From assembly GCF_006716235.1 (NCBI RefSeq), contig NZ_VFOR01000002.1, positions 372,001 to 436,000 of the forward strand: DNA of 64,000 bases. Direction: 5' to 3'. The notes under the pieces are model-generated. The model was not told where the DNA came from. It saw nothing but the letters and a program-made list of their open reading frames with translations, and ran no database searches. Origin of the DNA: Propioniferax innocua. Lineage in GTDB: Bacteria > Actinomycetota > Actinomycetes > Propionibacteriales > Propionibacteriaceae. Positions 1 through 64,000 of the stretch are shown here, in pieces (positions within the stretch are counted from its first letter, which is position 1; every line of letters starts with the position of its first letter). The translations under genes were made by a program, and so were the position numbers.

Positions 1-1
1 C

Positions 2-1573
2 CTTCCCCTCGCACTGGCGGCAGGGCTCCTGGACATCCCGGTGAACGCCGCGACCACCGCAGCCAACACCCCCGGATCCCCAGAACCCCACGTCCACCTC
101 GCGTTGTGGCACGGCATCACACCCGAGTTGATCGCCACCGCGGTCGTGATCGGTATCGGAATCGTCATCCTCGCCCGCCGCACCGCGCTGCATCCGCACA
201 TCGAGCGTCGACGCGCCGCTGGCGACGGAACCACCGCCATCAACCGTCTGTACACCCTCGCCGGGGCAATGGGGCGCCTGGTGAACCGGATGGCCAACTC
301 AGACAGCCCCACGCGCCATCTGGCGTTCATCGCGCTGGGACTGACAGCCGTCATCGGACTGGGCGCGGCACACTCCCACGACAAGCTCCCTCCCCTGCAG
401 GATGGCGTTTCCCAGCCACTCGATGCATTGTTCCTTGTGCTGATGACCGGCGCGGTGATCGTGGTCTGCACCTCCAATTCACGACTCGGTGCGACCGTGG
501 CGTTGTCGACCATCGGCATCGTCGGCACAACCCAGATCTTCTCCCTCGGCGCTCCCGATGTGGGCCTGACACAGCTGCTGGTGGAATCACTGACGGTGAT
601 CGTCATCATGCTCGTGCTGCAGAAACTTCCGTTGACCTTCGGTAAACCCGGCAAGAACCGGCGTCCATCCGCGCTGGCCATCGCATTGCTCACCGGCACG
701 GCCGCCGGCGTGGCCACCCATCTGTTCAACGGCCGACGCTTCCCCTCGGGAACCTCGCGCTACTACTTGGGAAGCGGTGCCCAGGAGGCCGGCGGTGAGA
801 ACGTCACGAACCTGATCCTCGTGGAGTTCCGGGCTCTGGACACCTTCGGCGAACTCGCAGTGCTCGGCATGACGGCTGTGTCGGTGATCGCGATCATCTC
901 GACCGTCCGACACCGCCACCTCGACCCGCCCCCGAAAAAGGACCGTTCCTATGTTCCCGCCCCGAAGATTCCGTTGCAGGGCCCGGGCACCCTCGCCTAC
1001 CGCGCGGTCACACAGGCCTGGGGTAACGCGGTCCACATGCAGATGCTGGTGAACCTGAGCACTCCGATGATCGGGCTGTTGTCACTGTGGTTGTTCTGGC
1101 GCGGCCACAACGCACCCGGCGGCGGTTTCGTCGCCGCGCTCGTGGGTTCCTGCATCGTGGCGATGGTTTACTTGGCCACTTCACGCGACCGGCAGATCGG
1201 CCCTCCGAAACTTCCGTTGCGGCTCATCACCGCAGGTATCGTCATCGCCCTTGTCATCGGCGGCGTCGGCTTCATCAAAGGATCCTTCCTGGCACCCCTG
1301 CACTTCTACATCGGCGAGGTGCATCTCACCACCTCCCTGATCTTCGATGTCGGCATCTACCTTGCAGTTCTCGGGCTGATGCTCGTGACGTTCAATCTGT
1401 TGGGCACCAGCGCCTCCACCGCGCTCCAACGTGGCGAGCAGACCCGTGAGCGTGCCGACGAGGCGGTCGAGGGAGAGCTGCCCGGGCCGATGGACACCTC
1501 TCGAGGTGAGCGCCCCATCCGCTACGGCCGCGGCACCCGGATCCTGTCGACCGGAAGGGAGTACCGCCCATGA
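2..1573 (+). CDS. mrpA: Mrp-type Na+/H+ antiporter subunit A/B fusion, C-terminal part (5' truncated)
   Basis: Large membrane subunit of the multisubunit cation/proton antiporter (Mrp/Mnh), which exchanges Na+ (or K+) for protons across the cytoplasmic membrane. The frame is open to base 2, and residues encoded before the GTG at 41 already read as membrane protein, so that GTG is internal and the true start lies upstream of the window. The visible part has the MrpA C-terminal helices followed by an MrpB-like domain in the last ~170 residues, with the HNAPGGGF signature near base 1110. No separate mrpB follows, consistent with the A/B fusion usual in actinobacteria. The stop overlaps the mrpC start (ATGA). 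Identity is firm; only the left end is missing. Confidence 0.93.
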   Translation, partial: LPLALAAGLLDIPVNAATTAANTPGSPEPHVHLALWHGITPELIATAVVIGIGIVILARRTALHPHIERRRAAGDGTTAINRLYTLAGAMGRLVNRMANSDSPTRHLAFIALGLTAVIGLGAAHSHDKLPPLQDGVSQPLDALFLVLMTGAVIVVCTSNSRLGATVALSTIGIVGTTQIFSLGAPDVGLTQLLVESLTVIVIMLVLQKLPLTFGKPGKNRRPSALAIALLTGTAAGVATHLFNGRRFPSGTSRYYLGSGAQEAGGENVTNLILVEFRALDTFGELAVLGMTAVSVIAIISTVRHRHLDPPPKKDRSYVPAPKIPLQGPGTLAYRAVTQAWGNAVHMQMLVNLSTPMIGLLSLWLFWRGHNAPGGGFVAALVGSCIVAMVYLATSRDRQIGPPKLPLRLITAGIVIALVIGGVGFIKGSFLAPLHFYIGEVHLTTSLIFDVGIYLAVLGLMLVTFNLLGTSASTALQRGEQTRERADEAVEGELPGPMDTSRGERPIRYGRGTRILSTGREYRP

Positions 1574-1902
1574 TCATCTCCATCACGGTCGGTGTGCTCG
1601 TCGCAGGTGGCATCTACCTCATGCTCCAGCGCAGCATGGTGCGGACCGCCTTCGGCGTCAGCCTGTTGAGCCATGCTGCGAACCTCGCGATCCTCACCTC
1701 GGGAGTTCCCGCATGGCGCGAGGACCCGATCCTCAACGTCACCACACCCGACCAAGCGGCCGACCCCCTCCCCCAGGCATTCGTGCTGACCGCCATCGTC
1801 ATCACCATGGCCTCGACGATCCTGATGTTGGCGCTCTCGGTGATCGGTCACAATGACGACCTGCTGCGCGCCCCCGAATCCGGAGAGTCGCACCGCCCAT
1901 GA
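1570..1902 (+). CDS. mrpC: Mrp antiporter subunit C
   Basis: 110-residue NuoK-like subunit with three predicted transmembrane helices, the usual size for MrpC/MnhC. It includes the family-typical stretch RTAFGVSLLSHAANLAIL and a conserved acidic/proline loop before helix 3. It sits between mrpA and mrpD, and both junctions are four-base ATGA overlaps, implying translational coupling and fixed stoichiometry in the membrane complex. Start chosen at the ATG overlapping the mrpA stop. Confidence 0.93.
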   Translation: MIISITVGVLVAGGIYLMLQRSMVRTAFGVSLLSHAANLAILTSGVPAWREDPILNVTTPDQAADPLPQAFVLTAIVITMASTILMLALSVIGHNDDLLRAPESGESHRP

Positions 1903-3419
1903 CCACGCCCACGATTCTTCTCCCGGCCCTTGTCGCGGTCCCCCTGCTGCTCAGCGCATTGCTGGTGGTGGTCCGTCACCGCTGGCTGGAGCGCCTGCTG
2001 ATGGTCGGTGTCCCCCTGGCCACCACAACCGTCGCAGTCTGGCTCGTGGGTGCCACATCGCATTCGAACGTGCTGGTGACCAACGTCGGCGGCTACCCCG
2101 CGGTGTTCGCCATCAACCTGGTGGCCGACTCGGTGACGGCGCTGATGATGCTCATCATGTCAGCGGTCACCGCGGTCGCGTCCCTCATGCTCACGCTCAC
2201 CGATGAGGACCGCCGACGGTTCGTGCCCGCGCTGGTGCTGTTGTTGCACACCGGCGTCAACGGTGCCCTCATGACAGCCGACCTGTTCAACCTGTTCGTG
2301 TTCATCGAGGTCATGCTGATGCCCTCGTACGCCCTCATCGCGGTGACCGGCTCCTGGCGTCGACTCGGCATCGGTCGCATGTTCCTGCTGGTCAACATCT
2401 TCACCGGGACGCTCCTGCTGATCGGCGTGGGCTTCGTCTACGGCGTGACCGGCACCGTCAACCTCGCGGCACTCGCGGACGCCGGCTCCCGCGACGCCCG
2501 AGGCGCCAGCGCCTTGGCGATGGTCCTGTTCACCCTGTCGGTCAAGGCCGGTGCCTTCCCCGTGCATGGATGGCTTCCCCGCGCGTACTCGGGCACGTCC
2601 GGCGCGATGATGATGTTGTTCTCGGCCCTGCACACCAAGATCGCCCTGTACGCGATCTATCGCATCTACGCGATCACCTTCGGCAAGCCCGGGCCGGTTC
2701 TGACCACCGTGGCGGTCATCGCCGTGTCGACCATGCTCGTGGGAGCTGTCGCCAGCTTCGGCGAGACGCGTATCCGCGGGATCCTCGCCTACCAGATGGT
2801 CTCGGGCATCGGGCACATCCTTTTGGCACTCGTGCTGTTCAGCGAGCGTTCCCTCAGCGCCGGCCTGTTCTACATGAGCCACCACATCCTCACCATCGCC
2901 GCACTGCTCTCAGCCGCAGCAGCGATCGAATTCACCTACGGCTCGGGGCGTCTGACGCAACTGGGTGGCCTCATGCGCCGTGAGAAGGCCCTGGCCGCCT
3001 GCATGGCAGCCGGACTGCTGTCGCTGATCGGGCTACCTCCGACCTCGGGAACATGGGGCAAGCTCAGTCTGGTGCTGGCCTCCGCCGAAGGCCCCGGGAG
3101 GACGCCGACGATCTACATCGGTGCGATCGTGCTGGCGTCCATCGCCTCGATCATGGCTCTGCAGCATCTGTGGCGTGAGGTGTTCTGGGGACCGTTGCCG
3201 TCGGAATACCTCCCCGACGATCCAAAGAAGGGCCGCGGTGACCCCGAACCACTCACCGACGACGTCCGCGTCCCGACCCGGTTGAAGGTGATCCCCGTGG
3301 CCCTGACCGGCGTCGTCATCGCGGTGTTCTTCGCCGCCGGATCGATCATGCCCTTCTTCGGCGACGCCGGGAAGTCCCTCATCGATTCCTATCCCTACAT
3401 GGCACAGGTGATGCCATGA
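1899..3419 (+). CDS. mrpD: Mrp antiporter subunit D
   Basis: 506-residue polytopic protein homologous to the NuoM/NuoN proton-translocating subunits of complex I. It shows about 14 hydrophobic segments; the segment LFVFIEVMLMPSYAL (near residue 130) carries the conserved membrane glutamate, and further conserved Lys/His residues lie in the KAGAFPVHGWLPRAYSG region (near residue 210). Together with MrpA it is thought to form the proton path. ATG start overlaps the mrpC stop and the stop overlaps mrpE (ATGA). Length is normal for the family. Confidence 0.94.
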   Translation: MTTPTILLPALVAVPLLLSALLVVVRHRWLERLLMVGVPLATTTVAVWLVGATSHSNVLVTNVGGYPAVFAINLVADSVTALMMLIMSAVTAVASLMLTLTDEDRRRFVPALVLLLHTGVNGALMTADLFNLFVFIEVMLMPSYALIAVTGSWRRLGIGRMFLLVNIFTGTLLLIGVGFVYGVTGTVNLAALADAGSRDARGASALAMVLFTLSVKAGAFPVHGWLPRAYSGTSGAMMMLFSALHTKIALYAIYRIYAITFGKPGPVLTTVAVIAVSTMLVGAVASFGETRIRGILAYQMVSGIGHILLALVLFSERSLSAGLFYMSHHILTIAALLSAAAAIEFTYGSGRLTQLGGLMRREKALAACMAAGLLSLIGLPPTSGTWGKLSLVLASAEGPGRTPTIYIGAIVLASIASIMALQHLWREVFWGPLPSEYLPDDPKKGRGDPEPLTDDVRVPTRLKVIPVALTGVVIAVFFAAGSIMPFFGDAGKSLIDSYPYMAQVMP

Positions 3420-3778
3420 ACTTCCTGCATCGCACCTGGTATTGGCTCTCCCTCGTGGTCTATCTGGTGGTCCAGATACTCTCCGGGTCCTTCCGGAACC
3501 TCGGGCAGACGCTGCGTCGCACCGACCGGGCGATGATCCTGCAGATGCCCCTGCGTGCCCGGACCGACATGGAGGTGTTCCTCATCTCCTCACTCATCGC
3601 CGCCACCCCGGACTCGTTCGTGGTCGGCACCGCCGCTGCGATGCCCGGAAGTCCTCGAGGTGATCAACCGGCCACTTTGTTCGTCCATCTCGTGGGCTTG
3701 GAGAGCCGCGTCGAAGCCGTCGCTCACCTCCACGACCTCGAAGCGCGAGTCCTGCGTGCGACAAGGGGGCATGGCTGA
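3416..3778 (+). CDS. mrpE: Mrp antiporter subunit E
   Basis: 120 residues; the N-terminal ~30 residues are one or two membrane helices, followed by the small cytosolic MrpE domain. Motifs such as FRNLGQTLRRTDRAMI and FLISSLIAATPDSFVV correspond to the conserved 'SSLIxxTPGT' region of MrpE. It is shorter than the ~160 residues of Bacillus MrpE because the N-terminal hairpin is reduced, as is common in actinobacteria. Stop and the mrpF start share one base (TGATG). Confidence 0.88.
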   Translation: MNFLHRTWYWLSLVVYLVVQILSGSFRNLGQTLRRTDRAMILQMPLRARTDMEVFLISSLIAATPDSFVVGTAAAMPGSPRGDQPATLFVHLVGLESRVEAVAHLHDLEARVLRATRGHG

Positions 3779-4038
3779 TGACCGCCATCGTCTGGGTCAC
3801 CATGATCATGCTCGGGGCGTCGATCCTCATCGGACTGGCCCGCATCGCCACCGCAACCGACGGCGGCACCCGAGCCATCGTCGGCGACCTGGTGTTCTTC
3901 TCCGGGATCGGGATCATCATGGGCCTGAGCATCCTGGACGAATCATCGGTGGCGATCGATGCCGCCGTACTGGCGTCGATCGTCGGCGTCCTCGCCACCG
4001 TGGCGCTCGCGCGAATCATCACCCGAGGACGGAGGTGA
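3778..4038 (+). CDS. mrpF: Mrp antiporter subunit F
   Basis: 86-residue protein with three predicted membrane helices, typical size for MrpF/MnhF. Context (between mrpE and mrpG, overlapping the mrpE stop by one base) and the conserved segment LIGLARIATATDGGTRAIVGDLV, which is cut here at IVGDLV, support the call. It is thought to stabilise the small-subunit part of the Mrp complex. Confidence 0.88.
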   Translation: MTAIVWVTMIMLGASILIGLARIATATDGGTRAIVGDLVFFSGIGIIMGLSILDESSVAIDAAVLASIVGVLATVALARIITRGRR

Positions 4039-4042
4039 CGGG

Positions 4043-4522
4043 ATGGAAGAGATCATCATGACCAGCATCGTCGGGCTGCTGATGATCGGCGGGGGGCTGT
4101 TCGTCATCAACTCGGCCATCGCCATGTTCCGCGTCCACGACGCCTATGAGCGACTCAGCGCCATGACCCCCGCCACGGGTCTCGGCCTCCCCCTGATCGT
4201 CATCGGCGTCGGTGTGGAGCACACGTGGGAGTACCGGTTCGAGTGGGAGGTGTGGGGACGCGTCGCCATCATCGTGACCGCGATGATCCTGGTCTCCTCG
4301 GTGGGCTCCAATGTGCTCGGACGCGCGGTGTACATGTCCGGCGCGCCGCTGGATCCCAAGACCATGTTCAACGACCTTGCCGAGGAACCGGCGTGGCTTG
4401 CCGACCCATCGTCGGGGAACAACGCCTCGTCTGAACAGGCGACACCACCGGGCATCGACTCCGCAGGCGGTTCGTCCGATGCGAACGAGCCGGAACCGAA
4501 GACTTCTCGCGACGAGGAGTAG
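4043..4522 (+). CDS. mrpG: Mrp antiporter subunit G
   Basis: 159 residues from the ATG at 4043, preceded by a GGAGG ribosome-binding site at 4031-4035. An upstream in-frame ATG at 3959 lies inside mrpF and is rejected. Three membrane helices carry the MrpG signature around AMFRVHDAYERLSAMTPAT. The last ~50 residues are an acidic, low-complexity tail not needed by the family. It ends the mrpA-G operon; the converging gene stops only 6 bases away and no clear hairpin separates them. Confidence 0.92.
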   Translation: MEEIIMTSIVGLLMIGGGLFVINSAIAMFRVHDAYERLSAMTPATGLGLPLIVIGVGVEHTWEYRFEWEVWGRVAIIVTAMILVSSVGSNVLGRAVYMSGAPLDPKTMFNDLAEEPAWLADPSSGNNASSEQATPPGIDSAGGSSDANEPEPKTSRDEE

Positions 4523-4527
4523 CGGCT

Positions 4528-5514
4528 TCAGGCGCGGACGCTGTCCAGAGTCTCATCGAGCTTCTTGGACGCTGCGGGGTCATCGACCGGCTCAATGGTG
4601 ATGACGACGGTCCAGATGCCCTCGGTGCCCGAATCGAGAGTGTGCACCGTCCACAGCTTCTTGCTGTCCTTGTAGGACGCGATCCCCTCCGTCGCGTAAC
4701 CGGGCACCGATCCGACCTGCTGTTCGGTGGTGTCCTGAACGTCGAAACCGGTGAAGCCCGAATCACTGTCCATGCTCGTGGTCAGACACTCGAACAGGTC
4801 CTTGCTGGCCTGCTCCTGGTTCTGGAACCCGGCTTCGGTGGGCAACCCGCCCACCACGACACCGAACTGGTCACCTTCCCCCGGAGTGGTCAACCGTGCG
4901 GCGATATCGTTCAAGTAAGGGAAATACGAGGTTTCCGGGCGGAACACGAATTCCTCGGGAATGCGGAACACGACACCCGCGGTCTGATTGTCTTCTCCGG
5001 GCCGAACGCTCACTGCTGTCTGGTTGCCCGCCATGCAGTCGATCTCACCGGACTGTTCTCCCCCATTACCGCCCTCGGCATCAGTCTCGCTGGGCTGCGC
5101 AGTTGGCTGCGGGTGCGTCGGATCGCCGCCCGGATCGACCGTCTCGCCGCCCTTCGGCCGCAGCACCACGAACAGGAGACCCGCCACGAGCGCGAGCACG
5201 ATGACACCGGCCACGATGAGGACCCCGAGCCTCGGAGCACCCGAGCCGCCGGTGCCTCCGCCTGAGATGGGAGGCATCTGCCCCGGCGCCCCGCCGCCCA
5301 GGGGCTGTGCTCCCGGACGCTCCTGCCCCACAGAGTCCGATCCGCCGAGGGGTTGGCTGCTAGGTGTGGACCCGGCAGCTCGGTCCATCTGCTCTTGTGA
5401 GGGGAAAGGCGCGTTGGGATCCGGGGAGACCGCTCCCGTCCACCGTGACCCATCCCAGAAGCGGAACTGGTGGGGCTGACCGGATGGGTCTGGAAACCAA
5501 CCTGCGGGCTGCAT
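4528..5514 (-). CDS. DUF2510-domain single-pass membrane protein
   Basis: 328 residues. Residues 1-30 match the short DUF2510 domain (GWFPDPSGQPHQFRFWDG, then W), common at the N-terminus of actinobacterial membrane proteins. A Pro/Gly/Gln-rich linker follows, then one transmembrane helix near residues 100-120, a Thr/Gly/Glu-rich spacer, and a ~180-residue extracytoplasmic domain I do not recognise. Topology is probably N-in, C-out. Single-gene unit, convergent with the Mrp operon and divergent from the next gene. Function unknown. Confidence 0.8.
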   Translation of the reverse strand: MQPAGWFPDPSGQPHQFRFWDGSRWTGAVSPDPNAPFPSQEQMDRAAGSTPSSQPLGGSDSVGQERPGAQPLGGGAPGQMPPISGGGTGGSGAPRLGVLIVAGVIVLALVAGLLFVVLRPKGGETVDPGGDPTHPQPTAQPSETDAEGGNGGEQSGEIDCMAGNQTAVSVRPGEDNQTAGVVFRIPEEFVFRPETSYFPYLNDIAARLTTPGEGDQFGVVVGGLPTEAGFQNQEQASKDLFECLTTSMDSDSGFTGFDVQDTTEQQVGSVPGYATEGIASYKDSKKLWTVHTLDSGTEGIWTVVITIEPVDDPAASKKLDETLDSVRA

Positions 5515-5606
5515 GCGGCACAGGTTAACCGACGAACGGTCATGTACCCGACACGACGAGTCATTCCAGAACGACGGATCTGCGGGATCGGCATAGGCTC
5601 GGGCCC

Positions 5607-7202
5607 ATGCGTTTCTCGCGTCCGGTCCCGTTCCTGCTCGTCCTAGTGGTGACGGGCTGGTCGGTCGTGTCAGCCGGGATCAACCAGGACGCCCGTTTCG
5701 TGCTCGGTTCGCTCTCCGCCGGATGGCCGGTCGGTGACGCCTGGGCACATCGTCCCCTGTTGTTCCGCGTGGCCATGCTGCCGTTCGCCGCTCTGGGGCC
5801 GACGCCCGTGGCCGAAGCAGCCATAAGACTGCTGTTGCTGGGTGCCGTCGTGTTCGCCAGCCTCGTGCTCGGTTGGGGTGTGTCACGCATCCACACCCGA
5901 CCCTGGTGGGTGGCGGGCGTCGTCGGTGTGTCCCTGGCGTGGGCACCGGGATGGGATTTCGCCGAGCCGGAGTGGATGGCCACTGTCTTCGCCGTGGCCG
6001 GTCTCGGACTGACCCTGCGGTACACCGACCCCGAACCCCACGATCCGCCAGCGGTGAACGCCGTGGCCGCGACGCTCGCACCCATGCTCCTGGCCTGCGC
6101 ATGCCTGTTGAAGTACACGACCACCACCACCGCCGTTGTGGTGTGGGGGCTCGTGTGGTGGACCCGCGGGCTCTCACACAGCGTGCGGCTGGCCTGGCGG
6201 ACGCTCGCATTCGCAGCCTCCGGGCTCGTCATCACGATGTTGGTCTCTCGCCCTGAGTACCTGTGGCTCACCGAGATGTCCGCGTTGAACCCCACGGTCG
6301 ATCTGGGCACTCCCCGGGAGCTCCTGGAAGGGTTCGTCAACGTCCCGTTGGTCGCCCCGATCACCATGGTGGCCGTCGCAGTGCTGCTGCCGCTGTGGCG
6401 CTGGCGTCGGCTCGCCGTGGCGGGCTGTGTGGCCGCGGTGGGCGTCCTCAGCCTCCCGTTCGTCCTGCAACACCAGAACTTCCTGTATCACCTCGCGCCC
6501 ATCCCCGTGCTGTGCGCCGGTGTGGTGGCAGCCGTGGTCACGCACCCTCGCACGGCAGCACGGATGGGACCGACAGCAGCCGTCGCCGGGCTGGGAGCGA
6601 CATCCGCCGCCACGTTGCTGTGGTTCTTTCCCGAGCCGTTGCGGAACCGCCATTGGGAGTTCGCTTCCCTCGCGATGGTGGCGGTGGTCGCGCTGACGTG
6701 GCTCATCACCCTGCCCCGGTCGGCACGTCGGTTGCCGCGCCCGGGTCGTCACTGGCTGGCGTCCGGCGCCATGCTGACGCTGCTGGTGCCGGTGTTTCCC
6801 GTCACGGCTTACTCGTACTCTCTGGCGCATCGTGGCACCACGAATCTCGACAATCGTGCACTCGCCCAGCCACTCGAGATCCCCGGCGTGGCCACCGATG
6901 CTCCCGTTGTGTATCTGTCGTTCTCGGCCCCCTATCGGATGCAGAACCCCAGCACGTGTCAATACGTCTCCCCCACCTGGCTGCAGAGAGCAGGCGATCG
7001 TGACGCGGTTCCGGACACTCGCAGTTTCTCGATGAATCTGGCCTGTCTGTATGACCCGGATGCACGCTTCGCCATCGTCGAGAGTGACTGGTTCGTTCTC
7101 GCCGATGCCGATCCGCACGTCCGTACAGCAGTCGAGCGTGGATTCGATTGCACTCGCCCCACCGGCTCCAGTGAGGGCTTCATCGCCTGCCCGCGACGCT
7201 GA
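5607..7202 (+). CDS. Polytopic membrane protein, possibly GT-C-type glycosyltransferase
   Basis: 531 residues with about ten to twelve hydrophobic helices and a soluble C-terminal domain of ~140 residues. The first extracytoplasmic loop after helix 1 contains NQDARFVLGS followed by WAHRPLLFR. An acidic residue plus an HRP motif in that loop is typical of GT-C polyprenyl-phosphate-sugar transferases, so a cell-envelope glycosyltransferase role is plausible but inferred. The C-terminal domain has cysteines (Cys in TCQYVSPTW, LACLYDPDA, FDCTRP, FIACPRR) that could form disulfides outside the cell. Monocistronic by position. Confidence 0.7.
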   Translation: MRFSRPVPFLLVLVVTGWSVVSAGINQDARFVLGSLSAGWPVGDAWAHRPLLFRVAMLPFAALGPTPVAEAAIRLLLLGAVVFASLVLGWGVSRIHTRPWWVAGVVGVSLAWAPGWDFAEPEWMATVFAVAGLGLTLRYTDPEPHDPPAVNAVAATLAPMLLACACLLKYTTTTTAVVVWGLVWWTRGLSHSVRLAWRTLAFAASGLVITMLVSRPEYLWLTEMSALNPTVDLGTPRELLEGFVNVPLVAPITMVAVAVLLPLWRWRRLAVAGCVAAVGVLSLPFVLQHQNFLYHLAPIPVLCAGVVAAVVTHPRTAARMGPTAAVAGLGATSAATLLWFFPEPLRNRHWEFASLAMVAVVALTWLITLPRSARRLPRPGRHWLASGAMLTLLVPVFPVTAYSYSLAHRGTTNLDNRALAQPLEIPGVATDAPVVYLSFSAPYRMQNPSTCQYVSPTWLQRAGDRDAVPDTRSFSMNLACLYDPDARFAIVESDWFVLADADPHVRTAVERGFDCTRPTGSSEGFIACPRR

Positions 7203-7242
7203 GGCCTGCTGCCGAAATTGGCCCCTGTGCCATGATGGAGCG

Positions 7243-7947
7243 ATGCGGATCGTATGTGTGGCCACCGAGGGAGGGTCGCCCCTGTTCAGCTCCGCACTCG
7301 GACATGGCGAGGACCCCTATCTCACAGTGTGGCAGCACGGTCTGACGTTGACGCGAACCCTTTCCGCGGAGAACACGAGCAACGAGATCGTTCTCACCGT
7401 GCAGGGCGCACCGACGCTCCATCGTCCCGTTCAGCGCCGACGCCGACGCCACCATCCGCAAGGTTCGGAGCTTCCGACGAGGCGCCAACGCGTGGCCGCC
7501 TACGGCATCGTGCTCTCCGAGCGCGGCATCCTCGGAACAGAGTTCTCCAAGCTCACCAACGCATCGGGGTCGTTCGGCCTACCAGGCGGCGGCATCGAGC
7601 CCGGGGAACAACCTCCACACACGGTCGTCCGGGAAGTGCATGAGGAGACCAGTCAGCACGTGACGATCGGGCCACTGGTGGATGTGCAGTCCGATCACTG
7701 GATCGGACACGCGCCCAACGGCCGCTTCGAGGATTTTCATGCGGTGCGTCTGGTGTACACCGTCTTCTGCGACGACCCCACCGATCCTGTCGTGATCGAT
7801 GTCGGCGGCACCACCGCCTCGGCACGTTGGGTGCCGTTGGACAACTGGCGTGACACCCCATGGGTATCGGGTTCGCGTGCATTGTTGGCGAAGCATCTTC
7901 CCGAGGCCCGACGCCTGTGGGCACTGCACCGGGCGGAACGCGACTGA
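7243..7947 (+). CDS. NUDIX hydrolase with atypical Nudix box
   Basis: 234 residues from the ATG at 7243; longer in-frame starts overlap the preceding gene and are rejected. The C-terminal ~150 residues are a NUDIX fold. The Nudix box reads GGIEPGE, seven residues, then REVHEETSQ, so the glycine normally following REUxEEx is serine and the next hydrophobic residue is Gln. The catalytic glutamates are kept. The first ~85 residues are unlike the domain and end in an Arg/His-rich stretch. NUDIX enzymes cleave nucleoside diphosphates linked to another moiety; the substrate cannot be told here. Confidence 0.8.
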   Translation: MRIVCVATEGGSPLFSSALGHGEDPYLTVWQHGLTLTRTLSAENTSNEIVLTVQGAPTLHRPVQRRRRRHHPQGSELPTRRQRVAAYGIVLSERGILGTEFSKLTNASGSFGLPGGGIEPGEQPPHTVVREVHEETSQHVTIGPLVDVQSDHWIGHAPNGRFEDFHAVRLVYTVFCDDPTDPVVIDVGGTTASARWVPLDNWRDTPWVSGSRALLAKHLPEARRLWALHRAERD

Positions 7948-7974
7948 GCCTCCCCCCTCAGGTCGTGACGGGCG

Positions 7975-8796
7975 TCAGCGTCGCAGGTAGGAGATGAGAC
8001 GCAGCAGCTCGAGGTAGAGCCAGATGAGGGTCAGCGTCAGGCCGAAGGCTGCACGCCAGGCCTGGTCGGCCGGCACACCGGCACGGACTCCTCGCTCGAT
8101 GTGGTCGAAGTCGAGCACGAGGTTCAGCACGCCGAGCACGACGCCCACCACAGCCACACCGATGGTCAGGAGGCCACCCGAACGCAGGCCGAGGCCACCG
8201 GGCATGAAGAAGCTGAGTACGAAGTTGACCAGCATCAGCACGCCGAATGACACGGTGGCGAGCAGCACGATCTTCTGGAACTTCGGCGTCACCCGGATGT
8301 TGAAGAACTTGTAGGCGAACAGCGTCACAAGAGCCGCGACGAACGTCGCCATGACCGCCTGGACGACGATCCCGTCATACAGGAGCTCGAAGATCTGGGA
8401 GAACCCGCCGACGAACACGCCTTGGGAGAGGGCGAAGATCATCACCAACGGCGCCGGCACACTGTGGCGAACGGCAGCCATGATCGACAGCACCAGCGTC
8501 ATGACCGCCGACACACCCCAAGCCACCATGAAGTACCCCGAGGTCGGCGGCAGCAGGACCCAGGTGACGGCAGCAGCGGCCACGACCAGGCCGATGGAGA
8601 TGATCGACTTCACGATCACGTCATCGAAGGTCATGGGCCGCTGGGATCCGGTGGGCTCAGGTGCATAGGACGAGCCCGGTCGCGGACCGGTGTATCGCGG
8701 ACCGGGGTGTCGCGGCCCTGTGTACCTCGTTCTGGTGTGCTGGCCGGCGTAGGGATTCGCGAACTGGCGGCTGAGCACGGGGTTGCTGGTACGCAT
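7975..8796 (-). CDS. Bax inhibitor-1 / YccA family membrane protein
   Basis: 273 residues from the ATG at 8796, preceded by an AGGAG-like site; longer in-frame starts would run into the tRNA gene. An Arg/Tyr/Pro-rich cytosolic N-terminus of ~70 residues precedes seven predicted helices covering the rest. The pattern matches the BI-1/YccA family (TMBIM), Ca2+-leak or stress-related integral membrane proteins whose bacterial role is poorly known. It lies directly downstream of a same-strand tRNA gene with an ~80 base gap. Confidence 0.85.
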   Translation of the reverse strand: MRTSNPVLSRQFANPYAGQHTRTRYTGPRHPGPRYTGPRPGSSYAPEPTGSQRPMTFDDVIVKSIISIGLVVAAAAVTWVLLPPTSGYFMVAWGVSAVMTLVLSIMAAVRHSVPAPLVMIFALSQGVFVGGFSQIFELLYDGIVVQAVMATFVAALVTLFAYKFFNIRVTPKFQKIVLLATVSFGVLMLVNFVLSFFMPGGLGLRSGGLLTIGVAVVGVVLGVLNLVLDFDHIERGVRAGVPADQAWRAAFGLTLTLIWLYLELLRLISYLRR

Positions 8797-8877
8797 GGTT
8801 CTCCTGAAAGGTCTGGAACATGTCCAGTGTAGGAGTGGGCACCAGCCGATCCAGCGTTTCGGGCCGACGATGTGAGG

Positions 8878-8950
8878 TACCCCCGATGGGATTCGAACCC
8901 ACACTTGAGCGGGTTTAAGCCGCCTGCCTCTGCCGTTGGGCTACGGGGGC
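8878..8950 (-). tRNA. tRNA, anticodon UAA (Leu by codon), but class I-shaped
   Basis: A complete 73-base cloverleaf: 7-bp acceptor stem (GCCCCCG / CGGGGGT), D-arm, 5-bp anticodon stem (GGCGG / CCGCT, one G-U pair) with loop CTTAAAC, 5-base variable loop CAAGT, and T-arm GTGGG-TTCGAAT-CCCAT. Discriminator base A, no encoded CCA. The anticodon UAA reads UUA leucine codons, yet bacterial tRNA-Leu normally has a long class II variable arm, absent here. So the structure is clear and the amino-acid identity is uncertain. Confidence 0.8.
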
Positions 8951-9053
8951 GCGGGCTTCACCCTAGCGTTATGAGATCCCACGCCGCGTCATGAGACCCC
9001 ACGCCACAGCCCGGACCAGACAGACCAGAGCATGCCGGGCCAGGCCGGGTGAA

Positions 9054-9179
9054 CCAGACCAAGCCAAGTGAGCCAGACCAAGCCAGACCAAGCCAAGTGA
9101 GCCAGACCAAGCCAGACCAAGCCAAGTGAGCCAGACCAAGCCAGACCAAGCCAAGTGAGCCAGACCAAGCCAGGCCAAG
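9054..9179. repeat. 29-bp tandem repeat array
   Basis: Three perfect 29-bp units at 9073-9101, 9102-9130 and 9131-9159, each made of two copies of CCAGACCAAG plus CCAAGTGAG. They are flanked by a shortened copy at 9054-9072 and a degenerate one from 9160. Units are directly abutting, so this is a minisatellite, not a CRISPR. On the minus strand the array stays open and would spell Trp/Leu/Gly-rich repeats, which I regard as non-coding. It lies in a ~610 base gene-free gap between the tRNA and ppx. Confidence 0.9.
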
Positions 9180-9251
9180 CCGAGTACGCCAAAGCATGCC
9201 GGGCCAAGCCAAATCAGATTGGCCAAATCGCCAACGCTCACCCCCCATTGA

Positions 9252-9341
9252 AAAAACATTGCGGTCAAGAGCTGTCCTCATCTGCATGCGACAAAGGCAT
9301 CATCGGCGGCATTGCGGTCAGATCTTGACCGCAATGTTTTT
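9252..9341. repeat. Inverted repeat with nested palindrome (AT-rich ends)
   Basis: A perfect 19-bp inverted repeat: left arm 9252-9270 and right arm 9323-9341, separated by 52 bases. A second partner of the right arm lies inside the spacer: 9310-9320 (CATTGCGGTCA) pairs perfectly with 9326-9336 across a 5-base loop. The element can therefore fold in two alternative hairpins. The T-run at 9337-9341 would follow the inner hairpin on the plus strand. A related copy of its right part lies at 39483-39508. Confidence 0.85.
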
Positions 9342-9353
9342 CTTTACGTGGGG

Positions 9354-9428
9354 CCCTCCGCCTCCCGCATGACGCCGTGGGCTTCGGCACAACACCCCTC
9401 CGCCTCCCACACGACCCCATGGGCTTCC
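9354..9428. repeat. Imperfect direct repeat, ~42-bp period
   Basis: Two copies beginning CCCTCCGCCTCCC, at 9354-9386 and 9396-9428, with clear similarity through GGGCTTC at their ends. No reading frame of interest. Part of the repeat-rich gap between the UAA tRNA and ppx. Confidence 0.7.
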
Positions 9429-9455
9429 CGTGTACCGTCCTGCTCCCCACTCACA

Positions 9456-9524
9456 GGTTGAGGCACTCGCAAAGTAACGGTTGAGGCACTCGCAAAGTAA
9501 CGGTTGAGGTGCTCGCAAAGTAAC
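9456..9524. repeat. 23-bp tandem repeat, three copies
   Basis: Three adjacent units at 9456-9478, 9479-9501 and 9502-9524; the first two are identical and the third differs at two positions. Unit starts GGTTGAGGCACTCGC. It lies ~40 bases beyond the ppx stop, in what would be the ppx 3' untranslated region. Confidence 0.9.
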
Positions 9525-9562
9525 GGTTAGCCCGGAACGGAGAAACTCGCCGTCAGGCGGTT

Positions 9563-10576
9563 TCACACCAGTTCGGCGGCCACGGCGTCCAAGATGTCGG
9601 TCTCGCTGACGATCAGCGGCACGCCGACCCGTTCAGCGATCCGCGAGCAGATCAATGCACCACCGGCGATCACCTGAGCCCGCAGGGGCGCCAGCGTCGG
9701 GACCGTCGTCAGTTCCTCCACGGTGGAGTCGATGATCCGGCTGCTCAGATGCTCCACGTCGGTGGGCAGAAGCATCGCACCGTGTACTCGAGCGCGGTCA
9801 TACGCGGTGAGGTCCAAGAACATGGCGGCCATCGATGTCGCCGTACCGGCCACCCCGACCCAGGTCCGAGCCTCATGCCAGGGAACATCACTGGCGTCGA
9901 GGATGCGATCCACATGGCCGATGGCTGCCCGCCGCTCGGCAGCCGTAGCCGGGTCCGATCTCAGGAATCGCTCCCGCATCCGAACCGCGCCGATATCCAC
10001 GGATGCGGCTCCCATGACCTGACCTGTCTGCTCTCCGACAACCAGTTCGGTCGACCCGCCACCGATGTCGGTGACAAGCACGGGCCCGGCATCGACATCC
10101 GCACGCCCCTTCAACGCTTCCAACGCCCCGGAGAACGAAAGTCGCGCTTCCTCCTCGCCGGAGATCACCTCGACGTCCACGCCCAGACGTTCCCGGACGC
10201 CCGCCTCGAACTCGGCACGATTCTGCACATCACGGCTCGCGCTCGTCGCGACGAACCTGAGCCGCTCAACGCCGGCGTCTTCGATCAGTTCGGCGTAACC
10301 ATCGATCGCTCGGAAGGTCCTGATCAGCGCATCCGGATGGAACATGCCGGTGGCATCCACTCCCTGCCCCAACCGGACCAGTTCAACGCGCCGATCCACC
10401 TCGATCAGACCGTCAGCAGCCTCCTGCTCGTTGTCCACCACTGCAGACACTCGCGGTGACGAGGCCCCGATCACGCCTTGTCCATGCTGCGACGAAGATC
10501 CCGAAGTCCTCGTCCCATCGGCGATGAGCAGCCGGATCGAATTGGTGCCGCAATCGATCACGGCCACCCGCGTCAT
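9563..10576 (-). CDS. ppx: Ppx/GppA family exopolyphosphatase
   Basis: 337 residues, the short two-domain actinobacterial form. The start carries the actin-like phosphate-1 motif VAVIDCGTNSIRLLIAD, and a second ATPase-fold signature VTDIGGGSTELVVG lies near residue 155. The family hydrolyses polyphosphate and/or the pentaphosphate alarmone pppGpp. It is the last gene of the run ftsB - DUF501 - ppx; its ATG overlaps the DUF501 stop by four bases (ATGA). The region after its stop is filled with short repeats. Confidence 0.92.
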   Translation of the reverse strand: MTRVAVIDCGTNSIRLLIADGTRTSGSSSQHGQGVIGASSPRVSAVVDNEQEAADGLIEVDRRVELVRLGQGVDATGMFHPDALIRTFRAIDGYAELIEDAGVERLRFVATSASRDVQNRAEFEAGVRERLGVDVEVISGEEEARLSFSGALEALKGRADVDAGPVLVTDIGGGSTELVVGEQTGQVMGAASVDIGAVRMRERFLRSDPATAAERRAAIGHVDRILDASDVPWHEARTWVGVAGTATSMAAMFLDLTAYDRARVHGAMLLPTDVEHLSSRIIDSTVEELTTVPTLAPLRAQVIAGGALICSRIAERVGVPLIVSETDILDAVAAELV

Positions 10577-11082
10577 GCATCACCTTCGGGGTTGCAGGGC
10601 TTGGCCCAGTACTCCCCCATCGCCTCCATGACCTCGTCGCCCAACGGATTGACGCCCGGCCCCTTGGCCAGAGCATGCCCCGCGAGCACATGGAGGCATT
10701 TGACGCGCGTCGGCATCCCACCGGCGCTGATCCCGTCGATCTCGGGCACGTCGCCCAGCTTCGCGCGGTCGGCCAGATAACTCTCGTGAGCCTCGGCATA
10801 AGCAGCGGCAAGCTCAGGTGACTCGGCGAGGCGCTCGTTCATCTCCACCATCACGCTCGCCGATTCCAATCGCGAACATGCAGCAGTCGCGCGCGGGCAG
10901 GTCAGGTAGTACGTCGTCGGGAACGGTGTTCCATTCGGCAGCCTCGGTTCAGTCGCCACCACATCCGGACGCCCGCACGGGCAACGATGCGCCACCCCGG
11001 CCACGCCACGCGGTGGACGCTGCAGCTGTCCCTCGATCGCCCGCTCGTCATCGGCGGACATCGGCTCCAACCCCGGGATCAT
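10573..11082 (-). CDS. DUF501 family protein
   Basis: 169 residues from the ATG at 11082, which follows the ftsB stop by one base and has a GGAGGG site ~9 bases upstream; an in-frame start at 11142 would lie inside ftsB. Three conserved cysteines fall in HRCPCGRP and YLTCPRA, and the motif GGMPTRVKCLHVLAGH is diagnostic of DUF501, which is nearly always found between ftsB and ppx in actinobacteria. Function unknown; the Cys/His content suggests metal binding. Confidence 0.9.
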   Translation of the reverse strand: MIPGLEPMSADDERAIEGQLQRPPRGVAGVAHRCPCGRPDVVATEPRLPNGTPFPTTYYLTCPRATAACSRLESASVMVEMNERLAESPELAAAYAEAHESYLADRAKLGDVPEIDGISAGGMPTRVKCLHVLAGHALAKGPGVNPLGDEVMEAMGEYWAKPCNPEGDA

Positions 11083-11083
11083 C

Positions 11084-11704
11084 TCAGTTTCCCTCCGTCG
11101 TGATCGGTGGACGCTCCCCCGGATCAACCTTGCCGCCCTCATCCTCGGGCTTCTGCGTGGGAGGCTGATCGGCGAAATTCACCGAGTCACTCATACGCTG
11201 ATACCAAGGTCCCCGCTCATCGGGAGCACGGGATCCGTCCGACCTGTCATCGATGCCCACGACTTCCCCGTCGGGCCCGATCACCCGGTACCCGGTATCA
11301 CCCGGAACCACCCAGCCCAGACGCGACCGTGCCTCGGCCGCCACGAAATCCGGGTCGTTCCAACGACGCAGATCGTCCTCCAACTCGGCGATCCGCTGCT
11401 GAGACTGCTCGATGCGGTGCCTATCGGCCGCCTTCTCCCTCTCGGTGCTGAAGTACACCCGCAACGACGAGGCATAGCTGAGGCCGAGGATCACCAGCAC
11501 CACCAGCATCAACAGGGTTCGGCGTGTCACGCCACCACGGTGTCGCGAGACAGCCCCCTCATCGTTCCCAGGGGCACGTTCAGCAGGGCGCTCCACCACC
11601 GGGTCAGCGGATGCGCGGGGGCGACGATTGGCCCGGGACCCGCCACGACCGGGCCCGGCTCCACTGCGAGGGTTCTTGCTGCGAGGGTTCTGGGGCCTGG
11701 ACAT
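11084..11704 (-). CDS. ftsB: FtsB/DivIC-like septum formation protein
   Basis: 206 residues from the ATG at 11704; a longer in-frame extension would run through the eno terminator. A basic, Arg/Pro-rich cytosolic N-terminus (~60 residues) precedes one membrane helix (LLMLVVLVILGLSYASSLRVY). A coiled coil (HRIEQSQQRIAELEDDLRRW) and the DivIC-type motif around EARSRLGWVVPGDTGYRV follow. FtsB bridges FtsL and FtsQ in the divisome. Gene order eno - ftsB - DUF501 - ppx is classical in actinobacteria. Confidence 0.9.
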   Translation of the reverse strand: MSRPQNPRSKNPRSGAGPGRGGSRANRRPRASADPVVERPAERAPGNDEGAVSRHRGGVTRRTLLMLVVLVILGLSYASSLRVYFSTEREKAADRHRIEQSQQRIAELEDDLRRWNDPDFVAAEARSRLGWVVPGDTGYRVIGPDGEVVGIDDRSDGSRAPDERGPWYQRMSDSVNFADQPPTQKPEDEGGKVDPGERPPITTEGN

Positions 11705-11791
11705 CGATGCCAGCGTACGGTGCCCACACAACGCTCCCCAGCAGGCTCGCCGCCCCAGCATCACCCCACAGGCAGGACCACCCCACCGAAC

Positions 11792-11829
11792 GTCAGCGGC
11801 GCCCCACCTCCCGGTGGGGCGCCGCTGAC
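11792..11829 (-). terminator. Hairpin terminator after eno
   Basis: Perfect 17-bp stem (11792-11808 with 11813-11829) and a 4-base loop, 14 bases beyond the eno stop. There is no good T-run on the minus strand, as often in actinobacteria. It separates eno from the ftsB start at 11704. Confidence 0.85.
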
Positions 11830-11843
11830 GGGTTCTTGTGTGG

Positions 11844-13160
<1,317 letters not shown>

Positions 13161-13784
13161 CTAGAGCTGCCCCTCCGCTGCCTGAACACTGGCCTCCAGC
13201 TCGCGCAGGGCATCGCGCAGGGCCTGCTCGGGATCGACGCCGCTCGCGTGGGCCCGCTCCACCAGCGTCAATGCCTCGGCACCGATCTCCTCGGCGGTGA
13301 TCGGCTCATCTGCCAACTCCACCGGAACCCTGTGCGACCTCGCCCGCGAGACAACCTTGGCCGCCCGCGTCATCGCCGACACCTGGTGCGGAATGCCGTC
13401 GAGCGAACTCGTTCGCCCCTTCTCTCGACGCTTGCGTTCCTCCCATGTGGCGTTCAGATCGTCAGGAACCTCATCATCGGAGAACACGTACGGGTGTCGT
13501 TCCACGAGTTTGTCGGTGATGCCCCGTGCCACATCATCGATGTCGAACCGCCCCTCGGTACGGGCGATCTCGGCGTGGAAATACACTTGGAGCAGAAGGT
13601 CACCGAGTTCCTCCCGCAGGTCGGCGTCGGTGCCAGCCTCGATGGCGTCGACCACCTCACCGGTCTCCTCGACCAAGTACCGGACGAGACTGCGATGGGT
13701 CTGCTTCGCGTCCCACGGGCATTCGACGCGCAACCGCGTCATGACCTCCGCGAGGCGCCGAAGTTCATCCACCGAGGAGGTCAC
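13161..13784 (-). CDS. mazG: MazG family nucleoside triphosphate pyrophosphohydrolase
   Basis: 207 residues if it starts at the GTG at 13784 (VTSSVDELRRLAEVM), overlapping the upstream gene's stop by 20 bases; a GTG at 13772 gives an 8-base overlap and is equally possible. The single MazG domain contains CPWDAKQTHRSLVRYLVEET, cut here to the signature ends CPWDAKQTH and EETGE, plus EELGDLLLQVYFHA with metal-binding Glu/Asp residues. The enzyme hydrolyses non-canonical or excess NTPs to NMP and pyrophosphate. Confidence 0.9.
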   Translation of the reverse strand: MTSSVDELRRLAEVMTRLRVECPWDAKQTHRSLVRYLVEETGEVVDAIEAGTDADLREELGDLLLQVYFHAEIARTEGRFDIDDVARGITDKLVERHPYVFSDDEVPDDLNATWEERKRREKGRTSSLDGIPHQVSAMTRAAKVVSRARSHRVPVELADEPITAEEIGAEALTLVERAHASGVDPEQALRDALRELEASVQAAEGQL

Positions 13785-14328
13785 GCCGTTCCGCCTGCTC
13801 CTCGAAGTGTTCCTGGAGACGGAGCATCGTCTGGGGCGAACGCACCGAGAGCGAACCACCGGCCGCGAAGTAACCGTTCGCGTCGAGTGATCCGTAACGC
13901 GGGTTCACCTGCACATCAACCTCATCGGCAATGCGGGCGTACTCGGCCGGCGGCACCTGCTGCTGGACGGCCTTGCTGAACAGATCATCCTTCAGCACCT
14001 CACCAGCTTGGGGGTCCATCACCAGCTGAGCGGGAACTCCCTGCTGCAGAAGCGCCCCCATGAGCTGCTCGTCAGTGGCCTCCATGCCGAACTCCGCAGC
14101 CACCTTCTGTGCGATGGCGTTGTCAACGGTCACGGTCACGACATAGACGGGCGTGAACATCTCGCTCCCCACCGCTGCGTTGAGATTGTCGGTGCGCTCC
14201 TGGACGTCTTGGACGCTGTAGGTCTCACCGTCGATGGTGGCGGCATCCTGCGGGGCACCACAGCCGGTCACCACCAGCGCCGACGCCGCGATTCCCACCG
14301 CCAGCAGACGCTTCGCCCTCGTCGTCAT
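13765..14328 (-). CDS. SurA N-terminal-like lipoprotein (peptidyl-prolyl isomerase chaperone type)
   Basis: 187 residues from the ATG at 14328; an alternative ATG at 14370 would lengthen the n-region. A lipoprotein signal is clear: TTRAKRLLAVG, a hydrophobic core, then the lipobox VVTGC. The mature protein resembles the SurA-like N-terminal chaperone domain found between mfd and mazG in many actinobacteria, but no parvulin PPIase domain follows, so an enzymatic role is not supported. Probably surface-anchored by lipid. Translationally linked to mazG by overlap. Confidence 0.78.
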   Translation of the reverse strand: MTTRAKRLLAVGIAASALVVTGCGAPQDAATIDGETYSVQDVQERTDNLNAAVGSEMFTPVYVVTVTVDNAIAQKVAAEFGMEATDEQLMGALLQQGVPAQLVMDPQAGEVLKDDLFSKAVQQQVPPAEYARIADEVDVQVNPRYGSLDANGYFAAGGSLSVRSPQTMLRLQEHFEEQAERRDLLGG

Positions 14329-14506
14329 CCTCGCCACTGCCACACCTCTCGCCGCTCGCTGCATCTTCACGTGCCCTGCGCATTTCTTCGCCGGGAATCC
14401 CCCGGCAGCGTACCTGAGACGGCCTGCGCTTCACGGCACGCCACAGGAACAACCACATCCTCCACCGCAGGAAAGTCGGTCGAGCAGGCTCCGCTCCACA
14501 GCCGCA

Positions 14507-17500
14507 TCAGGTGAAGATCTGGCCCACCACGTCGCGGCACCACGCGACCACATCCCCATCTGGTCCAAGGTCTGACGCCGAGGGCTTGGGCACCAGGACC
14601 ACATCGCCTTTCACCACACTCCCCGGGTACAGCCGTTGGAGCCGCAGCACCCGCGATTCGGGCAGATCATGCGGAGCGAAACGGAATGCCCGACCAGTGG
14701 CGACGATCTCGTGGAGACCAACGGTGCGTGCCGCGTTCCGCAGATGTGCCACGTCGAGCAGTTTGCGGGCCGGATCGGGCAGTGCCCCGTAACGGTCGGC
14801 CATCTCTGCGGCCACCGCATCGACGTCCTCATCGCTGCGCACCTCGGCCAGCCGCTTGTACATCTCCAGTCGCAGCCGCTCGGACTCCACATAGTCGGTC
14901 GGCAAGTGTGCCTCGGTGGGCACCTCGATGCGCATCGGAACCTCGGGTTCGACACCATCGGCATCATCGCGGTACTCGGTGACGGCCTCGCCGACCAATC
15001 GGATGTACAGGTCGAAGCCCACGTCGGCGATGTGCCCGGACTGTTGGCCGCCGAGCAGATTGCCCGCACCACGCAGTTCGAGGTCCTTCATCGCGATCTG
15101 CATGCCCGCGCCCAGGTCGGTGTGCGCGGCGAGCGTCGACAGACGATCGTGAGCGGCCTCGGTGAGGGGTTTGTCCGGCGGGTACAGGAAGTAGGCGTAG
15201 CCGCGTTCCCGGGAACGTCCGACGCGCCCGCGCAGCTGGTGCAGCTGCGACAGCCCCATCACATCGGCCCGCTCGATGATGAGGGTGTTGGCCGTGGAGA
15301 TGTCGAGCCCGGCCTCGACGATCGTGGTGCACACCAGCACATCGGCCCGCCGTTCGACGAAATCGAGCATGACGCTCTCGAGCTGCGCCTCCCCCATCTG
15401 ACCATGCGCGGTCATCACCCGTGCCTCCGGCACGAGTTCGGCGATCCGTTGTGCGGCACGATCGATGCTCTCCACGCGGTTGTGGATGTAGAACACCTGC
15501 CCCTCCCGCAGCAGTTCACGGCGGATGGCCGCCCCGACCTGGGCGGCGTCGTAGGGTCCGGCGAACGTCAGAACCGGGTGCCGTTCCTCAGGTGGGGTGG
15601 AGATCGTCGACATCTCACGGATCCCTGTGACGGCCATCTCCAACGTGCGTGGGATCGGCGTCGCCGACATCGACAGGACGTCCACATCAACGCGCAGCTT
15701 CTTCAACGCCTCCTTGTGCTCGACCCCGAACCGCTGCTCCTCGTCGATGATCACCAAACCCAGATCGGGGAACGAGACCTCCCCGCTGAGCAGCCGGTGC
15801 GTCCCCACCACCACATCGATCCGACCAGCCGCCACATCGTCCTTGACGCGGTCGGCCTCCTTCGGCGTCTGGAAACGGGAGAGCTGCCCGACTCGCACGG
15901 GGAATCCCGCGTAACGCTCGGCGAAGGTGGAGGCATGCTGCTGCACCAGGATCGTGGTCGGCACCAGCACCGCCACCTGTTTACCGTCCTGGACGGCCTT
16001 GAACGCCGCCCGGACCGCGATCTCGGTCTTGCCATAACCCACGTCCCCGCAGATGAGGCGGTCCATGGGCACGACCCGCTCCATGTCGCGCTTCACGTCC
16101 TCGATGCACGCGAGCTGGTCGGGTGTCTCCACATGCGCGAAGGAGTCCTCCAGCTCGCGTTGCCACGGGTTGTCAGGCCCGAAGGCATGCCCCTTGGTGG
16201 CCTGCCGGGCGGCGTAGAGCTTGATCAGCTCCGCGGCGATCTCCTTGACCGCTCGACGTGCCCGACTCTTGCGTCTGGCCCAGTCGCCGCCACCCATCTT
16301 GTCGAGGGTCGGTGCCTCGCCACCCACGTAGCGGGTGACCTGGTCGAGTTGATCCATCGGGACGAACAGGCGGTCCCCCGGTTGCCCCCGCTTGCTCGGC
16401 GCGTACTCGATGATGAGGTATTCGCGGGTGCCTGCCGAGGTGGTGCGTTGAATCATCTCCACGTAACGGCCCACACCGTGCTGCTCGTGGACGACCGGAT
16501 CTCCGGCCTCCAGCTCCAGCGGATCCACCTGGTTTCGACGCCGGGACGGCATACGGCGGCGCCGGGTGTCCACGGTCTTGCGTCCGGAGAGATCACCACT
16601 GCCGAACACCGCCACCTTGGGTCCATCGAGGCGGAATCCGCTCGCCACCTCACCGAGTGCGATCGTCAACACCTCGGGCTGCGGTGGTCTGTTGAGCTGG
16701 GCCACCGCCCGGCTGGGAATGTCGTGATCGGAGCACACCTCGACCAGACGCTTCACCAACCCCTTGCCCTCGGCGATCATCACCACACGCCACCCCTCGG
16801 CGAGCGCCTTGGTGATGTCAGCCATCGCGGCGTCGGCATCACCGCGCCAAGACTCGGTGGGGCGTGCATCGACGCGGAGGTGGTTCACCACGAATGCATG
16901 ATTGTGCCCGTCCGAGGTGTTGTGTCCGTCCGAGATGTTGTGTCCATCTGAGGTGTCATGGACGGTGGAGGTGTTCTCCCCACCGGCGTCCGACCCACCG
17001 GATGCGTCGTCCTCTCCTGCTCCGAACTGGCTGAACGTCCACCACACCTGACCGCGTTCCTGCGCGGTGAACCGCACATCGTCCAAGCTGCGGTAAGCGC
17101 TGGATCCGAGGTCGATCGGGGCCTGCCCTCCTCCAGCCGCGGCCTTCCACGAGGCGTGCAGGAACTCCGAGCTGGTCCGCACCAGATCCTCGGCACGTGT
17201 CCGGGCCAGTTCGGGATCGGCGATTATCACCATGGTGTCGACCGGCAGGGTCTCGACAAGGAGCTCCATCCGGTCGCAGAGCACCGCGCTCAACGACTCC
17301 ATGCCCTCCACGTACTGCCCATCGGCGATGCGTTCACACATCTCGGCCAGGTCGGCGTGTTCGGCCCCCACGGCGAGAGCGCGTTCTCGCACGGCGTCGG
17401 TGATGAGGATCTCTCGGCACGGGTCTGCGGTGACCCGCTCGATGGTTTCATCCCCCGAGCGCTGATCGGCGACGGTGAACGGACGGATCTCCTCGATCGT

Positions 17501-18106
17501 GTCGCCGAAGAAATCGATGCGCACCGCGTGATCGGCCGTCGGCGGGAACACATCAAGAATCCCTCCACGTACGGCGAACTGGCCCCGACGCTCCACGAGG
17601 TCGACACGGTGGTAGGCCGCCGCAGCGAGGGCTTCGACCAATTGGTCGAGTTCGTGTTCCTCACCGGTTGCCAAGGTCACCGGCTGCAGGTCACAGAGCC
17701 CCGCAGCCTGGGGTTGGATCACGGCGCGGATCGGCGCCACCACGATGCGGGGCGCAGGTCGTGCGTCCTTGCCGGCAACTCTGCGAAGCACTTCGAGACG
17801 CCGACCGACTGTGTCCGAGCGAGGGCTCAAGCGTTCGTGCGGCAGCGTCTCCCACGCGGGATAGTAGGCCACATCGTCCTCACCCAGGATGGACGCGAGC
17901 GTCGAGGTCATCTGCTCGGCTTCGCGGTAGGTCGAGGTGACCAGCAGAACCGGGCGGATCTCCGAGAGCGCGGCCGTCACGAACGGCTGCAGCGTCTGCG
18001 GCAGCACGATGTCAGTGGGTGTGGGGTGTTTCAACCGTGCCGACGCGCATGCATCGGCTATCACGGCGTCGGACGCGACGAGTTTCACCAGTCCCGGCAA
18101 GCTCAC
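14507..18106 (-). CDS. mfd: Transcription-repair coupling factor
   Basis: 1199 residues from a GTG. Mfd displaces stalled RNA polymerase and recruits UvrA. Domains in order: UvrB-like N-terminal module (to ~360), a variable linker, the RNA-polymerase-interacting CarD-like domain (from DPVVHEQHGVGRYVEM, ~535), translocase lobes with Walker A GDVGYGKTE (~685), DEEQ box (~785), motif VI region QLRGRVGRSRERGYAYF (~960), and the C-terminal TRCF domain. Odd feature: an imperfect His/Asn/Asp-rich hexapeptide repeat (SDGHNT/I) near residues 380-400, absent from the family core. A divergent gene starts 185 bases away. Confidence 0.96.
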   Translation of the reverse strand: MSLPGLVKLVASDAVIADACASARLKHPTPTDIVLPQTLQPFVTAALSEIRPVLLVTSTYREAEQMTSTLASILGEDDVAYYPAWETLPHERLSPRSDTVGRRLEVLRRVAGKDARPAPRIVVAPIRAVIQPQAAGLCDLQPVTLATGEEHELDQLVEALAAAAYHRVDLVERRGQFAVRGGILDVFPPTADHAVRIDFFGDTIEEIRPFTVADQRSGDETIERVTADPCREILITDAVRERALAVGAEHADLAEMCERIADGQYVEGMESLSAVLCDRMELLVETLPVDTMVIIADPELARTRAEDLVRTSSEFLHASWKAAAGGGQAPIDLGSSAYRSLDDVRFTAQERGQVWWTFSQFGAGEDDASGGSDAGGENTSTVHDTSDGHNISDGHNTSDGHNHAFVVNHLRVDARPTESWRGDADAAMADITKALAEGWRVVMIAEGKGLVKRLVEVCSDHDIPSRAVAQLNRPPQPEVLTIALGEVASGFRLDGPKVAVFGSGDLSGRKTVDTRRRRMPSRRRNQVDPLELEAGDPVVHEQHGVGRYVEMIQRTTSAGTREYLIIEYAPSKRGQPGDRLFVPMDQLDQVTRYVGGEAPTLDKMGGGDWARRKSRARRAVKEIAAELIKLYAARQATKGHAFGPDNPWQRELEDSFAHVETPDQLACIEDVKRDMERVVPMDRLICGDVGYGKTEIAVRAAFKAVQDGKQVAVLVPTTILVQQHASTFAERYAGFPVRVGQLSRFQTPKEADRVKDDVAAGRIDVVVGTHRLLSGEVSFPDLGLVIIDEEQRFGVEHKEALKKLRVDVDVLSMSATPIPRTLEMAVTGIREMSTISTPPEERHPVLTFAGPYDAAQVGAAIRRELLREGQVFYIHNRVESIDRAAQRIAELVPEARVMTAHGQMGEAQLESVMLDFVERRADVLVCTTIVEAGLDISTANTLIIERADVMGLSQLHQLRGRVGRSRERGYAYFLYPPDKPLTEAAHDRLSTLAAHTDLGAGMQIAMKDLELRGAGNLLGGQQSGHIADVGFDLYIRLVGEAVTEYRDDADGVEPEVPMRIEVPTEAHLPTDYVESERLRLEMYKRLAEVRSDEDVDAVAAEMADRYGALPDPARKLLDVAHLRNAARTVGLHEIVATGRAFRFAPHDLPESRVLRLQRLYPGSVVKGDVVLVPKPSASDLGPDGDVVAWCRDVVGQIFT
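16903..16956. repeat. 18-bp tandem repeat inside mfd
   Basis: Three in-frame 18-bp units (16903-16920, 16921-16938, 16939-16956) with two to four differences, encoding a His-rich hexapeptide repeat in a linker of Mfd. Unit length is a multiple of three, so copy-number change would not break the frame. Confidence 0.85.
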
Positions 18107-18290
18107 CGGGCCACCCTAGTCCACGACCCGGAACCACCGTTCCAATGCCCGTGACCGAAGCGCTCATCGGTTCTGCATTCATCCACCGCCTGTCCACCGC
18201 CCCGCTCCAGTGCACGTCATCGACATCGGTGACAATCACTGGAGTGGGCGTTTGATGCCCCGGCACCACACGAGCCACCTCGGAGGTTTG

Positions 18291-19016
18291 ATGGATCGGA
18301 CGAATCGGCTGGCGATCGCCGCGATAACGGCCTTCGCCACCCTGCTGGTGCTCCTCACCAACGCTTCCGGGGTGGTTCCCACCCCACCGAGATCGACGCC
18401 CCTCACCCCAGATGGCCCGGCGGCCACGGACTCCGGGTGCCACATCGGGTTCAGCGCCGTGGGCGCATCGTTCACGCAGGGCAACGCCTGGAATCCCATG
18501 GGGACGCGTCTGCCCGACACCGGGCTCGATGGCTCCTCATGGGCGTATTGGACCGATGCCGACCCGGATCTGGAACTGGAAGGGGGCTGGGCACTCGCGG
18601 GGCAGACCACCGGTGACGTCGCGCGGCATCTGCGCCCCGAATGGTTCCCCGAAGGCACCCATCTGGTGATCCTGCTGGGCACCAACGACGTGGAGCAGCG
18701 CACCCCCACCGATGAGATCGCGCCACATCTGGACCACATCGCCGACACCGCCGGTGTCCCTGCCGAAAAGGTGTTGCTCGTTCTGCTGCCGCCCAACAAT
18801 CAGGCCCCGGGGGCGACGAGGGATCTCAACGCGGAGCTGACGCAGATCGCGACCGAACGTGAATGGGCTCTGCTGGACGTGGGCACCGCCATGGGTGACG
18901 GGCAGGGGTGGTTCCGAGAGGGCGCCACCAGCGACGGCACGCACCTGACCGAACCGTGGGCCAGGTTCCTGGGAGAATCGGTGGCTGCGGCTCTCCGAGC
19001 AGAACACTGCGGGTGA
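18291..19016 (+). CDS. Exported SGNH-hydrolase-like protein
   Basis: 241 residues from the ATG at 18291, preceded by GGAGG at 18282-18286; an in-frame ATG at 18210 has no comparable site. An N-terminal signal or anchor helix (LAIAAITAFATLLVLLTNASG) is followed by an SGNH/GDSL-like domain: block I GASFTQG, block III LLGTNDVEQ, and block V DGTHLTEPW, giving the expected Ser, Asn and Asp/His residues. Likely an envelope esterase or acyltransferase-like enzyme; substrate unknown. The next gene encodes a longer paralogue. Confidence 0.8.
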   Translation: MDRTNRLAIAAITAFATLLVLLTNASGVVPTPPRSTPLTPDGPAATDSGCHIGFSAVGASFTQGNAWNPMGTRLPDTGLDGSSWAYWTDADPDLELEGGWALAGQTTGDVARHLRPEWFPEGTHLVILLGTNDVEQRTPTDEIAPHLDHIADTAGVPAEKVLLVLLPPNNQAPGATRDLNAELTQIATEREWALLDVGTAMGDGQGWFREGATSDGTHLTEPWARFLGESVAAALRAEHCG

Positions 19017-19029
19017 GGACGCCACTCGC

Positions 19030-19071
19030 CGGTCCCTTCATCACACGCACCGGTCCCCTCATCACACGCGT
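19030..19071. repeat. 21-bp tandem repeat between the two SGNH genes
   Basis: Two 21-bp units (19030-19050 and 19051-19071) starting CGGTCCC and sharing TCATCACACGC, with a decayed third unit after them. Lies in the ~140 base gap between the two exported SGNH-like genes. Confidence 0.75.
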
Positions 19072-19158
19072 CGGCGTCCTCATCCATGGCGGGCGGATAC
19101 CGACACGGGCCTTCGCGCGTTTCCCCACCGGAATCACAACCTTGTAACCTTGACCCTG

Positions 19159-20517
19159 ATGAGGTCTCGTCGTATCCGCCAGATTCTGCCGTGGTTGGTG
19201 GGTGTCGTGACATCTGCATCCTTGATCGCCGCCGGCGCATTGCCGTCCATCAGTGATGCACGTGCCGATGCCCCCACGGCCGCTGTGGCGACGCCCGCCG
19301 CGAGCCCCACCGTGACCCCCTCGCCCACGCCGAAGTCTGCCCCAGTGGCACCGGCGATGGTGAACCGTCCTGCGAAGTCGCCTCCCACTATCACCCGCGC
19401 CGAACGGCAGGCGAGCGCCAAACCCTTCAAGGATCCGCTGCGTGAGCTCGGTACGTGCGAGATGCGTTTCAGCGCCGTGGGTGCGTCGTTCACGCAAGCC
19501 AATTCCGAAGATGTCGTGGACGACGGCAAGGACGGCTCGTGGATGGCCGAGGGCAAGGTCGGTAACCGCTCCTGGGCGTACTGGGCCAATGAGGATCCCC
19601 AGCTCCTGCTCGACGGAGGCTGGGCACAGGGTGGCCTGGAGACCTCGGATATCGCCGAACGCGTGCAGCGGTCGTGGTTTCCCGTCGACACCAACCTGGT
19701 GATCCTGCTGGGCACCAACAACCTGTTGCACGGCACCCCCATCGACGAGGCACCGGCCGATATCGAGCGCATCGTGCGCACTTCTGGTATCTCTCCCGAC
19801 CGCGTCTACCTGGTGCAGTTGCCACCCAGCAATGTGACCCCGGAGAAGATCGGCCCGTACAACAAGATGTTGGCAACAACTGCCGCGGAGAACGGCTTCC
19901 ACTTGGTCGATGTCTCCACGTTCCTCGACAGCGGTTCGGGTTCATACCGTCAGGGCGCCACCAATGACGGTATCCATCTCACGCGGGACAACGCCCAACG
20001 AGTGGGACGTAGCATCGCCGCGGCGATCAACGCCAACAGCGGGTGCCAGCGCCTGCCGGCCTTCGATGAGATGGCAGCAGAACATGATCTCGGTGACCCC
20101 GTCGACGTTCCCCACTGTGAATTGCCCGACGGCGGCTGCGTGCAACTCTTCCAGCGTGGTGCCCTGCGTCGCTCCAATGCAGGCGACCCGACGCTGCTGC
20201 CCGCCCGTGTCACCAAGACCTGGCGAGATTTCGGCGTCGCCGCACTCGGTAATCCGATCGAGAATCCCAACTGCGAGATCGACGCCGACGCCTGCCGCAC
20301 ACGCTTTGAACTGGGCACCATGTACTCCACCGATGATGAAGCCTTCGTGGTGCGCGGCGACATCCTCCGTACCTACCGCGACCAGGGATCCGAGGAGGGA
20401 TCTCTCGGCGTTCCGACCGCCGAGGAGATCTGCGACGATGACGGCTGCAGCCAGGCCTTCGAAGGCGGCACGATCGAATGGACGCCCACCGAGGGCGCCG
20501 AAATCGAAAAGCAGTGA
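19159..20517 (+). CDS. Exported SGNH-hydrolase-like protein with C-terminal LGFP-like repeats
   Basis: 452 residues from the ATG at 19159 (a TTG at 19150 is also open). Signal peptide IRQILPWLVGVVTSASLIAA ends near ARADA. An Ala/Pro/Thr linker leads to an SGNH-like domain with GASFTQAN, LLGTNNLLHG (Asn kept) and DGIHLTRDNA. The last ~160 residues hold about three imperfect LGFP-type repeats, the clearest being SLGVPTAEE followed by QAFEGGTIEW. LGFP repeats are linked to cell-wall attachment in actinobacteria. Paralogue of the preceding gene; converges with the GTPase operon. Confidence 0.82.
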   Translation: MRSRRIRQILPWLVGVVTSASLIAAGALPSISDARADAPTAAVATPAASPTVTPSPTPKSAPVAPAMVNRPAKSPPTITRAERQASAKPFKDPLRELGTCEMRFSAVGASFTQANSEDVVDDGKDGSWMAEGKVGNRSWAYWANEDPQLLLDGGWAQGGLETSDIAERVQRSWFPVDTNLVILLGTNNLLHGTPIDEAPADIERIVRTSGISPDRVYLVQLPPSNVTPEKIGPYNKMLATTAAENGFHLVDVSTFLDSGSGSYRQGATNDGIHLTRDNAQRVGRSIAAAINANSGCQRLPAFDEMAAEHDLGDPVDVPHCELPDGGCVQLFQRGALRRSNAGDPTLLPARVTKTWRDFGVAALGNPIENPNCEIDADACRTRFELGTMYSTDDEAFVVRGDILRTYRDQGSEEGSLGVPTAEEICDDDGCSQAFEGGTIEWTPTEGAEIEKQ

Positions 20518-20626
20518 CAGCCGCGAAGAAGTGATGCTCGGCCGCCGCCACTGTCGACGGCCAAGCCTCAGGGGGCCTGTCCTCCACAGGGTTTCAGCTG
20601 GCCCGTGTGTCAGATGGCCCCGTGTT

Positions 20627-21769
20627 TCAGATGGCCCCGTCGCAGCGCAGGGACCACCTGATCGGGTCCAGGCAGCGGAATGATGCGATGCCGTGGTCAT
20701 GCAGAGATTCGCCACGCGTCGGGGCCCCGAGTGCGGAGACGACGAAGAAACGGTGATCGAACGGTTGCCCGGTGTGGGGGCGCTCCACAGCGGTGACGAT
20801 CCGGTTGGCGTGCAGGCGCTGCAGCAATGAGCGCACCTCGGCGTTCAGGAGCAGACCATCGCCTTCGTCATACCCGGGCATGAGGGTTCCGGGGTCGCGC
20901 ATGAAGGCGGCGCCGGCGTTGGACATGATGCGGCTCAGCTCGGTATCGGCCACCTGCGTGAGCGTCTGCATGGTGTCGAACTTGCTGAGCACGACGCCGA
21001 GTCGCGGACGCCCCTGCCCGATGAGGAGATTCAGGTTGTTCAGCACCACCGCCGGGTCGCCGCCCTCGTGGAGCTGGGCGGGGATGAGGTCCTGCAACTG
21101 GTTGCGCACTTCGGACACCCGCGTGGGGTCGAACATGAACAGCACAGTGGACGCGTGCTCGAAGAAGGCGAGGTGTGCCTGACCCTCGACGCGATTCTCG
21201 AGGTCCTCCCCCGCCACATCGCGCAGCACGATGTAGCGACGTTGCCCGTTGAGAACGCCCAACGACAGGATGATGGGCTGACGCTGATACGAGTCGGCAA
21301 GATTCGCACGGGGCGTCGGTGCGATGATGCCGCGTGCTTCGAACAGCGGCTTCTCGTACACGTTCTCGTACATCTGGCGGCTGGCCCCATCGGCGAACTC
21401 GACAGTGGTGTCGTGGGCATCGGCGAACAGCTCCAGCAGTTTCACCAGGACGCCGATGTAGACGCTCTTTCCCGTGGCGCGGGCACCGGCCAGTGCGATG
21501 CAGGTGGCCTGCCCACTTCGCCAATCCGGCGGCAGCGCCATGTGGCAGTTCGGGCAACATTCGGTGAGTCCGCCACCGCATTCGCGGCATTGCGGCAACT
21601 CGGGCACCCACTCGGGGGTCGGGCCGGAGAACCGACCGATCGGCGGGTTCTCCACCGGAGAACCGTGCAGCAGCGAAGCCCGCTCGTCATGCTGAACCGT
21701 GCAACGGTTACGACAGCAGGCCGCGTACTGCGTGCCGAGCGTCACAAAACAGTGCGGGCACTTGGTCAT
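20627..21769 (-). CDS. Zinc-ribbon TRAFAC-type GTPase (DO-GTPase-like), last gene of the 8-gene operon
   Basis: 380 residues. The N-terminal ~85 residues carry zinc-ribbon-like Cys pairs (CPHC, CC...C, CREC, CPNC). A P-loop GTPase domain follows: G1 GARATGKS (~94-101), G3-type DVAGED (~184-189) and G4-type LSKFD (~260). The combination of double zinc ribbon and such a GTPase matches, from memory, Pfam double-GTPase (DO-GTPase) proteins operonic with GAP1. No membrane helix, so cytosolic. ATG overlaps the upstream vWA stop (ATGA). Cellular function not known. Confidence 0.82.
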   Translation of the reverse strand: MTKCPHCFVTLGTQYAACCRNRCTVQHDERASLLHGSPVENPPIGRFSGPTPEWVPELPQCRECGGGLTECCPNCHMALPPDWRSGQATCIALAGARATGKSVYIGVLVKLLELFADAHDTTVEFADGASRQMYENVYEKPLFEARGIIAPTPRANLADSYQRQPIILSLGVLNGQRRYIVLRDVAGEDLENRVEGQAHLAFFEHASTVLFMFDPTRVSEVRNQLQDLIPAQLHEGGDPAVVLNNLNLLIGQGRPRLGVVLSKFDTMQTLTQVADTELSRIMSNAGAAFMRDPGTLMPGYDEGDGLLLNAEVRSLLQRLHANRIVTAVERPHTGQPFDHRFFVVSALGAPTRGESLHDHGIASFRCLDPIRWSLRCDGAI

Positions 21770-22722
21770 GCCGCACCTCCGGCAAGGCCGGTCACGAGCC
21801 CACGGACCAGATCACGCAGAGCCTGCCCGTCCTTCAGCAGGGTGTCGGAGAGTGAGCCTCGCCCCCATTCGGGGACCGGCGCGAGGCTGGCGTCTGCGTC
21901 CGACGGAACCGCCGACCAGGTGGATGCCGGCGCGAGGACGAGCCAGTGGGCGTCGGGGCGTCCCACCACGGCGTCACTGACGATGCAGGTACGCCCGCGG
22001 TCAACCGGGTCGAGGCGAACCGATCCGGCCAATGGCTGGCTCAGAGCCGCATCGTTGGAGGCACGTCCGAGTTCAGCCACCGGCACCTCGGGAAGATCGG
22101 TGGCCGACGCCCCGGCGAGGCGCACCCGGACATCATCGCTCACCACCTGCGCGACGCCGACGACAACCTCGATCGCCGACGTGAGCGAACCTTCCTCCAT
22201 GAGGGGCCGCATCGACGCCGAACAGTCGACCAGAACCGTCAGATCGGAACGGTTCTCCCGGGGCGCGCGCTCGGTGCCCAGTACCTCCCGGGCGGCATCA
22301 CGGGCCGCAGCCGCGAGCTCGGGGAGCTCGGTCTGAGTGACCACTCCCAGCGAGCCAAGACGCAGGCGTCCACCATCGGGCACCACCTCGATCAGATCGC
22401 GTCCGGTGAGACCAGAGAGGTCCACCTGGCCGAGCACGGCACGCTGCGGATCATGGTCGCCCCGTACCTCGATCTCCGCGGTGCACGAGATGACCGTCGC
22501 CGAGCCGAATGTGCCGCCCCCGGCCGGGGATACCCGGATGATCGCGGTTTCGTCGATGACCGGCACGATCATCTTGTCGGAGGTCGGCCGCAACGCGCGG
22601 GTGTCGGGCCGCCCGTCCACGAAGATGTTGAGCTCGACACCTCCTGCTCCGCTGATCCGGAACGTGATCGGCTTCGCAGGCAGCGTCACGGGCTTGTCGC
22701 CCTCGAGTACATGGGTGGGCAT
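21766..22722 (-). CDS. Cytosolic von Willebrand factor A (vWA) domain protein of the GTPase operon
   Basis: 318 residues from the ATG at 22722, immediately after the upstream stop and preceded by a GGAAGG-type site; a longer frame from 22749 would overlap that gene. The first ~130 residues are beta-rich and may form a small regulatory domain. The vWA domain starts near residue 160 with an intact MIDAS first motif DCSASM. No signal peptide. vWA proteins often act as metal-dependent scaffolds next to NTPases, and this gene sits between GAP1 and GTPase genes, so it is probably an adaptor. Confidence 0.82.
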   Translation of the reverse strand: MPTHVLEGDKPVTLPAKPITFRISGAGGVELNIFVDGRPDTRALRPTSDKMIVPVIDETAIIRVSPAGGGTFGSATVISCTAEIEVRGDHDPQRAVLGQVDLSGLTGRDLIEVVPDGGRLRLGSLGVVTQTELPELAAAARDAAREVLGTERAPRENRSDLTVLVDCSASMRPLMEEGSLTSAIEVVVGVAQVVSDDVRVRLAGASATDLPEVPVAELGRASNDAALSQPLAGSVRLDPVDRGRTCIVSDAVVGRPDAHWLVLAPASTWSAVPSDADASLAPVPEWGRGSLSDTLLKDGQALRDLVRGLVTGLAGGAA

Positions 22723-22723
22723 G

Positions 22724-25303
22724 TCACCATCCTTCCCGACGACGCTCACGGCGCAGCCAGTGATTCAGCCAACGTTCCAAAGATTTGATGTCTCGCTCAC
22801 CGAGGCCCGGCACACTCGACACTGCGGCGATGATCTCATCACTGCCACCATGAGCCGCCTGCTCCTGCAGCAGCGCGACCACCAAGGGCACGGTCTCGGT
22901 GCGAGTCGTCGCTCCCAGCCCGAACAACCAGGTGAGGGCACGTGCGGTCGTCCCGCTGTCCGGGGCCTCCTCGTACAGGGGCGACCCCTGCGCCCTACGA
23001 GCGAAGACCTCCACGAGCCTGGGCACCGACAGCGCCTGCGGCCCCCACTCCGAGAGCATCTTCACCTCATCGGCGCTCATCCGATCGGGTTGGTCCAGTG
23101 CATCGGGAACGGCGACGAGTGTGCCGTGGAGCAATGTGGCAGCCAGAACGAGATGTGCGCGGTGCCGTGCCGCTGGGTCCTGGACCGGGTGCAGTGCAGC
23201 AGCAGCCGCGACCGCCCGGGCCTGCCCCACCACCAGGGGCGGGGGGCCGAGGGGCTTGCCCTGCTCGAGGCGCAAAGCCGCCAGATACCCCAGCATGGCG
23301 TCCGGGCCACGCTGCAACAGCATCCACACCTCTCGCCAGTCGGATGTGTCACCGGTACCCAACAGGTGTGGAAGGTGCCAGGCACGCGGCACCTGTGGGC
23401 CGAATCGTTGAACCATCGAGCGCGTGCGGCACGCATCGAACGGCGGGACGACCAGCGAACTCACCGTGTCAGGGGTGAGGCGTCGCCCCTGGTCGTCCAC
23501 CCCACCGGCCTGGAGTTGCGCCCACGCCGCGATGAATCGGGCATGCTCGGGGGCATCGGCCTGACGCACCGCAGCGAAGGCCAGTTCGGTGAGCATCGGT
23601 GCCACGCTCGGTGGTCTGCGCCCCGTGTTGCGGCTGGGGTCGACGTTCGTGAGTGGATCTGGCTCATCGGCTGCAGGACCCAGAAGATCCACCACCGGGG
23701 ACGCCAACAGGGCACCGGGAGGGCGGCGCCCCCACTGCATCTGCGGATGCCGAGCGATCTCACCCCACAGCAGGTGCCTGGTCTCGGCTCCCAGCTCCTT
23801 GAGCTGCAGGGCCAACTCGTGACCGCCTTCAAGGTCGATCAGCCGCGGGACGAGTTGCTTCCGGACCTGCTCGATCATGAGCTGACGCAGCGTCCCATCG
23901 CGTTCCAGCCCCATGCGCAATGCCAGTTCGATCGCATGGATCAGAACCACCGGATCGGACGCATGCATCCGTGTGATGGCCGACGCCACCCACTCACCAT
24001 TGACCGCATCGGGTTTGAGGTGCCGGGCGGGGAGTTTCCCGGGGCCAGGCCGCGCCAGCCACTGCTCGTCCTCCAGCGCCAGACCCACGTAGGTGGCCAC
24101 GGCTGCCTCGGCCAGCACCAGGTTGCGTTCGGGTTCATCGTCGTGGGCGCCTTGCAGAACCACGTGATGCCATGCCTCCGCCGTCGATCCGGCGTCAGCG
24201 GCAAGGCCATCTGCCACGACGTCGTACAGCTCGCTGTTCCGCAGCTCATCGGGCGAATATCGGGCGATGATCGTCGTGGCCTCGTGCGCGAGATCGGAGT
24301 CGGGATCCCGCGCGATCAGCAATGCTGCGGGCCAGGCCGGATGCAGACCACGATCTCCGACACTCACGGCGGCGGCGTCCATCTCGGTGACCGCTTCGAC
24401 GAAGGTGGCGGGGTCTGCGCACAGTTCCAGGATCATGGCCGACCACGGCGTGGCGGGGATCGCATCACCGCGGTCAGTGCGGTGCTCTCCGCCCAGATCG
24501 GCGACCTCCACATGGGCTGCGGTGTCGATCACCACGACCTTGTCGTTGTGTGCCAGCTCCGGCACGTCCAAGCGCGGTACGCAGATGATTTCGATGCCGT
24601 GACCGATGGCGTGCCGCAGGCCGGAGGCCCGTTCCAGCGTCGAGAAGGAGATGTGCGCCGCCGCACCCGCCGAGGTGCACAGGCTGACCGCTGCGATCCA
24701 GTTGGCGGCCTCGTCGACGTCTTCGGTGGCGAGCACCACGGGCAGTCCACCCGCGCGGTGGCCTGCCAGAGCATCAAGGATCGCTGCGAGGGTGTTGGTC
24801 CGCCACTGACGCGGCGCGAACAGCCAGCTCGCCACGGTCCTGCGGTCCACGTGCCCGCGGCCGGGAACCTCACCTGTGAGGTCGGCTCCAAGAACGGCCT
24901 CGGGCCCATACGGGATGAGCCAGTCAGGACTCCGCCATCGCTCGATGGGGCGAAGCCCGTCGGTCGGGTCGAAGTCGTGGTCCACCAGCACGTGGGCGAA
25001 CACATTTCCCGGACGCCCCGAGGCATCGACCCCTGCCGGCGCGAGATGCCACGTGACCAATGCCTCGGCATCATCCAGACGCACCGGCATGTGCATCATC
25101 TGGTGCGGCAGTTCGGTGATCTCGGCAGGCGTCGGGAAACGCGGAAGTTCCACTCCGGCGTCGAGCTGCGTTGCGACGTGCCCGCACAGGAGCCGTTGCT
25201 CCTCCGCGGAGAGTCCTCCCGTGACATCCTTGACCTGCCAGCCTCCCCCGTTCCCGTCGCGGCGGTCGAACGACGAGTACGTCAACTGGGCGAAGCGCGT
25301 CAC
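22724..25303 (-). CDS. GTPase-associated protein 1 (GAP1)-like protein
   Basis: 859 residues from the GTG at 25303, which overlaps the previous stop as GTGA; the open frame extends upstream to 25426 inside that gene. The N-terminus has FAQLTYSSFD followed by GGGWQVKDV, and near residue 90 VDASGRPGNVFAHVLV. This order is what I remember of the GAP1 N-terminal domain (type 2). The rest is largely helical with many Ala/Leu/His segments and no catalytic motif I recognise. No membrane helix. Presumed partner or regulator of the GTPase encoded two genes downstream. Confidence 0.78.
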   Translation of the reverse strand: MTRFAQLTYSSFDRRDGNGGGWQVKDVTGGLSAEEQRLLCGHVATQLDAGVELPRFPTPAEITELPHQMMHMPVRLDDAEALVTWHLAPAGVDASGRPGNVFAHVLVDHDFDPTDGLRPIERWRSPDWLIPYGPEAVLGADLTGEVPGRGHVDRRTVASWLFAPRQWRTNTLAAILDALAGHRAGGLPVVLATEDVDEAANWIAAVSLCTSAGAAAHISFSTLERASGLRHAIGHGIEIICVPRLDVPELAHNDKVVVIDTAAHVEVADLGGEHRTDRGDAIPATPWSAMILELCADPATFVEAVTEMDAAAVSVGDRGLHPAWPAALLIARDPDSDLAHEATTIIARYSPDELRNSELYDVVADGLAADAGSTAEAWHHVVLQGAHDDEPERNLVLAEAAVATYVGLALEDEQWLARPGPGKLPARHLKPDAVNGEWVASAITRMHASDPVVLIHAIELALRMGLERDGTLRQLMIEQVRKQLVPRLIDLEGGHELALQLKELGAETRHLLWGEIARHPQMQWGRRPPGALLASPVVDLLGPAADEPDPLTNVDPSRNTGRRPPSVAPMLTELAFAAVRQADAPEHARFIAAWAQLQAGGVDDQGRRLTPDTVSSLVVPPFDACRTRSMVQRFGPQVPRAWHLPHLLGTGDTSDWREVWMLLQRGPDAMLGYLAALRLEQGKPLGPPPLVVGQARAVAAAAALHPVQDPAARHRAHLVLAATLLHGTLVAVPDALDQPDRMSADEVKMLSEWGPQALSVPRLVEVFARRAQGSPLYEEAPDSGTTARALTWLFGLGATTRTETVPLVVALLQEQAAHGGSDEIIAAVSSVPGLGERDIKSLERWLNHWLRRERRREGW

Positions 25304-27876
25304 GACGGATTGCCGATCCGCAACAGGTGCACCGGTGGATCCAGCACCGCGATCGTGCCCGAGGGCGGGGTGAAATCGATGAACAGCCGCATCCAGCCCT
25401 GATTGCTCGGCAACGCAGCCGCCCACCAGATCTCTCCGGTGTCCGGCCCGATCGTCGGCCTGAACCGCTGCGAGGCATGCCCCCCGGTCTGTGGCATCAC
25501 CGGCAGCTGCTGCCCATCGTTGATGTCCAGTGGCAGACGCTCGTGATTGAACACAAATGCCATCGGTGGCTCACCCTGTTGATGCAGATCGGTGGTCATC
25601 GCGATGAGCGCCCACGGACGTCCGTCTCCCCCGGGCTGAACCTGCACGGTGTAGTTGATCTTCAGCAGCGGTGGTGAGGTGATCGTCGTGGGACGCCCCT
25701 CCACCGAACTGCCCTCGCTGAAGGCGACTGACACCAGATGCAGGTCACAGCCGAGAGGATCCAGCGGCTGCGAGAAATGGAGGCCGCCGAAACGTTCGTA
25801 GGCATCGGCGGAGATCTCCGCGATCGGTTGGGACGAGGTGATCGTCTCCTCGGCGCTCTGACCGATCGGCCCGGAGTAGACCTTCACATTCGCTGCACCG
25901 GCAGGCCAGGCCATCGTCAACACCTGCTGACTGACACGCTCGATGAGCTTGGCGTCGGTCACCGGAGAGGTTCGGACGCGGGAGATCGTGCGTCCGACCC
26001 GAGCCTGCCCATCAAGCAGCGTCACCGGGGTGAAGTAGGTACGCGACCATCCCCGCGGCCACGGCACCTCCTGCATGCGGGACTTGCCGCCATCGGGCTG
26101 CACGGGGTGAGCCAGCTGGTCCTCACTGCGCAGCCCCATCTGGGGAAGTGCCTCCTGCGAGACGGTGTCGTTGTCCGCTCCCGCTCGCGGCCCATTCTGC
26201 GTGCGATAGATCTCCACATGACCGATCGGCGGCGGCGTCCACACGAGCGTGAACTGGGCGTCCTCGTCCTCACCGAGTTCGCAGTCCAGATCGACGACCG
26301 GTTCGAGAACAGCCGATGTCGTGACCGGGACCGAGGTCGGGAACGACAGCTGAGAACTGCCTTCGGCCTCCACCTGCAGCTGATAGTGGTACTTGCGCCC
26401 GGGCTCGGCGTCGTAGTCGACGAAACCACCAAGATTGTTCTCGTTGGCGCAGATGCGGAACTCCGGGCTACCGGCCCCAGCGCCCGCGCGTTCCTGCGGA
26501 ACGCGGTGGACCAGCACACGGCGCACCCCATGCGGCAGGGTCCACTGCCCGATGACCCGACCTTCATCCTCACGGATCACGACCTCGTCGGGGCGGGTCA
26601 CCACCGAGGCCTCGGCCACCAGAACCGGCTGCTCGGCACGGGCCGAATCCTGATCGGAACCGATATTGGCCCAGATCCGGTAGTGCCGCACCGCGGTGTG
26701 GAACGCACGGGTGTCGGTGAACACCGTCCTGTCGGTGATGCCCACGACATCGGCGTGCTCAGGTGAGATCGGCTGATGATCGTCGTCGGAGACGATCCGG
26801 TATTCCACGTACGGACCGGTCTGCTTGTCCCACGTGAGACGAACGCCGACGCCATCGCGCGTCGGTGACGTGCGGATCTGCCCCGGTTCGGTCTGAGGCC
26901 GAGTCAGATCGACCGGCGCGAACTGGTTCATCACGTTGTCGAGAGCAATGGGATCGTTCCAAGTCAGCGCTCCCGGATTCAGGGTCTCTGGACTCAGGGC
27001 CTCTGGGCTCAGGGGTTCTGGGCTCGGGGCCCCAGAACTCGGGGCCCCCGAACTGAAGGATTGGGAGTCCTGTGCTTGGGACGTCGCGGGCGCGGATGCC
27101 CCAGTACCTGCAGCGTTGTGATCCGCGTTCCCTCCCCCGTGTGCTCCGGCGGGCTGCGGTGTGTGCGCCGTGGCTTCGGTGGCGGCCCCGGACACCGTGT
27201 CACCGGCCTGCAGCCCAAGCTCCCCGGCGATCTGTTCGGCCAGCGACTTCAGCGACGCCGGAAGACCGGCGGCCACCTCGTCGATCCGACGCGGTTCAGC
27301 ATTCACGACCTGTCGGATATGGCGGTCCTTGAGCTCCGAGAGCCCCTGCCCGTCACGCCACATCAACAGACGCTGGACCTTCTCGCGTGGAGATTCGTTC
27401 GGCGGCGGTGCGGCCGACTGCTGCGGCTCTTCTGGCCCGGTGTTCCCGGGCTGTCCTGTCCGCAGGGACGTCGTCGCCTGGCTGTGTTCGGCAGCCGAAC
27501 GTGGCGGGGGCACGGCATCGACCGGCGCCACCGAAGGGTCCTGCCCCACCGCGCTGGGTTGGTGCATCGGACCGCTGGGTTGGTGCATCGGTCCGCTTGG
27601 CTGGTGCATCGGACCGCTGGGCTGATGCATCGGACCGACCGGTGGGCCGTCGGGATCGAGCCGCAGGGCGTCTGCCACCGGCGCCGGGTGCCCTTGGTTG
27701 ACCAGCCACAGCAAGTGCTGGATGACGCGTGCCCACCGATCCAGATCCGGGGTACGCAGATGTGCAGGGATCGCCCCGCGCGCACCGATCTCCCGCAGCG
27801 CGCGCTCGGACGGTGGGACCTCTCCCCGCGCCAACAGCGCGCGGGCCCACTCCATCAGTACCGCTGTGCGATCCAT
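25300..27876 (-). CDS. Fibronectin type III-like multidomain protein of the GTPase operon
   Basis: 858 residues. Residues 1-65 are a small helical region, then long low-complexity linkers (Met-His-Gln-Pro-Ser-Gly-Pro heptads and Ser-Pro-Glu pentads encoded by tandem repeats), interrupted by a helical segment near 165-210. From ~310 onward the protein is beta-rich with successive fibronectin-III-like modules; segments such as GVRLTWDKQTGPYVEYRI, FTLVWTPPPIGHVEIYR and LTMAWPAGAANVKVY recur with the expected Trp/Tyr spacing. No signal peptide or membrane helix, so probably cytosolic. ATG overlaps the upstream stop (ATGA). Confidence 0.78.
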   Translation of the reverse strand: MDRTAVLMEWARALLARGEVPPSERALREIGARGAIPAHLRTPDLDRWARVIQHLLWLVNQGHPAPVADALRLDPDGPPVGPMHQPSGPMHQPSGPMHQPSGPMHQPSAVGQDPSVAPVDAVPPPRSAAEHSQATTSLRTGQPGNTGPEEPQQSAAPPPNESPREKVQRLLMWRDGQGLSELKDRHIRQVVNAEPRRIDEVAAGLPASLKSLAEQIAGELGLQAGDTVSGAATEATAHTPQPAGAHGGGNADHNAAGTGASAPATSQAQDSQSFSSGAPSSGAPSPEPLSPEALSPETLNPGALTWNDPIALDNVMNQFAPVDLTRPQTEPGQIRTSPTRDGVGVRLTWDKQTGPYVEYRIVSDDDHQPISPEHADVVGITDRTVFTDTRAFHTAVRHYRIWANIGSDQDSARAEQPVLVAEASVVTRPDEVVIREDEGRVIGQWTLPHGVRRVLVHRVPQERAGAGAGSPEFRICANENNLGGFVDYDAEPGRKYHYQLQVEAEGSSQLSFPTSVPVTTSAVLEPVVDLDCELGEDEDAQFTLVWTPPPIGHVEIYRTQNGPRAGADNDTVSQEALPQMGLRSEDQLAHPVQPDGGKSRMQEVPWPRGWSRTYFTPVTLLDGQARVGRTISRVRTSPVTDAKLIERVSQQVLTMAWPAGAANVKVYSGPIGQSAEETITSSQPIAEISADAYERFGGLHFSQPLDPLGCDLHLVSVAFSEGSSVEGRPTTITSPPLLKINYTVQVQPGGDGRPWALIAMTTDLHQQGEPPMAFVFNHERLPLDINDGQQLPVMPQTGGHASQRFRPTIGPDTGEIWWAAALPSNQGWMRLFIDFTPPSGTIAVLDPPVHLLRIGNPS
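26978..27052. repeat. 15-bp tandem repeat inside the FN3-like gene
   Basis: Five abutting 15-bp units (26978-26992, 26993-27007, 27008-27022, 27023-27037, 27038-27052), in frame, encoding Ser-Pro-Glu-x-Leu and Ser-Gly-Ala-Pro-Ser pentads in a linker. Confidence 0.85.
27556..27639. repeat. 21-bp tandem repeat inside the FN3-like gene
   Basis: Four abutting 21-bp units (27556-27576, 27577-27597, 27598-27618, 27619-27639) differing at a few positions, in frame, encoding the heptad MHQPSGP. Confidence 0.9.
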
Positions 27877-30512
27877 CAGAACACCGCTCCCCCCGATGGC
27901 ATCTGCATCGGCGGAGGCTCAGGCTCGTCTCCGGCTGTCACCTCGGGGGCCACCCGCTCACCGAGGTCGAATGAGTACTCGCTCAGGGCTCGCCCGAGCT
28001 GCACCATCACCGCACGACGTCCGAGACCATGAGCATGTTCCAGCGGCCACGTGACCTCGACGACATTCGCGTCACCCTGACGGTTCTCCCGCGTCAACAG
28101 CGCGGTGTCGAAACGATTCGCCGAGACCTCACCCGACCCCACACCGGCGAGGAAGGCCTCGGTCGGGACCGGGGTGTCACCTCCGGCGGGGCGGACCTGC
28201 GAGACCAACCGGTTCACATAGTCGGGCTGCACCAGTCGGCCCATGGCTCGATGCCAGAACTCAGCGGCGCCCGAATCACCCACGCCGTCCCGTTCCAACG
28301 AATCGGCCCACGGCGTCAACAAGGACTCCTCGACACGTGCCCGCTGAGAGAACATGAGCGACGGGTTCTGCTCCAGATCCCGGCCCCGCGCACCCAGACG
28401 CTGGCTGGCTTCCTGCAGCGCTGCGTTCCACGGATTGCCGAGCCACCCCACGTGGAACAGTTCACGGCGCAACAGATCGACGACCTGCTCGGTGGACTCC
28501 TCATCGCACTCGGCACGACCGATCCCTACCGACATCGGCAGGCCGGACTCGATGAGCGGCGGTACCGTCCTGGCCGCCACACCACGCCCGAAAGGCTCAT
28601 GCAGCATGACGCCGAGCACCCGCGTCCACTCGAGGAACTGACCGTACCCCTCGCCGAGCCGGTGCAGGTCACGCACAGCGGCCTTGAGGTTGTATTCGTT
28701 GGCCTCGGCCTGCGACATCGCCTGCCGTTGCCGGTTGAGGTCGGCGAACAGGTCCCGTTGCCCGATCATGTACAACGCCAGCGAACCACCGAACCAGAAC
28801 ACCAGCGACGACAACGACACCCACAACAGGGACATCCAGGTGAGCACGTTGAACGCTGCGCCGAGAAGCGTCAGCAGCACCATCACAACGAGAGCGAACG
28901 TCAACACGCGCATCCACATACCGATGCGACGCTGACGCCCCTGGGTATTGGCATTGGAGGTGTCCACCTGCGGCCCCTGACGGACCGTCCGGGCGAGGTT
29001 CTGAACCTCACGGGAGGTGTCCAGCAGTTCATTGGCGAGCATCGCCCCGGTCTGTGCCGCATAGGACTGCGCGTGGCGTCCCTTCCACTCATCGAGTCGA
29101 CGAAGTGTCTCCTCCGCTTCACGCGACAGCGAGGGGTGCGATGCCAGCGACATCAACCGCTCGCGAAGGGTGTGGACACCGAGCGGATCTGCCGCCTGCA
29201 CCCGACCGATCCCGATCTGATTGCGCAGCCGCGTCCCGATGTCGGTGAACCATTCATCGGGAGCCGGTGCCGAGTCACTCATGTGTCGTAGGACGCCACG
29301 CTCGTTCCCGACCATGATCGCCTGGTTCTGGCCACGATCACCGCCGTCGACGAGCATGAGCCCGCACGCCATGAAATCTGACCACACCGGTGAAAAGTCA
29401 CCGGCGGCCTGATGGGCGCGTGGGCCGTTGCTGAGCTGGTCGAGGTTGCCGGCAGCCTCGGAGACCTGCTGCCAATCGGCGGTTCCCGAGAGGAGCTGTC
29501 CGTCGGCGACGACGGCGAAGTTCGACGGATCATCCCCGAACACCAGGCTCTGCATACGGCTCGCAGCCTGATCGGGGGCCGATCCCACCATGAGGGAATA
29601 CCACTTGCTCGGCGCCTGACCGATCGTCAACCGGATGAAACTCGCCAGCTTCCCGGCTGCCTCCCCCATGCCGATCTGCTGCTTGGCCACCGGCTGCGGA
29701 GATTTGCGTTCGGATTTGAACAGGCTCGCGTGACGCTTGAGCACGCTGGCTGCGAGATCCTGGCAGGCCGAGGCCGCATCGTCGATGTAGACCGGCTGGC
29801 CACCCTGCTGCGTCGGCTGCGGCACCGCCCCGTCGATGGCGAGCACCCGGCGACGCACATCATCCTCGATGGTGCGCGCATCCAGATCTCGATACCAGCT
29901 CCGGGCCAGCCGCAGTGTGCGCCCGAATGGCGCCTGAACGCCATCGAGCGGGCCCTGCTGCTGCCCCACCCACATGGCTGCGACCGACGCGATGACCGAC
30001 GCAGCGGGGGCGCCCAGCTCCACCGGATCGGTGCTCGACGGAAGCGTCTGGTGACCAAGACGCGGCCCCACCGACAGCTCCGGCGAACAGATGATGTTGT
30101 GCCAGCCCTCGCGAACCAGATCACCGCCGACCGGGCCCGACTGTGGACGTGTGACGATGAACCGGAACAGATCCACCTGCTGCTGCATGACCGCCCCGGT
30201 GCCCAACACCGACTGCAGGACGGCCTGCTCGACCGCCGGATCGACCAACGACGCCCCACCGACGGCGGGAACGATGCTGACCACCCGCACTCGATCGAAA
30301 CGGGCCTGGGTGAGTGTGTGCTGAATCGAAGTTCCGGTGACCCGCCCATCGCTGCACTGCACCGCCGGGGTCGTCGCAGTCCCGGGCGTCACCGCAGACG
30401 GCTCGACCCACAGATAGGGGCCCAGGAGCCCGGCCGCCGACCAGTCGGCGAAAGCCGCCCGAACACCACTGGCCGGTCCCGCCGGCGCCATGCAGATGAC
30501 GAGCGACGGCAT
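27876..30512 (-). CDS. Large protein with central two-helix membrane hairpin, GTPase operon
   Basis: 878 residues. Two adjacent hydrophobic helices at ~530-585 (VLTFALVVMVLLTLLG and LVFWFGGSLALYMIG) anchor it, leaving N- and C-terminal soluble parts of ~520 and ~290 residues on the same side, presumably cytosolic. The N-terminal part begins with a beta-alpha start (PSLVICMAPAGPASGVR) and has a pattern that could be a degenerate tubulin-like or Rossmann fold, but I see no glycine-rich loop and do not recognise the family. Starts and stops by ATGA overlaps with its neighbours, so it is likely the membrane platform of the complex. Confidence 0.7.
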   Translation of the reverse strand: MPSLVICMAPAGPASGVRAAFADWSAAGLLGPYLWVEPSAVTPGTATTPAVQCSDGRVTGTSIQHTLTQARFDRVRVVSIVPAVGGASLVDPAVEQAVLQSVLGTGAVMQQQVDLFRFIVTRPQSGPVGGDLVREGWHNIICSPELSVGPRLGHQTLPSSTDPVELGAPAASVIASVAAMWVGQQQGPLDGVQAPFGRTLRLARSWYRDLDARTIEDDVRRRVLAIDGAVPQPTQQGGQPVYIDDAASACQDLAASVLKRHASLFKSERKSPQPVAKQQIGMGEAAGKLASFIRLTIGQAPSKWYSLMVGSAPDQAASRMQSLVFGDDPSNFAVVADGQLLSGTADWQQVSEAAGNLDQLSNGPRAHQAAGDFSPVWSDFMACGLMLVDGGDRGQNQAIMVGNERGVLRHMSDSAPAPDEWFTDIGTRLRNQIGIGRVQAADPLGVHTLRERLMSLASHPSLSREAEETLRRLDEWKGRHAQSYAAQTGAMLANELLDTSREVQNLARTVRQGPQVDTSNANTQGRQRRIGMWMRVLTFALVVMVLLTLLGAAFNVLTWMSLLWVSLSSLVFWFGGSLALYMIGQRDLFADLNRQRQAMSQAEANEYNLKAAVRDLHRLGEGYGQFLEWTRVLGVMLHEPFGRGVAARTVPPLIESGLPMSVGIGRAECDEESTEQVVDLLRRELFHVGWLGNPWNAALQEASQRLGARGRDLEQNPSLMFSQRARVEESLLTPWADSLERDGVGDSGAAEFWHRAMGRLVQPDYVNRLVSQVRPAGGDTPVPTEAFLAGVGSGEVSANRFDTALLTRENRQGDANVVEVTWPLEHAHGLGRRAVMVQLGRALSEYSFDLGERVAPEVTAGDEPEPPPMQMPSGGAVF

Positions 30513-33500
30513 CAGAACACGCCCCCGGCACCCGGCATCTCGATCTGCGACGGACCAGTGCCCTGGATCGGCTGGTAGGTCGTCTGCTGAGCCGGCTGGG
30601 TCGCGAGCGTCAGCGCCTCATCGAGCATCCGTCCGATCTCCTGCATCGCCCAGTACACATCGGGAGCGAGGTCGGCGAAGATCGGCATCTGCGACGCAAC
30701 GCCACGGTCATCGACCACCGAGAACGTGCCGCCACCAGGCGCCCCGTCCTCTCCCGGAGCCATGAAGTGCACCGCTGCGAGTTCACCGATCTGTGTGACG
30801 AACGCCGACGCAGCGTCATACCGCCCCTGCGCGTCGACCGCACTCTGCGCATCGGGAATCCGGGTCTTCGCACCGGACCCGATGTCTCCGTCGCGGAGCC
30901 AACGCGTCAGGACCTCCTTGCCGGAACGCTCCACGATGCCCTCGGCCGGGCCCAGTAGGTTGGCGTCGAACACGCCACGCAACGCGCGGTAGGGGCGCAG
31001 CGAGCCCATCACCGGGTTCTGGTGCGACCGTGACATGGCCAACAGGATCGACTCGAGGACCGCCGGGAGCCAGTCGTAGGAGGCCTTGAACCGTTGTGGT
31101 GGTGTGAGCAACGGGTTGGGGAACTCAAGCCACTGACGCTCGCCGAGATCGTAGACCTCGACGGCCTGCGTGTAGGGCGAGGGCGGAATACGCAACGCGC
31201 CGACGATCTGACCGAGGAACCAGCCCGCGACAAGGGTGCGCCGTTCCGCCTCGCCCATCGGGAGGGACGCGTCGAGCGGACGCGTGCGACGGTTGGCCCA
31301 GAACGCCTCACGTCCTGCAGGCGGGGTACTCGACCACTGCTCGGCCACCGGTCGCAGCACCGAATCGAAACAGATCGGCGCGTAGAGCGGGTAGGAGCCG
31401 AAGATGTCGAGCCGACGCACGTGATCCGAATCGTTGATCGAGCGGCGGTAGTTGTCGCGCGTCGATCCATCGACCGAGTTGTTGTTGATCAACGCCTTCT
31501 CGAGGTCCTCGGCCGTCGGCAGATCGGCGAACGGGACCGCGGAGAACTTGAAACGGTATTCGACGCCCTTGGCCCCATGGAGCAACTGCACCGCGGAGTT
31601 GCTGACCGAGATCAGTGGGAGGGCCAGCGTCAGTGCCTGGTTGAACTTGCTGACGATGTCATCCATACGTGCCTGGCGCTCGGATTCCGCAGCGCCGACG
31701 CCGCGCACATAGTCACGCAGCGACATCGAGCAGAAACGATGGAACGACTCCTCCGGGCGAGCCACGAACAGGCGAGCACGTTCGAGAAGCTCAGCGGGCC
31801 GGGCATGGACGTCGAAACGAGCCCGCGTCGGGACGATCGACTCACCGGTGTTGGGGTCCACCGGGAACACCCGACACTGCCATCCGGTGGTCACCTCCAT
31901 GAGCCCGCCCGGAGGGCGATCGCCGCCAGTGGTCTCCCAGATCCCCGAGGTCACCTGACGCGCAACGGCCAACCGCGCCTGCGGGAAACCGAGATCACCG
32001 CTGATCGAATTGCGCATGTCGGCCATGTACTGCGGGCCGAACTGTTGCGAGTTCGTGAGCAGAACCTCGTTGTTGGCCTCATCGAAACGCTCGGGCGCCT
32101 TCTGGTCCTCATCGCTGGGCCAGGCCGAGTACTGATCGGTCGCAAGACGAGCGAGGCCGTCGTGACGGACAGCCGATTCGCGCGCCTGCTCCAAGATGCG
32201 CTGCTGTTCGTGGAGCGACTCACCGAGCGGGGCGAGTACATCGGTGACGAACGACTGCAGCACCTCAGCCACCAGCCCCGATGCCTTGGCGTAGGTGTGC
32301 TGCAACACGTTGCCGCTGAGGCAGTCACCGATCTGGCTGAGGATCTGACCACCGCCGGTCACCTTGCCCTTGATGCCAGCCAAAGTCTGCTCCACCTGCG
32401 GCGAGAGCTGGGTGATGTCGCTCTGGTCGTACTGGCGCAGCTCCTGAGCCGCAGGCACCATGACCTCACGGATGTGCTGACGCAGGCGATCGATGAACGC
32501 CACGGCGAATGGCAGGCCGAAGCGCGAGATCGCGCCACCGACGACGTCGATGAGCAGGCGCATGAGGGACTGGTGCCAGTCGAAGGCCCACCGGTTGGCC
32601 TCGGCGGCAGCGGCGTCCTGCAGTCCGTTCTTGCGCGAGGCGAGCATCTGACGCATCGACGGCACCCAGTGCGCGACATCGTGCCCATCAGGCGGCGGAA
32701 GCTGATTCATCACCGCGTTGTTCACGATGTTGAACGCGGTCTGGTTCACCTGTGCCTGCGGATAGGCGACGCCCATGAGCCACTGTGAAAGGGCGTTGGG
32801 ATTCGGGCCCGGAGCATCGACGAGCTGCAACTCATGGCACAACGCCGACCATTGGCTCTGCACCAGAGCCTTGACCTGCTCGGTACCAGAAGCGGTGTTC
32901 CCCTCCTGGAGGTGACCATCGAGTGCACGATCGACGCACGATCGGGCGATGCGCTGCGCGGCGTACTCGGCGTAACGTTCACGTCCCATCGACAGCGAGG
33001 CGAACCCGAACGAACCCCACGGGAGCGGATCGGGCTGAGCACCCCAACCCAAGTAGCTCGAGTCCGGCGGCACCGAGCCGGTGTTGCCGAGGTCGTAGGA
33101 GACGAATTGGTTGGTGGCCTGCTCCGACATCATCATGCCCGCGAGGCCACGGGCCAGTCCGCGGTAGACGGCCTTGGGCGACCCGTCGCCGAACATGGTG
33201 CGCTGAGCACCCACGAAACGACCCACGGGGAAGACTCGCGCGAACGGAATCGAGGCTCCGGTGCCGTGCTGCTGGCCGAGTGCGTGCATGGTGCGCACGT
33301 CATGCTCCTGAGCGGATCCTGTCTGCGACGCGACGATCTCACCCAGCATCGCAAGCGCATTGGCGCGAACACCGGATCGCGCTGATTCAGGCAGCGAATC
33401 GAAAATATCGGCCGACACCATGAACACGGCCATGAGCTTGGGATCGAGCCCGTTGATCGTCGTCATGATGCGGCAGACATCGAGAGCCATGGAAGCCCCC

Positions 33501-34054
33501 GCGCCACCGGCCATCGATGAGACCACGAGCACGATCGGCACATCATTCTGGGAATAGTCGCCGAGCTTGGCCTGGTGGGCCACCTGCTTCATCTCGGTGT
33601 GCGTCTCGACCCGGTAGAGGTCCTCCCATGCCGAGACAAGTCCTTCACGCAGCGCCTCGATACGCGAGAGCGTGATCATGCGGCCCACCGAGCGGTACTG
33701 ACCGGCGCCCACGGAGATCGGTGTGGCAATCGCCTCGGGACGTCGCGGCGCCCAGGTGCCGATGGCGTCGAGAGCACGACTGGTGCCGAGTTTGCGCGAT
33801 ACGGAGAAGTCCAGATCAGCGTACGAACCTGCCTGCGGGCCCAGCCCGAGGTAACGCCCCCCTTGAGCTTCGACGTTCCCGATGCCGTCAGGGCCCGGCT
33901 CCTCACCGGCAGGCACATCCAAGTGGACGAACTGCCACCCCGCCGGAAGCCGGTCGACCTGTTCCTGCGCGAGGTCCGAACGCAGCTGGTCCATCATGTA
34001 GGCGAGCGCGGACCCGCCCGAGCCGCCACAGCCGACAACCAGAAAACGCCTCAT
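30512..34054 (-). CDS. Giant tubulin-like (Tubulin_2-type) protein
   Basis: 1180 residues from the ATG at 34054, with AGGAG ~10 bases upstream; a TTG at 34063 is rejected. The N-terminus RRFLVVGCGGSGGSALAYM is a glycine-rich nucleotide-binding turn, and MAGGAGASMALDV near residue 180 resembles the tubulin/FtsZ signature GGGTGS. This arrangement matches the Pfam 'tubulin like' family. About 800 further residues are helical, with no membrane segment. A tubulin-fold NTPase encoded beside a GTPase suggests filament or ring assembly, which is inference. The 154 bases before it have no clear terminator. Confidence 0.8.
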   Translation of the reverse strand: MRRFLVVGCGGSGGSALAYMMDQLRSDLAQEQVDRLPAGWQFVHLDVPAGEEPGPDGIGNVEAQGGRYLGLGPQAGSYADLDFSVSRKLGTSRALDAIGTWAPRRPEAIATPISVGAGQYRSVGRMITLSRIEALREGLVSAWEDLYRVETHTEMKQVAHQAKLGDYSQNDVPIVLVVSSMAGGAGASMALDVCRIMTTINGLDPKLMAVFMVSADIFDSLPESARSGVRANALAMLGEIVASQTGSAQEHDVRTMHALGQQHGTGASIPFARVFPVGRFVGAQRTMFGDGSPKAVYRGLARGLAGMMMSEQATNQFVSYDLGNTGSVPPDSSYLGWGAQPDPLPWGSFGFASLSMGRERYAEYAAQRIARSCVDRALDGHLQEGNTASGTEQVKALVQSQWSALCHELQLVDAPGPNPNALSQWLMGVAYPQAQVNQTAFNIVNNAVMNQLPPPDGHDVAHWVPSMRQMLASRKNGLQDAAAAEANRWAFDWHQSLMRLLIDVVGGAISRFGLPFAVAFIDRLRQHIREVMVPAAQELRQYDQSDITQLSPQVEQTLAGIKGKVTGGGQILSQIGDCLSGNVLQHTYAKASGLVAEVLQSFVTDVLAPLGESLHEQQRILEQARESAVRHDGLARLATDQYSAWPSDEDQKAPERFDEANNEVLLTNSQQFGPQYMADMRNSISGDLGFPQARLAVARQVTSGIWETTGGDRPPGGLMEVTTGWQCRVFPVDPNTGESIVPTRARFDVHARPAELLERARLFVARPEESFHRFCSMSLRDYVRGVGAAESERQARMDDIVSKFNQALTLALPLISVSNSAVQLLHGAKGVEYRFKFSAVPFADLPTAEDLEKALINNNSVDGSTRDNYRRSINDSDHVRRLDIFGSYPLYAPICFDSVLRPVAEQWSSTPPAGREAFWANRRTRPLDASLPMGEAERRTLVAGWFLGQIVGALRIPPSPYTQAVEVYDLGERQWLEFPNPLLTPPQRFKASYDWLPAVLESILLAMSRSHQNPVMGSLRPYRALRGVFDANLLGPAEGIVERSGKEVLTRWLRDGDIGSGAKTRIPDAQSAVDAQGRYDAASAFVTQIGELAAVHFMAPGEDGAPGGGTFSVVDDRGVASQMPIFADLAPDVYWAMQEIGRMLDEALTLATQPAQQTTYQPIQGTGPSQIEMPGAGGVF

Positions 34055-34208
34055 CGAATCCAACTCCTAGGTTCACAGCAGGCCCCTCGTGCAAAACCAA
34101 CCCTAGGGGCTAACTCGGGCAGGCGTCCTTCGAATGTGGTCACCTCGTCACGGACATTATGACGCCGGTTCTCCATCGACAGCAGCACTATCTGACAGGA
34201 TCAGCAGG

Positions 34209-37139
34209 TCACCCCCACGGGTTCGGCGGAAAACCGGGTCCAGGCGGCCCGCCAGGACCACTCGGCGGCGCCCCGCCAGGGGCCGACCCCCCACCCGGGC
34301 TACCGAAGGGTTGCGGCGGCGCCCCCGCAGATCCGCCCCCAGAAGCGAACGGGCCCGGCTGCCCCGGCATCGCAGGAGGCGGCGCGGAGGACGGCTGCCC
34401 GAAAGGATTGGCACCGTCGGGTGCACCAGAACCCCCGTTGGTCGAGGGGCCACCGAAGGGGCTGCCTCCACCGGTTCCTGCGTCGCCACCGGTTCCTGCG
34501 CCACCACCTGTTCCTGCACCACCACCGGGCTCATGCAGATCAACGAGCTGCTTGTACACCTGCGGACCAATGCGGCGCAGGTCCTCCATGAGCTTCTCGC
34601 GGGTGCCGGGTGCCGCGTCGGCAGCGGTGAGCAAGACGACCATCGTCTGCTCGGGCCCGGGCTGGGCCGAGCGCACCATCACCCATGTGTTGTGGACGCC
34701 CAGATCGAGCTTGGCCTGATGCTCCTTGCCGACCGGCTGACGGTACTCGGATGAGGCACCGACGCGATCGGGCGCCTCGACCACCACATGCCCAGCACCG
34801 AACGGCGAGGCACCGGTACGGGCACGCAGGGTGACCGGCCCCAGCTGGAGGCGACGCTGACCGCCCGAATCCATGTGCGCCATCTGCCGCAGGTCGCCGT
34901 CCTCCCATTCGATGGGTCGCCCATCACGAAGCACCTGTCCGTCCTCGACGGTGACGGGGATCGGCGTGTAGATCAGACCGCGTCCGGGAATCTTCGCAGT
35001 GGCCCACTTCGCCAGATACAGCAGGCCCAGAGGGATGCCCGGCCCCAGCAGCAACGCCGCGATCAACGTCAGGGCGAAGTTGACCGGGTTCAACGGCCTT
35101 GTCAGCTCGGCGTTGTATTCCACATCCGCAGGGCGGGTGAGAGTCGGATCCTCTTCGGAGGATGTCATCACCGCGAAGGTGCCGTTGAGTGCGCCGTTCC
35201 CGGATTCGGAGGTGAGCGACACCGGAAGATCGGCGGACTCACCCTCGGCGACCTGCAGGCAGCTCTCCGGGCTGTTGTGCTCGGACGTGATCGAGACCGC
35301 GCTGATCTCCTCAGGACCGGTGGTGACCGTCGGGGTGGCGCCGGCGTCGACCCAGACACAGCCCGGCCCGGTGACCCTGAGCGTCCCCGGAGCGTTCTCC
35401 ACCTTGCCCTCGATCGGCCCGAAGGAGACCCCGCCCTCGATGGTGGGGAAACCTGCCGGGGCGCCGATGGTGACAGGTACTTCCGACACCTGGGGGCGCA
35501 ACTCGGTCCCTGGCACTTCCTTGCCGGTCTCCGGGTTCTTCCACGGAGCGGTGGTGACCCCCAGGCTCATGCGCAGGGTGGCCTTACCAGGCTGCAGGCC
35601 GGCGGTGTCGAGGTCATGTGTGCCGGTGATCTCCTTGCCCGCGAGCGACGCAATCTCCTTCTCCTCGCCGTTGGCGTCGACCAGAACGGCCTGGAAGGAG
35701 GATTCGCCCAGTAGCGACCCCGGCTTGATGGGGCTCCCCTGGGCATCCACCAGCCCGAACTCGAGGGGAATCTGCTCCTCGGCACGGATCACGACATCGG
35801 AGTTCTCCCACGAGGGAAAGACGTTGCCGGTCACGTGCAGGTTCGTCCGACTGCGCGCTTCGGGATTCTTGCTCTCCGGATCGATGAAGATGACCCGCCA
35901 CTGGCCTGTCCATGGCTTGTCAGCCTTCTGCTTGTCGAGGTCGAGGCTGAAGGACTTGTCCGAGAGCCACTCCCACGTGAGTTTGACGCCCTTGGCGTCG
36001 GCGGACTGCTCGCCCTCACCATCGGCGAGCACGACTTCCTCACCACCGGGCGAGACCACGAGCACTTCGTAATTCTCCAGGTCCCCATTGCCCAGGATCG
36101 ACACCGAGGCCACCGAGGGGTCGAGCACGAAGGTGTGCGCGCCCTCCTCACATTTGTCCTCACGGCCCTGGCAGTAGCCGCCTTCGTTCTTGGTCCCTTC
36201 GCCGCTGATGTTGTCGAACGCCTGCAGCAATCCGTCGATGTCATCGGCGGTGTCGAACTGACCGTTGGGAGGCTGGGAACCACAGTCGCCGGAGCTGACC
36301 TGCTTCATCAGGTCGAAGTCACCCTCGGTCGCCTCCCCGGTCAGGCCCACGCCGAAGAGCGTCACCGGAGCCACACGCAACTGATCGGACAGGCCTCCCT
36401 CACGGCACATGCTCGCGGCTGCGCGCTCCTTCGCACGCTGACGTTCCTGATCGGTGTGCAGGGGGTTCTCCGGATCGTAGGGGCGATCGACCGGATTGCT
36501 GTCCTCATCGGGTGCACGGTCGATATCGAGTGTGCCGTCGGAGAAGAACACGATCCCCTGACAGGTGTTGGGGTTCTGCTGCTTGCGTTCAGCCAGCTCA
36601 CGACGCGCGCCATCGAGACCAAGCCAGTAATCGGTTCCCTCGCCGTGCTTCCGGTCGGCGAAAGCACGCATCTCACGAAGGACGCCATCGGCGGACTGAC
36701 CATTGAGCTGAGTGAATTTCGACGTGTGCTCGTAACGATTCGCAAAGCCTGCCAGCGCAACATTGATCTTTACGTTGGATCGGTCTGCGCTGCGAGCCAG
36801 ACGCTTGAGCAGGAACTCGGCAGCACGAACACGCGCTGCTTCCTGGTCGGTGGATTGCAGACTCGCCGAGGTGTCGACGAGCACGATCAAGTCACCGCTC
36901 TGGCTGCCGTTCAGGCACTTCACGAAGTCGTCGGCCGCAGACGCGGCGTGCGCGGGACGCTCGGGACCGATCCCCAATGCGCCGATCAGCCCCAAAGATG
37001 CCATCAGGAACCAAGCGAGGCTCAATCGCAGAGCTCCACCGAACGACCATGCTCCACTGAACAAGTGCGCTCCACTGACCGAACGCTGGGGCACCGAATC
37101 TCGGGACAGACGTCGACGCGTCCTCATCCGGGCCCGCAT
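34209..37139 (-). CDS. Membrane-anchored extracytoplasmic vWA protein with Gly/Pro-rich tail
   Basis: 976 residues from the ATG at 37139, overlapping the upstream stop (ATGA). Order: basic N-terminus and signal sequence (LAWFLMASLGLIGALGI, then PAHAAS); vWA domain with MIDAS DTSASL near residue 80 and a later SDGT; an extracytoplasmic beta-rich region with Cys pairs (~250-680); one membrane helix (~685-710, LALLLGPGIPLGLLYLA-like); a ~130-residue cytosolic domain; and a Gly/Ala/Pro/Phe-rich tail. It could sense something outside and pass it to the cytosolic NTPases; that is inference from topology. Confidence 0.78.
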   Translation of the reverse strand: MRARMRTRRRLSRDSVPQRSVSGAHLFSGAWSFGGALRLSLAWFLMASLGLIGALGIGPERPAHAASAADDFVKCLNGSQSGDLIVLVDTSASLQSTDQEAARVRAAEFLLKRLARSADRSNVKINVALAGFANRYEHTSKFTQLNGQSADGVLREMRAFADRKHGEGTDYWLGLDGARRELAERKQQNPNTCQGIVFFSDGTLDIDRAPDEDSNPVDRPYDPENPLHTDQERQRAKERAAASMCREGGLSDQLRVAPVTLFGVGLTGEATEGDFDLMKQVSSGDCGSQPPNGQFDTADDIDGLLQAFDNISGEGTKNEGGYCQGREDKCEEGAHTFVLDPSVASVSILGNGDLENYEVLVVSPGGEEVVLADGEGEQSADAKGVKLTWEWLSDKSFSLDLDKQKADKPWTGQWRVIFIDPESKNPEARSRTNLHVTGNVFPSWENSDVVIRAEEQIPLEFGLVDAQGSPIKPGSLLGESSFQAVLVDANGEEKEIASLAGKEITGTHDLDTAGLQPGKATLRMSLGVTTAPWKNPETGKEVPGTELRPQVSEVPVTIGAPAGFPTIEGGVSFGPIEGKVENAPGTLRVTGPGCVWVDAGATPTVTTGPEEISAVSITSEHNSPESCLQVAEGESADLPVSLTSESGNGALNGTFAVMTSSEEDPTLTRPADVEYNAELTRPLNPVNFALTLIAALLLGPGIPLGLLYLAKWATAKIPGRGLIYTPIPVTVEDGQVLRDGRPIEWEDGDLRQMAHMDSGGQRRLQLGPVTLRARTGASPFGAGHVVVEAPDRVGASSEYRQPVGKEHQAKLDLGVHNTWVMVRSAQPGPEQTMVVLLTAADAAPGTREKLMEDLRRIGPQVYKQLVDLHEPGGGAGTGGGAGTGGDAGTGGGSPFGGPSTNGGSGAPDGANPFGQPSSAPPPAMPGQPGPFASGGGSAGAPPQPFGSPGGGSAPGGAPPSGPGGPPGPGFPPNPWG

Positions 37140-37723
37140 CAGAGACGCCCCACCCAAAAAGCGATCCGCAGAGCGGGAACGATCACCGCGACGAAGCAGA
37201 CAATGCTGGTCACGATGTGCAGGGGACGAACCCAGCCGGGGCTGGAATAGACACCGACCGACCGGGCCGCGTTGTCTCGCATCACGAAGAAGGCCAGGAC
37301 GCCGATCGCCACTGGCCCGGCGAGCACCCAGCACACGATCGCGAGTACGGGCTGACCGAAGACACCAGCCACGATGGCGGCCGCCACCGCAATGACCAGA
37401 GCGATGAACAGCAGGAAGACAGGCGGACGCGACAGCGTCAGCGAGCCACCGCCCGGAGCGGCGAACACGCCGTCGGGCTGGGTGTCGAAACCATCGGCGG
37501 CCTGGAACGGGTGTGCAGCCGTGGCCTCATCGCCCGGGCCTTGGGAAGCGGATCGATTCTGGAAAGGCATCGGCGCAGGGGCACCCTCACCACCACTTCC
37601 CGGAGGGGGCGCAGGTGAACCGAACGGGTCGGGTACCTGAGATTCGGGCTGCTGCGCGAACGGATCGCGCTCGCCTCCCGGTGAGCCGCTGGCGCTACCG
37701 AAGTTGAAAGGTGACTGGCTCAC
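37139..37723 (-). CDS. Small polytopic membrane protein, first gene of the GTPase operon
   Basis: 194 residues from a GTG at 37723, with GGGGGAG seven bases upstream. The first ~95 residues are Pro/Gly/Gln/Phe-rich and disordered (repeated PFxF/DPF motifs), then three or four helices (FLLFIALVIAVAAAIVAG and two more). The disordered tail resembles the C-terminal tail of the next protein. It opens the run of eight coupled genes; 56 bases separate it from pth upstream and I see no terminator there, so transcription from rplY-pth may continue into it. Confidence 0.75.
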   Translation of the reverse strand: MSQSPFNFGSASGSPGGERDPFAQQPESQVPDPFGSPAPPPGSGGEGAPAPMPFQNRSASQGPGDEATAAHPFQAADGFDTQPDGVFAAPGGGSLTLSRPPVFLLFIALVIAVAAAIVAGVFGQPVLAIVCWVLAGPVAIGVLAFFVMRDNAARSVGVYSSPGWVRPLHIVTSIVCFVAVIVPALRIAFWVGRL

Positions 37724-37779
37724 CGTTTCTCCCCCACGATGTTGTCGACTGATGAATCATCCGGACTCGGAGGGCAGCG

Positions 37780-38397
37780 TCACTGCCCGCGGCCACCATA
37801 TCCGTTGAAGGCGTTCTGGGTGGCAGTCAAACCATCACGAATCAGCGACTCCACCGCGTCAGCCCCCAACTCCACATCGACAGCCACGTCTTCGGCCTCG
37901 GACCCTGACCATCCCCCGAGCACCCAGTCGGTGACCGAACGGCGTCCCGGTGGGCGCCCAATACCGAAGCGGACGCGAAGGAAATCGCCTGTCCCCAGAT
38001 GCTGACGCATGGAGCGCAGACCATTGTGCCCATTGTCCCCTCCCCCGACCTTGACCCGGAACTGTCCCGGATTGAGGTCGAGTTCGTCATGGATGGCCAC
38101 GATGTGGTCCGGAGTGACCTTGAGGAAGTCCGCAACACTGCGCACCGCCCGGCCCGACTCATTCATGAACGTGGTGGGCTTGCAGAGAACGACCTTCTGA
38201 GCGTCCGCCCCCACTCCACCGAGGCGCCCGCCAGCCATGCGGGTCTCGGCGATCTCTGCTCGCATTCGACGACTCGCCGAGAGTTGCGCGCCAGCACGCT
38301 CGGCGAGGAGATCGGCGACGAGCCACCCGACATTGTGTCGGGTGGCGGCGTAGGCCGGCCCCGGGTTACCGAGGCCGACCACCAGCCATGTCGCCAA
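37780..38397 (-). CDS. pth: Peptidyl-tRNA hydrolase
   Basis: 205 residues. Cleaves the ester bond of peptidyl-tRNA released from stalled ribosomes. Signatures: LVVGLGNPGPAYAATRHNVGW with catalytic His (His20 in E. coli), cut here at TRHNVGW; KPTTFMNESGRAV; HDELDLNPGQFRVKVGGG; and NGLRSM. Three bases separate its ATG from the rplY stop, the standard actinobacterial rplY-pth pair. Confidence 0.96.
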   Translation of the reverse strand: MATWLVVGLGNPGPAYAATRHNVGWLVADLLAERAGAQLSASRRMRAEIAETRMAGGRLGGVGADAQKVVLCKPTTFMNESGRAVRSVADFLKVTPDHIVAIHDELDLNPGQFRVKVGGGDNGHNGLRSMRQHLGTGDFLRVRFGIGRPPGRRSVTDWVLGGWSGSEAEDVAVDVELGADAVESLIRDGLTATQNAFNGYGGRGQ

Positions 38398-38400
38398 CGA

Positions 38401-39045
38401 TCACTCCTCCTCGGAGTTCTCGTCCTGGGCCTCGTCATCGGAGGGCTCACGCTCGATGCCGGCCTCTTCCTCGGCGGCCTCCAGCTCAGCCTCGACCTGC
38501 TCGGCGCTGGCCTCCTGGGTGATGTTCACGATGAGGTCCTCCGGCTCGCCCTGGTAGGTGACGCCGGCCGGGAGCTTGAGCTCCTGAGCCAGCACTTGGG
38601 TGCCGGGCTCCATGCCGTCGATGGGGACCTCGACCGATTCGGGGATGTGCGTCGCCTCGGCCTCGACCGAGATGGTCTGGGCCTCGATGGTGACGAAGGT
38701 CTCCGGACCGGCTTCACCAGTGGTGTAGACCGGGATGTCGACGACGACCTTCTCGCCCTTCTTCACCATGTAGAAGTCAACATGCTCGACGAAACCGGTG
38801 ATGATGTCGCGCTGCACCTGCCACGGCAGGACCAGCTGGTCCTTCCCATCGATATCGAGTGTGATGAGGGCATTCTCGTGACGCAGGGCCATGGCCAACG
38901 CATGGCCGGGCAGCGTCAGGTGGACAGGTTCGTTGCCCTTCTCGTACATGACAGCGGGCACACGCTCTGCTCGACGGACGCGGCGGGATGCTCCCTTGCC
39001 GAACTCGGTACGGATTTCAGCGGAGATACGGATCTCATCAGCCAT
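38401..39045 (-). CDS. rplY: 50S ribosomal protein L25 (general stress protein Ctc type)
   Basis: 214 residues from the ATG at 39045, preceded by AGGAGG; the open frame continues upstream through repeats and is rejected. Two domains: an N-terminal L25 5S-rRNA-binding domain (ISAEIRTEFGKGASRRVRR, cut to EFGKGASRRVRR) and the C-terminal TL5/Ctc beta domain ending in a Glu-rich tail. Length fits the long Ctc form. Followed by pth. Confidence 0.95.
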   Translation of the reverse strand: MADEIRISAEIRTEFGKGASRRVRRAERVPAVMYEKGNEPVHLTLPGHALAMALRHENALITLDIDGKDQLVLPWQVQRDIITGFVEHVDFYMVKKGEKVVVDIPVYTTGEAGPETFVTIEAQTISVEAEATHIPESVEVPIDGMEPGTQVLAQELKLPAGVTYQGEPEDLIVNITQEASAEQVEAELEAAEEEAGIEREPSDDEAQDENSEEE

Positions 39046-39222
39046 GTCATTCCTCCTGTGGATGAGCCCTGTGTGGGCATACGGACAGCGAGGAATTTCC
39101 CGTCGATAACGGACCCGTGGTCCCTCGCCAAGACAAGGAGGAAGTCTACGCGCCGCCCTCCGCCTCTGCCAATTCCAGTCTGGCAATTCCAGATCATCCA
39201 GGTCAGGAGGCCCCATTCCCGT

Positions 39223-39275
39223 GAGTACCCGAGCCCCCTGAGTACCCGAGTCCCCTGAGTACCCGAGCAACTCGT
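39223..39275. repeat. 17-bp tandem repeat
   Basis: Units at 39223-39239 and 39240-39256 start GAGTACCCGAG and differ at one position; a third from 39257 and a fourth from 39276 drift. Upstream of the rplY leader. Confidence 0.8.
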
Positions 39276-39315
39276 GAGCACCCGAGCAGAGCACCAAACG
39301 CCCCCAGAACCGCCA

Positions 39316-39390
39316 AGCCCCCGCGAATACCCGAGCAGAGCATCCAAACGCCCCGCGAGTGCCGAGCCCCCGCGAATACCCGAGCAGAGC
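39316..39390. repeat. 26-bp direct repeat
   Basis: Two identical 26-bp copies at 39316-39341 and 39365-39390, starting AGCCCCCGCGAATACCCGAG, spaced 49 bases start to start. They share CCCGAG with the adjacent 17-bp repeats, suggesting a common origin. Confidence 0.85.
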
Positions 39391-39482
39391 GCCCGAACGA
39401 CTGGGCCCCATACATCGTTTTTCATCAAGGACACATCCCGTCCTCAACTGCGCTTTTCAATGGAAGATCCAGCCCCACCGAG

Positions 39483-39508
39483 GTCAGAACCTGTCCGCAA
39501 TGTTTTTC
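39483..39508. repeat. Second copy of the CCGCAATGTTTTTC element
   Basis: 26 bases matching 9317-9342 at 23 positions, with the last 14 bases identical (CCGCAATGTTTTTC). Unlike the first copy, it lacks the perfect inverted partner. Both copies lie in repeat-rich gene-free gaps and are followed by G-rich sequence with TGGGG. Confidence 0.75.
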
Positions 39509-39752
39509 CATCCGTATGGGGGGTGGAGTTGCCACCCCCGGTGTTCCCGCACCGGGTACTGCTCTTCTCCCATCCGCCCGGGAGGGACAGCACCTGTCGA
39601 CATGGAGACACCCCGGGTGCGGCTGTTCTCCCATCCGCAGAGGAAGAACGCTCGACCCCTGCATGACATAGCCCCGAACCGCCGGCCTCGCGTCTTGACT
39701 CGGCACACGAGGCACCCAAGAAACACGGGCTTCCCAAGGAACACGGGCCTCT

Positions 39753-39856
39753 TCGAAAGGCCGGACGCCTCCTGGGAACACGAGCCCCCTCGAAAGGCCG
39801 GACGCCTCCTGGGAACACGAGCCCCCTCGAAAGGCCGGACGCCTCCTGGGAACACG
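39753..39856. repeat. 37-bp tandem repeat, nearly three copies
   Basis: Units 39753-39789 and 39790-39826 and the first 30 bases of a third (39827-39856). Unit begins TCGAAAGGCCGGACGCCTCC. Copies are identical or nearly so, implying recent expansion. Confidence 0.9.
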
Positions 39857-39860
39857 GGGT

Positions 39861-39932
39861 CCAAGAAACACACAGACCCCAAGGAAGACACAGGGACCAA
39901 GAAACACACAGACCCCAAGGAAGACACAGGCC
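39861..39932. repeat. 36-bp tandem repeat, two copies
   Basis: Units 39861-39896 and 39897-39932 starting CCAAGAAACACACAGACCCC, differing only at their last bases. Directly abuts the 37-bp array; both lie beyond the prs terminator. Confidence 0.9.
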
Positions 39933-39985
39933 CCAAGGAATACGGGCTCTTCGAAACACGGGACCCGAAGACACCCGAGGATGGG

Positions 39986-40016
39986 TCCGGCCCCGAGCAC
40001 GAGGCTCGGGGCCGGA
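39986..40016 (-). terminator. Hairpin terminator after prs
   Basis: Perfect 13-bp GC-rich stem (39986-39998 with 40004-40016) and 5-base loop, 21 bases beyond the prs stop. No strong T-run. Confidence 0.85.
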
Positions 40017-40037
40017 GAACACGTATGACGTTCGAAG

Positions 40038-41015
40038 TCAGCTCTGGCCGTCGAACAATGAGGTGACCGAGCCATCCTCGAAGACCTCGTGGATGGCCTT
40101 GGCGATCAGTGGCGCGATCGAGAGCACGGTCAGCTTGTTGATCTGCACGTCCTCCGAGATCGGCAGCGTGTTGGTGACGATGACCTCCTCGAACGCCGAT
40201 TCGTTCAGACGGTCCGCCGCGGGCCCGGAGAGGATCGGGTGCGTCGTGGCTGCGATGACGGCCTTGGCTCCGCGGGCCTTCAACGCATCGGCGGCCTGGC
40301 AGATGGTTCCGGCGGTGTCGATCATGTCGTCCACGAGCAGGCAGACCCGCCCCTCAACCTCACCGACGACCTCGTGCACGGCCACCTGATTGGCCACGTT
40401 CGGATCGCGACGCTTGTGGATGATCGCCAGCGGGCAGTTGAGCTTGTCGGTCCACATGTCGGCAAGACGCACGCGGCCGGCGTCGGGTGAGACCACGGTC
40501 ATCTCGTCCTGGCCGTACTTCTCGGTCACATACTCCGCCAGCACCGGGAGTGCCCACAGGTGGTCCACCGGCCCATCGAAGAATCCCTGAATCTGTGCGG
40601 CGTGCAGATCCACCGACATGAGGCGGTCGGCACCGGCCGTCTTGTACAGGTCTGCGACCAGCCGGGCCGAGATGGGCTCACGACCGGCGTGCTTCTTGTC
40701 CTGACGCGCATAGGGATAGAACGGCGACACCACGGTGATGCGGTTGGCAGAAGCCCGCTTGAGAGCATCGATCATGATGAGCTGCTCCATGAGCCACTCG
40801 TTGACCGGAGCTGGGTGCGATTGGATCACAAAGGCATCCGAGCCACGCACCGACTCCTCGAAACGCACGTAGATCTCGGAGTTCGCGTAGGTGATCGAAC
40901 GACTCGGGACGAGGTCGACCTCCAACAGCTCAGCGACCTCCTGCGCCAACTCCGGGTATGCACGCCCGGAGAACAGCATCATGTGCTTGTCCTGGTTCTT
41001 CTTCACGCCGCTCAT
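40038..41015 (-). CDS. prs: Ribose-phosphate pyrophosphokinase
   Basis: 325 residues, class I PRPP synthetase, making PRPP from ribose-5-phosphate and ATP for nucleotide, His and Trp synthesis. Motifs: MLFSGRAYPELAQEVAE at the N-terminus, FPYARQDKK-like SPFYPYARQDKKHAGREPI with the flexible loop (ends quoted as YARQDKKHAGREP), ribose-phosphate loop LLVDDMIDTAGT, and metal-binding VDLHAAQIQGFF. The ATG follows the glmU stop by two bases, with GGAGTAACC before it, so glmU-prs form one transcript, a widespread arrangement. Confidence 0.96.
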   Translation of the reverse strand: MSGVKKNQDKHMMLFSGRAYPELAQEVAELLEVDLVPSRSITYANSEIYVRFEESVRGSDAFVIQSHPAPVNEWLMEQLIMIDALKRASANRITVVSPFYPYARQDKKHAGREPISARLVADLYKTAGADRLMSVDLHAAQIQGFFDGPVDHLWALPVLAEYVTEKYGQDEMTVVSPDAGRVRLADMWTDKLNCPLAIIHKRRDPNVANQVAVHEVVGEVEGRVCLLVDDMIDTAGTICQAADALKARGAKAVIAATTHPILSGPAADRLNESAFEEVIVTNTLPISEDVQINKLTVLSIAPLIAKAIHEVFEDGSVTSLFDGQS

Positions 41016-41017
41016 GG

Positions 41018-42460
41018 TTACTCCTTGCCGATGGGTTCTGCCGCCTCAGCCGACGCGGCAGTGGGGGTTCCGGGACGCTGCTTGGCGACCCATCCGGGAA
41101 TATTGCGCTGACGACCCCGCGCCACCGCAAGATCGCCGGGCCCGAGGTTCTCGGTGACGGCTGAGCCTGCGGCGACATAGGAACCGTCGGCAAGATCCAC
41201 CGGCGCCACGAGCACCGAATTGGATCCGACGAAGGTGTCCCGTCCCACATGGGTACGATGTTTCGCGACACCGTCGTAGTTGGCGAAGATCGTTCCGGCA
41301 CCGATATTGGCCCCGGCCTCGATGTCCGCATCCCCCGCGTACGTCAGGTGTGGGACCTTGGCCCCTTCCCCGATGACGCTGTTCTTGGACTCGACGAAGG
41401 TCCCGATCTTGGCCCCCGCCGCCATGCGCGTACCCGGCCGCAGGTAGGCGAAGGGGCCCACCGTGGCGCCCTCCCCCACAACGGCGAGCGAACCAACAGC
41501 ACGGGTGATCGTGGCGCCGGCCCCGACCTCCACATCGGTCAAGGTGGTTTCCGGCCCGATGGTGGCCCCGGATGCCACCGTGGTGGCACCCTGCAGGTGC
41601 GTTCCCGGCAACAGGGTCACATCCTGGGCGAGATCGACATCCCGGTCGATACGCACCGATTCCGGACTGACGATGGTCACGCCGGACCGCATCCAACGCT
41701 CACAGATGCGCCGATTGATCTCGGCATCCATGCGAGCGAGCTGTACCCGGTCATTGACGCCCTCGGTCTGCCACAGGTCATCGACCACGTGTGTGCCGAC
41801 GCGTCGGCCATCGCCGCGGGCGATTCCGAGAACATCGGTCAGATACAACTCGGCCTGCGCGTTGTCCGACGTGATCCGGGCCAAGCCGTCGGCGAGTACG
41901 CGCCCGTCGAACACGTAGATACCGGAGTTGATCTCGGTGATCGCCAACTCGTCGTCGGAGGCGTCCTTCTGCTCGACGATGCGTTCCACCTCACCGGCCG
42001 CATCACGCACGATGCGCCCGTACCCGGTGGGATTCGGGTTCTGGGCTGTCAACACTGTGACAGCGTTACCGGCCTCACGGTGCCCCAAGATCAGGCTCTG
42101 CAGCGTCTCCCCCGACAACAGGGGCACGTCACCATAGGTGACGACGACCTCGCCGTCGAGCTCCCCAAGCTCGGTCAGTGCACACTGCACGGCATGCCCG
42201 GTGCCGTTCTGCTCGGCCTGTAGCGCCGTGGTCGCATGTGGCGCGACCTCGCCGAGATGGGCAGTGACCTCTTCGCGCGCATGCCCCACCACCACACACA
42301 GGTGATGAGGGTTGACGGCATCGGCCGCGCCGACCGCCCATGACAACATCGAATGCCCGCCGACCGTGTGCAACAGCTTGGATGTCTTCGAACGCATACG
42401 CGTCCCGCTTCCGGCTGCCAACACAACCACTGCCGCCACCGGGGTGGAGTCTGCTCCCAC
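41018..42460 (-). CDS. glmU: Bifunctional UDP-GlcNAc pyrophosphorylase / glucosamine-1-phosphate acetyltransferase
   Basis: 480 residues if started at the GTG at 42460, which has GAGGAGGGAA just upstream; a GTG at 42484 would include that site in the coding region. The N-terminal uridylyltransferase has VVVLAAGSGTRMRSKTSKLL with the consensus L-x2-G-x-G-T-x-M-x5-K; the C-terminal left-handed beta-helix acetyltransferase has the hexapeptide pattern and NYDGVAKHRTHVG. It supplies UDP-GlcNAc for peptidoglycan. Upstream lies a same-strand tRNA gene. Confidence 0.95.
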   Translation of the reverse strand: MGADSTPVAAVVVLAAGSGTRMRSKTSKLLHTVGGHSMLSWAVGAADAVNPHHLCVVVGHAREEVTAHLGEVAPHATTALQAEQNGTGHAVQCALTELGELDGEVVVTYGDVPLLSGETLQSLILGHREAGNAVTVLTAQNPNPTGYGRIVRDAAGEVERIVEQKDASDDELAITEINSGIYVFDGRVLADGLARITSDNAQAELYLTDVLGIARGDGRRVGTHVVDDLWQTEGVNDRVQLARMDAEINRRICERWMRSGVTIVSPESVRIDRDVDLAQDVTLLPGTHLQGATTVASGATIGPETTLTDVEVGAGATITRAVGSLAVVGEGATVGPFAYLRPGTRMAAGAKIGTFVESKNSVIGEGAKVPHLTYAGDADIEAGANIGAGTIFANYDGVAKHRTHVGRDTFVGSNSVLVAPVDLADGSYVAAGSAVTENLGPGDLAVARGRQRNIPGWVAKQRPGTPTAASAEAAEPIGKE

Positions 42461-42524
42461 GGCCTTTCCCTCCTCGGGCCCCACTTGCGCAGCCTTGACC
42501 CGTCGATCCGCCTGATGCGTCTCG

Positions 42525-42604
42525 TTCCCCGGGTAGGAGTCGAACCTACGTCGCTAAATCCTGATTCAAAGTCAGGCGGGCCCTGCCGACAGACCAACCG
42601 GGGA
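42525..42604 (-). tRNA. tRNA-Gln (anticodon UUG), atypical D-arm and variable loop
   Basis: Acceptor stem TCCCCGG/CCGGGGA perfect, D-stem GGTC/GGCC, anticodon stem CCTGA/TCAGG with loop CTTTGAA (anticodon TTG), T-arm GTAGG-TTCGACT-CCTAC. Discriminator base A, no encoded CCA. Two features are odd: position 14 of the D-loop is not A, and the variable region is 10 bases (ATTTAGCGAC) rather than 4-5. A tRNA-Gln next to glmU is, from memory, usual in actinobacteria, which supports the identity. Confidence 0.75.
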
Positions 42605-42741
42605 ATGCCTGCACCACCACTGGCGGTGCGTGACCGGATGCCACACTACCGTTCAGCCACCGACCGCGCATCCGTGCGACCGGCGCGCCCCACAGAGCGG
42701 GCTCCACCCACGAAGACTCGGCGCGGCCCCGCCGGAAGGGT

Positions 42742-43530
42742 TCACGCGGACTTGCTGTGACCTTGCCGCCGTACAGCGACAGCCCGGGGTTCCCGCTCGC
42801 CATCAGCCGTGACGGGAACGATCGGCGCTGACGCCGGCGAGACCGGCGGGCTCAGATCGATCGTACGCACCGTCCGAGGCGCCAGCGGCTTGCTCACATA
42901 TGTGGGTTTGGTGACCGGCAGCGGACTCCAGAGGTCGGGGTTCCCGCCGCCTTCAGGCGACAACGACGTCCCCGTACCAGTGGACGACACCGTCACATCC
43001 ATCGATGCCTCCACATCCACCGATCCATCCTCGCCCGACCGATCGGCATCACGGCTCAGCGAAACAGTCGCCTCGTCATGTCCATGGCAGATCGCATCGA
43101 AACGCGCATCGAGTTGCCGTCGCAGAACGCACACGCTGAAGCGGTTGAACCCGATGACGAAAAGCAGCAGGCCGCCGGGGACAGCGGTGCCCCACCATGG
43201 GACATAGCCGGTGGCCGCGAGGATCACCACTGTCGCCACCAGTCCGAAGGCGATGGCCAGGAACATGCGTCGACGCCGCGCCGCAGTGCGGTCGATGGCT
43301 CGGATCTCGGCCAGCTCGGCTCGACGCGTCAACGGGGTCGACAGGTCGACCCGGCTTCCTCCGGCGTCGATGACCGAAGCAGAGTCACCACCGGTGAACA
43401 CGGGTGTGGCCGACGCCAATTCGGCGGCGGCATCAACGCGGCCACCCGAATTGCGTCGCATGACCTGGGACACGAAATACGCCGCCCACGCAAGGGCGAT
43501 CCCTCCGAAGATCAATACCGACGAACCCAT
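42742..43530 (-). CDS. glpR: GlpR/SepX-like membrane protein (gephyrin-like protein receptor)
   Basis: 262 residues. An N-terminal helix (SSVLIFGGIALAWAAYFVSQ) and a hairpin of two helices near 90-130 (FLAIAFGLVATVVILAATG and a second), then a ~120-residue disordered tail with Ser/Asp/Glu-rich and Pro-rich parts. The N-terminal helix followed by basic residues and a TRRAELAEIRA-type segment, and position directly after moeA/glp - rimJ, match GlpR of Corynebacterium and SepX of Streptomyces, membrane proteins tied to cell division. Identity rests on synteny and topology. Confidence 0.72.
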   Translation of the reverse strand: MGSSVLIFGGIALAWAAYFVSQVMRRNSGGRVDAAAELASATPVFTGGDSASVIDAGGSRVDLSTPLTRRAELAEIRAIDRTAARRRRMFLAIAFGLVATVVILAATGYVPWWGTAVPGGLLLFVIGFNRFSVCVLRRQLDARFDAICHGHDEATVSLSRDADRSGEDGSVDVEASMDVTVSSTGTGTSLSPEGGGNPDLWSPLPVTKPTYVSKPLAPRTVRTIDLSPPVSPASAPIVPVTADGEREPRAVAVRRQGHSKSA

Positions 43531-43590
43531 GACTGAACCGTAGGGCGCAGGCCGTGACCTGAGCGTGACCCGAGGCCGCGTGTCCGTGTT

Positions 43591-44211
43591 TCACCCGCCG
43601 TGACGGCTCTGCCGCCATCGCGCCACGAGGCCTCCGGCGGGAGCCTCCTCGGCGAGCATGACGAAGATCTCATGGTCGCGCCAGTCCCCGTTGATGTGCA
43701 GGAAAGCACGTCGACACCCTTCGTGGCGGAATCCGAGCTTGTCGACCACACGCAGCGACTTGGTGTTCTCAGGGCGAATCGCGATCTCGATGCGGTGGAG
43801 TCCAAGTTCGGTGAAGCAGAAGTCGGCCGCCAGCGCCACCGCGGTGGGAATGACGCCACGGCCAGCGAAACCCTGATCGATCCAGTACCCGAGGGTCGCC
43901 GAGTTGGCAGATCCATAGTGGATCGGCGAAACGGTCAACTGCCCGGCAACGCGCCAACCAGCCCCGCCACCCGGATCGACCCATACAAGCCACGGCAGCG
44001 CTTCACCGCGCCGCGCCTGACGCGTCACCATGCGCACGAAACCACGGAAGGACGTCGGTCCCGGGCGCCCGCCGGGCGGTAGCGTCGCCTCCCACTCGGC
44101 CAGCCAGTCACGATTGCGGGCCCGCACCTGGTCCCACTGCTTCTGATCACGTGCTCGGATGGGCCGAAGCCAGACCGCCCCTTCCCGGAGCGCGACCGGC
44201 CACGCGGTCAT
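43591..44211 (-). CDS. GNAT family N-acetyltransferase (RimJ-like)
   Basis: 206 residues, GNAT fold of the RimJ/RimL subgroup (acetylates N-termini or side-chain amines using acetyl-CoA). Visible: LRPIRARDQKQWDQVRARN at the N-terminus and the CoA-binding region FAGRGVIPTAVALAADFCF (Q/RxxGxG/A-like), then ENTKSLRVVDKLGFRHEG, cut here at VVDKLGFRHEG, with the conserved N-x-x-S and GF. ATG overlaps the mogA stop (ATGA). The rimJ-like gene between moeA and glpR is conserved synteny. Confidence 0.88.
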   Translation of the reverse strand: MTAWPVALREGAVWLRPIRARDQKQWDQVRARNRDWLAEWEATLPPGGRPGPTSFRGFVRMVTRQARRGEALPWLVWVDPGGGAGWRVAGQLTVSPIHYGSANSATLGYWIDQGFAGRGVIPTAVALAADFCFTELGLHRIEIAIRPENTKSLRVVDKLGFRHEGCRRAFLHINGDWRDHEIFVMLAEEAPAGGLVARWRQSRHGG

Positions 44212-44717
44212 GCGTGGTCGCCCCCGTGGATCTGGGACACTGCGTGGTGCAGGACCGGTTCGAGGACCTCCATCGCGTCCTTGACCCCACCCTTGGATCC
44301 GGGGAGATTCACCACCAGCGTCGAACCAGCGACCCCAGCCAAGCCACGGCTCAGGGTTGCGGTGGCGACGCCCTTCCCCACGCCGTGCTGTGCAATGGCA
44401 GCGCTGAGCTGCGGGATCTCACGGTCCAGCAGCTCTCGGGTCACCTCGGGGGTCTGGTCCGTGGGCGTCAAACCGGTGCCGCCGGTGGTCAGCACCACAG
44501 CAGCACCGCGGTCGAGTGCCTCCTGCAATGCCGCCCGCACCGGCTCCCCGTCGGGAACGACCACCGGATCGGCGACCTCGAAGCCGAGCCCTCGCAGCCA
44601 CTCCACCAGCAACGGGCCGGACACGTCGTCGTAGACCCCCGCCGAGGCTCGATTCGAGCAGGTGATCACCACCGCGTCATGAACGTGAAGATCCTGGGTG
44701 TGTGCCTCACCAAGCAT
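44208..44717 (-). CDS. mogA: Molybdopterin adenylyltransferase MogA/MoaB
   Basis: 169 residues from the ATG at 44717, with GGAAG nine bases upstream and an 11-base overlap with moaC; a GTG at 44747 is the alternative. It adenylates molybdopterin before Mo insertion by MoeA. Motifs: [32 protein letters not shown] and [16 protein letters not shown]. Operon position between moaC and the acetyltransferase gene fits molybdenum cofactor synthesis. Confidence 0.92.
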
Positions 44718-45192
44718 GGTCCCGCTTCCAGTCACCGCTTCGTCCACCCGACTTGGCCTCCACCTGGATGTTCTCGATCACCGCGCCCTTGTCGAGTGCC
44801 TTGACCATGTCGATCACCGTCAGCGCCGCGACCGACACCGCCGTCAATGCCTCCATCTCAACGCCGGTGCGCTCGGCCGTCTTCACCGTGGCCGACAACT
44901 CGACACCTTCATCGACCACCGTGCACTCCACCTGCACTCCCGAGACCATCAATGGATGGCACAGGGGAATCAGCTCGGGGGTCTTCTTGGCTCCCATGAT
45001 CCCAGCGATCCTCGCCGTGGCCAGAGCGTCCCCCTTGGGCACGTTCCCCTCCCGGAGCGCCGCCACGGCCGCACCTGCCAGCCGCACCCGCCCGGACGCC
45101 GTCGCACTCCTTTGAGTGACCTCCTTCGCGGTCACATCAACCATGTGGGCATGGCCCTCATCATTCAGATGTGTGAGTCGTTCACCCATCAT
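44707..45192 (-). CDS. moaC: Cyclic pyranopterin monophosphate synthase
   Basis: 161 residues, normal length. MoaC converts the MoaA product to cyclic pyranopterin monophosphate. Signatures: [47 protein letters not shown] with the catalytic-site His, and [20 protein letters not shown], cut here at EMEALTAVS. Starts at tandem ATGs (45192 or 45189). It lies 41 bases after moeA on the same strand. Confidence 0.95.
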
Positions 45193-45233
45193 CCCGCCTC
45201 ACACCCTTCCACGAGCTCGTCGTCCAGCATGAC

Positions 45234-46571
45234 TCATTCCTCATCGACCGCCCAGACCATGACCGACTGGCCGGCCGCGATCATCTCGACATCACGCTCC
45301 ATCAGGATCAGACAGTTCGAGCGCTGCAGCGAATCCAGCAGATAGGAGCCGCTCCCCCCGACCGGCTCGACGGTCCGGCGTCCGCTCATGTCAGTGCGCA
45401 CGAATCCGCGGTGGAACTGGGCGACACCCGGCTTCGACCGGAGCACGGTGGAGGCGATGGCGCGTCGCGGCTCCCGCAGATGTGGCTCGACGCCCATGAG
45501 CTTGCGAATGGCCGGACGCACGAAGTTCTCGAACGAGACGTAGGCACTCACCGGGTTACCCGGAAGCATGAACACCGGGATCTCATCCTCACCGATGAGC
45601 CCGAACCCCTGCGGCTTGCCCGGCTGCATCGCGACACGACTGAAATCGACCATGCCAAGCTCGGGCATGACCTCCTTGATGATGTCGTGATCCCCTTCGC
45701 TGATCCCGCCTGAGGTGACCACCAGATCGGCCCGCACCAACTGGTCGCTGATGGACTGCTTGACCTGCTCCGGGTCGTCGGCCAACAGTCCGACGCGGTA
45801 AACCTGCGCACCGGCGGCCCCGGCCGCGGCAGCAAGCATCCAGGAGTTCGAGTCGTAGATCTGATGATCGTCCTCGAGATCCATCCCGGGCTCCACGAGT
45901 TCACTGCCGGTTGCGATGACCACCACCCGTGGCCGCGGACGCACCATCACCTGATCGATTCCGACACCGGCCAGCAACCCGATGGCACGGTCGTTCAGCC
46001 GCGTTCCCTCGGTGATGAGCAGGTCTCCCTCCTCCACATCGCTGCCTCGGCGGCGAATGTTGGCGCCTTCGGGAACAGGCCCGAAGCAACGCACCTCATC
46101 TTCGCCTCGGTCGGTCCGCTCGAAGGGAATGACCGCATCGGCACCGGAGGGGATCGGCGCGCCGGTCATGATCCGGATGGCCTGCCCCTCGGCCAGGTCC
46201 GCCTCGCCGAGCCCTGCCGTTGCCGGTTCACCCGCCGCGATCCGGCCCACGACCTCCAGGACGATCGGCGCATCGGCCGTGGCAGCCGCGATGTCCTGCG
46301 CCCGCACGGCGTAGCCGTCCATGGCGGTGTTGTCGAACCCCGGCAGGTTGACGTCGGAGCGGATCTCCTCACACAGCCCCAAACCCACCGCGTCCAGTAG
46401 CTGCATACCGAAGGGCGGCAGCTCGTGGATCATGGACAACGTCCATGCCCGCTGATCCTCCACCGATCGGAGACCGCGCTCATCCTGACCGGGTGGCTCA
46501 GGGAGCGTCGGCGCCGGCTCCGGCGTCGGCTCGGGCTCCGGTTCAGCCTTCTTGCGTCGGAACAGTCCCAT
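45234..46571 (-). CDS. moeA: Molybdopterin molybdotransferase MoeA / gephyrin-like protein Glp
   Basis: 445 residues. The first ~35 residues are a Lys/Arg patch then Glu-Pro repeats, then the MoeA fold starts with RSVEDQRAWTL. Motifs: PGFDNTAMDGYAV, VTSGGISEGDHDIIKEV, MQPGKPQGFG and LPGNPVSAYVSF. MoeA ligates molybdate to adenylated molybdopterin. Because rimJ-like and glpR genes follow, it is also a candidate for the division-linked Glp paralogue; moaC and mogA between them favour a cofactor role as well. Divergent from the cyclo-ligase gene, with a 48-base shared promoter region. Confidence 0.93.
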   Translation of the reverse strand: MGLFRRKKAEPEPEPTPEPAPTLPEPPGQDERGLRSVEDQRAWTLSMIHELPPFGMQLLDAVGLGLCEEIRSDVNLPGFDNTAMDGYAVRAQDIAAATADAPIVLEVVGRIAAGEPATAGLGEADLAEGQAIRIMTGAPIPSGADAVIPFERTDRGEDEVRCFGPVPEGANIRRRGSDVEEGDLLITEGTRLNDRAIGLLAGVGIDQVMVRPRPRVVVIATGSELVEPGMDLEDDHQIYDSNSWMLAAAAGAAGAQVYRVGLLADDPEQVKQSISDQLVRADLVVTSGGISEGDHDIIKEVMPELGMVDFSRVAMQPGKPQGFGLIGEDEIPVFMLPGNPVSAYVSFENFVRPAIRKLMGVEPHLREPRRAIASTVLRSKPGVAQFHRGFVRTDMSGRRTVEPVGGSGSYLLDSLQRSNCLILMERDVEMIAAGQSVMVWAVDEE

Positions 46572-46619
46572 GGGGCCACCCTATGGGACGCCTCCTCCGT
46601 CGGCATCTAAGCTTCGGCC

Positions 46620-47228
46620 ATGGTCGATCCGGCAGAGTTCCACGCTGCCAAACAAGCACTTCGGGCAGCTCTCCGTCAGCGTCGTGATGTACGGAGCGAG
46701 GACGAACGAGCAGACGCCGACGCCCGCCGCACCGCCGCCGTCCTGGACTTCCTCGGGGATGTTTCGGGCCTGACCGTGGCGTCCTATCTGTCCGTGGTTC
46801 CGGAGCCGGACACCACCGAGATCGTGTCCGCCCTGCACGCGGGTGGGGCACGGGTGCTGCTGCCGGTCCTGACGCCGCACGCCGACGGGTCCCGACGCGA
46901 AGCGCCCACCTGGGCCGTCTACACCGGTCCCGCCGGCATGCGCTCGGGCCTGTGGGGAATTCCGGAACCCTCATCGCCCCCGTTGGGCCCGCACGCACTC
47001 GCCGATGTCGACGTGATCATCACCTCCGCCCTCGCAGCGACCGCATCCGGACAACGACTGGGCGTCGGTGGTGGCTGGTTCGACCGCGTTCTGGCCGGGG
47101 CCCCCGCTTCCTGCGTGAGCATGACCCTGGTGAGCGCCGACGAGCTCCTCGAGACACTGCCGTGCGAGCCGTGGGACCTACGCGTCGATGTCATCGCGAC
47201 CGAGGCGGGCGTCCAGCGCGCGACATGA
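46620..47228 (+). CDS. 5-formyltetrahydrofolate cyclo-ligase
   Basis: 202 residues. ATP-dependent conversion of 5-formyl-THF to 5,10-methenyl-THF. Motifs: an N-terminal AKQALRAALRQRRDV with the substrate-binding Arg, mid-protein LLPVLTPHADGS and WGIPEP, and the phosphate loop RLGVGGGWFDRVLA where the usual GGGYYDR is GGGWFDR. In mycobacteria the orthologue also lies beside galU and moeA1, so the neighbourhood agrees. Confidence 0.92.
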   Translation: MVDPAEFHAAKQALRAALRQRRDVRSEDERADADARRTAAVLDFLGDVSGLTVASYLSVVPEPDTTEIVSALHAGGARVLLPVLTPHADGSRREAPTWAVYTGPAGMRSGLWGIPEPSSPPLGPHALADVDVIITSALAATASGQRLGVGGGWFDRVLAGAPASCVSMTLVSADELLETLPCEPWDLRVDVIATEAGVQRAT

Positions 47229-47257
47229 ACCGCCCGCCGGGCGCTGCCCAAGGTGTG

Positions 47258-49873
47258 TCAGCCCGGAGGAAGCAGCTTCAGCTGTTCATCGACGAAACCG
47301 TCTGCATCGGGCGCATCCACCGCTGCGCGCGTCCACGGCCACGGGTCGTGTTCGTTGGCGAGGATGTCGGGGAGCTGATCGGCGTAATGCGCGTGGAAGG
47401 CATGGCCGGAGGTGCCACTCTGGTTGATCCACAACGAATCATCGAAATCGCCGAAGTCCACCACCATCTTCATGGTGGGCCCGTTGACGACGGAGAAGTC
47501 CTTTCCACGTGAGTCCCAGCCCCAGGCCGACACGACCGCCGAACCGCCCTCGACAGGACGCGGCTCGATGTTGAAGATCGACTCGACCGGGGCGATCCCC
47601 GATGTGCCCAACGTCTGGTGCGTGAGCGTCAGGCTGTGCAGCCTGCCCCACGACCACTGCTCCGGATCACGGGCCATGACCGCGGTGATCTCCTTGCGGG
47701 CGGCCAGCAGGGACTCGGAAAGGATCTGGTCCCGGGATTCGGTCTGCGGAGTGTTCACATCGTCCCACCACGGATTCTGCGGCTCGTCCATCATCGATTC
47801 GAGGACGGCGAAATACTGGTCACTGCCCTGCCCCGGCCCCAACTCCGACGGGATCTCGTCCCCGAAGGTCCGCTGGACGACCTGACGCATCGTCAAGGCG
47901 AAGAACGCCATACCGGCGGATTCCGGGTCGGCTTCGAGGTCCCATTCGGAGAGCACCTCCTGGCCGTCGACCACCCAGGGCTCCAGAGGTTGTGCCGCGA
48001 CGAGAGCCGGGACGAATTCCTCGGCCCATTCGACGTAGGTGTTGCCCTGCAGCTCAGCGGTCGCGCGGGCGTCCCAATCTCTGCGCCCCTCGAGGGCCTC
48101 GATGATCGGCTGAGAACGGAATCCGAAGGAGTTCCCGGCCTGCTCGGGCATCTCGGCGTCAATGATCTGCTGGTTGGCGGCGACGATATAGCCCTCGGGA
48201 GGGTTGTAGGCGTAGGGAAGATCCTCGAAGGCGAGGAAACCGTCCCACGCAGCGCCGGGCCTCCACGCCTCCACCGGTTTGCTGCCGTCCCCGACCCTGC
48301 GCTTCGGCAGTGCCCCCGGCAGCTGGTAACCGATGTTCCCCTCCACATCGGCATACACCAGATTCTGCGATGGAGACTTCAACAGCTCAGCGGCGTCTCG
48401 GAACTCGTCGAAGTCAGTGGCGCGGTTCAGGTCGAAGATCGCGCGGATCGATTGGCTCGGCTCCAGCGCGGCCCATCGCAGAGCGACCGCGTACTCGCCA
48501 GAATCTTCATCTTCCGAGGCCTTGCCCTCCGGCCCCTGACTGCCCGGAGCCCCGCGGTCAGAACGCAGCTCATCGGTCAGCCCGACATCGGAGATGAGCG
48601 GGCCGTTGCTGGTGCTGCGCACCACGATGTCCTTGGTCCGGCCGCTGCTCGATTTGAGCGTCACTGTCTCCTCACGAACCTCCGCCGAGCCCTTCGCACG
48701 CCGGGCCGCACCATCCACGATGTGTTCGATGTAGAGATCCTGGGAATCGATGTAGGGAACCGTCAGGCCCCAGCCGATGTGCGAATTGTGTCCGATGATG
48801 ATGCCGGGCATACCGGAGAACGAGTACCCGCCCACATCGAAGGGGCATCGCGCGTTCACCTCATTGCAGCGCAAGCGCATCTGCAGGAACGTCGAGGGCA
48901 CCGAAGCCGCCAGGTGAGGGTCATTCGCAAGCAGGGGCTTTCCCGATGCGGTCCGCTCCCCCGAGACGACCCAGGAGTTCGACCCCACGTCCGCCCCCAG
49001 ACCGGGATCGGCGATCAGGGCACCGAGAGTGTCAGCCGCTCGCCCCGCGGCCTTCAGCGATGCGACCCGGTCGCGGACCGCTCCAGGCTCCTCGACCATC
49101 TGGTCTCCACCACCGGCTGGGACGAACCCCTCTGGGGTCTGCCGACCGTGCGCCACGATGGGAGCGTACTGATCGGGGCGGTTCGTCGGGAAGATCTCGG
49201 CTGCACGATCAGGCCCCACCTCGTTCTCCATCACGCCGTGCAGGATCTCGTCCTTGAGATTCCCGTCGAGGCTCCAAGCCATCGCCTTGAGCCATGCGAC
49301 CGAGTCCGCCGCGGTCCAAGGTTCGGGATCGACGTCGAGGCCCTGCAGGCCGAGCACGTCGTATTCGAGTGCGATCGATCCGTCACTCTGTTCGAGGTAC
49401 TGATTGACGCCCGCGGCATAGGCGTCGAGGTAACGACGGGTTTCGGCGGGGAGTGCATCGACCTCCCGCTCGGCAACCTCACGCCAGCCCATCGTACGGA
49501 TCACCGCGTCTGTTTCCCACAGCTCATCGCCGAAGAGCTCTGCCAACCGACCGGAGGTGGTGTGTCGCCGAACGTCCATCTCGAAGAAACGTTCCTGCGC
49601 ATGCACGAATCCCTGTGCGGTGAAGAGGTCCTCGGCGCTGTCGGCGCGGATCTCAGGAATGCCGCGAGCGTTCCGGAGCACAGTGACCTCCCCATTGAGC
49701 GCGGGGAGGATCAGCTCTCCGGTGGTCCGCGGGAAGGAACCCCGCACGGCAACGGTCGATGCACTTATCAGCGCGGCCAGAACCAGGATGATCGAGCCCA
49801 TCGTGATCCAGAGCCATCGAGGAGGGAGGAATCGCACGGGCTGAGGGTACCGGTCGTTCGATGTATCATCCAT
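47258..49873 (-). CDS. Penicillin acylase (penicillin amidase) family Ntn hydrolase
   Basis: 871 residues from the ATG at 49873. An N-terminal helix (WLWITMGSIILVLAALISAS) anchors or exports it. A ~250-residue alpha chain precedes the autoprocessing site: GSNSWVVSG, where the Ser in NSW becomes the N-terminal nucleophile of the beta chain. Later NGPL, and GRLHSLTLTH are typical. The family hydrolyses amides such as penicillins, acyl-homoserine lactones or cell-wall-related substrates; the substrate here is unknown. Its start lies two bases from a CIRCE operator and lacks a good ribosome-binding site. Confidence 0.88.
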   Translation of the reverse strand: MDDTSNDRYPQPVRFLPPRWLWITMGSIILVLAALISASTVAVRGSFPRTTGELILPALNGEVTVLRNARGIPEIRADSAEDLFTAQGFVHAQERFFEMDVRRHTTSGRLAELFGDELWETDAVIRTMGWREVAEREVDALPAETRRYLDAYAAGVNQYLEQSDGSIALEYDVLGLQGLDVDPEPWTAADSVAWLKAMAWSLDGNLKDEILHGVMENEVGPDRAAEIFPTNRPDQYAPIVAHGRQTPEGFVPAGGGDQMVEEPGAVRDRVASLKAAGRAADTLGALIADPGLGADVGSNSWVVSGERTASGKPLLANDPHLAASVPSTFLQMRLRCNEVNARCPFDVGGYSFSGMPGIIIGHNSHIGWGLTVPYIDSQDLYIEHIVDGAARRAKGSAEVREETVTLKSSSGRTKDIVVRSTSNGPLISDVGLTDELRSDRGAPGSQGPEGKASEDEDSGEYAVALRWAALEPSQSIRAIFDLNRATDFDEFRDAAELLKSPSQNLVYADVEGNIGYQLPGALPKRRVGDGSKPVEAWRPGAAWDGFLAFEDLPYAYNPPEGYIVAANQQIIDAEMPEQAGNSFGFRSQPIIEALEGRRDWDARATAELQGNTYVEWAEEFVPALVAAQPLEPWVVDGQEVLSEWDLEADPESAGMAFFALTMRQVVQRTFGDEIPSELGPGQGSDQYFAVLESMMDEPQNPWWDDVNTPQTESRDQILSESLLAARKEITAVMARDPEQWSWGRLHSLTLTHQTLGTSGIAPVESIFNIEPRPVEGGSAVVSAWGWDSRGKDFSVVNGPTMKMVVDFGDFDDSLWINQSGTSGHAFHAHYADQLPDILANEHDPWPWTRAAVDAPDADGFVDEQLKLLPPG
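49841..49869 (+). promoter_or_regulatory. Putative promoter of the ruc-like gene
   Basis: -10-like TATCAT at 49864-49869 (one mismatch to TATAAT) with a weak -35-like CTGAGG at 49841-49846 and 17-base spacing. It would place the transcript start near 49876, exactly at the CIRCE element, the usual arrangement for HrcA control. Confidence 0.45.
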
Positions 49874-49875
49874 GG

Positions 49876-49902
49876 CTGGCACTCGGAGGAGTCGAGTGCC
49901 AG
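49876..49902 (+). promoter_or_regulatory. CIRCE element (HrcA operator)
   Basis: Perfect 9-bp inverted repeat CTGGCACTC - 9 bases - GAGTGCCAG (arms 49876-49884 and 49894-49902). This has the exact architecture of CIRCE (TTAGCACTC-N9-GAGTGCTAA), with the outer variation seen in actinobacteria. It ends 18 bases before the ATG of the ruc-like gene and two bases before the start of the opposing penicillin-acylase gene. HrcA-controlled, heat-inducible expression is the inference. Confidence 0.85.
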
Positions 49903-49919
49903 AACCCAGGAGACCAAGG

Positions 49920-50243
49920 ATGCCGACGTACCAATACCGCTGCACCGAATGCGACCACGACCTCGAGGCCGTGCAGAAGTTCACCGATGACGCGCTCACC
50001 GAGTGCCCCGAGTGCCGAGGTCGCCTGCGCAAGATCTTCAACGCCGTCGGAGTCGTGTTCAAGGGGTCGGGCTTCTACAAGACCGACAGCCGTTCTTCCG
50101 GGGGTTCCACGAACAAATCGGGCTCGAGCAGTGCGACGACATCGAGTGAATCCGCGTCGAGCTCCTCGTCGGACGCATCCGCCACGAACACCTCAGATAG
50201 CTCATCCACCGGCGGCTCCTCCACGAGTGGTTCGTCGAACTGA
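49920..50243 (+). CDS. ruc: FmdB-family zinc-ribbon protein, Ruc (Rv0991c)-like chaperone
   Basis: 107 residues from the ATG at 49920, with AGGAGA upstream. The N-terminal zinc ribbon has Cys8/Cys11 and Cys29/Cys32, followed by LRKIFNAVGVVFKGSGFY and a disordered Ser/Thr/Gly tail of ~45 residues. This is the layout of M. tuberculosis Rv0991c (Ruc), described as a redox-regulated chaperone whose Zn-coordinating cysteines form disulfides on oxidation. The CIRCE element upstream and the neighbouring cyclo-ligase, uridylyltransferase, moeA, glpR and mscL genes match that locus. Confidence 0.85.
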   Translation: MPTYQYRCTECDHDLEAVQKFTDDALTECPECRGRLRKIFNAVGVVFKGSGFYKTDSRSSGGSTNKSGSSSATTSSESASSSSSDASATNTSDSSSTGGSSTSGSSN

Positions 50244-50255
50244 CCCACCTGTGGG

Positions 50256-50293
50256 CCCCTGATCTGCCTGTGGACCCCTGATCTGCCTGTGGA
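50256..50293. repeat. 19-bp tandem repeat, two copies
   Basis: Identical units at 50256-50274 and 50275-50293 (CCCCTGATCTGCCTGTGGA), in the 65-base gap between the ruc-like gene and the SAF gene, just before the latter's ribosome-binding site. Confidence 0.85.
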
Positions 50294-50308
50294 TAAGGGG
50301 CTCGATCC

Positions 50309-50950
50309 GTGTCCGCCCCTTCCATGGTGTCTGGCATGGACCTCCGCTCACTCCTGCGTCGTCTCGGCCACCACCGCCGCACTCTCGCCGCCATCGCCAC
50401 TGCTTTGGGTGTGTTGACTCTCGTCCAAGCGTTGACTCCTGCTCCTCCGGCAACCACCCCAGTGGTGGTCGCGGCCGCAGAACTGACCGGCGGGAGGACG
50501 CTCACCGAACCGGATCTCACAGTGGTCGACATGCCGATCGAACTCGTGCCCGACTCTGCCTCCGCAGATCCGACCACGCTCACCGGGCAGATCCTCACCG
50601 CGACCACACCACGCGGAGTTCCGGTGACGAGTCAGTCGGTCCTCAGTCCTCGTGCCCTCGCACCGGGACGCTCGGTCGCCCCGGTGCGGTTCGCCGACGC
50701 CGGCCTGGTTCAGGTGATCCGCGCCGGTGACCGCATCGACATCATCGCTGCCGGGCCCGACATCGGTCCGGACGCCGTCGTCGCCGAGGATGTTCGCGTG
50801 GTGACGATTCCCGATGCCGAAACCGACACCGGGTTCGGCGCCGCGTCCAGCGCGCAGGGAGTGCTGACCCTCGTGGAGGCCTCCCCCGACGAAGCCACAG
50901 CCCTCGCGCAGGTCAGCAGCCGAGCCGTTCTGAGCCCGCTGCTGCGCTGA
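50309..50950 (+). CDS. SAF-domain protein (RcpC/CpaB-like)
   Basis: 213 residues from the GTG at 50309, with AAGGGG at 50295-50300; an in-frame ATG at 50336 lacks a ribosome-binding site. One N-terminal helix (LAAIATALGVLTLVQAL) then a periplasm-side SAF domain (VVVAAAELTGGRTLTEPDLTVV, cut to AAELTGGRTLTEPDL) and a C-terminal beta domain, as in CpaB/RcpC pilus-assembly proteins. No pilus genes are nearby; a SAF protein beside mscL is common in actinobacteria and its role is not known. Confidence 0.8.
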   Translation: MSAPSMVSGMDLRSLLRRLGHHRRTLAAIATALGVLTLVQALTPAPPATTPVVVAAAELTGGRTLTEPDLTVVDMPIELVPDSASADPTTLTGQILTATTPRGVPVTSQSVLSPRALAPGRSVAPVRFADAGLVQVIRAGDRIDIIAAGPDIGPDAVVAEDVRVVTIPDAETDTGFGAASSAQGVLTLVEASPDEATALAQVSSRAVLSPLLR

Positions 50951-51043
50951 ACGTCCACATCCCCACCTCCGGGTGTTTCGATGCTAAATTTTTCTGCGGC
51001 TCTCAGCACGTGAGACCCCGCCCCCTCAGAGATGGAGTGATTC

Positions 51044-51394
51044 ATGAAGGGCTTCAAGGAATTCCTACTGCAGGGCAACCTCATCGAGCTTGCTGTTGCC
51101 TTCATCATCGGCACCGCATTCGCCGAGGTCGTCTCGACGTTCGCCGGTATCATCACCGACCTCATCGGCCTGGTCTTCAGCGTCGATGCCTTCAGCAGCA
51201 CGGCGATCGCCGGCGTGAACGTCGGCGCCTTCATCACCGCGCTCATCATGTTCTTCATCACTGCAGCCGTGTTGTACTTCGGCGTGGTGACCCCCTACCA
51301 GAAGTACAAGAAGATGCGTGGTCTCGAAGAGTCCGCGGAGAAGAGCGAAGCCGACCTCCTGGTCGAGATCCGCGACCTGCTCGCCGGTCGCTGA
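51044..51394 (+). CDS. mscL: Large-conductance mechanosensitive channel
   Basis: 116 residues, slightly short because the C-terminal bundle is trimmed. Pentameric membrane pore opening under hypo-osmotic tension. N-terminal amphipathic helix MKGFKEFLLQGNLIELAVAF and TM1 IIGTAFAEVVSTFAGIITDL are characteristic, TM2 is ITALIMFFITAAVLYFGVV, followed by a charged cytosolic helix. A ribosome-binding GGAG lies 7 bases upstream. A strong hairpin terminates it. Confidence 0.94.
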   Translation: MKGFKEFLLQGNLIELAVAFIIGTAFAEVVSTFAGIITDLIGLVFSVDAFSSTAIAGVNVGAFITALIMFFITAAVLYFGVVTPYQKYKKMRGLEESAEKSEADLLVEIRDLLAGR

Positions 51395-51414
51395 ACCGAC
51401 TTTCCGAAACATCC

Positions 51415-51443
51415 TGAGCGCCCGGCCCTCGGCCGGGCGCTCA
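51415..51443 (+). terminator. Hairpin terminator after mscL
   Basis: Perfect 13-bp stem (51415-51427 with 51431-51443), 3-base loop, followed by GCTTTCC; 20 bases after the mscL stop. It may serve both strands because a minus-strand gene ends at 51458. Confidence 0.88.
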
Positions 51444-51457
51444 GCTTTCCCTCTGCT

Positions 51458-51887
51458 TCACACCTGCTCGGTCACCCCGAGCAGCACCGTCCCTTCCCGG
51501 CCATCGGGAAAATCTGCAGGCGACTCCAGTACGACGGAAACTTCAACCCCAGTGCGGCGGACGATCAGCGAGAAGTCTCCGATCGTCGGCATCGAGACTT
51601 CGTGGCCCCGGCGCCGGGACTCTACCCACCGCCCGTCGGCGCCTCAGCTCGACGAGCACCGCAGCGAACCGAGCAGCAGGAAGCTGCTCCATCAGATCGT
51701 CCGGCACCGCGTGGTGCCCCAGTGGCTGGTCCCCCACCATGTCGAGAACCACATCCATGTCGGGCTCCGTCTGGAGCCCCAGATCATCGCGTCGTTCCCC
51801 GGTCAATGCTGCAACCAGAGCAATATGCCACGGCGCATCGACCGGCTGTCCAGAGCCGGTGGTGGCAGGCCCGAGCGGAGTGGTCAC
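51458..51887 (-). pseudogene. Small gene with a +1 frameshift, coupled to the uridylyltransferase gene
   Basis: The GTG at 51887 overlaps the uridylyltransferase stop (GTGA). Its frame encodes ~80 residues of normal composition (to FAAVLVELR), then becomes Arg-rich and stops at 51543. Reading the next frame from about 51643 gives a coherent ~60-residue continuation: ADGRWVESRRRGHEVSM, then IVRRTGVEVSVVLE, ending LLGVTEQV at a TGA at 51458. Removing one base in GAGCTGAGGCGCCGACGG (51638-51655) restores a ~142-residue protein. I do not recognise the family. Either a decayed gene, a sequencing error or a programmed shift. Confidence 0.7.
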
Positions 51888-53266
51888 AGCCGCGACCCAT
51901 CCTCGACGTGGCCCCCCGGCCCTCGGAGGTGGGCGGCTCCGGTGATCGTGACGTCGGCACCGAAGGTCCAGTCCCCATCCACGGTGAGGCTGTCCGCACC
52001 GACAAGGGATGGCACCCCTTTCTCGAAACGCTGCTCGAAGTCGTCGATGCGCTTGTAGTGAGCATCATCCAGCGTCACGAACGGCACCGCTCCCGAACGC
52101 TGCTCCAAGTGCCCGTTGGAACCGACCTCGTACACATCGGACCGGACGACGAGCAGATCATTGGTGGTCTTGACCGGCAGGAAGCGTGACCGATCCACCT
52201 CGATCGCCGTGGCCCCCTCGAACACCTCGATCGCCGCACCCATCGCGGTCTCGATCTGATACACCTGCGGAGACTCAGGATCGGTTGGATCGACGGGCTT
52301 GGTGTTGCGGATCAGAGGCAGCCCCAGCACACCCCCACGTTCATCCAGAACATGTTTGAGCTGCTCGAGGTCCCACCACAGGTTGTTGGTGTTGAAGTAT
52401 CGGTGAAGGTGATGGTCGCTGAACCGATCGGCATCATCGGGATGAACCTGGGCCTTGTCACGCAGGATCAGCCGCCCATCGCTGGAGCGCCATGCGACGT
52501 GCCCGCCCTTGCGGTCAGCACGCGTGCGTCGACACACCTCCATCGCGAACGGCGCACCAGATTCGGCGAACCATCCGGCAAGGCCGGCGTCCGGGGTCGC
52601 GCCGAGGTTGTCGGAGTTGGAGACTGCTGCATAGCGATAACCCTGCTGCAGCAGTCGATCCACCAGACCGGCCGCATGTATCGCGGTGTACACATCTCCG
52701 TGACCGGGCGGACACCATTCGAGCTGGGGGTCCTGGGGCCAGCTCACCGGAGTGAGGTCATCGGCCCGGAGTTTGGGTTCCTGATTCTGGAGGAAATCAG
52801 CCGGGAGTCCTTCCACGGGAAGGTCCGGATGGTTCTCGAGGGCTTGGAGGGTTTCTCGCCGGGTGCGGAAGGAATTCATCCACAACAGCGGGAGCCCGAC
52901 ATCGTACGCAGCGCGAGCATGCAACACCTGGGTGACGATGAGGTCCAGAAAGCTGCGCCCCTCACGCACCGGGAGCAGCGATTTGGCCTTCTCCATGCCC
53001 ATGGACGTTCCGAGCCCACCGTTGAGCTTGATCTGGACTGTCTGTGCCAGGGCGTCTCGAGCCCGCTGGGGATCGACTTTCACATCCTCCAGCCGGTCCA
53101 GTTCGGTGACCGGCTTGATCTCATGCTCACGCACCAGCCCCGTGGCACCTTGCTGTAGCTGCCGGTAATAGTGGCTGAACACGTCGATGGCCTCGGCGGA
53201 GACTCCGACGTCCTGCATCTTCCTGCGGGCCTGCTCCAAGCCGACAGCACCATCATGATCGGTCAT
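51884..53266 (-). CDS. UTP-glucose-1-phosphate uridylyltransferase, UDPGP (eukaryotic-type) family
   Basis: 460 residues from the ATG at 53266, overlapping the nagA stop (ATGA). Makes UDP-glucose from UTP and glucose-1-phosphate. The nucleotide-binding signature KLNGGLGTSMG (80-90) and later CPPGHGDVY, SNSDNLGATPD and NTNNLWWDL are those of the UDPGP family typical of eukaryotes and some bacteria, not of the shorter bacterial GalU. In mycobacteria this position near moeA and the cyclo-ligase is held by galU. Being coupled to nagA links it to amino-sugar metabolism. Confidence 0.92.
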   Translation of the reverse strand: MTDHDGAVGLEQARRKMQDVGVSAEAIDVFSHYYRQLQQGATGLVREHEIKPVTELDRLEDVKVDPQRARDALAQTVQIKLNGGLGTSMGMEKAKSLLPVREGRSFLDLIVTQVLHARAAYDVGLPLLWMNSFRTRRETLQALENHPDLPVEGLPADFLQNQEPKLRADDLTPVSWPQDPQLEWCPPGHGDVYTAIHAAGLVDRLLQQGYRYAAVSNSDNLGATPDAGLAGWFAESGAPFAMEVCRRTRADRKGGHVAWRSSDGRLILRDKAQVHPDDADRFSDHHLHRYFNTNNLWWDLEQLKHVLDERGGVLGLPLIRNTKPVDPTDPESPQVYQIETAMGAAIEVFEGATAIEVDRSRFLPVKTTNDLLVVRSDVYEVGSNGHLEQRSGAVPFVTLDDAHYKRIDDFEQRFEKGVPSLVGADSLTVDGDWTFGADVTITGAAHLRGPGGHVEDGSRL

Positions 53267-54396
53267 CGAATCCACTCTCCCCTACGCAGAACGTGCTGGA
53301 GACGACCGGAATCATCTACGACGACAAGATCGGCACGCCTCCCCACCTCCAGAACACCCACATCGTCACGTCCGTGGAATCGCGCCGGTGTCGTGGCGGC
53401 CATGTGCGCGACGTCCTCGACGGGCAGCCCCCAGCCGACCATGCGCGCAAAAGCGTCGTCGATGGTCAGCGTCGATCCGGCGATGGCACCAACCGACCCA
53501 TCGGTCTCGACGATCCGTGCGACACCATCGGTCACCTGCGCGGTCAGAGCACCGATGCCATAACGGCCATCGCCGAGCCCGGTGGCCTCCATGGAGTCGG
53601 TCACCAACGCCACCCGGTCGGCCCCAGCGGTCTGGACGACCATCTGCGCAACATCACGATGCACGTGGACACCGTCGATGATGAGTTCACACATCACCGT
53701 CGGGTCGGTCAGCAGGGCCGGAATGGGCCCGGGACTGCGATGGTGGATGCCGGGCATGGCGTTGAACAGATGCGTGGCGACGGTCGCCCCTGCTTCGATG
53801 CACGAGGCAGTCGTGGCGGCGTCAGCGTCGGAATGCCCAAAAGCGACCACCACGCCACGCTGCACGAGCTCGCGGACCGCATCGATACCGCCATCACGTT
53901 CAGGGGCAAGCGTGACCATGGCCAAGTGCCCCCCGCACGCGTCGATGAGCTCAAAGAGCGCCGAGCCCTTCGGGTCACAGAGCAGTTCGGCGCTGTGTGC
54001 ACCCTTGCGCTCTTCTGCGAGGAAGGGCCCCTCCAGATGGATCCCGTCGAGCTCACCGGAGCGGCACAGGTCTGCCAGCACACGTGCCTGTGCGGCCATG
54101 TGCTCGACAGTGTCGGTCGCCATGGAGGCGAAAACGGTCGTCGCGCCGTGCCGATGATGGTGATCGAGGATCTCACGAGCCCCGTCGAGATCCGCCTTGC
54201 CGAAGTCCTTCCCCATCGCACCGTGGGTGTGGGTGTCCACGAACCCCGGCACCGCCCATCCGGCCGTGGGGGTTTCCGCGTCGGTCTCGATGGCGGTGAT
54301 GATGCCATCGTCGGACCATTCCACCCGGACCTGTTCGGCCACGGCGGAATCTGCTCCGCTGCCCACCACGGCTTTGGAGATCTGGAGTTCAGGCAT
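53263..54396 (-). CDS. nagA: N-acetylglucosamine-6-phosphate deacetylase
   Basis: 377 residues from the ATG at 54396; an open extension to 54531 would lie in the shared promoter region. Removes acetate from GlcNAc-6-P to give GlcN-6-P. Amidohydrolase motifs: GFVDTHTHGAMGKDF (metal-binding His), HLEGPFLAEERKGAH, AFGHSDADAA, THLFNAM and LVTDSMEATG. Divergent from nagB with a 137-base gap in which I find no DasR-type palindrome. Confidence 0.93.
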   Translation of the reverse strand: MPELQISKAVVGSGADSAVAEQVRVEWSDDGIITAIETDAETPTAGWAVPGFVDTHTHGAMGKDFGKADLDGAREILDHHHRHGATTVFASMATDTVEHMAAQARVLADLCRSGELDGIHLEGPFLAEERKGAHSAELLCDPKGSALFELIDACGGHLAMVTLAPERDGGIDAVRELVQRGVVVAFGHSDADAATTASCIEAGATVATHLFNAMPGIHHRSPGPIPALLTDPTVMCELIIDGVHVHRDVAQMVVQTAGADRVALVTDSMEATGLGDGRYGIGALTAQVTDGVARIVETDGSVGAIAGSTLTIDDAFARMVGWGLPVEDVAHMAATTPARFHGRDDVGVLEVGRRADLVVVDDSGRLQHVLRRGEWIR

Positions 54397-54533
54397 GGGA
54401 TCAAGCCTATCGATGCCGGGGCGCCTTTCAGCGGGCCCCACTCGCCCACTACGCTCCACTCGGATGCGCGCTGCAGCCCAACCACCTTGGCGCACACGCC
54501 CACCGAGAAGCCCCACCGCACCAAGGAGCACCC

Positions 54534-55346
54534 ATGGAAGTCGTCATCGCCGCGAATGCCGCTGAAGTCGCCCGCCTCGCAGCGCTGAGGGTCGCCCGCG
54601 CCTGCCGCAGCGCAACCACACGCCGCGGCATCCCTCCGGTTCTGGGCTTCGCCACCGGCTCGTCCCCCCTCGGCCTCTATGCCGAACTGACCGCCATGTT
54701 GGAGGACGGAAGCCTCGACCTCGCCGGAGCGGCCGGCTTCGCACTCGATGAATACATCGGGCTTCCCAAGGGACACCCCGAGTCCTACGCCGAGGTCATC
54801 CGACGCACCGTGACCGAGCCTTTGGGCCTCGACCCCGCGTACGTCCATGTGCTCGACGGCAACAGCGATGACCCCTTGGGCACCTGCGCACGCTTCGAAC
54901 AGGCCATCATCGACGCCGGCGGCGTGGATGTACAGATCGTCGGAATCGGGGCCAACGGACACATCGGATTCAACGAGCCCGGGTCATCACTGGCATCACG
55001 AACCCGCCCCATGACACTGGCCGAACGAACCCGTAAAGACAACCAGCGGTTCTTCGACTCACTCGACGAGGTGCCGACCCAGTGCCTGACGCAGGGCCTC
55101 GGAACGATCATGGACGCCCGGGAGATCGTCATGGTCGCCAAGGGCACCAACAAGGCCGAGGCAGTGGCGAAGATGCTCGAGGGTCCGGTCTCCAGCTCGT
55201 GCCCGGCGTCGGTCCTTCAGCTCCATCCGAACGTGACGATCGTCATCGACGATGATGCAGCCAGCCGGCTCTCCACCGCCGAGCACCACCGGATGGCATG
55301 GACCAACAAACCCGAGTGGATGCGTTGGGATCGCCTGAACCACTGA
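54534..55346 (+). CDS. nagB: Glucosamine-6-phosphate deaminase
   Basis: 270 residues. Isomerises and deaminates GlcN-6-P to fructose-6-P and ammonia. Motifs: LGFATGSSPLGLYAEL (phosphate loop), FALDEYIGL with the catalytic Asp, and VGIGANGHIGFNEPGSS with the His-Asp/Glu relay. AAGGAG precedes the ATG. With divergent nagA it forms the GlcNAc catabolic pair. Confidence 0.95.
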   Translation: MEVVIAANAAEVARLAALRVARACRSATTRRGIPPVLGFATGSSPLGLYAELTAMLEDGSLDLAGAAGFALDEYIGLPKGHPESYAEVIRRTVTEPLGLDPAYVHVLDGNSDDPLGTCARFEQAIIDAGGVDVQIVGIGANGHIGFNEPGSSLASRTRPMTLAERTRKDNQRFFDSLDEVPTQCLTQGLGTIMDAREIVMVAKGTNKAEAVAKMLEGPVSSSCPASVLQLHPNVTIVIDDDAASRLSTAEHHRMAWTNKPEWMRWDRLNH

Positions 55347-55401
55347 CCGGCTGGACCAACCCCACCCATGCACGCCTAGAATATGCCCGGCTGACCGGCC
55401 C

Positions 55402-55477
55402 GGCCCCGTAGCTCAGGGGATAGAGCAGAGGTTTCCTAAACCTTGTGCCGCAGGTTCGAATCCTGTCGGGGCCGCCA
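55402..55477 (+). tRNA. tRNA-Arg (anticodon CCU)
   Basis: 76 bases including an encoded CCA. Acceptor GGCCCCG/CGGGGCC, D-arm GCTC...GAGC, anticodon stem GAGGT/ACCTT (one G-U pair) with loop TTCCTAA (anticodon CCT), 5-base variable loop, T-arm GCAGG-TTCGAAT-CCTGT. Reads AGG codons. Confidence 0.95.
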
Positions 55478-55480
55478 TCC

Positions 55481-55524
55481 ATCCCGAGTCGCGACGTCGC
55501 TGACACGATGTCGCGACTCGGGAT
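55481..55524 (+). terminator. Hairpin after tRNA-Arg
   Basis: Perfect 15-bp stem (55481-55495 with 55510-55524) and 14-base loop, followed by GTTTCGTGTT. Starts four bases after the tRNA 3' end. Confidence 0.75.
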
Positions 55525-55684
55525 GTTTCGTGTTGAGATACAAGGCGTCTGCATCCAGCAGGGGTACCGGGTTCTGGGGCGATGCACCCCGAATCAGGCA
55601 CAATTACCGGCACATCGGCAACGAACACAACAGACTCGGCGGAAGCGACTCACACACCGCCGAACTCCAGAAAAGGGGGAAACG

Positions 55685-56854
55685 GTGCCAATCGCACTCA
55701 TGAGCGTCTTGGCCGTCATCAGCCTGATCATCTTGAGCACGATCTTCAAATCGTCCTTCAAGGTGCGCACGCAGGAACACGTCATCGTCGAACGTTTTGG
55801 AAAGTTCCTCCGCGTTGCCAAGCCGGGTCTGAACTTCAAGGTGCCCTGGATCGACACGACCACTCCCCCGATCTCGTTGCGCGTGCAGCAGCTCGAGGTG
55901 AACATCGAGACGAAGACCAAGGACAACGTGTTCGTGACCGTGCCGGTCGCCGTCCAGTACTTCGTCCCCGAGGCGAACGTCCAGGACGCCTACTACCGCC
56001 TCATGGACCCTCAGGGGCAGATCCGCTCCTATGTGTTCGACGTCGTCCGTTCGGCCCTCTCCCAGCTCGAACTGGACCAGGCCTTCGAGTCGAAGGACGA
56101 CATCGCCCAGTCGGTGGAGCGCACGCTGTCGGCGCAGATGCGCATCTATGGTTTCGAGATCGTCAACACGCTCGTCACCGACATCTCGCCCGACGCACGC
56201 GTCCGCGACTCGATGAACTCCATCAACGCAGCACAACGTGACCGCGAGGCCGCCCAGGCTCTCGCCGAGGCCGACAAGATCAAGCGCGTGACGCAGGCCG
56301 AGGCCGAGGCCGAGGCCAAGCGTCTGCAGGGTGTGGGCATCGCCGCCCAGCGTCGCGCGATCGCCGAAGGTATCGCCGCCCAGTACGAGATGCTGCGGGA
56401 AGCCGGGATCGAAGGCACAGCGGAGCAGCTCCTGCTCATGACGCAGTACTTCGACACCATGCAGGACGTCGCCCGCAACTCCAACACCAACGTGCTGTAC
56501 CTCCCGTCCAACCCCGGCGCCATGGGCGGGATGTTCGACGAGATCCGCACCTCGCTGCTGCAGACCCAGGGCGCCAAGCCCGCGTTCGACGAGTTCAACT
56601 CCGAGAACGAGCGCGTCGATGGTGAAGGCAGCCAGGACGAGCAGGATCGGGCCCGCGCACGTGCACGTCGCGAAGCCGAGAAGAGGGCCCAGGAGAAGGC
56701 CCAGGCTGCACAGCAGGCGGCCCGTCAGACCCAGCAGCAGGCGCAGCAGCAGTACGGCTGGACGCCCCCGCAGCTCCCGGGGCACCTCGGCCGCCCCCAG
56801 GGTCAGCCCTACGGAGGGGCTCAGCACCCGAACATCCAGCATCCCGAACAGTGA
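55685..56854 (+). CDS. SPFH/Band 7 (stomatin-like) membrane protein
   Basis: 389 residues from the GTG at 55685, preceded by AAAGGGGG; an ATG at 55700 is possible. One N-terminal helix (LMSVLAVISLIILSTIF) anchors a Band 7 domain with VRTQEHVIVERFGKFLRV and PGLNFKVPWID, then a long coiled coil rich in Ala/Glu (QALAEADKIKRVTQAEAEAE, residues ~190-225), and a Gln/Ala/Arg-rich tail. Such proteins oligomerise at the membrane and organise lipid microdomains or protease complexes. No NfeD gene adjoins it. Confidence 0.9.
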   Translation: MPIALMSVLAVISLIILSTIFKSSFKVRTQEHVIVERFGKFLRVAKPGLNFKVPWIDTTTPPISLRVQQLEVNIETKTKDNVFVTVPVAVQYFVPEANVQDAYYRLMDPQGQIRSYVFDVVRSALSQLELDQAFESKDDIAQSVERTLSAQMRIYGFEIVNTLVTDISPDARVRDSMNSINAAQRDREAAQALAEADKIKRVTQAEAEAEAKRLQGVGIAAQRRAIAEGIAAQYEMLREAGIEGTAEQLLLMTQYFDTMQDVARNSNTNVLYLPSNPGAMGGMFDEIRTSLLQTQGAKPAFDEFNSENERVDGEGSQDEQDRARARARREAEKRAQEKAQAAQQAARQTQQQAQQQYGWTPPQLPGHLGRPQGQPYGGAQHPNIQHPEQ

Positions 56855-56886
56855 CAGCAGTCATGCAGCGGTGAGCTGCCAGAAAC

Positions 56887-56922
56887 CGAAGCGGGGCACC
56901 AGCCAACTGATGCCCCGCTTCG
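56887..56922. terminator. Bidirectional hairpin between SPFH and ATP-grasp genes
   Basis: 12-bp perfect stem (56887-56898 with 56911-56922) and 12-base loop between two convergent genes, 32 bases after one stop and 17 bases after the other. Confidence 0.75.
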
Positions 56923-56939
56923 TCGTCTGTGGGTGCAGG

Positions 56940-58262
56940 TCACTTCCAGTACGAAGGATATTTCTCCGAGCCGTTGTGGCTCTGATCTCGATAGATCTTC
57001 GAGCGGATCTCCCGTTCACGGGCGATCACGTCTTCGCGCGTCTCACCGGTCAGCCACATCTGCTGGAGCATGACGCCGGCGGCGGTCATGTCCTCCGACG
57101 TGAGGACATCATCGCGCTGACGCGTGTGCCGGATGAGCACACCTTCGTTCTGCTCCAGCTGGTCGACGTAGTCGTAGTCGAGGATGTCGGAGACCTTCCC
57201 GGGCACCTGCGAGGTTATCAACGCGATCAGGGTGAAACATCTGGTCTCGTTGTCACGCCACTTGTGCCACGGGGTCTTGTGCTCGAGCTTCTCGCCCGTG
57301 CGCGCGAGTTCGAGGTTGTCCCCGTAGAGCGAGTTCCCGAAGGAATACTCGTAGTTGTAGTGATACGAATGCGCGGCCCGCGGATTGATCTCGGTGAGGG
57401 CGATGGTGCCGTCACCCATGATCCAGAACTCAAGATTGAAGAACTGGTTGAGGTAGCCCAAGTCACGCATACGCCCCATGTAGTCCTCGACCCATGCTTC
57501 GATCTCGTTGATCTTCTCGGTGCCGAGGCTGATCGGTGGCGTGATGTAGCCCAGCGCCTGGTGATCGTCGAAGTAGACCTCCTCGGTGAGTGCGTAGTGG
57601 ACTATCTCGCCGTCGGCGGTGATGTACCCCTCGTAGCAGTATTCGACGCAGGTCTTCATGTCGACGAGGTGTTCACCGATGAACGGCGGGACCACCTGCG
57701 GCATGTCGTCCTCCATCGTCTTGGTGTAGGCGTCGACATCAGAGGCGATGAGTTCCTGCAACTCGGTGTTGGCACGGTATTCACCCAGGACCCGGCGCAG
57801 TTCATCGGCGTCCTTGATCCGGTATATTCCGCGACCCAGCGACAGCGAGGTGTTCTTCAGCATGAAGGGCCATTCGGCGATGGAGTCGATGATCTCCTCG
57901 TCGGTCTGCTGGAGGGGGTCGATGGCCACGAACCAGAACGGGTCGGCCTCGAGCGTTCGCATGAGGTACTTGTTCATGCAGTGAAGGAAGGCTTTACGGC
58001 GCGGCACGGGGTTTCCGAGACGCTCGTTGATGAGGATGTGGTGGTAGGCGTCTTTCTGGGCGTATCCGGCAACGGCCTGGATCCCTTTCTCTCGGCAGTC
58101 CGCTGCGACGGCGTCCATCTCCTCATCGCTCCACCCCTTGGGGTTGAGAATGTGGACGTCGTAGGTCTCACCGAGCACGTCGAGCGCATGCTCCATGTAC
58201 GGCTGCGGGCCAAGGAATCCGACGCTGATGCGCGGGTCTTCGGTGGTGGTCGTTTCACTCAC
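56940..58262 (-). CDS. ATP-grasp domain protein of unknown substrate
   Basis: 440 residues from the GTG at 58262 (RBS GAAGGG eight bases upstream); a GTG at 58271 is also open. Layout: an N-terminal pre-ATP-grasp domain beginning VGFLGPQPYMEHAL, the ATP-binding region with KNTSLSLGRGIYRI, and the metal-binding C-terminal part IALTEINPRAAHSYHYNYEY, where the Glu and Asn of the EINPR motif coordinate Mg. ATP-grasp enzymes join a carboxylate to an amine or thiol via an acyl phosphate. No neighbouring pathway gene reveals the partners. Confidence 0.82.
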   Translation of the reverse strand: MSETTTTEDPRISVGFLGPQPYMEHALDVLGETYDVHILNPKGWSDEEMDAVAADCREKGIQAVAGYAQKDAYHHILINERLGNPVPRRKAFLHCMNKYLMRTLEADPFWFVAIDPLQQTDEEIIDSIAEWPFMLKNTSLSLGRGIYRIKDADELRRVLGEYRANTELQELIASDVDAYTKTMEDDMPQVVPPFIGEHLVDMKTCVEYCYEGYITADGEIVHYALTEEVYFDDHQALGYITPPISLGTEKINEIEAWVEDYMGRMRDLGYLNQFFNLEFWIMGDGTIALTEINPRAAHSYHYNYEYSFGNSLYGDNLELARTGEKLEHKTPWHKWRDNETRCFTLIALITSQVPGKVSDILDYDYVDQLEQNEGVLIRHTRQRDDVLTSEDMTAAGVMLQQMWLTGETREDVIAREREIRSKIYRDQSHNGSEKYPSYWK

Positions 58263-58680
58263 GGTGGTCACCCTTCGTCATGCGGACGCTGCCCCTCATG
58301 GGCTGCCCAGGAACACACTGTCAGACGCCATGGCATCCGGCCTCCCTTGACGCCTTACTTTGGTCGATATATCTCCTCACGCCCAGGGGTCCTGAGAGGG
58401 TGCTCACTTTTTGCTCATGTGTTCGCGCTTACTGCCCGAAAACGAGTAGACTTGCTCAACGAGCGGTACCGGCAGTCTCCTGGGGGTGGGTAGACGGCGC
58501 TTATCAAAGCCCAGCCGGTGCCGCTCCTCATCGCTGATTCTCACCTTCTGCTTCCCAACCCGTGACATTGTTGCGTGCACACGAGTGGGCACACGGCGAC
58601 AGCACGGAGAATGCCGAAGGGGCGATGCGCAATTCAGCGCATCGCCCCTTCGACTTCAATGCCCCTCCGGGCACGGCAGA
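58263..58680. other. ~420-base intergenic region
   Basis: Between the ATP-grasp start and the trxA stop. Apart from the trxA terminator hairpin (58615-58652), I see no gene. A 62-codon minus-strand open frame (58404-58592) has no ribosome-binding site or recognisable motif. The part nearest the ATP-grasp gene should hold its promoter; no convincing -35/-10 pair was found. Confidence 0.6.
58615..58652 (-). terminator. Hairpin terminator after trxA
   Basis: Perfect 16-bp stem (58615-58630 with 58637-58652), 6-base loop AATTCA, 28 bases beyond the trxA stop. Confidence 0.88.
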
Positions 58681-59043
58681 TCACTTCGTGGCGTCGCCCT
58701 CGGCCTGATCGGCATCCTCGGCCGGCATCTCACGGAGCTGGTCGATGACGCTCTTGAGCTGCGAGGAGCTCAAAAGACCCGCCTGGTTGAACACGAGGTT
58801 CCCACGGTTGAAAGCCATGACGGTCGGGATGCTCATGATCCCCAGCCCGCCGGCGATCTCCTGGTTCGCGTCGGTGTCGAGCTTGCCGAACACCACGTCG
58901 TCATACTCCTCGGAGGTCTTCTCGAAGATCGGCCCGAAGCGCTTGCACGGTCCGCACCACTCGGCCCAGAAATCGATGATGACGAAATCGTTGTCCTTGA
59001 TGGTGTCGGAGAAGTTCTCGTTGGTCAGTTCAGTGGTTGCCAT
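58681..59043 (-). CDS. trxA: Thioredoxin
   Basis: 120 residues, cytosolic thiol-disulfide reductant. Active site WAEWCGPCK, cis-Pro loop MSIPTVM, and the conserved FVIIDFWA strand are all present. The last ~15 residues form an acidic Glu/Asp-rich tail beyond the usual ~108-residue fold. The 5' leader contains four 17-bp tandem repeats. Monocistronic, with a strong terminator. Confidence 0.95.
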   Translation of the reverse strand: MATTELTNENFSDTIKDNDFVIIDFWAEWCGPCKRFGPIFEKTSEEYDDVVFGKLDTDANQEIAGGLGIMSIPTVMAFNRGNLVFNQAGLLSSSQLKSVIDQLREMPAEDADQAEGDATK

Positions 59044-59068
59044 GGTGCTCCTTGAATCGTTGTCTCAT

Positions 59069-59136
59069 GCTGTCAGGTTCACAGGGCTGTCAGGTTCACA
59101 GGGCTGTCAGATTCACCAGGCTGTCCGACTCACCCT
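59069..59136. repeat. 17-bp tandem repeat upstream of trxA
   Basis: Four abutting units: 59069-59085 and 59086-59102 identical (GCTGTCAGGTTCACAGG), 59103-59119 and 59120-59136 degenerate. The array starts 25 bases before the trxA ATG, inside its leader or promoter. Confidence 0.9.
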
Positions 59137-59244
59137 TCCACGGCTGCAACGCCACGGGGCAAGCGCATATTCCACCGTATCGATCCCGATTCGTCTCCCG
59201 CCCCGATTCGTCGCTTCCTCCACGCCGAACCATGACCGGCCTCC

Positions 59245-60342
59245 TCACGAGGCTTCGTCGACCACGGTACGCCCGAGAGCCCGCCCGATGTCCTCACCGA
59301 TGCTGCGGATGACATTCCCCGGGCCCACGCGTCGCCCCGCGACGGCCGACACCAGGGCAGCCATCCCGGGAAGGGCCTCCCCCACCGGAAACTCCTTGGG
59401 AGCACCCTCGACGAGCAAAGGGTTACTCCCGTCGTTCCAAGGTGCGGTCAGACGCTCCCACGTGCGCACCCAGGCATCGGAGATCTCAGCCACCGACGGC
59501 ACCCCGAAGAAGTGTCCGACCGGAGCGTGATGCCGCAGGGACACGATGGGCGAATCGACGTAGAGCAGAGCCAGCCGCACGCGGGCATCGAGGTCGCGTC
59601 GTTCCCCCACGGAGCCGCGCACGGCCCACGAACACGGGGTCGGGCAGGTCTCTCCGACATCGGGACGTTCACCGGCCCCGACCGTCTCGTGGTTCATCGC
59701 GCATACCGCGAGGGCGTCGCCGAGCCGCGAATGGAATCTGTCCAGGTAGGCCGTGTATCCCACCCGGTCTCCACCACAGGCGTTCAACGCCCGACGCGCC
59801 GTGGCTTGGAGGGCCGAGCTGTGGGGGCACTCCGGGTCATCGGTGCCCCATCGCTCGCCCACCGTCTCATCCATCCGCAGCGGATCGCCCCCATGGCCCA
59901 GGACGCTCTCCCACGCCAACTGACACAAGTACTCACCGATGAGGTGCGCGGTCACCACGATCTGCAGAGGCTCATGCCGCAGCGCCCGCAGATCGATGAC
60001 CTCCAGCATCAGCTCGTACAACGGAACAAGAGACCCCAGCGCTCCTCGCTCGGGGTCACGTGGCTCGTGGGGAAAGCAGCTCTGCGCCAGCCGTTTGGCC
60101 CATGGCGCGTCGAAACCGCTCGCGATCATGCCGAAATCCTCGGCGTCCAAATCCAACACGCGCTTGGCCGCCGTGGCCAGCTCCCGTGCGTACTCCAGAT
60201 CACCGCGGGCACTGTTGGCACGCTTCAACAGCGCGGCGACGGCGTCGTACCAATGCCCATCCAACAAAGCGATGATCTCGGTGTCGTCACCCTCGACGTG
60301 ATAATCGTCGCCGGCCAGCCCGGTGGAGGAACCGGGAGTCAT
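59245..60342 (-). CDS. Protein of unknown function translationally coupled to the DtxR gene
   Basis: 365 residues from the ATG at 60342, overlapping the DtxR stop (ATGA); a longer frame lies inside the regulator gene. Mostly helical, no signal peptide or membrane helix. Cys/His residues fall in ECPHSSALQ, LNACGGD, CAMNHETVG and GETCPTPCSW, and could bind metal. I do not recognise the family. Tight coupling to a metalloregulator suggests a metal- or redox-related role, which is inference only. Confidence 0.7.
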   Translation of the reverse strand: MTPGSSTGLAGDDYHVEGDDTEIIALLDGHWYDAVAALLKRANSARGDLEYARELATAAKRVLDLDAEDFGMIASGFDAPWAKRLAQSCFPHEPRDPERGALGSLVPLYELMLEVIDLRALRHEPLQIVVTAHLIGEYLCQLAWESVLGHGGDPLRMDETVGERWGTDDPECPHSSALQATARRALNACGGDRVGYTAYLDRFHSRLGDALAVCAMNHETVGAGERPDVGETCPTPCSWAVRGSVGERRDLDARVRLALLYVDSPIVSLRHHAPVGHFFGVPSVAEISDAWVRTWERLTAPWNDGSNPLLVEGAPKEFPVGEALPGMAALVSAVAGRRVGPGNVIRSIGEDIGRALGRTVVDEAS

Positions 60343-61028
60343 GCGGGGGCCACATACAGGTGCGACGCGGCCTCCATGGACAGCTCCAGCTCTGGCCCCT
60401 CGCCGGTGGAAAGCGTCACACCGAGCCCACCCCGGCGGGCAGTCAGCGTGACCCCGGGACGGATCCCGCACTTGTGGAGGTCCTCCAGAATGTCGTGCTC
60501 GGACTGCAGGGTCTCCGCCATACGGCGGATCACCACGGTGTGCGGCTCTTCATCGCGAAGTGCCTTGGTCAGCTGCGTCACGTGGAGGCGCTCGACGTCC
60601 CTGGCTTCAACACCGAGCGCCTCCAGCCCCGGAATCGGGTTGCCATACGGTGATTCGGTGACGTCAGCGAGGATCTTGACCAACCGCACCTCGACATCCT
60701 CGGAGACGACATGCTCCCACCGACATGCCTCGTCATGCACGAGATCCCACTCAAGGCCGATGACGTCGATGAGAAGCCGTTCGACGAGTCGATGCTTACG
60801 CATGACCGCGATGGCCAGCATTCGTCCCTCGTCGGAGAGTTGGATGTGACGATTGTCGGTGACGGTCAGCAGACCGTCGCGTTCCATGCGGGCCACGGTC
60901 TGTGACACCGTCGGGCCGCTGTGATGCAGCCGCTCGGCGATCCGGGCACGGAGCGGAGGGATGCGTTCCTCCTCCAGCTCGTAGATCGTCCGAAGGTACA
61001 TCTCCGTGGTATCGATCAACTCGCTCAC
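60339..61028 (-). CDS. ideR: Iron-dependent repressor, DtxR/IdeR family
   Basis: 229 residues: N-terminal winged helix (SGPTVSQTVARMERDGLL recognition region), dimerisation domain and a C-terminal SH3-like domain. All metal ligands of DtxR/IdeR occur at the canonical numbers: Met10, His79, Glu83, His98, Cys102, Glu105, His106. It represses iron-uptake genes when Fe2+ is bound. No iron-uptake gene is adjacent. The following gene overlaps its stop. DtxR versus Mn-type MntR: Cys102 favours iron. Confidence 0.93.
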   Translation of the reverse strand: MSELIDTTEMYLRTIYELEEERIPPLRARIAERLHHSGPTVSQTVARMERDGLLTVTDNRHIQLSDEGRMLAIAVMRKHRLVERLLIDVIGLEWDLVHDEACRWEHVVSEDVEVRLVKILADVTESPYGNPIPGLEALGVEARDVERLHVTQLTKALRDEEPHTVVIRRMAETLQSEHDILEDLHKCGIRPGVTLTARRGGLGVTLSTGEGPELELSMEAASHLYVAPA

Positions 61029-61067
61029 ATCGGTAACCCTAGCCTGACTTCCGGAATCATGGGACGC

Positions 61068-61961
61068 TCAGCCCGGATGAAGCACCGTACGCGTCCGGTG
61101 ACGTGGAGCATCGGGGTTGAGCCCCAACCGCATCGCCCGTCCGACAGCCAGACGCTGGGCGACGATGAGTTCGGCCATCGGATCGATCATATGGCTCACG
61201 AACCTCGCCCCGGTCGCCTCGACGTCCTCATCCAGACCGGTCGGCGCCTCACCGATCATCCAGACCAGACGCCCCGGCTCAGCGATCGTGATGGGACCAT
61301 GACGGTACTCCAGAGCCGAATAGGCCTCCGCCCACCCCTGCGAACACTGACGCACCTTGCTTGCAGCCTCAGCCGCGAGTGGGATCGTCCAGTCCCGCCC
61401 CAGATACGTGATCTGGTCCACGTCGGCATATTCCTCGTCGATGCGGATCGCCAGCGCGTAGTCGGCATCGCGTAACCACTGCTCGAGTTCGGCATGGGCG
61501 TCAGCGCCCAGCAGTGCTCGGGCCAGTGCGAGCGCGGTGGTGGCGAAGCGCGTCTGCACCACCGAGGCCTCATCGGCGAACGAGAGGTCGATGGTCTCAT
61601 CCGCCAGCTTCGCCGCCTGCGTCTGCGTATTACCCACAAGGGCCAGCGTCGGCATGCGCCCCTTCAGGTTCTCAAGGGTCTTGACGATGTCGGTGGTCGC
61701 GCCAGAGCGTGACATCACCACCACTTGGTCGTAACGACGCGTCGGCGGGAACTCAGAAGCCACGAAGGCATCCGACTCCCCCTGCCCTGCCCGTTCCCTC
61801 AGTGCGGCCATCGCCTCGGCCATGAACCAAGCGGTTCCGGTTCCGACGAAGGCCACGCGCATACCCTGCTCGGGCCATACCATCCGCACGCCCTCGGCCA
61901 TGTCGACGGCACGCTGCCAGCAATCCGGCTGGGACAGGATCTCTTCTTCGGTCAGGAACAT
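61068..61961 (-). CDS. SIS (sugar isomerase) domain protein
   Basis: 297 residues from the ATG at 61961, with AGGAGG upstream. Two SIS domains: the first has VGTGTAWFMAEAMAAL and MSRSGATTDIVKTL (phosphosugar-binding Ser/Thr), the second ends with LEYRHGPITIAEPG, all as in the isomerase half of GlmS. No glutaminase domain, so it is an AgaS/FrlB-type aminosugar or fructosamine enzyme or a sugar-phosphate sensor. nagA/nagB a few kb away make an amino-sugar link plausible. Confidence 0.85.
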   Translation of the reverse strand: MFLTEEEILSQPDCWQRAVDMAEGVRMVWPEQGMRVAFVGTGTAWFMAEAMAALRERAGQGESDAFVASEFPPTRRYDQVVVMSRSGATTDIVKTLENLKGRMPTLALVGNTQTQAAKLADETIDLSFADEASVVQTRFATTALALARALLGADAHAELEQWLRDADYALAIRIDEEYADVDQITYLGRDWTIPLAAEAASKVRQCSQGWAEAYSALEYRHGPITIAEPGRLVWMIGEAPTGLDEDVEATGARFVSHMIDPMAELIVAQRLAVGRAMRLGLNPDAPRHRTRTVLHPG

Positions 61962-61993
61962 CGCGGGCCTCCTGCGTCTCAAACTACCCGGGT

Positions 61994-62692
61994 TCAGGGT
62001 TGGAGACGGACGCGGGCCCATGCTCCTGCATCAGTCCGCTGTTCGGCTGCCCCCACACGTGTGTAGCGGAATCGGTCATGCAGACGGTTGGGGCGGCCCT
62101 GCCAGAACTCGAAGGTCTCGGGCGTGACGAGATACCCGCCCCAATACACCGGTCGTGGGACATCCCCATCGGCGAACCGTGCCGAAGCGGCGGCATCGGC
62201 CTGCTCAAGCTCGGCTCGTGAACCGATGGGCCGAGACTGACGCGACGCATGAGCACCGATCTGCGACCCACGGGGGCGAACAGCGAAGTAGGCATCGGAT
62301 GTGGCGTCGGAGACGGCCTCGGCCCATCCCTCGATGTGCACCTGGCGGTGATGCGGCTGCCACCAGAAAGTCAGTGCCACACGCGGATTCGCAGCGATCT
62401 CCTCGCCCTTGCCCGATTCACGGTTGGTGTAGAAGGTCAGCCCCTCGGCGGTGGCGTCCTTGCAGAGAACCACGCGTGCGCGGGGCCGGACCGAACCATC
62501 GGGGCCGGTACGGATCGTGGTGAGCGTCATCGCCGTCGGCTCGGGAATGGCGTCATCGGCCCGAGCCGCCTCCAGCCAAGCGTGGAAGAGCACGAACGGG
62601 TCCTCCGGTGCTTCATCGTCGGCCAGCGCGGCCACATCGTAATTCAGGCGTTCCTCGGCAAGGCTGCGGTCAGCCGGTCCGGTCGAGTTCAT
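61994..62692 (-). CDS. pdxH: Pyridoxamine 5'-phosphate oxidase
   Basis: 232 residues from the ATG at 62692; an upstream TTG at 62704 is open. FMN-dependent oxidation of PNP/PMP to pyridoxal 5'-phosphate. Motifs: RPRARVVLCKDATAEGLTFY with FMN contacts (cut here to RVVLCKDATAEGLTFYTN), ALTFWWQPHHRQVHIEG, RPRGSQIGAHASRQS and the C-terminal dimer region FEFWQGRPNRLHDRF, ending RLQP. It supplies the cofactor of the divergent serC product. Confidence 0.94.
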   Translation of the reverse strand: MNSTGPADRSLAEERLNYDVAALADDEAPEDPFVLFHAWLEAARADDAIPEPTAMTLTTIRTGPDGSVRPRARVVLCKDATAEGLTFYTNRESGKGEEIAANPRVALTFWWQPHHRQVHIEGWAEAVSDATSDAYFAVRPRGSQIGAHASRQSRPIGSRAELEQADAAASARFADGDVPRPVYWGGYLVTPETFEFWQGRPNRLHDRFRYTRVGAAEQRTDAGAWARVRLQP

Positions 62693-62730
62693 GCACACAG
62701 TCAACCAGTCGCCCCTGCATCAGGCTCCAC

Positions 62731-62797
62731 CCCATCAACAGAACATGCCCATCAACAGAATGGGCCCGCATCAGAACACGGCCGCAACAGAACACGG
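62731..62797. repeat. 17-bp tandem repeat between pdxH and serC
   Basis: Four units: 62731-62747 (CCCATCAACAGAACATG), 62748-62764, 62765-62781 and a 16-base unit 62782-62797, increasingly degenerate. Lies in the divergent promoter region. Confidence 0.8.
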
Positions 62798-62866
62798 CGG
62801 AAGATCCCGCTCCACGAGCTCGTGGACCATGCACCGCGCGATTGCGAGACGGGCCACAATGGAGTC

Positions 62867-63985
62867 ATGCGCAAGATCCCCCCCATGCTCATGCCCCGTG
62901 ATGGCCGTTTCGGCTCCGGACCCGCGAAGATCCGGCCCGAAGCGCTCGCTTCGCTGGCAAGCGTGGGCACGAGTCTCCTCGGCACATCGCACAGACAGTC
63001 CCCGGTGAAGCGTCTCGTCGGCACGATCCGGGAGGGCCTCTCCGAGCTCTACCACCTCCCGTCCGGGTACGAGGTGATTCTCGGCAACGGCGGCGCTTCG
63101 CAGTTCTGGGACATCGCCGTCTGCGGACTGGTCGAACAGCGGTCCGCGCACGGCGTCTTCGGCGAGTTCGGCGGCAAGTTCGCAACCGCATCAGCTCAAG
63201 CCCCCCATCTCGCCGACCCGATCATCCACGAGGTGGCGCCGGGCTCGGTGGTGCTGCCCCAGCCCGATGATGACGCCGATGTCCACGCCTGGGCACACAA
63301 CGAGACCTCCACCGGCGCGGCGGCCCCGGTACGACGCAGCGGGACCGAAGCGTTGACCGTCATCGACGGCACGTCCGCAGCGGGCGCACTCAACGTCGAC
63401 CCCGAACAGTTCGATGTGTACTACTTCGCTCCGCAGAAGGCCTTCGCCTCCGACGGTGGGCTGTGGTTCGCACTGTGTTCACCCGCAGCCATCGAACGCG
63501 CCGAACGGATCGCCGCGTCGGGACGGTGGATCCCCACGAGCCTGTCGCTCGTGGAGGCCCGAGCCAACTCCTTGAAGAACCAGACGGTCAACACCCCGTC
63601 CCTGTCCACCCTGTGGCTCATGAAGGAACAGCTGTCCTGGGTGTTGGAGAACGGCGGCATCTCCTTCGCCGAACGGCGCGCCCGGGAGAACACCGATCAG
63701 GTCTACACGTGGGCCGAGGAACACGCCCATGCCACGCCGTTCGTCGAGGCCGAGTACCGTTCACCGGTTGTGGCGACCATCGACTTCGACGACGCCATCG
63801 ATGCCACGAAGATCGCCAGCACACTGCGTCACAACTCGATCGTCGACGTCGAGCCCTACCGCAAACTCGGACGCAACCAACTCCGTTTCGGCCTCTTCCC
63901 GGCCGTGGACGCCGAAGACGTCTCCCGTCTCCTGGGCTGCATCGACTGGCTCCTCACGCACCCGGAGGAGACTCCAGACGCGTGA
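62867..63985 (+). CDS. serC: Phosphoserine aminotransferase
   Basis: 372 residues from the ATG at 62867 (GGAG five bases upstream; longer frames overlap pdxH on the other strand). PLP-dependent transamination of 3-phosphohydroxypyruvate to phosphoserine in serine synthesis. Actinobacterial-type SerC: GSGPAKIRPEAL, the segment NETSTGAAAPVRR, DGTSAAGALNVD with the PLP-pyridine Asp, and YYFAPQKAFASDGG with the Schiff-base Lys. Length is normal and the stop is 15 bases before the end of the window. Confidence 0.95.
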   Translation: MRKIPPMLMPRDGRFGSGPAKIRPEALASLASVGTSLLGTSHRQSPVKRLVGTIREGLSELYHLPSGYEVILGNGGASQFWDIAVCGLVEQRSAHGVFGEFGGKFATASAQAPHLADPIIHEVAPGSVVLPQPDDDADVHAWAHNETSTGAAAPVRRSGTEALTVIDGTSAAGALNVDPEQFDVYYFAPQKAFASDGGLWFALCSPAAIERAERIAASGRWIPTSLSLVEARANSLKNQTVNTPSLSTLWLMKEQLSWVLENGGISFAERRARENTDQVYTWAEEHAHATPFVEAEYRSPVVATIDFDDAIDATKIASTLRHNSIVDVEPYRKLGRNQLRFGLFPAVDAEDVSRLLGCIDWLLTHPEETPDA

Positions 63986-64000
63986 ACCATGGGCGCCCTG

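Follow-up and report, generated by a model that had tools for sequence, protein, structure and literature searches.

Our analyses indicate that Propioniferax innocua probably decodes UUA with just one tRNA, a leucine isoacceptor devoid of the long variable arm, and that short-armed and long-armed tRNA-Leu(UAA) are likely alternative forms exchanged at a locus of the bldA type. In textbooks, bacterial tRNA-Leu is recognised by its long variable arm. In the window, i.e., the whole stretch of 64,000 nucleotides that was analysed, the gene occupies positions 8878..8950 of the minus strand and measures 73 bases without the CCA end, which is only partly encoded. ARAGORN reported a tRNA-Leu(taa) at 8876-8950 on the minus strand, and the Rfam model RF00005 matched 8878-8950 on the same strand with 55.4 bits (gathering score 29, E 3.2e-9). 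The acceptor stem GCCCCCG/CGGGGGT forms seven base pairs including G1-U72, the T-arm pairs as GTGGG/CCCAT, and the discriminator is A73. The anticodon loop CTTAAAC presents UAA at positions 34-36 (8915..8917, minus), in agreement with position 34 as placed by ARAGORN. By position counts, the D-arm GCCC-AACGGCAGA-GGC (positions 10-25; 8926..8941, minus) is of the leucine type, with A14, A15, G18G19, A20a, G21 and C13.A22. Where the long arm would be expected, there is a variable loop CAAGT of only five bases (positions 44-48; 8903..8907, minus), short of the at least ten that mark a class II variable arm. ARAGORN, Rfam and the sequence itself thus confirm the complete cloverleaf, UAA anticodon and five-base variable loop described in the sequence-only reading, and support its proposal of a class I-shaped, non-canonical UUA reader with a leucine anticodon. 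Judged from its fold and its relatives, window 8878-8950 is a genuine leucine tRNA, conserved and unusual in shape.

The host assembly (2.79 Mb, 6 contigs, 98.98% complete) gave 45 matches to the Rfam tRNA model, and all 45 were fetched and read with ARAGORN. The other leucine tRNAs carry CAG, UAG, CAA and GAG anticodons, and every one of them is long-armed. A second UAA tRNA was not found among the 45, and the window gene is hence the sole UUA reader of the assembly, a role that we regard as well supported. This refutes the earlier idea that it might be a second UUA reader; the proposed search for a normal class II tRNA-Leu(UAA) elsewhere in the genome likewise returned none among the 45 tRNAs. 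There is little UUA to read: in 38 crudely called window genes the codon occurred in 2 of 16,514 positions, and neither the host leuS nor the core columns of its rpoB contained TTA. The tRNA would be transcribed, charged by the ordinary leucyl-tRNA synthetase (LeuRS) and used for these few codons. In the same tRNA set, a tRNA-Gln(TTG) at window positions 42524-42604 (minus) scored lowest of the 45 with 42 bits; it has a 10-base variable region and lacks A14.

The short-armed form is widespread. Across the class, a short-gap UAA pattern matched 134 of 246 sampled genomes, about half, and a long-gap pattern 80, of which 7 had intermediate gaps. Both patterns were present in 15 of the 246, where the long match looked un-tRNA-like by eye, judged from the unfolded letters, and 47 matched neither. 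Carriers named among the matches listed were Microbacterium, Leucobacter, Nocardioides, Cellulomonas, Corynebacterium, Gordonia, Dietzia, Saccharopolyspora, Amycolatopsis, Arthrobacter, Brachybacterium and Trueperella. The 73-base DNA itself was matched in 52 of 57 related genomes. Among 61 listed match places, the 37 read individually were all UAA tRNAs with variable loops of five bases (36 places) or six (one place); a 38th, in genome G037, proved to be a short-armed Leu(CAA) (L577). In the family, a long-armed UAA pattern matched none of 50 genomes; its minimum gap is too long to catch the short-armed form, and it thus speaks for the absence of the long form only. Several loci stand apart from these counts. 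G037 and G600, from two families, hold near-identical UAA tRNAs with a 9-base variable region (L571 and L572), and in a Chloroflexaceae MAG (L123) 26 tRNA genes lie within about 4.4 kb, including short-armed Leu(UAA) and Leu(CAA). In a Rokubacteriota MAG (G662, L114) a short-armed UAA tRNA is third in a Gly-Cys-Leu tRNA row; the same genome has a long-gap UAA match elsewhere, which we counted against our preferred explanation.

The gene lies among housekeeping genes on the same strand. Downstream is a Bax inhibitor 1-like protein (7975..8796, minus; Pfam PF12811, E 3.2e-76); upstream follow a Ppx/GppA phosphatase family gene (9563..10576, minus; PF02541, E 1.7e-49), a DUF501 gene (10573..11142, minus; PF04417, E 1.4e-41) and, farther away in the same block, enolase (11844..13121, minus; PF00113, E 7.8e-132). 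Short tandem-like repeats, gccaagtgagccagacca, occur at window positions 9040-9190, some 100 bases upstream of the tRNA gene. Ppx/GppA homologues were present at 20 and Bax inhibitor-like homologues at 10 of 36 related loci, although absence tells little here because these loci span only about 3 kb. DUF501, which served as the marker of the shared locus, was found in all 24 genomes searched, and the window tRNA lies 1.6 kb downstream of it. A UAA tRNA followed DUF501 at a distance of about 1-21 kb on the same strand in 20 of the 24 genomes. It was short-armed in 10 (G034, G046, G173, G227, G250, G261, G389, G442, G481, G554), intermediate in 2 (G035, G038) and long-armed in 8 (G033, G042, G188, G293, G225, G299, G469, G483). 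G225 and G299 are not members of the class, and G469 has three extra UAA copies elsewhere. The shared position was broken in two genomes, G336 (opposite strand, 13 kb) and G196 (88 kb), and in G470 and G497 DUF501 and the UAA tRNA were on separate contigs.

Because they occupy the same place relative to DUF501 in these 20 genomes, short-armed and long-armed UAA genes correspond to each other in position, which makes the window gene a positional counterpart of bldA, the tRNA-Leu(UAA) of Streptomyces. The comparison with bldA drawn earlier is therefore apt, as the window gene shares its neighbourhood with long-armed UAA genes, including those of G188 and G293 (f6), which we infer to be Streptomyces. 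Both tRNAs have the anticodon, the leucine determinants and the position as single UUA reader in common. In contrast, the bldA type has a 17-base variable arm and a core with G9, G12-C23 and G13.A22, whereas the window tRNA has five bases with A9, C12-G23 and C13.A22. As to a use of UUA as a regulatory switch, the observation here is the rarity of TTA in the window genes.

Features of the tRNA body bear on how two forms came to share one locus. Once the variable region was taken out (67 columns, 48 genomes, the G554 and G225 tRNAs missing from the set), a tRNA tree parted 31 short-armed and intermediate sequences from 17 long-armed ones with a support of 98/98, the bootstrap being unsettled. 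When the D-arm was removed as well, the split fell to 84/84 and was not significant, so that part of it could be due to linked core positions having converged. These linked differences comprise A9 in the short versus G9 in the long form, C12-G23 versus G12-C23, C13.A22 versus G13.A22, and a loop mostly ending in AGU. C13.A22 was present in all 155 short-armed genome sequences and G13.A22 in 29 of 35 long-armed UAA tRNAs, and AGT ended 138 of 152 five-base variable loops. Such linked changes (A9, C12-G23, C13.A22 and the AGU end) may serve to fit a leucine D-loop into a fold of class I.

The main rival to an exchange of forms is repeated, independent loss of the arm in place, with the class I fold forcing the same core changes every time; the product would still be a leucine tRNA, and only the history would differ. 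In its favour are the locus common to both forms in 20 of 24 genomes, the weakened split without the D-arm, and the existence of forms with variable regions of 7-10 bases (f4, f79). However, these intermediates already have the short-type core. Furthermore, acceptor-stem positions without contact to the arm (alignment columns 4, 5, 60 and 61) also separate the forms, and short-armed bodies from far families resemble each other more (mean likeness 0.80) than short and long bodies within one family (0.65, 7 pairs). We hence consider arm loss in place rather unlikely, although it is the strongest of the competing explanations.

In agreement with an exchange, an RpoB tree built from 37 genomes requires at least nine changes of arm state, six of them forced by starred branches, a count that gives no rate because the genomes were picked to include mixed families, several of these being fragmented assemblies, and because arm states on this chosen set showed no more grouping than after shuffling (131 of 500 shuffles were as low). 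A tree with all short-armed genomes in one clade was rejected on RpoB (p-AU 3e-76). A 39-row tree that included the partial sequences of G470 and G500, dropped for the 37-row tree, gave 11 changes, 8 of them forced; G465 (no match) and G536, G549, G526 and G566 (partial) were in neither tree. The short and long forms may thus represent two old lineages of UAA tRNA at one locus, with several mutual replacements or sorting from an ancestral pair. We hold belief and doubt in balance on the proposal that, at the bldA-type locus, the short-armed lineage took the place of the long-armed UUA reader again and again across Actinomycetes, at least six times by the RpoB tree, and that phages perhaps seeded this.

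Whatever the history, the window tRNA bears the marks of leucine. E. coli LeuRS needs A73, A15-U48, G18G19, A20a and contacts between the D- and T-loops, and the long arm is not needed. One review lists A73, A15-U48, G18G19, A20a and U54:A58 as E. coli tRNA-Leu elements, and names A73 together with A14 for both E. coli and human mitochondrial tRNA-Leu (PMC9976931). We scored six determinants, A73, A14, A15-U48, G18G19, A20a and U54-A58, and the window tRNA has all six. So do the four long-armed leucine tRNAs of the host (4/4) and 147 of 155 unique short-armed UAA sequences from genome loci, the others having five (7 sequences) or two (one sequence). None of 40 non-leucine tRNAs of the host reached six; five were found in 2, four in 22 and three in 16. 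Left out of these counts are 39 tRNAs whose positions the numbering script failed to assign; those printed were not UAA. Leucine identity of the window tRNA is well supported.

Could it nevertheless carry another amino acid, with UUA reassigned or ambiguous in such bacteria? A long arm is the normal state for bacterial tRNA-Leu, and the near-absence of UUA from the host would make such a change cheap. As the host hardly uses UUA, too little for a direct test, decoding was examined in relatives. Genome G007 (95% complete, leuS locus of 52% GC, 39 tRNA matches) has a single UAA tRNA, which is short-armed. In its LeuRS, 10 of 13 core TTA codons fell into leucine columns, defined as those in which leucine is the most frequent residue in seven genomes with a long-armed UAA tRNA, and 3 fell outside; its RpoB, which gave no usable reading frame, was left out of the comparison. 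G554, a single contig screened for further UAA tRNAs by pattern only, has the short-gap but not the long-gap UAA pattern, and its tRNA sequence was read. Here, 31 of 37 core TTA codons of RpoB fell into leucine columns of four long-armed genomes and 6 outside. In an AT-rich relative with a short-armed tRNA, 37 of the 97 leucine codons in core columns of RpoB were TTA. Four pooled f95 genomes placed 34 of 43 TTA codons in leucine columns, with none of three for G637; TTG (50/55) and CTT (111/131) served as controls. From these alignments, UUA is read as leucine where the short-armed tRNA is the only reader detected. Given the leucine determinants on the window tRNA and the placement of TTA in relatives, a non-leucine charge appears very unlikely, and the earlier suggestion that another synthetase might charge this tRNA found no support.

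No LeuRS change was found tied to arm length. Thirty LeuRS genes fell into two architectures, which differ by several insertions, and each occurs together with short-armed as well as with long-armed UAA tRNAs; a LeuRS correlate of arm length was therefore rejected. The pattern would agree with a bacterial LeuRS that is blind to the arm. Across Actinomycetota (loci L381-L410), the two architectures, one with an insertion before KMSKS, are scattered over families. In two f4 genomes, both with an intermediate UAA tRNA, a second LeuRS-like gene adjoins the first (G038:C1:3860364-3862520 and G047:C1:6269163-6271268).

Short-armed UAA tRNAs are also common in viral contigs, where at least 120 stretches contain them, and 121 phage records matched; of four opened, one had a UAA anticodon and the others GAG, CAA and UAG. 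The window tRNA might therefore have been recently phage-borne or mobile and not part of the core genome. Against this stand the housekeeping neighbours enolase, DUF501 and Ppx/GppA, which are kept across families, and its position as the only UAA reader of the host, and we regard recent mobility as highly improbable. An old phage origin of the short-armed lineage is possible. Among 77 unique viral-contig sequences of the short-armed UAA type, 33 had six leucine determinants and 41 had five, and many had G15-C48 instead of A15-U48. Phages Karimac (L484), Bonray (L486) and Thermobifida phage P318 (L487) carry short-armed leucine tRNAs with CAA, GAG and UAG anticodons, the P318 gene being unannotated in its record. 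The thought that a Streptomyces phage might supply a short-armed UUA reader past bldA was rejected when the Karimac place, the one opened of three, turned out to encode a short Leu(CAA) and not a UAA tRNA.

The weakest alternative is a decayed or silent gene. In the family, 32 of 33 genomes had a match, the sole miss being a genome only 71% complete, and all 32 loci were short-armed UAA tRNAs when read. Stem cells of the 155 unique short-armed UAA tRNAs from genome loci held standard pairs in 99.6% of cases, compared with a mean of 83.0% and a maximum of 84.0% in 200 shuffles, and 17 of 20 stem pairs showed two-sided changes. Comparatively, then, the short-armed UAA tRNA is an RNA under selection and no relic; the window gene has neither the broken stems nor the relaxed conservation of a pseudogene. 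Decay, raised in the sequence-only reading, is contradicted by this conservation and these compensatory changes, and with no other UAA tRNA in the host for the job a decayed or silent gene is very unlikely, even though a scan of 8780-9100 gave no sigma-70-like promoter or terminator match, with a consensus that fits few actinobacterial genes.

Unusually built tRNAs, leucine tRNAs among them, have been met before. Human mitochondrial tRNA-Leu(UUR) also lacks the long arm and, according to PMC9976931, is recognised via A73 and A14; it is organellar and loosely folded, whereas the window tRNA is bacterial, GC-rich and fully paired. Allo-tRNAs and further non-canonical tRNAs (PMC7609411) are likewise bacterial tRNAs of unexpected build. 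They have 8/4 or 9/3 acceptor/T stems, in contrast to the 7/5 of the window tRNA, which is conserved in core genomes. Short-looped leucine tRNAs of mycobacteria were already seen in passing: published passages describe a cluster-borne tRNA-Leu(TAG) whose variable loop is short (PMC6582537) and long loops for Leu-2, 3 and 5 of M. tuberculosis, which implies that the others are not long-looped (PMC11541572). In these passages, UAA, a role as sole UUA reader and a shared locus are not mentioned. Surely, tRNA databases already hold such genes. In the open full-text literature, which covers few subscription journals, no description of a short-armed bacterial tRNA-Leu(UAA) was found. The earlier reservation that this might be a well-known, conserved actinobacterial tRNA thus held for the conservation; for the renown, that search gave no backing.

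Throughout the family and in roughly half of the genomes sampled from the class, the only reader of one leucine codon thus does without the long arm. This provides a natural test of how LeuRS recognises its tRNA and cautions against naming tRNAs by shape. It also offers a comparison for bldA, namely, whether the UUA switch depends on the long-armed form. If the proposed repeated displacement is true, the tRNA of one codon changes its structural class while the amino acid is kept, and the form behind the Streptomyces UUA switch would be one of two that are interchangeable. Short-armed tRNAs of this kind, with UAA, CAA, GAG and UAG anticodons, are found in phages, which may perhaps have seeded the displacement.
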